Shown piece after piece: positions 1 through 35,385 of a DNA stretch of 35,385 bases; the stretch's first letter is position 1, and each line of letters begins with the position of its first letter. The position numbers and the translations under genes were made by a program. Origin of the DNA: Akkermansia sp. (GTDB lineage Bacteria; Verrucomicrobiota; Verrucomicrobiia; Verrucomicrobiales; Akkermansiaceae); contig JAFXCP010000031.1 of assembly GCA_017521405.1 (NCBI GenBank), positions 1-35,385 of the forward strand. Reading direction: 5' to 3'. The notes beneath the pieces are model-generated. The model worked only from the letters and a program-made list of their open reading frames with translations. It did not search any database and was not told the origin of the DNA.

Positions 1-2
1 TG

Positions 3-278
3 AGCCATCTGTTCCAATGCACGGTGGAGGGTGATTTGAACTTCGATGTGGATACGGAGGCTTTGGTGGCCGCCGGGTACACGGGAGTGGAGCTGGATTT
101 CGGCAGCGATGCGGATGAGGATTACAGCAATCTGACGCTGAGCATGGCCGGTGCCACTTATGAGGGCACGGAGGGGAATGTGGCGGGCTTTACACTGCCG
201 ACGATTCCTGAGCCTTCCACGGCGACGCTGAGTCTGCTGGCGCTGGCGGCTCTGGCTTCCCGCCGCCGCCGGGGCTGA
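3..278 (+). CDS. PEP-CTERM sorting domain protein, 3' part only
   Basis: The reading frame is already open at base 3, so the gene starts upstream of the window and only its C-terminal ~91 residues are seen. A GTG at 24 is in frame but there is no reason to call it the start. The tail has the PEP-CTERM arrangement: a Pro-Glu-Pro-Ser-Thr motif, a short Leu/Ala-rich membrane-spanning stretch, then an Arg cluster (RRRRG) at the very end. This family is exported and its tail is recognised by an exosortase-like system, usually for surface or extracellular-matrix proteins. The visible part upstream of the motif is Gly/Asp-rich and gives no enzymatic clue. A strong terminator follows directly. The sorting tail is clear; the function of the body is unknown. 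Confidence 0.85.
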   Translation, partial: SHLFQCTVEGDLNFDVDTEALVAAGYTGVELDFGSDADEDYSNLTLSMAGATYEGTEGNVAGFTLPTIPEPSTATLSLLALAALASRRRRG

Positions 279-311
279 GTCTGAAAGAAACAATCATTCT
301 ATCATCTCCCC

Positions 312-348
312 CCCCCGCTCTGTTTGAGGCAGAGCGGGGGATTTTTTT
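312..348 (+). terminator. Rho-independent terminator after the PEP-CTERM gene
   Basis: An 11-base perfect stem (312-322 pairs with 330-340, GC-rich) encloses a 7-base loop and is followed by A and then seven T (342-348). It lies 33 bases after the stop codon. Confidence 0.9.
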
Positions 349-357
349 GCCGTGCCG

Positions 358-396
358 AGAAAATGAAAGGGAGCCGCCTATGGTAGAGGCGGCTCC
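358..396 (-). terminator. Terminator of the rpmH-rnpA-yidD-yidC cluster
   Basis: A 10-base perfect stem (370-379 with 387-396), read on the minus strand, is followed by a T-rich stretch (complement of 358-369). It sits just past the yidC stop and faces the PEP-CTERM terminator, as expected for convergent transcription units. Confidence 0.75.
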
Positions 397-433
397 GATG
401 GGGAGGGGATATAGCGCGGATGCGTGAGGGGGG

Positions 434-2314
434 TTATTTTTTGGTCACGTTACGCATTTGCGCTTGGCGTTGCTGCTCTGCCATGGCGGCTTGCTGGGCG
501 TCCATCATGCGTTCCATAAAGCTCTTTTTGCCGTTTTTCTTGCGTACGGGTTTGACGAGTTCCGGGGCGGGGAGACGGCGGATGATGAGGGTTTGGATGA
601 TGGAGATGATGTTATTGGTGGTCCAGTACAGGCCGAGGGCGCTGGGGTAGTAGTAACAGAACACCAGGAACATGAGCGGCATCCAACGCATGATGCGTAC
701 CTGCGTGGCATCACCGGTGGCGGGGGTCATGTGCATTTGCAGCATGGTGGTGAGCGTCATCAAAATGGGCAGCACGTTCACCGGAATATCCAAGCCAAGG
801 ATGTGGATGGTGAAGATGGTGTCCATGAGGGAGAGGTCGCTCACCCAGGCAAGGAAGGATTCACCACGGAATTCGGCAGCGGTTTGCAGTACCCAGAAGA
901 AGGAGAAGAAGATGGGCATTTGGAGCAGCATGGGCAGGCAGCCACCCATGGGGGAGATGCCATACTCGCGGTAGAGCTTCATCATCTCCATCTGGACACG
1001 CTGGGGGTCGTTCGGGTATTTTTCCTTGAGCTCCTGCATTTTTGGTTGCAGGAGGCTCATACGCTTCATGCTGGTGTAGCTCTTGCGGTAGAGCGGCCAG
1101 ATGAGGAGGCGGATGGTGACCGTCATGGCGATAATGGCCCAACCCCAGTTACCGAACCAGCCATGGTAGACGTTGATAATCCAGTTCATGGGGTAGCTGA
1201 TGATGGTGAAGATGCCGTAGTCCATCACGCGGTCAATCATGCGGAAGTTATCCGTCATGTCATCGAGCATGAGGTTGAGCTTGGGCCCGGTAAAGATGTC
1301 GAAGGAGAAGTTTTTCTGGCCACCGTGCATAGCGGCGGTTTTGCCGGCGAGGGAGAAATCCGGCAGGCCGAGAGCGAGTTCCAAATGCTCGGTTTTTTCT
1401 CCTGTCACTTGGAGGGGCAGCTGGGTGGGGGCGGCGTAGAAAGCGTTGTTGGCGGAGGCTTTGTCGGGTTTGATGATGGTGGCGTAGTACTGGTTCATCA
1501 GACCTGCCCATTCCATGTTATCGAGGCCGGTTTCGTAGCAACGCTCTTTGGTTTTTCCGAACCAGGGGCGGAAATCGCCGGGGGCGTGCTTCTCGAAGCT
1601 GCCATCCACGAGGTTGACGTAGTAGGTGTAGTAGGCAAACTCATCCGAGGAGATTTGGCCCATGCCGCCGGCATAGAGACCCCAATCCCGGGCATCCAGA
1701 GTTTGGCCGGAGCTGTTTTGCACATCCACCTTGAGGTTCAGCACATAGGCGTTACCTTCTACGGTGCGTTCTCCTTCCTGTAAGGGTTTGAGGGTGTATG
1801 TTTTGCGGATGATGAGTTCTCCGCAGCGGCCCACGAGGGTTACTTGTTTATCGTTGCTGGCCTCGGGGATGAGGGTGTAGGTGGTGGTGTCGAAGCGCGG
1901 GGCGCGGTCGTTGCTCAGGCCGAAGAGCAGGGTGCCGATGCCGTGGTCGGGGTTGGCGTTGATGCGTACATCGGTGCTGTTGAGTTCTTCCCGAGCGGTG
2001 TTGATGACTTTGCCGAGCATTTCTACACCGGAGATGCTGCCGCCTACGTTTTGGAAACTGTAACGAGCCACGGGCTTGCCTTCGCTATCGCGGGTGGTAA
2101 GGGTGGCTATGGTTTCCGGCTTGGCGGTCGGGGTGGTGGCGGGAAGGGTGGCCGTTTCCGTGGCGACCGGGGCGGTGGCCGGGGTGGCGGCAGCGCTTTG
2201 TGCCGGGGGCGGGGTGGCAGCAGCCTGCTCTTGGGCGTTCTGGTCGTTGATATACCATTGCAGGCCCAGCAGGGCGATGCAGAGGCTGACGACGAACCAT
2301 GCAGTTTTGTCCAT
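434..2314 (-). CDS. yidC: Membrane protein insertase YidC
   Basis: YidC inserts and folds inner-membrane proteins, alone or with SecYEG. The 626-residue protein has the Gram-negative layout: an N-terminal membrane anchor (about residues 5-21), a Pro/Ala/Thr-rich linker, a large periplasmic beta domain (about 60-345), then the conserved five-helix insertase core. The core shows the helix with the conserved Arg in TIRLLIWPLYRKS, the cytoplasmic helical hairpin rich in Lys, Met and Gln, and the SPMGGCLPMLLQMPIFF segment typical of the family. The C-terminus is basic and could touch the ribosome. It is the last gene of the rpmH-rnpA-yidD-yidC run, 43 bases after yidD, and ends at a terminator. 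Identification is firm. Confidence 0.97.
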   Translation of the reverse strand: MDKTAWFVVSLCIALLGLQWYINDQNAQEQAAATPPPAQSAAATPATAPVATETATLPATTPTAKPETIATLTTRDSEGKPVARYSFQNVGGSISGVEMLGKVINTAREELNSTDVRINANPDHGIGTLLFGLSNDRAPRFDTTTYTLIPEASNDKQVTLVGRCGELIIRKTYTLKPLQEGERTVEGNAYVLNLKVDVQNSSGQTLDARDWGLYAGGMGQISSDEFAYYTYYVNLVDGSFEKHAPGDFRPWFGKTKERCYETGLDNMEWAGLMNQYYATIIKPDKASANNAFYAAPTQLPLQVTGEKTEHLELALGLPDFSLAGKTAAMHGGQKNFSFDIFTGPKLNLMLDDMTDNFRMIDRVMDYGIFTIISYPMNWIINVYHGWFGNWGWAIIAMTVTIRLLIWPLYRKSYTSMKRMSLLQPKMQELKEKYPNDPQRVQMEMMKLYREYGISPMGGCLPMLLQMPIFFSFFWVLQTAAEFRGESFLAWVSDLSLMDTIFTIHILGLDIPVNVLPILMTLTTMLQMHMTPATGDATQVRIMRWMPLMFLVFCYYYPSALGLYWTTNNIISIIQTLIIRRLPAPELVKPVRKKNGKKSFMERMMDAQQAAMAEQQRQAQMRNVTKK

Positions 2315-2357
2315 ATGTGTTTTTGTAATAGTTGTTAGTAAATAGTATGATTGAAAA

Positions 2358-2612
2358 TTAACGGTTGCACCAGCGGTGGGGCGGGGGTACGGGGTCCTCC
2401 CCGCAGCCGCCCCATGGGTTGCAACGAAGGATGCGCCACAGTCCCAGCAGGGTGCCTTTGATGGCTCCGTGTATCTCCACGGCTTGGATAAAGTATGTGG
2501 AGCAGCTGGGGGTGTACCGACAGCCTGCCATGGGACCTGCCAGCAGGTGCAGCGGGCGGCTCAGTATGCGCTTGTAAAAGAGAATGGGCAGGATGACGAT
2601 GCGTTTCAGCAT
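2358..2612 (-). CDS. yidD: Membrane protein insertion efficiency factor YidD
   Basis: This 84-residue protein is the YidD family, a small membrane-associated protein that helps YidC-dependent insertion. The family signature is plain: an amphipathic N-terminus ([17 protein letters not shown]), then [19 protein letters not shown] and [14 protein letters not shown]. The frame extends upstream without a stop, but the ATG at 2610-2612 gives the normal family length and the upstream part looks like out-of-frame rnpA. Its start overlaps the end of rnpA by 7 bases, so the two are probably translationally coupled. It lies in the standard position between rnpA and yidC. Confidence 0.95.
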
Positions 2613-2980
2613 GGCGGCGGGGTGGGCGGCAGAAGGTGCGCCCGTTTGAGCAGGCGCAGGAAGTCTTGCTCCAGTTCGCTGTATGTGGCCGTGGCGGCGG
2701 TGTGCCGGGGGATGATGACAACGTAGCGCCCTTGCGAGAGGGTATCCCCATGCGCCCTCAGTATCTCTCGAATGCGGCGGCGCAATAGGTTGCGTACTAC
2801 GGCATGCCCCAGCCGCCGGGTGGTGATGATGCCAAAGCGGGAAGCACGCTCGGCAGCGTTTTCCTCCGGGTAGGGGAGTGTGCTGAAAATAAGAAAACGC
2901 CCTGCTCGGGATGAGCCTTGCGTGCGTACCATGGCGAACTCGGAGGCCCGTTTCATGGTGTGGCACCGCTTCAGCTGCAT
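2606..2980 (-). CDS. rnpA: Ribonuclease P protein component
   Basis: RnpA is the protein subunit of RNase P, which trims the 5' leader from pre-tRNA. The 124-residue product has the conserved basic helix motif [13 protein letters not shown] and the N-terminal LKR...F...R pattern. I chose the ATG at 2980 because it places the family's basic N-terminus ([13 protein letters not shown]) right after the start; an ATG at 2956 would remove part of it. The frame is open further upstream to 3208, but that part overlaps rpmH out of frame and is Pro/His-rich noise. It follows rpmH by 77 bases and overlaps yidD by 7. Confidence 0.93.
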
Positions 2981-3057
2981 CGGTGGACAGGGCGTTATTT
3001 CATGCCGCCGAGGCGGGGCTGGCAGCACCCGCTTTTTCCCGGCAGACAGCGTTGGGC

Positions 3058-3240
3058 TTAACCGTGCTGGATGATGTGGCGCTTGTAATGCACCTCTGCA
3101 CCCTTGGGCAGCAGGCGCTTGCGCCCCTTGGCACGACGGCGGGCGAGGATGGCACGACCGTTCTTGGTGGCCATGCGGGCACGGAAACCGAACTGGCGCT
3201 TGCGGCAACGCTTGGAAGGCTGGTATGTTCTCTTGCTCAT
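3058..3240 (-). CDS. rpmH: Large ribosomal subunit protein bL34, with C-terminal tail
   Basis: The 60-residue product carries the nearly invariant L34 sequence: [18 protein letters not shown], then [22 protein letters not shown]. Bacterial L34 normally stops about there, at 44-47 residues. Here it continues for about 15 more residues, ending in [11 protein letters not shown]34 is a small, very basic protein buried in 23S rRNA of the large subunit. It is first in the rpmH-rnpA-yidD-yidC cluster and has its own promoter about 60 bases upstream. Confidence 0.95.
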
Positions 3241-3302
3241 AATTGCTTTTCGTGTTGTGAAGTGGTTCTCGGAATCGCTTTCGCGACCACGGCGGGTGAG
3301 CT

Positions 3303-3330
3303 ATGATACCCTAAAATCCGTGTATGTCAA
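3303..3330 (-). promoter_or_regulatory. Sigma-70-type promoter of rpmH-rnpA-yidD-yidC
   Basis: On the minus strand there is TTGACA (3325-3330), a 16-base spacer and TATCAT (3303-3308), followed by a leader of about 55-60 bases before the rpmH ATG. The element lies only 37 bases past the lpxC-fabZ stop. An inverted repeat (AAAATCCG ... CGGATTTT) flanks the -35 region and may be a weak terminator for lpxC-fabZ. Confidence 0.75.
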
Positions 3331-3367
3331 GCACTGTTGCGGATTTTTTTCGCGTTAGGGGCGAAAT

Positions 3368-4684
3368 TCAGGCATCGGCAAGCATGAATTTGAGTTCGGC
3401 TTCGCAGGTAATCTCACCGTTAACGGTGCAGCGACCTGTGGCAATGCCGATGTTGCCGCGCATTTTGGTAAGCTCGGTTTCGATGATGAGAACATCGCCC
3501 GGTACCACGGGGCGGCGCCACTTCACTTTATCGCAGCTCATAAAGTAGCCCAGTTTGCCGGTGTTTTCCGGCATGCGGAGCATGAGGACGGAAGCCACTT
3601 GCGCCATGGCTTCTACTTGCAGTACCCCCGGCATGACCGGATGCCCCGGGAAGTGCCCTTGGAAGTACTGTTCGTTCATGGTTACGTTCTTCTGGCCTAC
3701 GCATTTGCGCTCTCCTTCGAAGTTGAGGATGCGATCCACCATGAGGAAGGGGTAGCGGTGCGGCAGGAGTTTCATGACTTCCAGCGTGTCCAGTACGGCA
3801 TCCCCGGAGGGGAGGACAAAGGGCTTGGGACGCAGGGCTTCCATGCTTTCGTATTTGCGCTGCATCTTGGCTGCCATTTGGGTGTTGATGCCGTGGCCGG
3901 GCATAACAGCAATGACGTGCCCCATGATGCGGTGACCGTTGAGGATGAGGTCGCCGATGAGGTCCATGGCTTTGTGGCGGGCGCATTCGTTATGGAAGCG
4001 CAGGCCGCCGGCGCAGAGATATTCCTCGCCCTTGATGACGATGGCATTATCCAACGTGCCGCCTTGAATGAGCCCCTTTTCCAGCAGGGGCTGGATATCC
4101 TCGTAAAAGCAGAAGGTACGGCTGTTGCCCAGTTCCCGTTCGTAGTTTTCCGGGGTGATAACGGAGTCGAAATACTGGGTAACACGCCCATTCGGGCCCA
4201 CGGCGGTAAGGGAGATGCGGAAGTGGCGAGCCGGCATGATGATGATGGTGGAGCCATTCTTGTTTTCCACCATCATCGGCTCGCGGATTTCCCAGATTTT
4301 GCAGGGGGCTTCCTGCTCCACAATGCCGGCTTGTTTGATGAGTTCCACATAGGGGGCGGCGGAGCCATCGCCAATGGGCGGCTCGTTGGAGTCCATCTCA
4401 ATAATGGCGTTGTCCACTCCCATGCCGGTGAGGGCGGAGAGGATGTGTTCCACGGTGTGAACCTTGACGGAACCTTCCGCCAGTGTGGTGGCTCGCTCCA
4501 CGGTTTGAACCTTGGCGGCAGAGGCATCAATAAATGGTTTGTCCGGTAAATCTATGCGCCGGAACTTGAACCCTGTGTTCACTTCTGCGGGTTTGATGGT
4601 CAGCTTCACAGAGTTACCTGTGTGCAGGGCCGTGCCTGCAATAGAGGCACACTTTGCGAGGGTTTTTTGCATCTGAATAGCCAT
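3368..4684 (-). CDS. lpxC/fabZ: Bifunctional LpxC-FabZ: UDP-3-O-acyl-N-acetylglucosamine deacetylase and 3-hydroxyacyl-ACP dehydratase
   Basis: This 438-residue protein joins two enzymes. Residues 5 to ~290 are LpxC, the zinc deacetylase that commits to lipid A synthesis: Glu79-His80 in HTVEHILSAL, His237 and Asp241 in RHKAMDLIGD, and His264 in PGHGINT match the catalytic and zinc residues. Residues ~295-438 are FabZ, the hot-dog dehydratase of fatty acid elongation: LLPHRYPFLMVDR holds the catalytic His309, and PGVLQVEAMAQ holds Glu358. The same fusion is known in Bacteroidota and some Verrucomicrobiota. Both enzymes use 3-hydroxyacyl chains, so fusion may balance membrane lipid and lipid A synthesis. 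The presence of LpxC implies a Gram-negative outer membrane. Confidence 0.97.
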   Translation of the reverse strand: MAIQMQKTLAKCASIAGTALHTGNSVKLTIKPAEVNTGFKFRRIDLPDKPFIDASAAKVQTVERATTLAEGSVKVHTVEHILSALTGMGVDNAIIEMDSNEPPIGDGSAAPYVELIKQAGIVEQEAPCKIWEIREPMMVENKNGSTIIIMPARHFRISLTAVGPNGRVTQYFDSVITPENYERELGNSRTFCFYEDIQPLLEKGLIQGGTLDNAIVIKGEEYLCAGGLRFHNECARHKAMDLIGDLILNGHRIMGHVIAVMPGHGINTQMAAKMQRKYESMEALRPKPFVLPSGDAVLDTLEVMKLLPHRYPFLMVDRILNFEGERKCVGQKNVTMNEQYFQGHFPGHPVMPGVLQVEAMAQVASVLMLRMPENTGKLGYFMSCDKVKWRRPVVPGDVLIIETELTKMRGNIGIATGRCTVNGEITCEAELKFMLADA

Positions 4685-4696
4685 AGCTCTGAGGGT

Positions 4697-4725
4697 ATTC
4701 TACACGGATTCAATTCTTTTGTGAA
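4697..4725 (-). promoter_or_regulatory. Probable promoter of lpxC-fabZ
   Basis: TTCACA (4720-4725), 17-base spacer, TAGAAT (4697-4702) on the minus strand. The -10 ends 12 bases before the ATG, so the leader would be only a few bases long and no Shine-Dalgarno is present. Confidence 0.5.
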
Positions 4726-4806
4726 GCTAAATTTTCGAAGAAAGTAAGAGTGCGGTCTAACATTGAGGGGTTTTGAAACATATCCGGGAAATTCGTTGGA
4801 AAAAGC

Positions 4807-4835
4807 TTGCTATTTTGGAGATGAAGGAGTAGAAT
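4807..4835 (+). promoter_or_regulatory. Probable promoter of the ArsB/NhaD-type transporter
   Basis: TTGCTA (4807-4812), 17-base spacer, TAGAAT (4830-4835), 53 bases before the ATG. The spacing is ideal and the -35 moderate. The same -35 hexamer and spacing recur before mutS. Confidence 0.5.
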
Positions 4836-4888
4836 TGCCGTCCTTCATTTCACGCGCACGATTGCGTTGAAAAAACAAGCTTTTTCCT

Positions 4889-6187
4889 ATGTCCTACCAC
4901 GTTAACGCAGCTCTCATAATTTTCATCATTACGTACGGCCTCATTGTTTCTGAGAAGGTGCATCGCACGATTATTGCTCTTTTTGGTGCGATGATGATGG
5001 TGCTGGCGGGGGTGATTACGCAGGAGCAGGCTATTCACCATGTGGACTTTAACACGCTGGCATTGCTCATCGGGATGATGATTCAGGTGCTGGTGCTGAG
5101 TAAGACGGGGTTGTTTCGCTATCTTTCCGTGTGGGCGGCGCAGAAGACGAAGGGGAATCCTGTGGCTTTGTTGATTTCTCTTTCCGTGCTGGTGGCTGTT
5201 TGTTCTGCTCTCTTGGATAATGTGACAACGGTGCTGCTGACGGTTCCCATCACCTTCACGTTGACGCGAGATTTGAAGGTGTCTCCCGTTCCCTTCATCG
5301 TGGCGCAGATTTTTGCTTCCAATATCGGTGGTACCTGCACGATGATTGGCGATCCGCCCAATATCATGATTGCCAGTAAGGTGAAGGAGTTGGATTTTAA
5401 CTCCTTTATCATGAATTTGGTACCGCCCTGCATTCTCATATTTGTGCTCACGATAGCTCTTCTGCTCTATATCTACCGCAAGGATTTGGCGGCGGCAAAG
5501 AGCCGGAATCACCAGCGTGTGATGAATATTAAACGCGAGGGGCTCATCCGCAGTGTGCCGCTGCTGCGCCGCTGCCTGTTTACCTTGGGCATAACGATTT
5601 TTCTGTTCTGCTGCCATGGGCAGATTCCGGGCTGGTGTTTGGAATCCGGCACGATTGCGGTGACGGGGGCATCCCTGCTGCTGCTGCTCACGATGCCGCA
5701 CCATGACCGCGCGTTGGAGGTGGTGCTGAGCCGCGTGGAATGGACCACGATTTTCTTCTTCGTGGGGCTTTTCGTGTTGGTGGGCGGTTTGCAGGTGAAT
5801 GGTATTATCTCTTGGATGGCGGCGCAGGCTATGGCGTTAACACATGGCGAGCCGGTGGCAACGACGATGACGGTGCTGTGGCTGAGTGCTATTATGTCCG
5901 CTTTTGTGGATAATATCCCCTTTGTGGCAACGATGATTCCCATGGTGCAGGATATGGGTGCCATGGGCTTTAGGGATTTGGAGCCGCTGTGGTGGGCGCT
6001 TTCTCTGGGGGCATGCTTGGGCGGCAATGGTACGGTGATTGGTGCCAGTGCCAATGTGGTGGCGCTCGCGCTGGCGCGTAAGCACAATATGAATGTGACC
6101 TTCTGGGGATTTTTTAAAGTGGCTTTCCCGCTGATGCTGATGAGTATTGCCATCTGCTCCGTGTATCTCTGGTTGCGTTATCTGTAA
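4889..6187 (+). CDS. ArsB/NhaD-type (ion transporter superfamily) permease
   Basis: The 432-residue protein is almost entirely membrane helices, about 10-12 of them. It shows the internal repeat of the ion transporter superfamily: a first half with SALLDNVTTVLLTVPI and NIGGTCTMIGDPPNIMI, and a second half with SAFVDNIPFVATMIP and LGGNGTVIGASANVVA. The paired Asp-Asn and Gly-Asp-Pro-Pro-Asn elements are typical of the ArsB/NhaD/P-protein group (arsenite efflux, Na+/H+ antiport, melanosomal P protein). No arsenic genes lie nearby, so a Na+/H+ or anion role is as likely as arsenite export; substrate cannot be read from sequence. The first ATG after a probable promoter is used as start; no clear Shine-Dalgarno. 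It appears to be a single-gene unit. Confidence 0.85.
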   Translation: MSYHVNAALIIFIITYGLIVSEKVHRTIIALFGAMMMVLAGVITQEQAIHHVDFNTLALLIGMMIQVLVLSKTGLFRYLSVWAAQKTKGNPVALLISLSVLVAVCSALLDNVTTVLLTVPITFTLTRDLKVSPVPFIVAQIFASNIGGTCTMIGDPPNIMIASKVKELDFNSFIMNLVPPCILIFVLTIALLLYIYRKDLAAAKSRNHQRVMNIKREGLIRSVPLLRRCLFTLGITIFLFCCHGQIPGWCLESGTIAVTGASLLLLLTMPHHDRALEVVLSRVEWTTIFFFVGLFVLVGGLQVNGIISWMAAQAMALTHGEPVATTMTVLWLSAIMSAFVDNIPFVATMIPMVQDMGAMGFRDLEPLWWALSLGACLGGNGTVIGASANVVALALARKHNMNVTFWGFFKVAFPLMLMSIAICSVYLWLRYL

Positions 6188-6279
6188 TTAGCAGTATGTC
6201 CGATGTTTCGCTGGACAAAGTCCGCCAAATGTGATTTATTACCAGCATTCATTTACTTTTCTCCCCATACAACAAAACT

Positions 6280-6777
6280 ATGAAGTCTTACACCATTTTT
6301 CAGAAGTCTGACGATGAAACCGTCAATGCCTTCCTCGATTGGATGCGTAATCAGGAGCGCGGCGTGTACCGTGCAGCCCTGCGCGAGCTGAGCGCCCTCA
6401 AGAAGCTGCGTCCCCAGTTCATGCAGCAGAAGCCCTTGGAGGAGCAGTTTGCCTGGCTTAAGAAGATGCTCTCTTGGAAGCCCGCCGAGACGATTGCCGA
6501 CCACCTGCTGCAGGTGTGGCTCATCCGCAAGCACGAGAAGATGCTGGTGAGCTTCATCGAGAAGCTGGGTATTGCTCACAATGGCCACGGCGTGGTGGAT
6601 GTGCTGCCGGAGACTCTGGAGGAGGAGCCGCTCAAGGAAGCGGTGGATGCCTTGTTTGCTGAGTATCCCGCCGGGGCAGTTTCCATTTACTTGCAGATGT
6701 TCCAGAACCAGACGGAGACGGGCTGGCCGGAGCTTCAGGCAATTTTGGATTCCGACCCCCGCGTAACGATTAAGTAA
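6280..6777 (+). CDS. Conserved-looking helical protein of unknown function
   Basis: I do not recognise a named family. The 165-residue soluble protein has no signal peptide or membrane helix and reads as all-alpha, rich in Leu, Glu and Lys. Notable elements are a Trp-rich middle (FAWLKKMLSWKPAE, HLLQVWLIRKHEKM), a Gly-His-Gly-Val segment near residue 110, and a C-terminal stretch with WPELQAIL. It lies 22 bases upstream of tadA in the same direction and is probably the first gene of the tadA-ybeY transcription unit. Start is the ATG at 6280 preceded by an A-rich stretch; no Shine-Dalgarno. Codon use matches the neighbours, so it is a real gene. Confidence 0.8.
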   Translation: MKSYTIFQKSDDETVNAFLDWMRNQERGVYRAALRELSALKKLRPQFMQQKPLEEQFAWLKKMLSWKPAETIADHLLQVWLIRKHEKMLVSFIEKLGIAHNGHGVVDVLPETLEEEPLKEAVDALFAEYPAGAVSIYLQMFQNQTETGWPELQAILDSDPRVTIK

Positions 6778-6799
6778 TGCCCCTATTGCCTCCACCTGC

Positions 6800-7315
6800 A
6801 TGGAGACGGAGGATGAACTCTTTATGACACTGGCTATGCGCGAGGCTGAAAAAGCCCGCGCAGCCGGTGAGGTTCCCTGCGGGTGTGTGATTGTAAAGGA
6901 TAAACGCGTCATTGCGCGTGGCTGGAACCAGGTGGAAAGCCTGAAGGATGCCACTGCCCACGCGGAGATGCTGGCCCTCACCGCAGCGGAGTCTGCCGTG
7001 GGGGATTGGCGTTTAGAGGGCTGTACGGTCTATGTTACCAAAGAACCGTGCCCCATGTGTGCCGGGGCATTGGTGCATTGCCGCCCGGATCGCGTGGTGT
7101 TCGGTATTCCGGACCCGAAAGGCGGAGCCTGCGGCGGCTGGATTAACCTGCTGGATTCCAATCCGCCGCTGAATCATAAGTGCGCGGTGCAGGGCGGGGT
7201 GCTGGGGGAGGCTTGTTTGGCACAATTTCGCAGTTTTTTTCAACAGGCCCGTGCCACGGCAAAGGAGCGGAAACGCCGCATGAGAGAGGAGGCTGAGAAT
7301 GATACCGCAGATTGA
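6800..7315 (+). CDS. tadA: tRNA-specific adenosine deaminase TadA-like
   Basis: TadA converts adenosine 34 to inosine in the anticodon of tRNA-Arg(ACG). The 171-residue protein has the cytidine/deoxycytidylate deaminase fold with zinc ligands His54, Cys84 and Cys87 and the proton-shuttling Glu56 (AHAE and PCPMCAGA). The usual GEVPVGAV segment is GEVPCGCV here, adding two cysteines near the active site. Start at 6800 gives the family's N-terminal helix; an internal ATG at 6824 would shorten it. A basic C-terminal tail fits tRNA binding. It overlaps ybeY by 17 bases. Another nucleoside deaminase of the same fold cannot be fully excluded, but no second TadA is seen here. Confidence 0.88.
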   Translation: METEDELFMTLAMREAEKARAAGEVPCGCVIVKDKRVIARGWNQVESLKDATAHAEMLALTAAESAVGDWRLEGCTVYVTKEPCPMCAGALVHCRPDRVVFGIPDPKGGACGGWINLLDSNPPLNHKCAVQGGVLGEACLAQFRSFFQQARATAKERKRRMREEAENDTAD

Positions 7316-7754
7316 GCTTTATCTGAATGCGGAGGGCTCCTGGGTGGAGGAGGCACTGCTGCTGCGCTTTGAACAAGCACTGAATGTGCTGGTGCCGGTG
7401 CTGTTGCAAATGCCGCCGGGGCCGGACCATGTGTTGAGTACTTTGCCCACAGTGGAGATAGCTGTGGTGGACGATGCCGCCATTGCCGCAGTGCATGCCG
7501 ATTTTTTGGATGACCCCACGGCAACGGATGCCATTACGTTCCCCTACGGGGAGATTTTAGTGAGCTGCGATACGGCGGCGGCTTATGCGGAGGCACACGG
7601 AATAGACCGGGAGGAGGAGCTTTTCCGCTATATGGTGCATGGGCTGGTGCATTTGCATGGCTATTTGGATTATGAGCCCGCAGAGCGTGCCGCGCTTTTT
7701 GCCGTGCAGGAGCCTTTGGTGCAGCAATTTTTTCCGGGGAAGGGGGAGCGGTGA
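7299..7754 (+). CDS. ybeY: Endoribonuclease YbeY, variant active site
   Basis: YbeY is a metal-dependent RNase involved in 16S rRNA 3' maturation and ribosome quality control. The 151-residue protein has the family core VVDD...TDAITFPYG and the metal-site helix MVHGLVHLHGYLD. His114 and His118 match the first two zinc ligands, but the third position is Asp124 instead of His, and the conserved Arg of the YR motif is Leu (DFLDDPTATD). Both changes resemble the form I know from Bacteroidota, so the enzyme is probably active and not degenerate. A strong Shine-Dalgarno (GAGAGGAGG) lies before the ATG, inside tadA, so the pair is probably coupled. It overlaps the next gene by four bases. Confidence 0.9.
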   Translation: MIPQIELYLNAEGSWVEEALLLRFEQALNVLVPVLLQMPPGPDHVLSTLPTVEIAVVDDAAIAAVHADFLDDPTATDAITFPYGEILVSCDTAAAYAEAHGIDREEELFRYMVHGLVHLHGYLDYEPAERAALFAVQEPLVQQFFPGKGER

Positions 7755-8581
7755 GGTCCGTATCGCTAGGCTTGAAGGTTTTGGGCTGGGTGGGTGCCGC
7801 CGCTGCGTTGACCGGGGCTGCTCTGAGTGCCCGCCGTGTGGCCGGCCGCAAGGCGGAGCTGGAGCAGCTGCGTAGTGTGCTGGAGTTGTTCCGGGAACAT
7901 AATGAGTTTTTGTGCCGCAGTTTCGAGGTGCAGGCGGCCATGGGGAAACCCGGCATGCCGGAGTTGTTCTTTAGCCGTGTGGAGAAGGAATGTGCAGAGC
8001 TGAGGCAGAAGGCGGAGGCGCAGCGCAGTGCTTTTTTAAAGCAGTTGGAGGCAGCCGGGCATGCGTGTGCGGCGCTGCCGGGGTTCACGGAGCTGATGAG
8101 CTATTTCCGCCACGCCACGCTGGTACAGCAGGCACGCCTTGTGCGGCTTATGCGGCAGATGGATGCTGCCGGGGAGTTGCGGGAGCAGATGTGCCGCTTC
8201 CGCTGTGCCATGCTCGGCTTTAGCGATGAGGCTTTGCGAAAAGCGGATACGGAGCAGCGCCTGCGCTTGTATGTCGGCCGCTGCCGTGCGGCTTTGCAGG
8301 GAGCCCGTACTCTTTTGGCGGGGATTGGGAGTACGGCTGCTGCGGAGGAGGCCTTGTCGCGTTTGCGGCAGCAGGGTGCGGCTTATGTTCATGCCCGGGA
8401 GGAGATGGAGCTTTACGCTGTGGATGATGCCGCGGCAGCGGCTCCGCTGATGCAGGAGTGGCACGAGGAATACAGGCAGGGCTGCCGGGAGCTGCGCCCG
8501 GTAACGGAGCGCCTACATGCAGAGCGCTGCTATGGCTCTACGGAGCTGGAGGCGCTGGTGCAGCGCTTGCTCCCCAAGTAA
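7751..8581 (+). CDS. Unknown membrane-anchored helical protein
   Basis: Not recognised. The start is GTG at 7751, overlapping the ybeY stop by four bases (GTGA), a typical coupled arrangement. The 276-residue product begins with an uncleaved-looking hydrophobic segment (about residues 5-26, rich in Gly, Ala and Leu) followed by Arg/Lys, so it is probably anchored in the inner membrane with the rest in the cytoplasm. The remainder is highly helical and rich in Ala, Arg, Glu, Leu and Cys, with coiled-coil character from about 34 to 100 and again from 200 to 270. It directly precedes a LemA-like gene, suggesting the two act together. Confidence 0.75.
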   Translation: MRSVSLGLKVLGWVGAAAALTGAALSARRVAGRKAELEQLRSVLELFREHNEFLCRSFEVQAAMGKPGMPELFFSRVEKECAELRQKAEAQRSAFLKQLEAAGHACAALPGFTELMSYFRHATLVQQARLVRLMRQMDAAGELREQMCRFRCAMLGFSDEALRKADTEQRLRLYVGRCRAALQGARTLLAGIGSTAAAEEALSRLRQQGAAYVHAREEMELYAVDDAAAAAPLMQEWHEEYRQGCRELRPVTERLHAERCYGSTELEALVQRLLPK

Positions 8582-8633
8582 CAGTTGGCTCTATCTTCTT
8601 GCACAGGAGGTGCTTCTGCCGCAAAATGCCTGC

Positions 8634-9233
8634 ATGCAGTACCTTGTATCCGCAGCGTTGCTGGTGGCGGTGGCCGCTTGGGTGGTGGCCGTGTTTAACC
8701 GCTTGAATCATTTGCGTGGGGAGGTGTGCGGCGCGTGGCAACAATGGGTAACGGCTACGCACCGCCGCAATGAGTGTTTGGCGGATTTTGCTTCCGTGTT
8801 TGCTTTGCTTATGCCGCAGGGGGATATGCTCCCGCGAAGTTTGCGGCGTTTGGCTGCGGATTCGGAGCGTTCGCTGGGGGCTTCGCCGGAGCCCCACTGG
8901 GGAGCTTCTCCCGGTTTTGTGGGCGGGGCGGAGGCGGTGCTTCGCCGCGTGGTGGATGATTCGATGGTGGCTGTGGAAAATAGCCCTCTGCTGCGCGCCC
9001 ATGAGCGCTTGCAACAGCTCAGTAGCCAGGTGCATCTTTCCTGCTACCAGCAGGAGCAGTATACGCGCTTGTTTAACCACATGGCGGAGGCGTATAATAA
9101 TGCTCTGGCGGATCCTTCCGGGCGGCTGCTGGCTCCATTGTTCGGCTTTGCTTCCGCCGGGGTGCTTTGCCCGGTGAAGGAAATGCCCGCTCCTTCCGAA
9201 GAAGGAGCGGGCGCGGAAGAATCCTTGCGCTGA
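8634..9233 (+). CDS. LemA-like membrane protein
   Basis: The 199-residue product begins with a single hydrophobic helix (YLVSAALLVAVAAWVVAVF), followed by NRLNHLRGEVCGAWQQW, which matches the LemA pattern YN.LV.LR..V..AW. The C-terminal part (ENSPLLRAHERLQQLSSQV ... YNNALADPSGRLLAPLFGF) resembles the LemA end ..YN.A...FPG...A...GF. LemA proteins are membrane-anchored helical bundles with poorly defined roles. Similarity is by eye and moderate. The frame is open back to 8517; I prefer the ATG at 8634 because it starts just before the membrane helix and avoids overlapping the previous gene, although an AGGAGG at 8605-8610 is oddly far away. The last codons contain the terminator hairpin of the opposing greA. 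Confidence 0.65.
   Translation: MQYLVSAALLVAVAAWVVAVFNRLNHLRGEVCGAWQQWVTATHRRNECLADFASVFALLMPQGDMLPRSLRRLAADSERSLGASPEPHWGASPGFVGGAEAVLRRVVDDSMVAVENSPLLRAHERLQQLSSQVHLSCYQQEQYTRLFNHMAEAYNNALADPSGRLLAPLFGFASAGVLCPVKEMPAPSEEGAGAEESLR
9185..9212 (-). terminator. Hairpin inside the LemA-like gene, probable greA terminator
   Basis: A perfect 12-base stem (9185-9196 with 9201-9212). Read on the minus strand the loop is C-TTCG-G, the very stable UUCG tetraloop, followed by ATTTCCTT. It lies 32 bases past the greA stop but within the coding end of the convergent LemA-like gene. The T run is weak. Confidence 0.55.
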
Positions 9234-9243
9234 GCTGTGGTGC

Positions 9244-11193
9244 TTAGGCCTCCGGGATTTCCCCGTCCGGGTAAATCAGTTCCTTGGGGGCGGGGGCAAT
9301 GGATTTGATGGTCATCATCACTTGGTCGCCGCCGATTTCTACCGGCAGGCGCAGCTTGTCGCCTACCTTGTGGCCCAGCAGCTTGGCTCCCAGCTTGGAG
9401 CTGTAGGCGATGATTCCTTTCTCCGGGTCGGAATCCCATGCGCCCAGAATGGTGTAGACCACTTCTTTGCCCTTGGCTGTGGAGAAGGTAACCTGAGTGC
9501 CCATGCCGGTTTGCTCGCAGGTGGCGCCGCTAAAGTCCGTGGGCTCTGCTTGAGAGAGCAGGCGGGAAAGCTCCAAGGAGCGGCGCATGAGTACTTGGCG
9601 TGTGGCTTTGGCATCTTGGTAGCCACCGTTCTCGCGAAGGTCGCCTTCCGCACGGGTGATTTCCAAATCGTGTTTGTTTTTGGGGATGCGTACGTTGATG
9701 ATGTCCTCGTACTCTGCCTTGCGGGCAGCGTAGGAGCGCAGGGAAACGTACATGTTCTGCTTTTCCTTGCCCGCTACGCGGTTGAGGGCAATTTCCTGCA
9801 AACCGGGGTGTACTTTCATCATGTTGGCCAGCAGGAGGTTGCGGTCCAAATCCGGCAGTACGGAGGAATCGTACAGGGACTTGGCAAAGGGACGTGCCTC
9901 CGGCTCGGAAAGTCCGCTCACCAAGTCGGGTGCCAAATCCTTGTCGTCCAGCAGGAGGTTGCGCAGGCGCAGAGCGCGGTTGGGTCCACCTTCCGCACTG
10001 TCTCGCTCGATGGCACTCATAATGGCTGCACCCAGCGGCATGCGGGCTTTATCCACCACTTCCTTGGCTACGCCGTTGCGCTCGCGGCATACCCAGATGA
10101 GTACATCCGGGCTGAGGCTTTGGCGGGAGATGCCGTTGATGATATCGTTGAAGAGCTGTTCTTTGGCACCCCGGGAGATGATGTATTCCGCAGCCGGAGT
10201 GGTTACCTTGGCTCCGCCGAAGAGGAAGATATTTGTGGCATATGCCAGCCAGCTATCGCCCATGGCCTCGGGCAGGGCTTCGTATACCTTGCGCTGGCGG
10301 ATGGCGGAAAGCTCGCCGATGTAGCCCACGATTTCCTCGGAGGTGATACTGGAGAGCTTATCGGCCAAGGTGGTGATGTTCTCTACCCCGGCGGCGGTAA
10401 GGGCGGCATCCATAGCGGCTTTGTCCTCTGCCGTGGGGGCAAGGTTTTCCAGCAGCTCATCGCGGATGATGATGATTTCCAGCACGTGCTGAGGTTCTGT
10501 GTGCCCTCGGGATACATCGTCCTCCATGGCTTTGACTAAGCGGGCGAGGATGTTGAATTCTCCCTTGAGTACATCCGTGCGAGTCTGGTCCAGAATGCGT
10601 ACGCAGGCTTCCAGAGTGGTGGCATCACTGTAATCGTCCAGCAGTGCCTCTGCTGCTGAGGTGGCTTTGCGGAGTACGATGTATTCTCCGCGTTTGGTGG
10701 GGAGACGGAAGCCGGGATTATCGCGCATGGCGGCGCGGGCTTTCTCCCACCAGGCTTTCCAGTTTTCCTCCGGGATGACGCGTCCGCTCAGGAAGTTTTC
10801 CATATCCTCCGGCAGCATGGGGAGTACATCGTTAATGCCCTCGCGCAGGGAAATATTGTGGGTGAGTACCATGCGGATGAAGTCCAGCATGGTGTCCTTG
10901 CCTTCTGCTTGGGCGGCGCAGGTGGCCGGGTCCTCAAAGCAGGTGACGAGGAAATGCTCCGCCGGAACGGGCGTGAGCTGGTTGAAGGCGAGCTTGAGGC
11001 CGAGGATGTGCCCCGTCTTGCCTTTTTCAAAATCAATCTTAATCTTGTTCTTTGCCAAGGACCAGGCAACTACTTTGCCTACGCCCATGTCCTGGTGCAT
11101 TACATATTTACCGGGAGAGAACTGGTCGAGTCGGGCCGCAAAATCGGCCGGAATCTTGCTCGCTTTCACTAGTTTTTCAAGGTCGGCATGCAT
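9244..11193 (-). CDS. greA: GreA-type transcript cleavage factor with long N-terminal extension
   Basis: The last ~150 residues are GreA/GreB: an antiparallel coiled coil with the family's acidic-tip region (EITRAEGDLRENGGYQDAK) and an FKBP-like C-terminal domain (AYSSKLGAKLLGHKVGDKL). Gre factors enter the RNA polymerase secondary channel and stimulate cleavage of backtracked RNA. In front are about 490 extra residues: a small beta domain with FSPGKYVMHQDMGVGKVVAW, then helical repeats with no family I can name. Standard GreA is ~158 residues; Chlamydia GreA is also about 700, so this is likely a PVC-wide architecture. The first ATG (11205) overlaps the -10 box, so the second in-frame ATG at 11193 is used (649 residues). 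Confidence 0.88.
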   Translation of the reverse strand: MHADLEKLVKASKIPADFAARLDQFSPGKYVMHQDMGVGKVVAWSLAKNKIKIDFEKGKTGHILGLKLAFNQLTPVPAEHFLVTCFEDPATCAAQAEGKDTMLDFIRMVLTHNISLREGINDVLPMLPEDMENFLSGRVIPEENWKAWWEKARAAMRDNPGFRLPTKRGEYIVLRKATSAAEALLDDYSDATTLEACVRILDQTRTDVLKGEFNILARLVKAMEDDVSRGHTEPQHVLEIIIIRDELLENLAPTAEDKAAMDAALTAAGVENITTLADKLSSITSEEIVGYIGELSAIRQRKVYEALPEAMGDSWLAYATNIFLFGGAKVTTPAAEYIISRGAKEQLFNDIINGISRQSLSPDVLIWVCRERNGVAKEVVDKARMPLGAAIMSAIERDSAEGGPNRALRLRNLLLDDKDLAPDLVSGLSEPEARPFAKSLYDSSVLPDLDRNLLLANMMKVHPGLQEIALNRVAGKEKQNMYVSLRSYAARKAEYEDIINVRIPKNKHDLEITRAEGDLRENGGYQDAKATRQVLMRRSLELSRLLSQAEPTDFSGATCEQTGMGTQVTFSTAKGKEVVYTILGAWDSDPEKGIIAYSSKLGAKLLGHKVGDKLRLPVEIGGDQVMMTIKSIAPAPKELIYPDGEIPEA

Positions 11194-11203
11194 ACTTAGG
11201 AAC

Positions 11204-11231
11204 ATGATACCACACCTTCTGTCAAGGTCAA
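11204..11231 (-). promoter_or_regulatory. Promoter of greA
   Basis: TTGACC (11226-11231), 16-base spacer, TATCAT (11204-11209) on the minus strand, the same spacing and -10 as the rpmH promoter. The -10 ends 10 bases before the ATG at 11193 and overlaps the alternative ATG at 11205. Confidence 0.65.
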
Positions 11232-11280
11232 CCCCCGCAAGTTATTTTTTTGATTTTTTTGTGAGTGGGGGGGTAAAATA

Positions 11281-11317
11281 GGAGACCCGCCGGGGACACG
11301 ACTCCCCGACGGGCTCC
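11281..11317 (-). terminator. Terminator after the OprB-like porin
   Basis: An imperfect 15-16 base GC-rich stem (11281-11296 with 11303-11317, 6-base loop), followed on the minus strand by TATTTTA. It lies 44 bases past the porin stop and ends the feo-porin side before the greA promoter. Confidence 0.75.
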
Positions 11318-11360
11318 ACTGCATACACGTTACAGCACAACAAATTCGACGATAAACGAT

Positions 11361-12575
11361 TTAGAACGAGAATACAGTCTGGACGCCCCAGATGCTTTCG
11401 TTGTTCTTATCGGCGTAGGCGGGATCCATGATGAACTGCCAGTGGGGAACGATTTTGAAGTAATCGTTAATCTGGAGGCTGTACATCAGCTCCAGCACTT
11501 GCTCGCGTTCGTTTTCGGTGGGCTCAGCGAGGGAATTGCGACCTTTGAACACACCGTAGGAGACACCCAGAAAATCATCCTCGCGGGAGGGGAGAACCTT
11601 CACATTAGCCCCCACGGAGAACTCGGCAGAATTGCTGAGGTATTGGCGGGCGGCAAAACCGGCGCGAGTGTAAACGGTGAGGGTATCGCAGGGGCTGTAC
11701 TCCACGCTGGCCACAAGGCCGGCATTGCGGCGGGAGCGCTCACCCGTGCCGTCCACGTCCTCATCCGTTTGGGTGAAGAAGGGGTTAATGCGGAGGGTAC
11801 CGGCACCATCGGCAAAGAGGTGGCCATATTCCGCCACCACTGCGTAACCGTTAATGCTGTCGGAATCGAAGGGGTTATCTCCGTATTCTGCTCCGCTGCG
11901 GGAGATACCCAGCATGATGTAGTTGGAGCTATTCAGTTCCACCTGAAGCACGCCGCCGAGGTTGCTATCGTACAGGGGCAGGATGGTGGAGTTGACAAAG
12001 CCATCGTTGGTGAAGGAGGCAAAGGTATCGTTGGCAATGCTTACGGCATCAAAATAGTTGGTAAGATTCACCATGCCTGCGATGATGCAGGCGCGTTTGC
12101 CTGCAAAGTAGTGCATGAGTGCCAGTTCCGGGATAACACCATCGTGGGGTCCATAGACATCGGCATGGAGACCGGAGGCGCTGTTGAAGCCGTTGACAAA
12201 GATTTTATCGTTATTGGCGGAGCGCTTGTCGAGTCCCCAGGAGCCGGAGAATTCCGCCCGCAGCCAAGTGCCGCCGTTAAGGGAGTCCTCGATGAGTCTC
12301 TGATTCAACTGAGCATGGAGAAGGAAGAGGTTATTATGGTTATTGGTGCCGGGATTGGCATCATCGGTTCCCCAATAGCCGTAAGCCATATCCACGGCCC
12401 ATTGGGTGCCGTACAGTTCGTTGGCTTTTACTTTATATGCGGGGTCGCCTTCCTCAGGGGTGAACATATTGATTCCCTGGAGAATATCTCCTGCCTGAGG
12501 CTTTGAGTCCGCGGCCATCACAGGCAGAGCCATAAGCCCCGCCAATGCCATTGCGATTATGTTCGTTTTTTTCAT
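11361..12575 (-). CDS. OprB-like outer-membrane porin
   Basis: The 404-residue protein begins with a clear Sec signal peptide (MKKTNII, hydrophobic core, ...ALPVMA then ADS, cleavage near residue 21). The mature part is a beta barrel: alternating polar/hydrophobic strands, many aromatic girdle residues, Gly and Asn-rich turns and a C-terminal Phe (QTVFSF), the outer-membrane assembly signal. The overall pattern resembles the carbohydrate-selective OprB family. No promoter of its own is obvious in the 40 bases separating it from the Cys-rich peptide gene, so it may be the last gene of the feo operon and thus iron-regulated. Substrate is unknown. Confidence 0.75.
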   Translation of the reverse strand: MKKTNIIAMALAGLMALPVMAADSKPQAGDILQGINMFTPEEGDPAYKVKANELYGTQWAVDMAYGYWGTDDANPGTNNHNNLFLLHAQLNQRLIEDSLNGGTWLRAEFSGSWGLDKRSANNDKIFVNGFNSASGLHADVYGPHDGVIPELALMHYFAGKRACIIAGMVNLTNYFDAVSIANDTFASFTNDGFVNSTILPLYDSNLGGVLQVELNSSNYIMLGISRSGAEYGDNPFDSDSINGYAVVAEYGHLFADGAGTLRINPFFTQTDEDVDGTGERSRRNAGLVASVEYSPCDTLTVYTRAGFAARQYLSNSAEFSVGANVKVLPSREDDFLGVSYGVFKGRNSLAEPTENEREQVLELMYSLQINDYFKIVPHWQFIMDPAYADKNNESIWGVQTVFSF

Positions 12576-12615
12576 TGTTATGGTTTATTAGAGAGAGAGT
12601 CCCGGCGTGGTGGCA

Positions 12616-12795
12616 TTACTTTTCCTTATGGGGTGCCTCGTTGGCTTTCTTGCGAGAGCAGCAGCAGGAGCAGCCTCCATCGCAGGTGCCGCCGCCGCCA
12701 TGGCAGCAGTCGCCGCTTTTCTTTTTGCGGATGATGGCGCAGATTGCCCATGCGGCTAAGCCTAAGAGAATCAGAATAAGGATGAGGTCTTGCAT
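12616..12795 (-). CDS. FeoB-associated Cys-rich membrane peptide
   Basis: The 59-residue product has one N-terminal membrane helix (residues 4-22), a basic RKKK stop-transfer stretch, then a short tail holding seven cysteines with a His and many Gly (CCHGGGGTC ... CSCCC), and a Lys-rich end. This is the layout of the small Cys-rich proteins found beside feoB (FeoB-associated family; analogous in position to FeoC). The cysteines could bind ferrous iron, an iron-sulfur cluster or another metal on the cytoplasmic side. The frame is open further upstream to 13080, but only from the ATG at 12795 is it sensible. It is 47 bases after feoB. Confidence 0.88.
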   Translation of the reverse strand: MQDLILILILLGLAAWAICAIIRKKKSGDCCHGGGGTCDGGCSCCCSRKKANEAPHKEK

Positions 12796-12842
12796 CGTTC
12801 GGAACGGAATGGGGTTATAGGGTCGTTGGGGAAGGGGTGTGT

Positions 12843-15524
12843 TTACTTGAGGGCGTTCGGGTTGCGGCGCAGTAGCATGTATGCAATGAGCAGTGCGATG
12901 CCGCATGCGGCAATTTGCCCGGTGCCGAAGCTGCCTTGCGTTACCCATGTGCCAAGCTGGTAAGTGAGCAGGGAGACCACATATGCCCATACGCACATGT
13001 AGCCAATGGCAAACCATGTCCAGCGGGCGCTGTTCATCTCGCGGCGGATAGCGCCGCATGCTGCAAAGCAGGGGGCACACAGCAGGTTGAAGAGCATGAA
13101 GGAGAGCCCCGCCATGCCGGAGAATGTGCCGGTGGCCGCCACGGCCTTGGCAATGCCGTATGTCTCGTCCTCCTCTTCTTCTTCCTCGACTTCATCCCCG
13201 GCAGGAAGGGGGGCACGCAGCTCCGCATGGGTGCCTTGCCATGCAGCCATGGCAAGGGCGGAGAGGGCGTTGCACTTGGGCAGCGTGGCCGTGCGGGGCA
13301 GTTCGTCTTCTGCCGCTTCGGCTGCTTCCCCGGTAGCGGGGTCGTCCTGCTCGGGGGCAGCGGTACCGTACAGCACACCAAAGGTGCCCACCACGTTTTC
13401 CTTGGCAATCAGGCCGGTGACTGTGGCCACGGCAGGTTTCCAATCGCCCCAGCCAAGGGGGGAGAAGAGGGGGGCTACATAGCGGCCCGTATCGGCCAGC
13501 ATGCTTTGCTCCACGGCTTCTTCATTCTCGGCGGTGCTCAGGAAGTTCATGCTCCAGTTGTAATTACTGGTAAACCAGATGAGGGCGGAGGCCAAAAAGA
13601 TAACGGTACCGGCTTTTTGCACGAAGGCTTGGCAGCGCTGCATGGCACGCAGGTTGATGGTGGCTCCGGCGGGCATGTGGTAGGCGGGAAGTTCCATTAC
13701 AAAGGGGGTATAGCCCCCGGCAAACATGTGCGTCTTGCGGAGCATGAGTCCACCCAGAATGACGGAGGCAATGCCGCCAAAATAGGCAATGGTGGCGATG
13801 GTGGCATCTTGCCCGGCAATGGCTCCCAGCAGGGCAATGATGGGCAGCTTGGCGCCGCAGGGAATGAATCCGGTAAGCATGATGCTCATGCGGCGGTCTT
13901 TCTCATTCTCGATGGTGCGGGTGGCCATAATGCCGGGTACACCACAACCCATGGCTACCATGAGGGGGATGAAGGATTTGCCGGAAAGACCAATAGCGCG
14001 GAAGATGCGATCCATCATGAATGCCACGCGAGCCATATACCCGCAATCCTCCAGCAGGGAAAGCAGCAGAAACAGTACGGCCATTTGCGGCAGGAAGCCC
14101 AGCACGGCACCTACCCCGGCTACAATGCCGTTCGTGATGAGGTCATTCAACTGGGGGCTGCAATCCAAGCAAAGAGTGCCGAGAAGACCGGCGCCAAAGC
14201 TCACTGCACTAAGCACGATGAACCACAGCAGGTATTCCCGGCGATTGGCACGCCCGCTCAGGCGCATGCCTCGGAAGGAAATGCCGAGGGGGCGGAGCCC
14301 ATAGTTGTTGATGCGATTTTGCCCGGGGAGTAGTAAGCAGGCGCCCAGTAGCACGGCGTTTGCCCCCAGCAGTAGCCACATAAGAATTTGGTGCAGCACA
14401 TCGGGAAGGTGCGGGCACACATATTCCAGAAGGAAGGGTGCCAGTGCCAGATACAGCCATGCTCCGCTACGCCCTAAATCGTGTAGACGCCGCAGGGTTG
14501 CCGGAAAGATGAGGCACATGGCCAGTACGCTGCTGAACATGGTCATGCTTTCCACGCCGGCGGCTTCGTTGCCGATGAAGCCGGCCAGCCAGCCGCCTAC
14601 CACCGGCCCAAACAGAACATCGTTTGCCCAGCCTGTTCCCCAATCCCCCACAGTGGTGATGGAGAGGTAGTAGATGCCCCACATAATGAGGACAAAGATG
14701 CCCAAGCCCAGTACTCGGTGGGTCAGGAGGGCATCCATGCGATTGGAGAAATTTTCTGTTTGGCTGGCGCGTTTCAATACCTGCGGTACAAAGGCTGTGA
14801 TGGCATCGTAACGCCCGGAGGCGATGATGGAGGCTATATCGTCCTCCAGCTCTTTCTCCAGCTGCAGGCGTTCGGTTTCGATGTTGTGGCGGTCCGTTAC
14901 GCTGCGTTCGGCCAGCATGTCGGTATCGTTCTCCAACATCTTAACGGCTTGCAGTCGATTACAGTTGTAACGGGCACAAAGATTTTCCAGCACGTTTTCC
15001 ACTGCCGGGGGGTAGCAAAGGTGTTTCGGTGCTGCCGGCAGCACCTCGGACGTCATGGCTTCCACCAGTTCTTGGAGCCCCGTCTGGTGCAGGGCACTGA
15101 TGGGCAGCACGGGGCAACCCAGTTCTCGGCTCAGGGCTGCGGTGTCGATGCTGTCTCCCCGCTGGTTCAGCAGGTCAATCATATTAAGTGCCACGATGAT
15201 GGGTAAGCCTGTTTCCAGCAGTTGGCTGGTCAGATACAGGTTGCGCTCCAGATTGGTGGCATCCACCACGTTGATAACGATATCCGGCTTCTCATTCAGA
15301 AGATAGTGCCGCGTGACTACTTCTTCCGGCGTGTAGGGGGAGAGGGAGTAAATGCCGGGTAAATCCTGAATCTCTACCTCCGGTTGGTCCACCAGGCGCC
15401 CGCTTTTGCGTTCTACGGTTACGCCCGGCCAGTTGCCCACGTATTGGCTGGCCCCGGTCAGTTCGTTGAATAGGCTGGTCTTGCCGCTGTTCGGATTCCC
15501 TGCCAGTGCAATTTTACGTTTCAT
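12843..15524 (-). CDS. feoB: Ferrous iron transporter FeoB with inserted DUF805-like block
   Basis: FeoB imports Fe2+ through the inner membrane. Residues 1-~170 are the G domain: GNPNSGKT (9-16), DLPG (54-57), NMID (114-117). The membrane part shows both Gate motifs (CGVPGIM near 527, CGAKLPI near 556). At 893 residues it is longer than the usual ~700-780. One cause is a block at about 329-453 between the first and second core helices with four extra hydrophobic helices and DUF805-type motifs in reversed order: RRLHDLGRSG, LPGQNRINNYG, then SGRANRREYLLWF. The second is an acidic linker (EEEEEEDE near 780-787) before the last helices. The ATG at 15524 is chosen because the G1 motif follows directly; the upstream extension to 15605 overlaps feoA. 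Confidence 0.95.
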   Translation of the reverse strand: MKRKIALAGNPNSGKTSLFNELTGASQYVGNWPGVTVERKSGRLVDQPEVEIQDLPGIYSLSPYTPEEVVTRHYLLNEKPDIVINVVDATNLERNLYLTSQLLETGLPIIVALNMIDLLNQRGDSIDTAALSRELGCPVLPISALHQTGLQELVEAMTSEVLPAAPKHLCYPPAVENVLENLCARYNCNRLQAVKMLENDTDMLAERSVTDRHNIETERLQLEKELEDDIASIIASGRYDAITAFVPQVLKRASQTENFSNRMDALLTHRVLGLGIFVLIMWGIYYLSITTVGDWGTGWANDVLFGPVVGGWLAGFIGNEAAGVESMTMFSSVLAMCLIFPATLRRLHDLGRSGAWLYLALAPFLLEYVCPHLPDVLHQILMWLLLGANAVLLGACLLLPGQNRINNYGLRPLGISFRGMRLSGRANRREYLLWFIVLSAVSFGAGLLGTLCLDCSPQLNDLITNGIVAGVGAVLGFLPQMAVLFLLLSLLEDCGYMARVAFMMDRIFRAIGLSGKSFIPLMVAMGCGVPGIMATRTIENEKDRRMSIMLTGFIPCGAKLPIIALLGAIAGQDATIATIAYFGGIASVILGGLMLRKTHMFAGGYTPFVMELPAYHMPAGATINLRAMQRCQAFVQKAGTVIFLASALIWFTSNYNWSMNFLSTAENEEAVEQSMLADTGRYVAPLFSPLGWGDWKPAVATVTGLIAKENVVGTFGVLYGTAAPEQDDPATGEAAEAAEDELPRTATLPKCNALSALAMAAWQGTHAELRAPLPAGDEVEEEEEEDETYGIAKAVAATGTFSGMAGLSFMLFNLLCAPCFAACGAIRREMNSARWTWFAIGYMCVWAYVVSLLTYQLGTWVTQGSFGTGQIAACGIALLIAYMLLRRNPNALK
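14220..14492 (-). other. DUF805-like insertion within feoB, halves in swapped order
   Basis: This part of feoB encodes residues ~345-435. It holds the two diagnostic halves of DUF805 membrane proteins. In free-standing DUF805 (for example E. coli YhaH) the GRARRKEYW half comes first and the RRLHD...NRFGPDP half last. Here RRLHDLGRSG...NNYGLRP precedes SGRANRREYLLWF. Base composition and codon use look like the rest of feoB. Confidence 0.7.
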
Positions 15525-15555
15525 GTTTGTTTTGCCTAACTCCTGAGTAAAAAAA

Positions 15556-15795
15556 TTATGCCACAACGACGCATGCAGCCTCCGCCTTCCGCAAGGATAA
15601 TTCAAATCCGCGGACAGTTACTTCCAAGGGGTCGCCCAAAGGTGCCATCTTGCGCACTTTCACCTCGGCTCCTTTGGTGAGCCCCATATCCAAAATACGC
15701 TGGCGTAGGGGACCATCTCCCTCAACTTTGACTACTTTAACTGCGGTACCCACCTTCACCTGATTGAGTTTCAGGTCCTGAGAATTTTGATTCAT
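15556..15795 (-). CDS. feoA: Ferrous iron transport protein FeoA
   Basis: FeoA is a small SH3-like cytosolic protein that supports FeoB. The 79-residue product has the family pattern: a start of about 12 polar residues, then GTAVKVVKVEGDGPLRQRILDMGLTKGAEVKVRKMAPLGDPLEV, where the MGL.KG and APLGDP elements are diagnostic, and a hydrophobic VVVA end. It is the first gene of the operon, 31 bases before feoB, behind a near-consensus promoter and two palindromes. Confidence 0.95.
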   Translation of the reverse strand: MNQNSQDLKLNQVKVGTAVKVVKVEGDGPLRQRILDMGLTKGAEVKVRKMAPLGDPLEVTVRGFELSLRKAEAACVVVA

Positions 15796-15797
15796 TG

Positions 15798-15811
15798 TTA
15801 GTAAGAACTAA
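15798..15811. promoter_or_regulatory. Second copy of the feo palindrome, in the 5' leader
   Basis: TTAGTAAGAACTAA, just before the feoA start, centred 29 bases from the first copy (about three helical turns). In the leader, about 10-25 bases after the expected transcription start. Confidence 0.6.
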
Positions 15812-15823
15812 TTTCCGGCGGGG

Positions 15824-15852
15824 ATATTAGTCTTAACTAACTTAAAAGTCAA
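15824..15852 (-). promoter_or_regulatory. Promoter of the feo operon
   Basis: TTGACT (15847-15852), a 17-base spacer and TAATAT (15824-15829) on the minus strand, only two mismatches to consensus in total. The -10 and half the spacer are covered by one of the two palindromes, so a bound repressor would block polymerase. Confidence 0.85.
15827..15840. promoter_or_regulatory. Palindromic operator overlapping the feo -10 box
   Basis: TTAGTCTTAACTAA: arms TTAGT and ACTAA around four bases. The same arms occur again at 15798-15811. The arms recall the TTAGG...CCTAA arms of DtxR/IdeR-type iron boxes, so a metal-dependent repressor is likely; which one is not known. Confidence 0.65.
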
Positions 15853-15916
15853 GATTTTTTTCGATTTTTTTCATTTTTTCGAGGGGGAGGAGTCGGGTCA
15901 TGGAGGTACTTTGGAC

Positions 15917-15945
15917 TTGCTAAGCGGAGGGGAAAAAGGTAGAGT
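15917..15945 (+). promoter_or_regulatory. Probable promoter of mutS
   Basis: TTGCTA (15917-15922), 17-base spacer, TAGAGT (15940-15945). The -10 ends 19 bases before the ATG at 15965, which rules against the upstream in-frame TTG at 15911 as start. Confidence 0.5.
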
Positions 15946-15964
15946 AAAGCCTCAGATTGAAGGC

Positions 15965-18478
15965 ATGGCAGAAAACACGGCACTAACCCCGATGATGGAC
16001 CAGTACCTGCGGATGAAGCAGGGGCTGCCGTCCGATGTATGGCTCTTTTTCCGCTTAGGGGACTTCTACGAGATGTTTTTCGAGGATGCAGTGGAATGTT
16101 CTGCGGCTCTGGGGCTTACGCTTACACGGCGGCAGAGTATCCCCATGTGCGGGGTACCATACCACGCCGCAGAGGGGTACATTGGGCAGATTGTGAAAAT
16201 GGGGCGCCGCGTGGCCATAGCAGAGCAAATGGCCACCCCGGTACCCGGGAAGTTGGTACCCCGGGAGATTACCCGCATCATATCCGCCGGAACCGTGGCG
16301 GATATGTCCCTGCTGGAGGCCGGAGAGAATAACTTTATCGCCGCATGTTACCGCGATAAGAACACTTGGGGACTTGCATGTGCAGACCACACAACGGGGG
16401 AATTCTCCGTGGTGGATTTTAGCTCCTGCGAGGCCTTGGCGGAGGAGGTGGGGCGTATACATCCCCGGGAGTTGCTCATTAGCCAAGAGCAGGAGGCGGA
16501 ATTCCCCGGGCTTCCTGTGACCCAGCTGTACGATGCGTACACCTTCCTTCCCGGAGTGGCCAAAACCTCTCTGGAAAGCCATTTTCGTGTACATTCTCTG
16601 GAGGGGTTTGGCTGTGCCCACTTAGGGGCGGCACTCGGTGCGGCGGCGGCCATACTGCACTATCTGCGGCACCAGTTACGCCGCAATACGGACCATTTGC
16701 GTAAGCTCTCCCTGCGGGCTACGGAGCATGCCGTGATGATTGATGCTGCCAGCCGCCGTAATCTGGATTTAGTGGAGGCGCGCGGCGGAATGAAAAATAC
16801 GCTGCTGGGAACGCTCGATAATACCTCCACCCCCATGGGCGCGCGCAAGCTCCGCGATTGGATTTTACACCCTCTGGCGGATATGCAGGAACTCCTGCGC
16901 CGCCAAGAACTTATTGCCGGATTCCTCCGGGAACCATTCCTGATGTCCGAACTGCGGGATTCCTTTAAGGGCGTGCGAGATATGGAACGCCTTGTTTCCC
17001 GCCTTTCCCAGGGGGCGGGGAATGCCCGCGATTTGTTGGCATTGGGGACATCTCTTTCCCATTTGCCGGATATTGTGGAAGATTTGCGTGCGATTGCTCA
17101 CCACCAGCCATTATTTCTACCCTTGCTGGAGCGGGTGTCGGATTTTAGCGAGCTGACGGAGCTGCTTTCCCGCGCAGTGGTGGAGGAGCCTCCTGTGACG
17201 ATTAAGGAGGGCGGGATGATGCGAGATGGTTACGATGCCCGTTTGGATGAGCTGCGTTCCGCCTCCCGCGAGGGCAAAAATTGGCTGGCTGATTTGGAAC
17301 GCCGGGAGCGTGCTGCCACAGGCATAGATTCCCTGAAAATCCGTTACAATAACGTCTTTGGCTACTATATTGAGGTAACTCGCTCCAACTATGCCAAAGT
17401 GCCGCAGGAACGCTATGTACGCAAGCAAACATTGGCAAACGCAGAGCGCTTTGTGACGGAGGAACTCAAGAAAATGGAAGGAACCATTCTGGGGGCGGAT
17501 GAACGCGCCCGCCAATTGGAATACGAACTTTTCTGCGCCCTCCGGGAACAGGTGGCACATTATATCGATGCCATTCAAACAACTTCCGATGCCTTGGCGG
17601 AGGCGGATGTGCTGCTCTCTCTCGCGGAAAAAGCTCAGCACCACCGTTACTGCCGCCCCCGCTTGCTGGAGAATCGCGCACTCCGCATTGTCAATGGCCG
17701 CCATCCCGTTATTGAACAGGTGCAGACGGATTGCTCCTTTGTGCCGAATGATACGGAAATGGATGAGGAATCCAACCGCGTACTCATCCTTACCGGTCCC
17801 AATATGGCCGGTAAGAGTACCTATATCCGCCAAGTGGCCCTCATCACCCTCATGGCTCAGATTGGCTCTTATGTGCCGGCAGATAGCGCGGAAATCGGTT
17901 TGGTGGACCGCATTTTCTGCCGCGTGGGCGCGAGCGATGATATTGCCCGGGGACAATCCACATTCATGGTGGAGATGAGCGAAACGGCACTCATTCTGAA
18001 CAATGCTACCGAGCGTTCCCTTGTCATCCTAGACGAAATTGGGCGCGGTACCGCTACTTTCGATGGCTTATCTATTGCATGGGCCGTGGCAGAGCATCTG
18101 CACGATGTGTTGGGCTCTCGCACGCTCTTTGCCACCCATTATCACGAAATGGTGGATTTGGAACATACCCACCCGGCCGTGGCGAACTGGCATGTGGAGG
18201 TGCGTGAGTGGCAGGAGGAGATTGTGTTCCTCCGCAAGGTGCTGCCGGGCCCTGCCGATAAGTCCTATGGCATCCAAGTGGCGCGGCTGGCGGGGCTGCC
18301 GGCACCCATCATCGAGCGGGCAAAGCATATACTTACCCATTTGGAGATGAGTTCTGCCGCCCGCAATGAACCCCGCTCGGAGCGCCGCCGGCGTTCCCGC
18401 GCTGCCGGCTTGCCCATGGCGCAGGAGGCTGATGTGGCCCAGATGGATATGTTCTCGATGCTTGATGAGGGGCTGTGA
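15965..18478 (+). CDS. mutS: DNA mismatch repair protein MutS
   Basis: MutS recognises mismatches and small loops and recruits MutL. The 837-residue protein has the full family layout: mismatch-reading domain I with the Phe-X-Glu motif (GDFYEMF, Phe34 and Glu36), connector, lever and clamp domains, then the ABC-type ATPase with Walker A GPNMAGKST (611-619), the ARGQSTFMVEM segment, LDEIGRGTATFDG Walker B and the ATHYHE switch. The C-terminus carries a basic linker and a short terminal helix (DVAQMDMFSML). The ATG at 15965 follows GAAGG. It stands alone, with a bidirectional terminator after it. No mutL is in the window. Confidence 0.98.
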   Translation: MAENTALTPMMDQYLRMKQGLPSDVWLFFRLGDFYEMFFEDAVECSAALGLTLTRRQSIPMCGVPYHAAEGYIGQIVKMGRRVAIAEQMATPVPGKLVPREITRIISAGTVADMSLLEAGENNFIAACYRDKNTWGLACADHTTGEFSVVDFSSCEALAEEVGRIHPRELLISQEQEAEFPGLPVTQLYDAYTFLPGVAKTSLESHFRVHSLEGFGCAHLGAALGAAAAILHYLRHQLRRNTDHLRKLSLRATEHAVMIDAASRRNLDLVEARGGMKNTLLGTLDNTSTPMGARKLRDWILHPLADMQELLRRQELIAGFLREPFLMSELRDSFKGVRDMERLVSRLSQGAGNARDLLALGTSLSHLPDIVEDLRAIAHHQPLFLPLLERVSDFSELTELLSRAVVEEPPVTIKEGGMMRDGYDARLDELRSASREGKNWLADLERRERAATGIDSLKIRYNNVFGYYIEVTRSNYAKVPQERYVRKQTLANAERFVTEELKKMEGTILGADERARQLEYELFCALREQVAHYIDAIQTTSDALAEADVLLSLAEKAQHHRYCRPRLLENRALRIVNGRHPVIEQVQTDCSFVPNDTEMDEESNRVLILTGPNMAGKSTYIRQVALITLMAQIGSYVPADSAEIGLVDRIFCRVGASDDIARGQSTFMVEMSETALILNNATERSLVILDEIGRGTATFDGLSIAWAVAEHLHDVLGSRTLFATHYHEMVDLEHTHPAVANWHVEVREWQEEIVFLRKVLPGPADKSYGIQVARLAGLPAPIIERAKHILTHLEMSSAARNEPRSERRRRSRAAGLPMAQEADVAQMDMFSMLDEGL

Positions 18479-18498
18479 GCCCCCTGCAGATTTAACAG

Positions 18499-18540
18499 AA
18501 AACACCACTATCCCATGGGGCGGATAGTGGTGTTTTTTTT
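18499..18540. terminator. Bidirectional terminator between mutS and the efflux operon
   Basis: A 13-base stem (18501-18513 with 18522-18534, 8-base loop) with T runs on both strands (18533-18540 on plus, TTTTCTGTT on minus). It serves both mutS and the convergent outer-membrane factor gene. Confidence 0.92.
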
Positions 18541-18559
18541 GAGTTGTACAGAGCGGTAC

Positions 18560-19954
18560 TTACTTCTGCCAGCCGCCGCCCAGCTGGGTGTACAGCGTGG
18601 GGATGCAGGCAGCATATTGGCAGCGGTAGGCTGCAAGTTGAGTTTGTGCAGGGAAGAGCCCTTGCTGGGCGGTGAGTACCTCGTAGTAGCTGGCAAGCCC
18701 TTGGGCATAGCGCGCTTTTGAGAGTTTGACACTTTCCTGATACGCTGCCACGGCCTCCTCCTGCTTCTTCATGATTTCGCGCAGTTTGGAACGCTGAATC
18801 AGGGTGGTGGAGATTTCCGCCATGGCGTTCAGCACGGTCTCCTCGTACTCTGCCTTAGCGGCAAGGAAGGCATCGCGCTTCATCTTTTCGTTGGCTCGCA
18901 GTTGCCCGGCTTGGAACAGCGGGCCTGTGAGGCTGGCGCTTATGCCCCAGCCCGTGTGCTTGCCCTGTACGGCTTCCCGAAGGTCTGCCGTGGCATAGCC
19001 GGCCACCCCCGTCAGGCTGATGCTGGGGAAATAGCTGGCAATGGCTACGCCAATATCCGCATTAGCGGCTCGGAGAGCTTGCTCCTTGGCGCGGATGTCC
19101 GGGCGGCGGGCAATAAGGTCTGCCGGAATGCCTGCGGCTACCTTACTGGCTTCGGCAAAGGCTTCCATGCTGCCACTGCGCTGGATGTGTCCGGGCATGC
19201 GCCCTGCCAATACGGAGAGGGTGTTTTCCATAGCGGCAATTTGGCTTTCCAAGTTGGGGATTTGAGCCTCCGCAGCAGAGAGTGCGGCTTGGGCAGAGGT
19301 GGTTTGGAGTTTGTCCGCCACGCCGCCTTCGAGCTGGTTGTTGAAAAGGTCCAAAGATTCGCGGTAGGAAGCCACGGATTCGCGGGCAATGCGAAGTTGC
19401 TCGTCCAGCATGATGAGCTGGAGATAGCCCCCGGCCACTTGGCTCATCAGGGAGATGCGGAGGTTGTTAAAGTTTTCCTCCATAGCCAGTGCAGAGGCTT
19501 CCGCGCTTTCGATGCCCTTGCGGGTCTTGCCCCAGAGGTCAATTTCCCAAGAGGCATTCAGCGCTGCGGAGCCGGGATTCGTGGTCATGCCCCCCATTTG
19601 AGCCACGGTACCGCCGCCGTTGGAGTTCATCCCCTTGGAGGTGCCGGTTCCATAGCCCAGCCATGGGAACATGGGAGCCCGGGCAATGGTGATGTATTGG
19701 CGGGCGGAATCCATGTTGTGCATCATGGCTTCCAGAGAGCGGTTATTCGCAAACACATCCTGAAGGAGAGCTTGCAGATTACTGTCTTTCAGCACTTGCT
19801 GCCAAGGTAAATCCGCCATGGTGCTGCCGGCTATGCCGCCACCACGAAATTCTGCGGGTACGGGCATTTCCGGTTTGGTCCAGCTCGGGCCAAAGGTGCA
19901 GGAAGCAGCAAAAATTGCCATGCCTGCAAGACTCAGAATTACAGATTTTTTCAT
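18560..19954 (-). CDS. Outer-membrane efflux lipoprotein (OprM/NodT type)
   Basis: This is the TolC-like outer channel of an RND pump. The 464-residue protein starts with a lipoprotein signal (IFAASC, lipid Cys19) and the typical GPSWTKPEMPVPAEF segment. Two long coiled-coil repeats form the periplasmic tunnel, with LNASWEIDLWGKTRKGIESA and IPADLIARRPDIRAKEQALRAANADIGVA, a hallmark of the NodT family. The frame is open to 20041, but the ATG at 19954 starts the signal peptide. It is the last of four genes (marR, adaptor, pump, channel) and ends at a bidirectional terminator. Substrates unknown. Confidence 0.93.
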   Translation of the reverse strand: MKKSVILSLAGMAIFAASCTFGPSWTKPEMPVPAEFRGGGIAGSTMADLPWQQVLKDSNLQALLQDVFANNRSLEAMMHNMDSARQYITIARAPMFPWLGYGTGTSKGMNSNGGGTVAQMGGMTTNPGSAALNASWEIDLWGKTRKGIESAEASALAMEENFNNLRISLMSQVAGGYLQLIMLDEQLRIARESVASYRESLDLFNNQLEGGVADKLQTTSAQAALSAAEAQIPNLESQIAAMENTLSVLAGRMPGHIQRSGSMEAFAEASKVAAGIPADLIARRPDIRAKEQALRAANADIGVAIASYFPSISLTGVAGYATADLREAVQGKHTGWGISASLTGPLFQAGQLRANEKMKRDAFLAAKAEYEETVLNAMAEISTTLIQRSKLREIMKKQEEAVAAYQESVKLSKARYAQGLASYYEVLTAQQGLFPAQTQLAAYRCQYAACIPTLYTQLGGGWQK

Positions 19955-20003
19955 ATGTCCGGTAATTACTAGTGGTTTAAGGATATTAAGGGAGGGAAGG
20001 GAA

Positions 20004-23000
20004 TTAATCGTTCTTATGGGTTGCAAGGTATTTCCGCGCACCCGCTTCGTCCGGGTCCTCGCCCAGTTCCGTTACCTTGAAGCGGATGCGGAACAAACGC
20101 ATGATGAAGACGTACGAACAGGGAATGAGGAAAACACCCACCACGGTGGCCACCGTCATGCCGATGACTACCACGGTACCGATGGAAACGCGTGCCAAGG
20201 CACCGGAACCGCTGGAAAGCATCAGCGGGATACAACCCAGAATAAAGGCCAGAGAGGTCATCAGAATTGGGCGCAGGCGCAGGCGTGCTGCCGCCAAGGT
20301 AGCGGACATGAGGTCGCGCCCTCGCTCCATTTCCAAATTGGCAAATTCGACAATCAAAATGGCGTTCTTAGCGGCAAGCCCCACCAGCATCACCAGCCCC
20401 ACTTGTGCATAGAGGTTCAGTTCCAAATCCATCCATGCCAGACCAAGATAAGCTCCCAGTACGGCAATGGGCACGGTGAGGAATACGGAAAGCGGCAAGG
20501 TCCATTTCTCGTACAGAGCCACAAGGATGAGGAAGGCAAACACTGCCGACATGGTGAAGATGGTGCCCAGCCCTGTGCTGTGGCGTACCTTGTTTTCCTG
20601 GAAGCTCATATCCTGATAATCCATGCCCACTTTGGAGGGGTCCATCGTCTCCGCGTAAACGACTTCCATGGCTTCCATGAGCTGCTGGGTAGAGTACCCG
20701 GGGCGCGGCATGACACTGAGCTTGGCCGAGTTGTAGATGTTGTGGTGCATTACGAACTCGGTATCGGCTATGTCTTGCACCGTTACGAGGGCGGAGAGCG
20801 GTACGCGCTCGCCCGTCTGGTTGGTAACGAAGAATCCGTCCAGCTTATCCAGTCCGGTGCGGTCGGAGCCTTGTGCCTGTATGTACACCTGCCACTGCTG
20901 GCCGAAGGCATTGAAGAAGTTGATGAAGGAGGAGCCGTTGTACGTGGCCAGCAGGTTGTTTACCGTGGCAATGTCCACACGGTGGAACTTACATTTCTCT
21001 GCGTCCAGATTCACGAATTTTTGCGGGGTATCCGCCATCATCATATCCATGCAGACGGCCACTTCCGGGCGTTTGCGGGCTGCTTCTTCGAACTTGAGTA
21101 CTTGCTCGTGCAGGAAGGGAACACCCTGACCCTCCAAATCATTCAGCACCATGGTTACACCATTGGCCGTACCCACACCGGGAATGGCAGGGGGCATGAG
21201 AATCATGGCCATGCCGTCTAAGGCTGCCTCATTCAACTGTTTGGCGATGCGCTGCTGCACTTGGGCTGCTGTTTCCGGGCGGTCTTTCCAGTCCTTAAGC
21301 TGTATGAAGGCAATGCAGGCACCCGGGGTTTGCACGCTGTTGAGGATGTTGATACCCACCACGGAGGTGAGGTTCTTAACGGCGGGGTCGCTCAGGGCAT
21401 TTTCAAATTTTTGGTTTTCCGCATAGGCCACCTGCAGGGAGGTGTCCGGTTTCATTACCAGCGCGGCCAGAAGGAATCCTTGGTCCTCATCCGGAAGGAA
21501 GGCTTTAGGTACCATCTTGGAGGCCGGTACAATGGCTACCCAGAAAAGCAGCAGCAGGGGAATGGAGATGATGAGTTTGCGGCACAACCCGGCGCATATG
21601 CCGGTGTAGATGTTGGCGGTGCAGTCGTAGCACTTGTTGAACAAGCGGTAGAAGGGCTTGAAGATGCTCTTGTTTTGATTCGTCGGTTTAAGCATCAGGG
21701 CGCATAGTGCCGGAGATAGCGTCAGGGCGTTAAATGCCGAGATAAGCATCGAAATGGCAATGGTAATGGCAAATTGCTTGAACAGGGTGCCGGTTATACC
21801 TTCCAAGAGCAGGGAGGGAAGGAATACTGCCGCCAGCACAAGGGCAATGGCGATGACGGGACCGCTCACTTCCTGCATGGCGGCAAAGGAGGCCATGCGC
21901 GGATTCAGCCCCTTGTCGATATGGTGCTGCACGGCTTCCACCACCACAATGGCATCGTCCACCACAAGACCAATGGCCAGTACCATGCCCAGCAGGGAAA
22001 TCGTGTTCAGCGAGAATCCCAGCAAGGGGAATACGCAGAAGGTGGAGATGAGCGATACCGGAACGGCAATCAACGGAATGATGGTGGCTCGCAGGTTTTG
22101 CAGGAAGATGAATACCACCAGTGCCACGAGAATGATGGCTTCGATGAAGGTTTTGCGAATTTCTGCAATGGAGTATCGCACGGAGGTGGTGGTGTCCAAC
22201 GAAACTTCACCTTTGATGCCTTGCGGCATGATTTCTCCTTGCTTTTTGAGCGTTTCCTGCAAGCGGTCTACCGTGGCAATGGCGTTGGAACCGGGAGATT
22301 GGAAAATAACCACTGCCGCAGATACACGGCGGTTCAAACGGCCTGTGGCAGAGTAGTTCGAGGAGCCTAATTCCACCTTGGCAATGTCCTTGAGGTAGAC
22401 GATTTCGTCCCCTACTTGGCGGATGATGATGTCCTCGAATTCGGAGGGCTCGCTCAGGCGCCCCTGAGTGCGGATGGCAATGGTTTTTTCCTGCCCGTCC
22501 GGCACGGGGTCGGCACCGATTTTACCGCCGGGATTCGTGGCATTTTGTGCCGCAATGGCCGCACGCACTTCTCCGATGGAGATGTTATAATGCGTCATGA
22601 GGCTGGTATCCAGCCAAATGCGGATAGCATAGCGCCCGGCACCATATACGGTCACCTCGCCCACGCCTTCCACACGCTTCAGCTCATCCACCATTTTTAC
22701 TTGGGCATAGTTCGCCAGATCCACGGCATCGTAACTCCCGTCCGGGGAATAGAGGGAGTAGAGCATGAGCGGCAAGCCCGGCTGCTGCCGGATAGTCACG
22801 CCGGAGTTGATAACCTCCGTGGGTACTTGCGAGGATGCCTGCCCATAACGCATGTTGGTGAATACTTGGTCCAAATCCGGATCCGTTTCCGGGTTAAAGA
22901 CCACTTGCAGGTTGTATACACCGTTGTTGGAGGAAACGGAGGTCATGTAATCCATGCCCTGTACACCGGAGATTTCACGCTCCAGCGGGGTGCCTACGGA

Positions 23001-23177
23001 GTCTGCCACGGCTTTGGCATCCGCTCCGGGGAACATGGCCGTTAGCTGGATGGTGCGGGGGGTGATTTCCGGATACTGGGAAATGGGCAAGTTTGCCAAA
23101 CATACCAATCCCAGCAGTGTTGTCACCACGGCAATGACGGTGGCGATAACGGGGTGTTTGATGAAAAATGCACTCAT
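20004..23177 (-). CDS. RND multidrug efflux pump, AcrB/MexB (HAE1) type
   Basis: The inner-membrane proton/drug antiporter of the tripartite system. The 1057-residue length, first helix (FFIKHPVIATVIAV) and NLPISQYPEI motif are typical of HAE1 pumps. The proton relay Asp407-Asp408 (GLVVDDAIVVVEAV) falls at exactly the AcrB positions, and the matching Lys is present in AAKNAILIVEFA in the second half. Two large periplasmic porter/docking loops flank the helices. It follows the adaptor gene by 11 bases and precedes the channel by 49. The number and identity of its substrates cannot be inferred from sequence. Confidence 0.95.
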   Translation of the reverse strand: MSAFFIKHPVIATVIAVVTTLLGLVCLANLPISQYPEITPRTIQLTAMFPGADAKAVADSVGTPLEREISGVQGMDYMTSVSSNNGVYNLQVVFNPETDPDLDQVFTNMRYGQASSQVPTEVINSGVTIRQQPGLPLMLYSLYSPDGSYDAVDLANYAQVKMVDELKRVEGVGEVTVYGAGRYAIRIWLDTSLMTHYNISIGEVRAAIAAQNATNPGGKIGADPVPDGQEKTIAIRTQGRLSEPSEFEDIIIRQVGDEIVYLKDIAKVELGSSNYSATGRLNRRVSAAVVIFQSPGSNAIATVDRLQETLKKQGEIMPQGIKGEVSLDTTTSVRYSIAEIRKTFIEAIILVALVVFIFLQNLRATIIPLIAVPVSLISTFCVFPLLGFSLNTISLLGMVLAIGLVVDDAIVVVEAVQHHIDKGLNPRMASFAAMQEVSGPVIAIALVLAAVFLPSLLLEGITGTLFKQFAITIAISMLISAFNALTLSPALCALMLKPTNQNKSIFKPFYRLFNKCYDCTANIYTGICAGLCRKLIISIPLLLLFWVAIVPASKMVPKAFLPDEDQGFLLAALVMKPDTSLQVAYAENQKFENALSDPAVKNLTSVVGINILNSVQTPGACIAFIQLKDWKDRPETAAQVQQRIAKQLNEAALDGMAMILMPPAIPGVGTANGVTMVLNDLEGQGVPFLHEQVLKFEEAARKRPEVAVCMDMMMADTPQKFVNLDAEKCKFHRVDIATVNNLLATYNGSSFINFFNAFGQQWQVYIQAQGSDRTGLDKLDGFFVTNQTGERVPLSALVTVQDIADTEFVMHHNIYNSAKLSVMPRPGYSTQQLMEAMEVVYAETMDPSKVGMDYQDMSFQENKVRHSTGLGTIFTMSAVFAFLILVALYEKWTLPLSVFLTVPIAVLGAYLGLAWMDLELNLYAQVGLVMLVGLAAKNAILIVEFANLEMERGRDLMSATLAAARLRLRPILMTSLAFILGCIPLMLSSGSGALARVSIGTVVVIGMTVATVVGVFLIPCSYVFIMRLFRIRFKVTELGEDPDEAGARKYLATHKND

Positions 23178-23188
23178 GGGTCGCTTCC

Positions 23189-24544
23189 TTACTTGCTCTC
23201 CTGCTTAGCAGTGACAGAGGGAGTGGTGGACACCGGGGCGGTGTAAATAAAAGGTTCCGTGATGACGGTGCCGAAACCAGCCTTGGCTCCGGCGGCACGC
23301 ATGCCGGCATTTGCTTGGGCGTAACGGGCAGCCATTTGGCCACCGCCTACGATGACCTCAGCCTCTTCCGGCCGGGGGATACCTGCTTCCGCTAAGGTAT
23401 CAGCAATGGGTTTAACGGTGCCGGTAACTACCTGCATCAGCATGGGAACTGTTTCTCCATTCCCATTCGGCATGGGGAGTACCACTTCCTTGCCCGGCTG
23501 CACATCGATGCAAAGAGGGGTCTTATCCGGTGCCACAAGGTAGATGAAACGGTGGTTCATGGCGGAGATGATGGCGCGGGAGGGTACCAGTAAGGCATCC
23601 TTCAGCTCCCCGGTGCGGGCTTTCACGCGTACGGCGGCACCGCTGCGGAGGGTCAGCTTCGGGTTTGGAATGTAGCCGATAAAGTTGACTGTGCCTGTGG
23701 ATTGGGATATTTCACTGTTCACGGAGTGGATGGTGCCCTTATGCTCAAATTCGGTACCATCTTCCAGAATGAGGGTGAATTCGCGGATGGGGCTCATCTT
23801 GTCCGGAAGGTCGAGCAGTTCGTGTTCCTGCGCTTGGGCCCGCATTTGGCGTGCCGGAACGGCAAAATCCACTCGAATCGGATCCACGGAGGACATGCGG
23901 GTCATGACCACACTGCCGGCGGTGATGAAATCGCCCACGCTCACATTGGCATTAGTGGCAAGCCCTTTGAAGGGTGCCCGAATGGTGCAGCGATCCAAAT
24001 TAAGCCGTGCCAGTTCCACGGCGGCTTCCGCCTGTTTTACCTGTGCTTGGGTAACGGCCAAAGCAGCTTCGCTGCGGCGCTTGGCATGCTCGGCATCCGT
24101 AAATTGCTTGTCGGATACAGCTCCTGTTTTGACGAGGGCGGAGAAGCGCTCTAAATCCTTGCCTGCTTGCTCATCCAGTACCGCAGCCTGCATGGCTCCG
24201 GCTTTGGCTGCTGCCAGATTCGCCAGCGCTTGGTCCAGTGCCACTTGGTAATTAGAGGGGTCTATACGGAAAAGTACTTCCCCTTTCTCGCACAGGGAAC
24301 CATGCCAATACACCTGCTCCAGTAACTTGCCGGATACTTCCGGGCGAATGTCGGCTTGGTCCACGCCTCTTAAGTGTCCAAACCATGTGGAGTTCAGCTC
24401 CACGTCCCGCTTTTGCAGCTTCATGGTGGTCACCTTAATGGGAGCCATCCCTTGCGGGGCGGCTTCCTGCTTCTCCTTGCAGCCGGTGGCTGCTACCATT
24501 GCTATACCTCCAAGGGCGGCTATGATGATGTGCTTTGCTTTCAT
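23189..24544 (-). CDS. RND periplasmic adaptor (membrane fusion) lipoprotein
   Basis: The AcrA/MexA-type bridge between pump and channel. The 451-residue protein has a lipoprotein signal (VAATGC, Cys22), a beta/lipoyl half (DIRPEVSGKLLEQVYWHGSL), a helical hairpin with Ala/Glu/Gln repeats (about 100-175), then the returning lipoyl half (LDRCTIRAPFKGLA) and the beta-barrel and membrane-proximal domains. The C-terminal ~50 residues are Ala/Gly-rich and extend past the usual end. A TTG six bases upstream is in frame, but the ATG at 24544 gives the natural signal peptide. It lies 34 bases after marR. Confidence 0.93.
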   Translation of the reverse strand: MKAKHIIIAALGGIAMVAATGCKEKQEAAPQGMAPIKVTTMKLQKRDVELNSTWFGHLRGVDQADIRPEVSGKLLEQVYWHGSLCEKGEVLFRIDPSNYQVALDQALANLAAAKAGAMQAAVLDEQAGKDLERFSALVKTGAVSDKQFTDAEHAKRRSEAALAVTQAQVKQAEAAVELARLNLDRCTIRAPFKGLATNANVSVGDFITAGSVVMTRMSSVDPIRVDFAVPARQMRAQAQEHELLDLPDKMSPIREFTLILEDGTEFEHKGTIHSVNSEISQSTGTVNFIGYIPNPKLTLRSGAAVRVKARTGELKDALLVPSRAIISAMNHRFIYLVAPDKTPLCIDVQPGKEVVLPMPNGNGETVPMLMQVVTGTVKPIADTLAEAGIPRPEEAEVIVGGGQMAARYAQANAGMRAAGAKAGFGTVITEPFIYTAPVSTTPSVTAKQESK

Positions 24545-24578
24545 TCTCAATGTGTGGAACAGGAGAAAACTCCTGTGG

Positions 24579-25010
24579 TTAAAGGATTCCTCGGTGGATT
24601 TTTGCCAGTAAATGCTGCAAATTCTCCCGCTCTTTCTCCGTGAGTGACGAGAAGATTTGCTGTTCGAAAATTCTCATGGTTTCCCGGGTGGCTTGGTGCC
24701 GCTCCCGGAACTCCGGTGTTAAATACACGCTTTTTACTCGTCCATCGCGCTTATCGTCAAATGCCGTGCGTACATATCCCTTTGCTTCCAGCCTTTGCAG
24801 TAATCCTGTTACGGTTGTGTGGCTCAGTTCTAACAGGCGCTGCAAATCTCGTTGAGTGGCTTTTCCCCCTTCCTGCGCTTCCAAACAGAGCAACAAGCGG
24901 CATTGCGGTGCCGTGAGACGCGGCTCCTTCCCCTGCTGGGAAAAAAGAGCTTCCGCCCGATCCACAATCAGCTTCATCAGAAACAGGGGATTCTGGGTAA
25001 TTTCGGTCAT
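24579..25010 (-). CDS. MarR-family regulator of the efflux operon
   Basis: The 143-residue protein has the MarR winged helix: LTAPQCRLLLCLEAQ, the recognition helix TQRDLQRLLELSHTTVTGLLQRLEAKGYV, and the wing DDKRDGRVKSVYLT. MarR proteins are dimeric repressors that release DNA on binding small aromatic ligands. As first gene of the marR-adaptor-RND-channel operon it most likely represses its own promoter, which carries two perfect palindromes. Confidence 0.93.
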   Translation of the reverse strand: MTEITQNPLFLMKLIVDRAEALFSQQGKEPRLTAPQCRLLLCLEAQEGGKATQRDLQRLLELSHTTVTGLLQRLEAKGYVRTAFDDKRDGRVKSVYLTPEFRERHQATRETMRIFEQQIFSSLTEKERENLQHLLAKIHRGIL

Positions 25011-25045
25011 GGCGGCTATGCTCTGCGTACTCAGACGAATAATTA

Positions 25046-25059
25046 GGAAGCTAGCTTCC
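25046..25059. promoter_or_regulatory. Perfect palindrome downstream of the efflux promoter, probable MarR operator
   Basis: GGAAGCTAGCTTCC, a fully symmetric 14-base palindrome lying about 6-20 bases past the expected transcription start and 36 bases before the marR ATG. Position and symmetry suit autorepression by the MarR dimer. Confidence 0.6.
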
Positions 25060-25071
25060 CTTCTGCTGCGT

Positions 25072-25101
25072 AGTATACCAGCGCACTCCCCGGGGAGTCA
25101 A
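25072..25101 (-). promoter_or_regulatory. Promoter of the marR-efflux operon
   Basis: TTGACT (25096-25101), 18-base spacer, TATACT (25072-25077) on the minus strand. The spacer and -35 are overlapped by a second palindrome, ACTCCCCGGGGAGT (25085-25098), which could be another operator. Confidence 0.75.
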
Positions 25102-25132
25102 GCCCAATCGGGATATTGTTTGCAAAAATCAA

Positions 25133-25399
25133 CTACTCGGATGGGTGGGGTAATTTCTTCTTCCGATAACTTACAAAAAGCTCTGCATGGGCTTCCGGAT
25201 TTGCCTCCAAATCCCGGAGTAGCTCATCGCGCATGTTCAATGCGGCGGCTCGGGAGGCTTCTGCGTTGTTTTCGTATTCCTTATCGGTAAAATAACGCAC
25301 AAAAACTTCCTTCCTTCGGGTGATGCAAAGTCTCCACCCCCGGAAGGTGTTTCGGCTGCCTTTCCGGCCTTCGTAACGGGTAAGATATCGGTGTTTCAT
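25133..25399 (-). CDS. Small AP2-domain-like DNA-binding protein
   Basis: The 88-residue protein starts at the ATG at 25399, downstream of a promoter; the longer frame to 25447 would start inside the -35 box. Its core reads like a bacterial AP2/ERF domain: a basic N-terminus (YLTRYEGRK), then FRGWRLCITRRKEVFVRYFTDKEY, then a helix EASRAAALNMRDELLRDLE, matching the pattern W.v.i....k...k.Fsd...g..eAl..A...Rde.l. In bacteria this domain is mostly found in HNH endonucleases and phage proteins; a stand-alone copy is probably a DNA-binding protein. The C-terminus is basic (SYRKKKLPHPSE). It is divergent from a MarR gene, 135 bases away. Confidence 0.65.
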   Translation of the reverse strand: MKHRYLTRYEGRKGSRNTFRGWRLCITRRKEVFVRYFTDKEYENNAEASRAAALNMRDELLRDLEANPEAHAELFVSYRKKKLPHPSE

Positions 25400-25418
25400 A
25401 GTGTGTTTATCTGCTCTT

Positions 25419-25447
25419 TTTCTAGCAGGTAGCCCCGGACTTGTCAA
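25419..25447 (-). promoter_or_regulatory. Promoter of the AP2-like gene
   Basis: TTGACA (25442-25447), 17-base spacer, TAGAAA (25419-25424) on the minus strand, 19 bases before the ATG. Confidence 0.6.
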
Positions 25448-25456
25448 GAATTATGT

Positions 25457-25469
25457 TTGATATTTTCAA
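25457..25469. promoter_or_regulatory. Inverted repeat between divergent promoters, possible operator
   Basis: TTGA-TATTT-TCAA lies between the -35 boxes of the AP2-like and MarR genes. TTGAnnnnnTCAA-type sites are common for MarR proteins, so it could let the divergent MarR control both genes. Short, and AT-rich context makes chance possible. Confidence 0.35.
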
Positions 25470-25498
25470 CATTTCACTTCTGCAATAAAAGTTTATCT

Positions 25499-25528
25499 TT
25501 GACAAAGCCACGGGGGCAATGTTATGAT
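25499..25528 (+). promoter_or_regulatory. Promoter of the second marR gene
   Basis: TTGACA (25499-25504), 18-base spacer, TATGAT (25523-25528). The -10 ends six bases before the ATG at 25535, so the transcript should be leaderless or nearly so. Confidence 0.75.
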
Positions 25529-25534
25529 GCAAGC

Positions 25535-26008
25535 ATGATGCAGGGGGCAGAGGACAGGATACAGCGTATAGATTGGATGCGGGCCATCACGGAATATGTG
25601 AACCGCGCCGGCTTTGCTATGTTGAGCGAGGATACGCGCCAGCAGCTTACTAAGATGAGCTTACGGCAATGTCTTGTGCTGGCGGATATTGAGCGTTATG
25701 GGCGGCACCACCCGGAGGGGATACCGATGAATTTGCTGGCAAAGCGAGTGGGGATGACCCCCTCTGCCGCTTCCCACATGGTGGATACACTCGTACGTTT
25801 GGAGATGGTGCAGCGGCGCTCCTCGGAGGAGGACCGCCGTGCGGTCTTAGTCTCCGTCACTGAATACAGCCGCCGCATTACGGAGCTGGTGGAGCGCGGA
25901 AAAGATGCTGCGGTAGAGGAACTGTTGAAAGTGCTTACCCCGGAGGAGAGGCAGATGCACGAATCCGTGATTGCCAAATTATACACAGCCGTGCAACGGC
26001 TCAGCTAG
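25535..26008 (+). CDS. MarR-family transcriptional regulator
   Basis: The 157-residue protein has the MarR winged helix: LRQCLVLADIERYG, the recognition helix region MNLLAKRVGMTPSAASHMVDTLVRLEMVQRR and the wing SSEEDRRAVLVSVTE. It differs clearly from the efflux regulator at 24579. Two adjacent ATGs (25535 and 25538) are possible; the promoter places transcription start at about the first, so upstream in-frame sequence to 25457 is not coding. Its target is unknown; the divergent AP2-like gene is the nearest candidate. Its 3' end overlaps the convergent gene at 26001 by eight bases. Confidence 0.9.
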   Translation: MMQGAEDRIQRIDWMRAITEYVNRAGFAMLSEDTRQQLTKMSLRQCLVLADIERYGRHHPEGIPMNLLAKRVGMTPSAASHMVDTLVRLEMVQRRSSEEDRRAVLVSVTEYSRRITELVERGKDAAVEELLKVLTPEERQMHESVIAKLYTAVQRLS

Positions 26009-26885
26009 AGGGGGTATCCAGAAAAGCCGCGATACCGCTCGTGGGGAACCGTAAATCGTTTCTGCGGAAACGAGCCAAATCCCTTCGGGCACGCTCCTCG
26101 GAGCCAAAGAGTTGCTCGTTGCTCCATTGGCGGAGCCCCAGTTTGTGCTGTAGCACCCAAAGCAGACAGCGTACGGAGGGCGTGCGGTGCCGTTCCTGCC
26201 GGAAAAGCAGGCAGCCCAGTGCCCATGCCTCCTGCTCCCGGCCTCTCAGGCGGCAGAGGTTGTAAAACTCCCAGCGGCGGTACATGGGAGAGGCACCCAG
26301 AGCCAAGGCCTTGCGGTAATCCTCCACCGCGCGGGAAAAGCGCGGGCGGCGTGTCAAATCCTCATCAAAAGCTGCCAGCTCCAGCCAGAGCAGAGCACTC
26401 TTCGGATTATTGGCAATACCCTCCATCAGGAAGGCTTCCGCACTGTCCAGATAATCTTTTGCCTGCTGTGCCCGCTCCGTAGGGGAGAGCCCGGGGCGGG
26501 AGTTCACATGTGCCACGGCATTCTTGGCCATATCCCGGGAGGCTCTTATCCAGTAATTCACTCGGTGTGGGCAAAGAGTGGTAATTTGCTGCCAACGTTC
26601 GCGGGCAAGAGGCCAGTCTTGGCGGAGCCACGCATGGGTAGCATCCAGCGCCAGCAATTCCGCAGCCAAAGAACGCAAGCCCCCCAGAGAGAACACGGCC
26701 AAATTTTGCGCCAGAGTATCCGTGCGGCGAAAATCCGGCACCGGAAAATGCAAACCGGCATCCTGCTCTGCACGGCGAAGCTTCGCAGAGAGGGGATACA
26801 GTGCAAACCCTCCTCCCAGCAGGAGAAGTATACCCAAAGCGCAGGAATATGCTGCACGTAATGGGGCTGGACGGCAAGTGAGCAT
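26001..26885 (-). CDS. Membrane-anchored helical (TPR-like) protein of unknown function
   Basis: Not assigned to a named family. The 294-residue product starts with one hydrophobic helix (about residues 11-30, LGILLLLGGGFALY) that probably anchors it in the inner membrane with the rest outside the cytoplasm. The rest is helical with TPR-like spacing of small and aromatic residues: LALDATHAWLRQDWPLARERWQQITTL, YLDSAEAFLMEGIANNPKSALLWLELA and FSRAVEDYRKALALG. Its ATG follows the reductase stop with no gap (TGA then ATG), so the two genes are almost certainly translationally coupled. Confidence 0.72.
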   Translation of the reverse strand: MLTCRPAPLRAAYSCALGILLLLGGGFALYPLSAKLRRAEQDAGLHFPVPDFRRTDTLAQNLAVFSLGGLRSLAAELLALDATHAWLRQDWPLARERWQQITTLCPHRVNYWIRASRDMAKNAVAHVNSRPGLSPTERAQQAKDYLDSAEAFLMEGIANNPKSALLWLELAAFDEDLTRRPRFSRAVEDYRKALALGASPMYRRWEFYNLCRLRGREQEAWALGCLLFRQERHRTPSVRCLLWVLQHKLGLRQWSNEQLFGSEERARRDLARFRRNDLRFPTSGIAAFLDTPSS

Positions 26886-27806
26886 TCAGGCAGTGGGGTG
26901 CAGACGCGCCAGAATATCTTGGCAAAGTTTTTCCCAGTGAGGAACTGTGGCGGCGGCTTCCTTAGCACGCTCCAGCGGGGTACCCCAGATGGCTTGGTAT
27001 TCCACCGGGCGCCCGCGCAGGTAATCCACCGCGCTGCTGGGCACAAAATCTCCCATGCGGGCGGTACGCTCCATCTGCTCCTGCACAATATCCAAGGGCA
27101 GGGGGAAGCCGCGTTTTTCGGCCGTGTGGCATACTTCGTTCATGATGGCTTGCGCGCGTTCCACCTCCTCCGGCATGGTGAAAAGCCGGCGTACGCTGAT
27201 GCCGCCATGTGCTAAGCAAAGACCATTGAAAGGTATATTCCACGAGAGTTTACACCACAGAATTTCCTCCGTATGCCGGAAAGCGCGCGCGCGAATGCCT
27301 GCTTGTGCAAAGAGGACGGCATGTTCTGCAGCACGCGCCTCCCCCTCTGCATTCCCGGAAAGCGGAGCAAACTGCACATCTCCTCCTTCCAAATGTTTAA
27401 TGCGCCCGGGTTCATCCATCATGCAGCATACAAAACACAGCCCGATAAAGACCTGTTCCGGCGGCACAATGCGGCTAATGAGCTCCGCATTCCCCATGCC
27501 GTTTTGCAGGGTAATCACCTCGGTGCCGGGGTGCAGCAATGGGGGCAGGAGAGTGGTCAGTAAGTTATTGCATGTGCTTTTCCAGCATACCAGCACTAAA
27601 TCCACTGCGCCGCAATCCTCCGGGCGGCGGCATACCTCCGGAGCCGGCAGGTGAATATCCCCCGCCACACTTTCCACATGGAGCCCATGGCGCCGCATGG
27701 GTTCGTACACGGAACGCCCGATGAAACAGACATCGTGGCCGGCTTCCGCCAAGCGTGCGCCGTAGTAGCAGCCCAGTGCACCGGCCCCCAGAATTGCTAT
27801 TCTCAT
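26886..27806 (-). CDS. panE: 2-dehydropantoate 2-reductase family protein (PanE/ApbA)
   Basis: Ketopantoate reductase makes pantoate for pantothenate and coenzyme A using NADPH. The 306-residue protein has the Rossmann fingerprint (MRIAILGAGALGCYYGARLAEAGHDV), then LVLVCWKST, the ITLQNGMGN loop, GDVQFAPLSG and the central LSWNIPFN helix with the catalytic-type Lys (LWCKLSWN) and a C-terminal SSAVDYLRGRPVEYQ... segment where the Ser and Glu bind substrate. The ATG at 27806 starts the Rossmann strand; the extension to 27863 lies over the promoter. Many bacteria have several PanE-like paralogs, so the exact substrate is uncertain. Confidence 0.85.
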   Translation of the reverse strand: MRIAILGAGALGCYYGARLAEAGHDVCFIGRSVYEPMRRHGLHVESVAGDIHLPAPEVCRRPEDCGAVDLVLVCWKSTCNNLLTTLLPPLLHPGTEVITLQNGMGNAELISRIVPPEQVFIGLCFVCCMMDEPGRIKHLEGGDVQFAPLSGNAEGEARAAEHAVLFAQAGIRARAFRHTEEILWCKLSWNIPFNGLCLAHGGISVRRLFTMPEEVERAQAIMNEVCHTAEKRGFPLPLDIVQEQMERTARMGDFVPSSAVDYLRGRPVEYQAIWGTPLERAKEAAATVPHWEKLCQDILARLHPTA

Positions 27807-27813
27807 GCCGTTT

Positions 27814-27842
27814 ACCTTACCACTCCCCCCACGATTTGGCAA
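27814..27842 (-). promoter_or_regulatory. Probable promoter of the panE-type gene
   Basis: TTGCCA (27837-27842), 17-base spacer, TAAGGT (27814-27819) on the minus strand. The -10 ends seven bases before the ATG, again implying a near-leaderless transcript. Confidence 0.5.
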
Positions 27843-27964
27843 TAAAAAATGCGGCGCACACACTTTTGCCTTGCTTTCAGCGTATAAAAAGGCTATTAAG
27901 TGGCTACTTCATATCAATCCCGGGTGGTTGCGTGCAGCTACCCTACAAACATCTAGTTCCAACA

Positions 27965-28099
27965 ATGGGTCAACAACATCGTAAGGAGACGAAGCGTCGC
28001 CGCCGTACCGCCTACATCAAGCGCCAGAAGGAAATCGCTAAGAACAGCAAGAACACCACCCCGGTGCAGCTTGCCAAAAAGGTGGTTAAGGAGGACTAA
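27965..28099 (+). CDS. Small basic protein, chlamydial/verrucomicrobial type
   Basis: The 44-residue product is about one-third Lys plus Arg (MGQQHRKETKRRRRTAYIKRQ ... VKED, shown in part). It resembles the small basic protein family reported only from Chlamydiae and Verrucomicrobiota and thought to associate with ribosomal RNA; I recall this from the family description and could not check it. The reading frame is open upstream to 27755, but that part is the antisense of panE and the ATG at 27965 gives the expected size. A strong terminator follows, so it is a short single-gene unit, as expected for an abundant small protein. Confidence 0.8.
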   Translation: MGQQHRKETKRRRRTAYIKRQKEIAKNSKNTTPVQLAKKVVKED

Positions 28100-28132
28100 G
28101 CCCCGTCTGCCACGTTATTATCGTTTTAGAAA

Positions 28133-28170
28133 GAACCCCGCCGGTACGCCCAGCGGGGTTCCTTGTTTTT
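28133..28170. terminator. Terminator between the small basic protein gene and uvrA
   Basis: A 9-base perfect stem GAACCCCGC (28133-28141 with 28153-28161), 11-base loop, then CTTGTTTTT on the plus strand. On the minus strand it is followed by a shorter T-rich stretch, so it may also end uvrA transcription. The uvrA stop codon overlaps its T tract. Confidence 0.85.
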
Positions 28171-31100
28171 CAACGGTTTCGCTCCAACTCCTCTCGTATA
28201 AAGGACGCCGTGGGAGATTGCCCGCGAGCCACTTGGCGCACACTCCCCTGCGCTACGATGCGGCCGCCATCCTCTCCGGCTCCCGGTCCCACATCCACTA
28301 CATAATCCGCCTCGCAAATGAGTTCCAGATTATGCTCGATGACAACTACGGTATTTCCCAGTTCTACCAAGCGGCGGAGCACTTGTACCAACAGGCGCAC
28401 ATCCTGCGGGTGCAGCCCAATGGTGGGTTCCTCGATGAGGTAGAGGTCTTGCGGGAGCGTTTTTCCCCTGCGGATGGCGGTTAGCGCGGCGCGTTTGCCC
28501 TTAATCAGCTCCGCCACGAGTTTGATGCGCTGGGCCTCCCCGCCGGAGAGTGTGTTACTGGCTTGCCCCAAGGTGAGGTAACCCAGCCCCGTATCGCAAA
28601 GCAGCCGCAGGGGTTCCGCCAAACGGGGATGCCCCTCGAAAAACGCCACGGCTTCCTCCATATTCATATCCAGCACTTGGGCAATGTTTTTCCCCTTGTA
28701 GCGTACTTGCAGGGTGCGGGAGTTGTACCGTGCGCCGCGGCAGGCCTCGCAGGTAACGGTGCAGGGAGGCAGGAAATCCATTTCCTGCCGTTGGTACCCC
28801 GTGCCTTTGCAGACCTCGCAATGCCCGGCGGCGGTGTTGAAAGAGAAGCGCCCCGCATCGAAGCCCATTCTGCGGGCATCTGCACTCTGGGCAAAAAGTT
28901 GGCGTATTTCGTTAAAAATGCCTATGTAGGTGGCCGGGGTGGAGCGCGGTGTCTTTCCCAAAGGCGATTGGTCCACCTGGTACAGTGCCCGCACGCTCTC
29001 TAAGCCTTTGCTGCCCTCCCAGCAGGGAACAAGCCCGGCGGCCGTAGGCGTGCCCAGAGCAGCCCTTACGGCCGGTCCCAGAGTCCCCGTTACCAGAGAG
29101 GTCTTGCCGGCCCCGGAAGGTCCCGTCACCACGGTGAATCTGCCCCGCGGAATTCTAAACGTCACATGTTGCAAATGGTGCAGTGTGCAGCCGGATACCT
29201 CCAGCCACTCCACGCCCCGCAGCGGTAACCATGCCCCGCACCATGGGTGTTTCTTCCCATGGCGGAGAGCCTGCCCCGTGAGAGACTGGGCATGGTTCAT
29301 CACGTACTCCGGCGTTCCTTGAGCCATCACCTGCCCCCCATGAACACCCGCCCCGGGTCCCAAATCGATGATTTCATCGGCGGCGCGCATGGTATCCTCA
29401 TCATGCTCCACCACCAGCAGTGTATTGCCTCGTTCCTTCAACTCCTCCAGTGTGGAGAGCAAACGCTCGTTATCTTTAGGGTGCAGCCCAATGGTGGGTT
29501 CATCCAGCACGTAGAGTACCCCGCGCAGCTCGGAGCCTAACTGAGCCGCCAGGCGGATGCGCTGGGTTTCTCCCCCGGAAAGTGTGGTCGCGGCGCGGTC
29601 CATGGAAAGATACCCAAGCCCCACACGCTGCAGGAAACGCAGTCGGGGTTCGATTTCTGCCATAATGCTGCGCGCAATTTCCGCCTCTCTTCCGCCAAAT
29701 TGCCATGCTTGCACCTCCCGCAATGCCGCATTGGCCGAGAGTGTGCCTATTTCTGCAATGTTTTTGCCAAAGAGAGTAATGCCCAGCGCAAAAGGATGCA
29801 GCCGCTTTCCGTGGCAAGTGGGGCAGAGGCTACTCTCCTCCTCCCGCGCGGCAGCACGTTCCACATCGCGGTCATAGCGCAGTTCTTCCTCCAGCTTGCT
29901 GAGCTTTTCTTCCGGCTTGCTGCCGGCCTTTACCTTACCGATGCGACCGTGCCCCATGCAGGTGGGACACCACCCATGCGGGGAATTGAATGAAAAAGTA
30001 GAAGGCTCCGGCTCCGCATAAGACTCCCCACACGCAGGGCAGGTAAGGCGCGTGCCGATGAGCTGCACTTCCTGCCCTTTGATAAGCCGCAGGAACCCAT
30101 CTCCCATCTCCAGAGCTTTGTTCACTGTCTCGGTAATCGTAGCAAAATCCGCCTCCGTACCATTCAGCGTAATGCGGCTCCCCTGCACGGAAATCTCCGC
30201 CAGCACCACATCCACATCGTGATTCGAATAGCGGTCCAGCGGTGTAAAAGCCTCCGCCGCCACCAGCACGCCGTCCGCCCGCAGATAGGGGTATTTCTTT
30301 TTTACCGCCCAGCGTGCCAAATCGGCATAATGCCCCTTGCGATTCCGAACCACGGGCGCGGCAACCATGAGGCTGCTGGGGCGTGTGGCAATCTCTTGCT
30401 GCACGATGGATTGAATCTCCGCCGGCGTGCGGCGTCCCACCGGTACTTGGCAGCGAGGGCAGTGCGGTTGCCCCAGTTTGGCGTACAGCAAACGCAGGAA
30501 TTGCCATATCTCCGTAATAGTGCCCACCGTGGATTTGCAGCCGCCGCGCGTACGGTTTTGCTCAATAGCCACCGTGGGCGGAAGCCCCATCAGCCGGTCA
30601 ATATCGGGCGTCTCCATCTGCTCTGTAAACTGGCGGGCGTAGGGACTCATCACCTCCATAAAACGCCGCTGCCCCTCTGCAAAAATAATATCAAAAGCCA
30701 GTGTGCTTTTACCACTGCCGGAGAGCCCGGTGACCACCGTCATCGCATCTCTCGGAATATCCACATCAATGTTTTTGAGCTGGTGGTGCCTTGCCCCGCG
30801 CAGAGCAATCACCCCTTGCGGCACGCTTTCTTCCTCTTCTGCTGCCATTAAGTGGGGGAAAGAATACTCTTCTTCCCCCTCCGGCCGGAGAACGGAAGCA
30901 AGAAAGCGCCCCGTGTACCCGGCATGGCAAGCCGCCACTTCCTCCGGAGTGCCTTGAACCACAATTTGCCCGCCGCCTGTACCTCCTTCCGGCCCCAAGT
31001 CGATGATGTAATCCGCACACTTGATAAGCTCAGGGTTGTGTTCGATGACCAGCAGCGTGTGCCCTTGCTCCACCAAGCGCTCGAACACCTGCAGCAACAC

Positions 31101-33689
31101 CTCCAAATCCTGAAAATGAAGCCCGGTACCGGGTTCATCCAAAATCAGCAACTTCCCCCTGTCGGCTCTTGCCTCTTCCGACAGAGTATCCACCAGAATG
31201 CGAGCCAGTTTGAGCCGCTGATTTTCCCCGCCGGAAAGAGTGTTGAGCGGCTGCCCGAGTGCTAAATGCCCCAGCCCCACATCCGCCAGTACCTGCAAAC
31301 GTGCTGTAATACGGCGAGCCCGTGCATTCTTCTCCTGGCGGAATAACTGCAGAGCCTGCTGCACATCCAGCGCCAGCAGCTCCGCCATATTGTACCCCAG
31401 CAGGGTAATGCTGAGGGCTTGCGGAGTATAGCGGCTCCCATGGCATAGCGCACAGGGTACAAAAATATCCGAAAGAAACTGCATCTCCACCTTCTCTTGC
31501 CCCAAGCCGGCGCAGCGTGGGCAGCGCCCATCCCCACTGTTAAAGGAAAAATACCCGGGTTTCAGCCCTCGCGCCTGTGCTGCCGGCTCTGCGGTAAAGA
31601 GCGCGCGTATATCCTCGAACACACCCATATACACCGCCGGGGTGGAGCGGGGCGTACGAACAATCGGGCTTTGGTCCACCAGCACAATCCCTCCCAGCTG
31701 CTCCAGCCCGGTAATGCGGCGTACCTGCACCCGGTCCTCATCGTCCAGCTCCTGCGGGTACTGGCTGCCATAGAGTACTTGGCAGGCTAAAGTGCTCTTC
31801 CCACTGCCGGAAACACCCGTCAGGCAGTTGTAAACCCCCAGCGGAATATCCACGGAAAAATCGTGCAAATTATGGCATTCTGCACCCTCAATACGCAGGA
31901 TGCCTCGTGCCACCCTTCGGCGGGCGGGAAGCGCAATGCGCCGTTTCCCGCTCAAGTATTGCCCGGTAGCGGAATCCTTGGCAGCGAAAATACCTTCCGG
32001 GCATCCGGCATACACCAGACTTCCTCCCGCAGAACCGCTGGAAGGTCCCATATCCACCAGATAATCGGCGGCACGCATCACAGCCTCCTCATGCTCCACC
32101 ACCACCAGCGTATTCCCCCGTCGGGTAAGCCGCCGCATAGCGTGCAAAAGCCTTGCCGTATCCCTCGCGTGCAAGCCCACAGTGGGCTCATCCAGCACAA
32201 AGAGCGTCTCCGTGAGCGAGGCCCCTAAACAAGCAGTCAAACTCACACGCTCTATCTCCCCGCCGGAAAGGGAGCGTGTTAAACGCGCAGCGGTAATATA
32301 GCCAAGCCCCACCTCGCACAAATACACCACACGGCTGCGGAACTCCCGCACAGCCTGCTCCAAGGAACGGTCAATCCCCGTATGGGGGCATACATACTCA
32401 TCCAGCCACGGCAGCAACTCCTCCATGGGCAGAGCCAAAACCTGCGGCACGGTTAAACCGCCTATGGTGAACGCAAGAGCCTCCGGGCGCAACCGCCCGC
32501 CGCCACATGCCGGGCACACGCTGTACACGCGATAATAGGCAAGAAACACCCTTGCGCTCATCTTGTGCGCGTGCCGCTCCATATCCTCAAAAATCCCCTT
32601 ATACCCATACCAGAGCCGCTTTTCCCATGCCTCCGACACATCCATCTCTCCGGCTTCTCCATACAGCACCCAGTCTTGCTCCTTGCGGGTAAGCTCCTTC
32701 CACGGCACATCCATCCGCACCGCTTTGGCCAGCTTGTTTGCCCGTTGTAAATCTTTGAAGCAGGCCGAAAGCGTGGGCGTCGAAAGCATTTTGAGCGCAC
32801 CTTGCCGCAAACTCAGCTCCGGCAAAATCCCCTTCATGTAATCATAAGTAATCGCACGCCCATACCCCTTGCACTCCGGGCATGCCCCCAGCGGAGAATT
32901 CCCGCTGAAAAGCCCCGGACGCGGCTCCTGCAACGGAAACCAATCACTACGGAATTCCCGCGGTATTCCCCAGCCTTCCCCTTGTTGCAAGGAGATGTAT
33001 ACCACATCCTGCCCCAAATGCAGAGCCGTCTCCAAAGCCTCCAGCAGGCGTGGCTTGCTCTCCTCCTGCACCCGTAAACGATCCTGCACCAGCATCCAGC
33101 GCCCCATCCCCAAGGCTGCCTCCGTGCAATCCTCCAGCCGCAGCACCTTTCCCGCTTGCAATACTCGCAAATAACCCTGCGCCTGCAAGGCTAAACGCAT
33201 TTCCTCAAAACTGCCCACCGCCTGCACCGAAAAGCACACCAGCACCCCCTCCCCATGATGCTGCGCCAATAGCTCCCCAGCAATACTTTGCGGCGTGGCC
33301 GGCCGCACCACATTCCCCGCCGCATCCCGCCCCGTGGCCAGACGCGAAAAAACCAATTTCAGATACTCATTTAACCCCGTCATCGTCCCCACCGTTGAGC
33401 GGGAATTCTTCACCGAGTTGCGCTGCCCCAGCGCAATCGCCGGAGGCACATTCTCCACCGCTCCCACCGCCGGCCGTGCCATGCGGTCCATAAACTGCCG
33501 CACATAGGGAGAAAACGTCTCCACATACCGCCGCTGCCCTTCAGCATACAGCGTGTGAATAGCCAAGGAAGTCTTGCCGCTCCCGCTCGGCCCGGTCACC
33601 ACCGTTAAAGCCCCAAGCGGTATATCCACATCCACCCCCTTAAGGTTGTGTTCCTTCGCATCGCGTATGTGAATCATTTTATCCTTCAT
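28170..33689 (-). CDS. uvrA: Tandem double-length UvrA (excinuclease ABC subunit A)
   Basis: UvrA finds bulky DNA lesions and loads UvrB. Normal UvrA is ~940 residues with two ABC ATPases and works as a dimer; this 1839-residue protein contains two UvrA units in a row, about 1-945 and 950-1839, hence four ATPases. Walker A motifs lie near residues 33 (GPSGSGKT), 625 (GVSGSGKS), 987 (GLSGSGKS) and 1522 (GPSGAGKT), with four signatures (LSGGEIERV, LSGGENQRL, LSGGETQRI, LSGGEAQRI). The fourth Walker B reads LYLIEEPTIG, with Glu1753 in place of Asp. The first unit has lost one CxxC pair of its N-terminal zinc module; the second unit keeps it. Chlamydial UvrA is also ~1786 residues, so the fusion is shared within PVC bacteria. 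Confidence 0.96.
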   Translation of the reverse strand: MKDKMIHIRDAKEHNLKGVDVDIPLGALTVVTGPSGSGKTSLAIHTLYAEGQRRYVETFSPYVRQFMDRMARPAVGAVENVPPAIALGQRNSVKNSRSTVGTMTGLNEYLKLVFSRLATGRDAAGNVVRPATPQSIAGELLAQHHGEGVLVCFSVQAVGSFEEMRLALQAQGYLRVLQAGKVLRLEDCTEAALGMGRWMLVQDRLRVQEESKPRLLEALETALHLGQDVVYISLQQGEGWGIPREFRSDWFPLQEPRPGLFSGNSPLGACPECKGYGRAITYDYMKGILPELSLRQGALKMLSTPTLSACFKDLQRANKLAKAVRMDVPWKELTRKEQDWVLYGEAGEMDVSEAWEKRLWYGYKGIFEDMERHAHKMSARVFLAYYRVYSVCPACGGGRLRPEALAFTIGGLTVPQVLALPMEELLPWLDEYVCPHTGIDRSLEQAVREFRSRVVYLCEVGLGYITAARLTRSLSGGEIERVSLTACLGASLTETLFVLDEPTVGLHARDTARLLHAMRRLTRRGNTLVVVEHEEAVMRAADYLVDMGPSSGSAGGSLVYAGCPEGIFAAKDSATGQYLSGKRRIALPARRRVARGILRIEGAECHNLHDFSVDIPLGVYNCLTGVSGSGKSTLACQVLYGSQYPQELDDEDRVQVRRITGLEQLGGIVLVDQSPIVRTPRSTPAVYMGVFEDIRALFTAEPAAQARGLKPGYFSFNSGDGRCPRCAGLGQEKVEMQFLSDIFVPCALCHGSRYTPQALSITLLGYNMAELLALDVQQALQLFRQEKNARARRITARLQVLADVGLGHLALGQPLNTLSGGENQRLKLARILVDTLSEEARADRGKLLILDEPGTGLHFQDLEVLLQVFERLVEQGHTLLVIEHNPELIKCADYIIDLGPEGGTGGGQIVVQGTPEEVAACHAGYTGRFLASVLRPEGEEEYSFPHLMAAEEEESVPQGVIALRGARHHQLKNIDVDIPRDAMTVVTGLSGSGKSTLAFDIIFAEGQRRFMEVMSPYARQFTEQMETPDIDRLMGLPPTVAIEQNRTRGGCKSTVGTITEIWQFLRLLYAKLGQPHCPRCQVPVGRRTPAEIQSIVQQEIATRPSSLMVAAPVVRNRKGHYADLARWAVKKKYPYLRADGVLVAAEAFTPLDRYSNHDVDVVLAEISVQGSRITLNGTEADFATITETVNKALEMGDGFLRLIKGQEVQLIGTRLTCPACGESYAEPEPSTFSFNSPHGWCPTCMGHGRIGKVKAGSKPEEKLSKLEEELRYDRDVERAAAREEESSLCPTCHGKRLHPFALGITLFGKNIAEIGTLSANAALREVQAWQFGGREAEIARSIMAEIEPRLRFLQRVGLGYLSMDRAATTLSGGETQRIRLAAQLGSELRGVLYVLDEPTIGLHPKDNERLLSTLEELKERGNTLLVVEHDEDTMRAADEIIDLGPGAGVHGGQVMAQGTPEYVMNHAQSLTGQALRHGKKHPWCGAWLPLRGVEWLEVSGCTLHHLQHVTFRIPRGRFTVVTGPSGAGKTSLVTGTLGPAVRAALGTPTAAGLVPCWEGSKGLESVRALYQVDQSPLGKTPRSTPATYIGIFNEIRQLFAQSADARRMGFDAGRFSFNTAAGHCEVCKGTGYQRQEMDFLPPCTVTCEACRGARYNSRTLQVRYKGKNIAQVLDMNMEEAVAFFEGHPRLAEPLRLLCDTGLGYLTLGQASNTLSGGEAQRIKLVAELIKGKRAALTAIRRGKTLPQDLYLIEEPTIGLHPQDVRLLVQVLRRLVELGNTVVVIEHNLELICEADYVVDVGPGAGEDGGRIVAQGSVRQVARGQSPTASFIREELERNR

Positions 33690-33696
33690 CGGAATT

Positions 33697-33725
33697 ATTC
33701 TAACTTGAATCGCGCGCTTTGGGAA
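33697..33725 (-). promoter_or_regulatory. Possible promoter of uvrA
   Basis: TTCCCA (33720-33725), 17-base spacer, TAGAAT (33697-33702) on the minus strand. Good -10, weak -35. The -10 is seven bases from the ATG. No LexA-like palindrome is visible. Confidence 0.4.
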
Positions 33726-33732
33726 GCCATTA

Positions 33733-33761
33733 TTGTGTTCTTCCTCTCTTTTTTGTATAAA
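33733..33761 (+). promoter_or_regulatory. Possible promoter of the autotransporter-like gene
   Basis: TTGTGT (33733-33738), 17-base spacer, TATAAA (33756-33761). A second TTGTATAA-containing -10-like site lies ~40 bases further down with a poor -35. AT-rich region. Confidence 0.4.
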
Positions 33762-33867
33762 TTCTCAAAAACTGTACTTATCACGCAAATTATTGTATAA
33801 GTTAGAAAGTCTGATTCACTCAGGAATTCGGCATTTCTCTATACGAATCCTACAACTTAGCGTTTAT

Positions 33868-34976
33868 ATGCTCAAAACCAAATTTATAGCAGCTGTTCTT
33901 GCTTTCCTTGCCTCCTCCGTATCACTTTATGCGGCAGACAGCTATAACTATGCGGATTACAGTAACTTCTCCTACACCAACACAGGTGGAAACGTCACCA
34001 TCGAAGTAGGCGCGGGAGATTACAGTGCATTCGATATGTACAGCAAATCGAACACGGATAGCCTGGATAGCGGCGTAATCATCGGCGGGCCTCCCAGTGC
34101 CCCGTGAGCAATCATAACAACGTGAAAATCACCATCGGAGATGGTGCCGAAGTAGGAGTGATATACGGCGGCCACCGCGATAAAAGCTCCGGGCAGGGAG
34201 CCATCCTGCTCGTGGGAACCGAGGATAAAGCCTATACCGGCAGCGTGGGTAACTTCTCCGGCTTTGAAAACGTGGTCGTAACCAAGGGCTCCTCCATGAC
34301 TACTACCAGCGCCACAGCCAACATTTTTGACGCCACCATCCACACCTACACCGTAACGCAAGAGAACATGACACAGGCAATCACCACCACCGCCGGCACC
34401 GTGGCTGTGAACGCCATCGCATGGGCCTCCGTCTATGGCTCCGCCTCCCGCATCAGCAATCAAGGCTCAGCCACCGGAGCGAATTACTCCATCTACGGCG
34501 CGGCCGTCGGTGCGGAATTCCTGCTCAACTCCGCCCGTAGCCTTGGCATCGCCTTCGGTTACGATTGGGGCAAAACCTCCCCGCTGGACAGCTCCTCCGG
34601 CATCGACCAAAACGCCATGCACATCGCACTCTATGGCCGCGCCGGCCAGTGGGACGTAGGCAGCAAAGGCTGCATCGCCTTCGATTGGTCCGCCTCCGTG
34701 GGTAAAGTAGATTCTGATAGCCCGGACGTAAGCTCCGCTTGGTGCCAGGACACCCTGCAACTGGATGCCCGCCTTTCCTACATCCACCCCCTTACGGAAA
34801 AACTCAACGCCTCCGCCTTCGTAGGCGCCAACCCCGGCCGCTTAGGTGCCGGCATCACCGCCGGTGCCGCCTATCGCACCAATAAGAACTGGAACTTCCA
34901 AGGCAGCTACAGCCTCGAAACTGCCGATAACAGCACCGCCCACACCATCAACCTGGGCGTCTTCCGCTCCTTCTGA
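33868..34976 (+). pseudogene. Autotransporter-like outer-membrane protein, frameshifted into two frames
   Basis: Two overlapping frames appear to be one gene. The first (33868-34107, 79 residues) has a Sec signal peptide (MLKTKFIAAVLAFLASSVSLYAADS) and a Tyr/Asn-rich start. The second (34104-34976, GTG start, 290 residues) lacks any signal and carries a short beta-rich passenger then a C-terminal barrel ending in Arg-Ser-Phe (NLGVFRSF), typical of autotransporter barrels. One extra base in the CCCC run at 34100-34103 would join them as ...GGPPSAPVSNHNNVKITIGDGA..., a natural continuation. They also meet as GTGA, so coupled translation is formally possible, but a barrel without signal could not be exported. 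Sequencing error, a real mutation or phase variation are all open. Confidence 0.7.
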
Positions 34977-34996
34977 TACCCGGTAAAATAACCATC

Positions 34997-35037
34997 ATCC
35001 GAGCATCCGTAACAAAAACGGATGCTCGGATTTTTTT
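34997..35037 (+). terminator. Terminator after the autotransporter-like gene
   Basis: A 14-base perfect stem (34997-35010 with 35018-35031), 7-base loop, then a run of T to 35037. It lies 20 bases after the stop. The adjoining 35038-35104 is AT-rich with no gene seen. Confidence 0.93.
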
Positions 35038-35104
35038 AATAACCATAAAAAGAATAAGTTAGAAAAAACCTCAAAAATAAACTCACATTTTTTCAAAAAT
35101 TGGC

Positions 35105-35133
35105 TTGACGTTTCGTGGCAGTTCGTGTATAGT
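35105..35133 (+). promoter_or_regulatory. Strong promoter of an RNA transcript at the right edge
   Basis: TTGACG (35105-35110), 17-base spacer, TATAGT (35128-35133), preceded by an A/T-rich stretch that could act as an UP element. Two mismatches to consensus in total, among the strongest promoters in the window. Confidence 0.8.
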
Positions 35134-35138
35134 CTGCC

Positions 35139-35385
35139 CCGCACCCCATCACGGGGTTGCTCGAGAAGGTAAGGCGCAAGCCGCCCTACCGGCCGGGCAA
35201 GGCAATTTTCCAGTCGTAAGACTTTCCGAGGCATCGCGGAGCCGCCGCAAGGTAACGCTCCACCGGCTACAACCTGCCGGGAGGGATGCCGGAGAGGATA
35301 AAGAGAGGGAAGGAAAAGGTCGTGACGCGTGCCGTGGTCACACTGCGAAGAGGGATTCCTGCGGGAATCCGGAGCGGGGGACACA
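35139..35385 (+). ncRNA. Structured RNA of unknown identity, cut by the window end
   Basis: No plausible protein frame is seen. Downstream of the strong promoter the plus strand folds into several local hairpins: 35143-35157 (ACCCC/GGGGT), 35168-35190 with a GCAA loop, 35212-35223 with a GTAA loop, 35238-35261 with a GCAA loop and 35353-35370. Three GNRA tetraloops on the same strand argue for RNA selection on plus; the minus strand gives none. I looked for RNase P RNA, tmRNA, SRP RNA, glmS and common riboswitch cores and found none. A leader of an rRNA or ribosomal operon beginning past the window, or a large noncoding RNA, are the main options. Confidence 0.5.

Follow-up and report, generated by a model that had tools for sequence, protein, structure and literature searches.

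What is the additional block of membrane sequence that interrupts the FeoB protein of Akkermansia, and why are its parts arranged in an unusual order? The question is raised by a feoB gene within a 35,385-nucleotide stretch of Akkermansia DNA, analysed here at its full length and referred to as the window. The encoded protein belongs to the FeoB class, as its GTPase, Gate and FeoB_C domains (PF02421, PF07670, PF07664) were all detected, and it is presumably a ferrous iron transporter, Fe(II) transport being judged from the protein family and the gene neighbours. A Pfam search of the whole protein returned FeoB_N (E 7.8e-66), Gate (E 1.5e-33, in two stretches) and FeoB_C (E 1.2e-12), together with a fourth family, DUF805. 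The genes concerned are as follows:

12843..15524, minus strand: feoB, 893 residues, carrying the insert in addition to its GTPase, Gate and FeoB_C domains (Pfam)
15556..15795, minus strand: feoA, 79 residues, immediately upstream of feoB (FeoA, E 3.4e-21)
12616..12795, minus strand: Cys-rich FeoB-associated gene, 59 residues (PF12669, E 1.8e-5, 25.4 bits, slightly missing the cut-off of 27)

These three genes are clustered together; mutS lies past feoA on the opposite strand, and an OprB-type porin gene is found downstream. A role of the insert as a replacement for FeoA was considered and ruled out, as feoA adjoins feoB in the window and FeoA was found in 39 of 41 Akkermansia genomes.

Identity and extent of the insert

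The original prediction, made from the letters of the window, held that FeoB carries a DUF805-like membrane block. Profile searches bore out this assignment: DUF805 was recognized in the whole protein (E 2.6e-11, 44.4 bits) and in a 170-residue piece containing the insert (E 6.3e-15, 56 bits), in each case as two stretches and above the cut-off of 25.7 bits. The motifs named in the prediction, RRLHDLGRSG, LPGQNRINNYG and SGRANRREYLLWF, were all located in the minus-strand FeoB frame. Their order is non-canonical, with RRLHD at residue 345, G..N..G at 401-409 and GR..R at 424-428, the helix with GR..R normally being the first. A DUF805 search of the window's own genome gave five matches, two within feoB and three in adjacent genes on another contig. 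The feoB match that comes first in reading order covers profile positions 40-110 (window 14298-14570, 36.9 bits, above the cut-off) and the second covers positions 3-66 (window 14073-14264, 22.9 bits, below it), so that the swapped order of the signatures was recovered also at the level of the profile. The second stretch reaches position 66 in ordinary FeoB sequence; consequently its boundary is soft and its profile range overlaps that of the first.

When the two parts were searched by themselves the C-half matched profile positions 42-110 with 40.2 bits, whereas the N-half matched positions 3-31 with 19.9 bits (E 0.001), below the cut-off of 25.7; absence of a DUF805 hit for either half, which would have spoken against the prediction, was thus not observed. 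Of profile 3-110 the two pieces lack positions 32-41 alone, which is the outcome predicted for a permutation cut in the loop between helices 1 and 2. Conversely, when the insert was rewritten with the N-half ahead of the C-half, a single match was obtained over positions 3-110 of 111 (62.8 bits, E 5e-17). As canonical reordering restores one DUF805 domain, the insert is almost certainly a complete circular permutant of the family, with its helices in the order 2-3-4-1. The prediction of two halves in swapped order was correct as to the order, and the arrangement is better called a circular permutation, with the cut lying in the loop that leads from helix 1 to helix 2. Likewise, profiles constructed from 53 insert-bearing FeoBs matched canonical DUF805 proteins, the N-half profile at helix 1 (best 22.5 bits) and the C-half profile at helices 2-4 (best 28.0 bits).

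The insert is positioned between FeoB core helices 1 and 2. The aligned region spans 250 residues in 31 insert-bearing FeoBs and 118 in two insert-free Akkermansia orthologues (L039 and L040), corresponding to a net insert of 132 residues. The extra residues had been foreseen, albeit with an estimate of about 125. Orthologues L039 and L040 align on either side of the insert, and unlike in the insert-free orthologues the loop between core helices 1 and 2 is not short here. The span of 14220..14492 given initially runs from motif to motif, while the full insert extends over approximately 14166-14570. Its elements, in the order of translation, are:

14166..14570, minus strand: insert, residues ~319-453, circularly permuted DUF805 with helix order 2-3-4-1 (reversed DUF805 stretches, insert-free orthologues and canonical reordering)
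14478..14555, minus strand: helix 1 of the insert (DUF805 helix 2), residues 324-349, predicted to run from outside to inside (insert model, charges)
14463..14492, minus strand: RRLHDLGRSG, residues 345-354, DUF805 signature at a predicted cytoplasmic turn (minus-strand FeoB frame)
14418..14462, minus strand: helix 2 of the insert (DUF805 helix 3), residues 355-369 (insert model)
14391..14426, minus strand: E367-x-x-C370-P371-H372-x5-H378, predicted outward turn and candidate metal site specific to the insert clade (conservation)
14331..14402, minus strand: helix 3 of the insert (DUF805 helix 4), residues 375-398 (insert model)
14298..14330, minus strand: LPGQNRINNYG, residues 399-409, DUF805 C-terminal signature (minus-strand FeoB frame), opening the predicted cytoplasmic stretch that links the old C-terminal end to the old N-terminal end
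14220..14258, minus strand: SGRANRREYLLWF, residues 423-435, N-terminal signature of DUF805, here following the C-terminal one (minus-strand FeoB frame)
14175..14243, minus strand: helix 4 of the insert (DUF805 helix 1), residues 428-450, predicted to run from inside to outside (insert model, charges)
14160..14162, minus strand: C455, conserved FeoB residue right behind the insert, predicted to face outward (conservation)

Predicted membrane topology and fold

Core helix 1 of FeoB comes after the cytoplasmic GTPase part, and its far end is hence outside. The topology of FeoB is depicted in a figure of PMC11920956. Counting of Lys and Arg residues in 51 insert-bearing FeoBs gave low means for the three outward stretches, 0.08 ahead of the insert, 0.02 in turn 370-379 and 0.04 behind the insert, as against 2.18 in the RRLHD turn and 6.90 in the stretch that joins the old ends (399-430), which are the two inward ones. 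In ten canonical DUF805 domains, being those that the motif script could parse, 0-1 Lys/Arg occur in the helix 1-2 loop and 2-7 at the ends and in the RRLHD turn (five of the ten are one and the same domain from a single family of tandem proteins); to judge from sequence, both ends of a canonical DUF805 appear to be cytoplasmic. A canonical domain would consequently misfit the FeoB loop, because its ends lie inside and the loop lies outside. Following an odd rotation of the helices both ends would instead be outside, with the signatures still cytoplasmic. Considering the charge pattern in combination with the helix prediction, membrane sidedness is probably the reason for the rotated helix order. 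By prediction the insert has four membrane helices with its signatures on the cytoplasmic side, as in the canonical DUF805 copies. The alignment and the charges support the earlier expectation that four added helices, an even number, leave the topology of the rest of FeoB intact.

AlphaFold2 modelling of the insert together with nine relatives gave four helices, with a mean pLDDT of 80.1 and a pTM of 0.69 (pLDDT range over five models 68.0-80.1), and the insert is likely to fold as one domain. The model of full-length FeoB with seven relatives was poor (mean pLDDT 49). When the insert model was compared by fold with BFVD and the PDB, nothing below E 0.001 was returned, and a sequence search of the PDB with the insert profile gave no match up to E 1; accordingly, neither the insert profile nor the fold comparison turned up a DUF805 chain in the PDB. 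Similarly, the sequence search reached no solved membrane part of FeoB, the FeoB-named matches stopping by query residue 260.

The transporter and the domain are both known, and the kind of rearrangement is known from one published case. According to the excerpted text of PMC4555120, VKOR and DsbB are four-helix membrane bundles related by circular permutation, presented in 2015 as the first observed permutation relating helical membrane proteins and involving very distant sequences; the route proposed there is a tandem duplication followed by loss of the outer helices. In that case (PMC4555120, same excerpt) the shift is one of two helices, from ABCD to CDAB, the ends stay on the same side and the products are separate enzymes. 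In contrast, the FeoB insert represents a one-helix shift, from ABCD to BCDA, whereby the ends switch side and the product resides within a transporter, and canonical DUF805 copies persist in the same genome. The insert is like DUF805 (PF05656) in its profile coverage (3-31 and 42-110), its RRLHD, G..N..G and GR..R signatures and its four predicted helices, but differs in the order 2-3-4-1, the ends predicted to be outside, the embedding in a membrane protein and the outward E-x-x-C-P-H-x5-H. Compared with FeoB in general, the Akkermansia form has the same GTPase, Gate and FeoB_C domains and an adjacent feoA, but has about 132 more residues and four more helices after core helix 1, as well as an acidic region of variable sequence around residues 720-790. 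A further parallel is offered by FeoA-FeoB fusions, described in the excerpted part of PMC8980893 as FeoBs with an added domain, often in gut bacteria; there, however, the addition is a soluble domain at the N-terminus, whereas in Akkermansia FeoB it is an internal membrane domain. No paper containing both DUF805 and FeoB was found in the open-licence PubMed Central literature.

Distribution and history in Akkermansia

A survey of Verrucomicrobiota FeoBs for the insert had been suggested along with the original prediction, and the insert proved to be widespread in Akkermansia but not to occur in all FeoB proteins. Full-length matches to the insert profile were obtained in 59 of 77 Akkermansia genomes, 56 with the short form and three (G004, G059 and G071) with a long-linker form. 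The remaining 18 genomes comprise 11 with an insert-free orthologous FeoB and seven in which no FeoB orthologue was found, several of these seven being incomplete. Within the order Verrucomicrobiales, 53 of 387 genomes and one of 50 genera matched the profile at E 1e-12 or better. At least 70 of the 387 belong to the genus, and at this threshold none of the 317 order genomes outside Akkermansia gave a match. Phylum-wide (387 genomes), full-length matches were confined to Akkermansia, and 15 genomes from other genera of the same family all gave a FeoB-like match, with none matching the insert profile. A pattern scan, by which alone the phyla beyond Verrucomicrobiota were covered, returned at least nine loci of named relatives, located in eight Akkermansia MAGs and one Verrucomicrobiales MAG.

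In the long-linker form the aligned region amounts to 348 residues (G004) as compared to 250, with the added length between DUF805 helices 3 and 4. The turn segment measures 110 and 115 residues in two of these genomes, with 21 and 22 Asp/Glu, respectively. By a second measure, the site takes up 23-27 residues in the 11 insert-free Akkermansia FeoBs versus approximately 156 in 51 short inserts; a loop-length measure gave 9-22 residues in 20 of 29 outgroup-type FeoBs and was unreadable in the other nine.

In a phylogenetic tree a single clade holds all Akkermansia FeoBs of this type. The insert, insert-free and long-linker groups were supported at 100/99, 98/99 and 100/100, respectively, in a tree computed from 20 of the 51 insert rows, 6 of the 11 insert-free rows, both long-linker rows and 11 of the 29 outgroup-type rows. 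The best grouping joins the long-linker with the insert-free sequences, at 0.922 in a FastTree run from which 8 of 77 rows had been dropped (fragmentary or duplicate sequences, and the G071 gene, which is broken) and at 72/42 in a later tree. The value of 0.922 argues against the simplest reading, a single gain without loss; a clade of insert and long-linker forms was left unrejected (p-AU 0.35). As far as the trees tell, the branching of the three groups is compatible both with one gain alone and with one gain plus one loss.

Turning to a possible origin, proteins with two DUF805 domains in one frame were found in insert-bearing genomes (G004, G059, G071) and also in genomes that lack the insert (G017, G064, G066), and Pfam confirmed two DUF805 stretches in one such tandem protein. 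The simplest genetic route to the insert would be via a piece of a tandem DUF805 repeat that combines the C-half of one unit with the N-half of the next. A donor search using the half-profiles singled out no protein, the best matches of the N-half and the C-half being different DUF805 proteins.

Conservation, possible function and alternatives

Residue conservation was counted in 53 insert-bearing FeoBs (51 short and two long-linker). Residues R345, R346, L347, H348, D349, G354, W356, Y358, P363, G401, N406, G409 and R425 are present in 53/53, G424 in 52/53 and R428 in 51/53. In the predicted outward turn E367, P371, H372 and H378 are found in all 51 short-insert FeoBs and C370 in 50 of them, and a simple motif test revealed no such Cys/His pattern in 12 canonical DUF805 domains, six of which belong to a single family of tandem proteins. 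Both long-linker FeoBs that were examined are devoid of the Cys/His turn residues and have an acidic loop in their place; the metal idea therefore applies to a part of the inserts. Behind the insert, C455 is a Cys in 50/51 insert, 2/2 long-linker and 11/11 insert-free Akkermansia FeoBs. The ratio dN/dS was calculated for 31 of the 51 insert sequences, where 111 of 465 pairs were usable (dS between 0.05 and 1.0): it ranges from 0.06 to 1.03 over these 111 pairs, with one above 1 and with dS near saturation, and from 0.06 to 0.22 in 11 close pairs (dN < 0.1).

The explanation that we consider best, and hold with moderate confidence as a whole, is that a permuted DUF805 cassette occupies the outward FeoB loop as an accessory module. 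In the ancestor of most Akkermansia a four-helix DUF805 domain, already permuted, would have entered the loop between core helices 1 and 2, and purifying selection would have maintained it since. The cut in the outward helix 1-2 loop and the joining of the old ends in the cytoplasm would provide a cassette with both ends outside. The module is probably located beside the FeoB pore, where the E-x-x-C-P-H-x5-H turn would be at the mouth of the channel, in a position for capturing or sensing Fe(II). Coupling to the GTPase or FeoA side could run through the DUF805 face that is cytoplasmic and invariant. Outward Cys and His residues beside the channel point to the capture or sensing of Fe(II), with a structural role as another possibility; such an iron function of the insert is proposed tentatively, and eleven Akkermansia FeoBs manage without the insert.

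Among the alternatives, the regulatory or partner-binding module suggested in the original prediction is a rather unlikely one. Here the insert would dock another FeoB, a free-standing DUF805 protein or the Cys-rich protein, or contact the GTPase or FeoA by way of its invariant cytoplasmic face, and the Cys/His turn would be structural. Such a role would agree with the cytoplasmic signatures being among the least variable insert residues (RRLHD in 53/53), with feoA and the Cys-rich gene flanking feoB and with DUF805 being common in the genus (matches in 40 of 41 genomes, counting those inside FeoB). However, the signature residues mark DUF805 in general and may be needed for folding alone, and the orthologue is insert-free in 11 genomes.

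The latter genomes, 11 of the 70 with an orthologue, bear equally on the reading of the insert as a tolerated passenger, i.e. a topology-compatible permuted domain acquired in one insertion and kept by folding constraint without functional gain. The persistence of insert-free orthologues would be expected, and the insert varies more than the core of FeoB does (mean column consensus 0.669 versus 0.885). Still, it is retained in 59 genomes with invariant signatures, and the added Cys/His motif, present in 50/51, is seemingly unneeded for DUF805 folding considering its absence from the 12 canonical domains; we regard a passenger as an unlikely explanation, to about the same degree as a partner module.

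An origin as two DUF805 fragments from separate sources, which would form no single bundle in place of one permuted domain, is improbable. The different best matches of the two halves would agree with it, and the junction piece of a tandem repeat would likewise draw its halves from two repeats, but the halves are complementary on the profile and reorder to one continuous match, and a four-helix unit is predicted. That the region is ordinary FeoB, with normal helices resembling DUF805 by chance or through an assembly or binning error, can practically be dismissed, as nothing was found in its favour, the residues do not align to FeoB helices and are skipped by the insert-free orthologues, the DUF805 score is 56 bits against a cut-off of 25.7 and the insert is seen in 59 genomes.

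Returning to the permuted cassette as an accessory module, its wider meaning is twofold. A single genus contains a permuted copy, canonical relatives of it that share its genome, and orthologues free of the insert. This allows direct tests of how the events were ordered, of the topology rule (shifting an odd number of helices sends both ends to the opposite side) and of the effect on iron uptake. On a bolder reading, which we offer as a doubtful but possible one, a recent natural permutation that flipped the sidedness of the ends for insertion, in combination with a gained Cys/His site, would have made FeoB an iron-capturing or iron-sensing channel in gut Akkermansia. A search for a function of DUF805 among open-licence PubMed Central papers, extended to the main text of one of them (PMC9427106, no hit), found none; the tie between this domain and a transporter of measurable activity in prominent gut bacteria provides a functional handle on DUF805.

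Variation within FeoB

The long-linker FeoBs of genomes G004 and G059 (loci L038, L107 and L113), in which the turn between DUF805 helices 3 and 4 of the insert is longer, were found to carry an acidic loop in place of the Cys/His turn (E-x-x-C-P-H-x5-H) predicted to face outwards in the short form. In G004 this region exceeds that of the short form by approximately 98 residues. In the one-contig genome G071, a feoB of the long-linker type is broken across two frames, one of 834 residues and the other of 263 (loci L125 and L136).

In addition to the insert, a second unusual region was observed at FeoB residues about 720-790 (window about 13155-13365). This segment is acidic, with a run of glutamates, and its mean column consensus of 0.545 in the alignment of 51 FeoBs marks it as variable. 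Only the inner part of L068, a locus on a contig of a metagenome-assembled genome, was used for the structure model of the insert; the translated start of this contig resembles an adapter remnant.

feoA and feoB copy number in Akkermansia

A tandem feoA pair adjoins feoB in the long-linker genomes G004 and G059, as well as in the insert-free G015 and G017. Insert-bearing genomes covered by that search have a single feoA adjoining feoB, with a further copy on a separate contig in G029 and G062. Two insert-bearing FeoBs are encoded in G087, on contigs C58 and C17. Searches of the genus genomes found neither a FeoB of this type nor a FeoA in G028 (98% complete) and G031 (93% complete).

Additional genes in the window and its genome

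One further gene in the window is noted:
9244-11205, minus strand: gene for a protein of 653 aa whose C-terminal portion contains GreA/GreB domains

A weak CarD-like match was detected near the start of this protein. Canonical DUF805 genes occur elsewhere in the same genome:
C27:44500-48000 (locus L145): three adjacent DUF805 genes

Two of the three carry N-terminal extensions that resemble GYF-type and zinc-ribbon segments.
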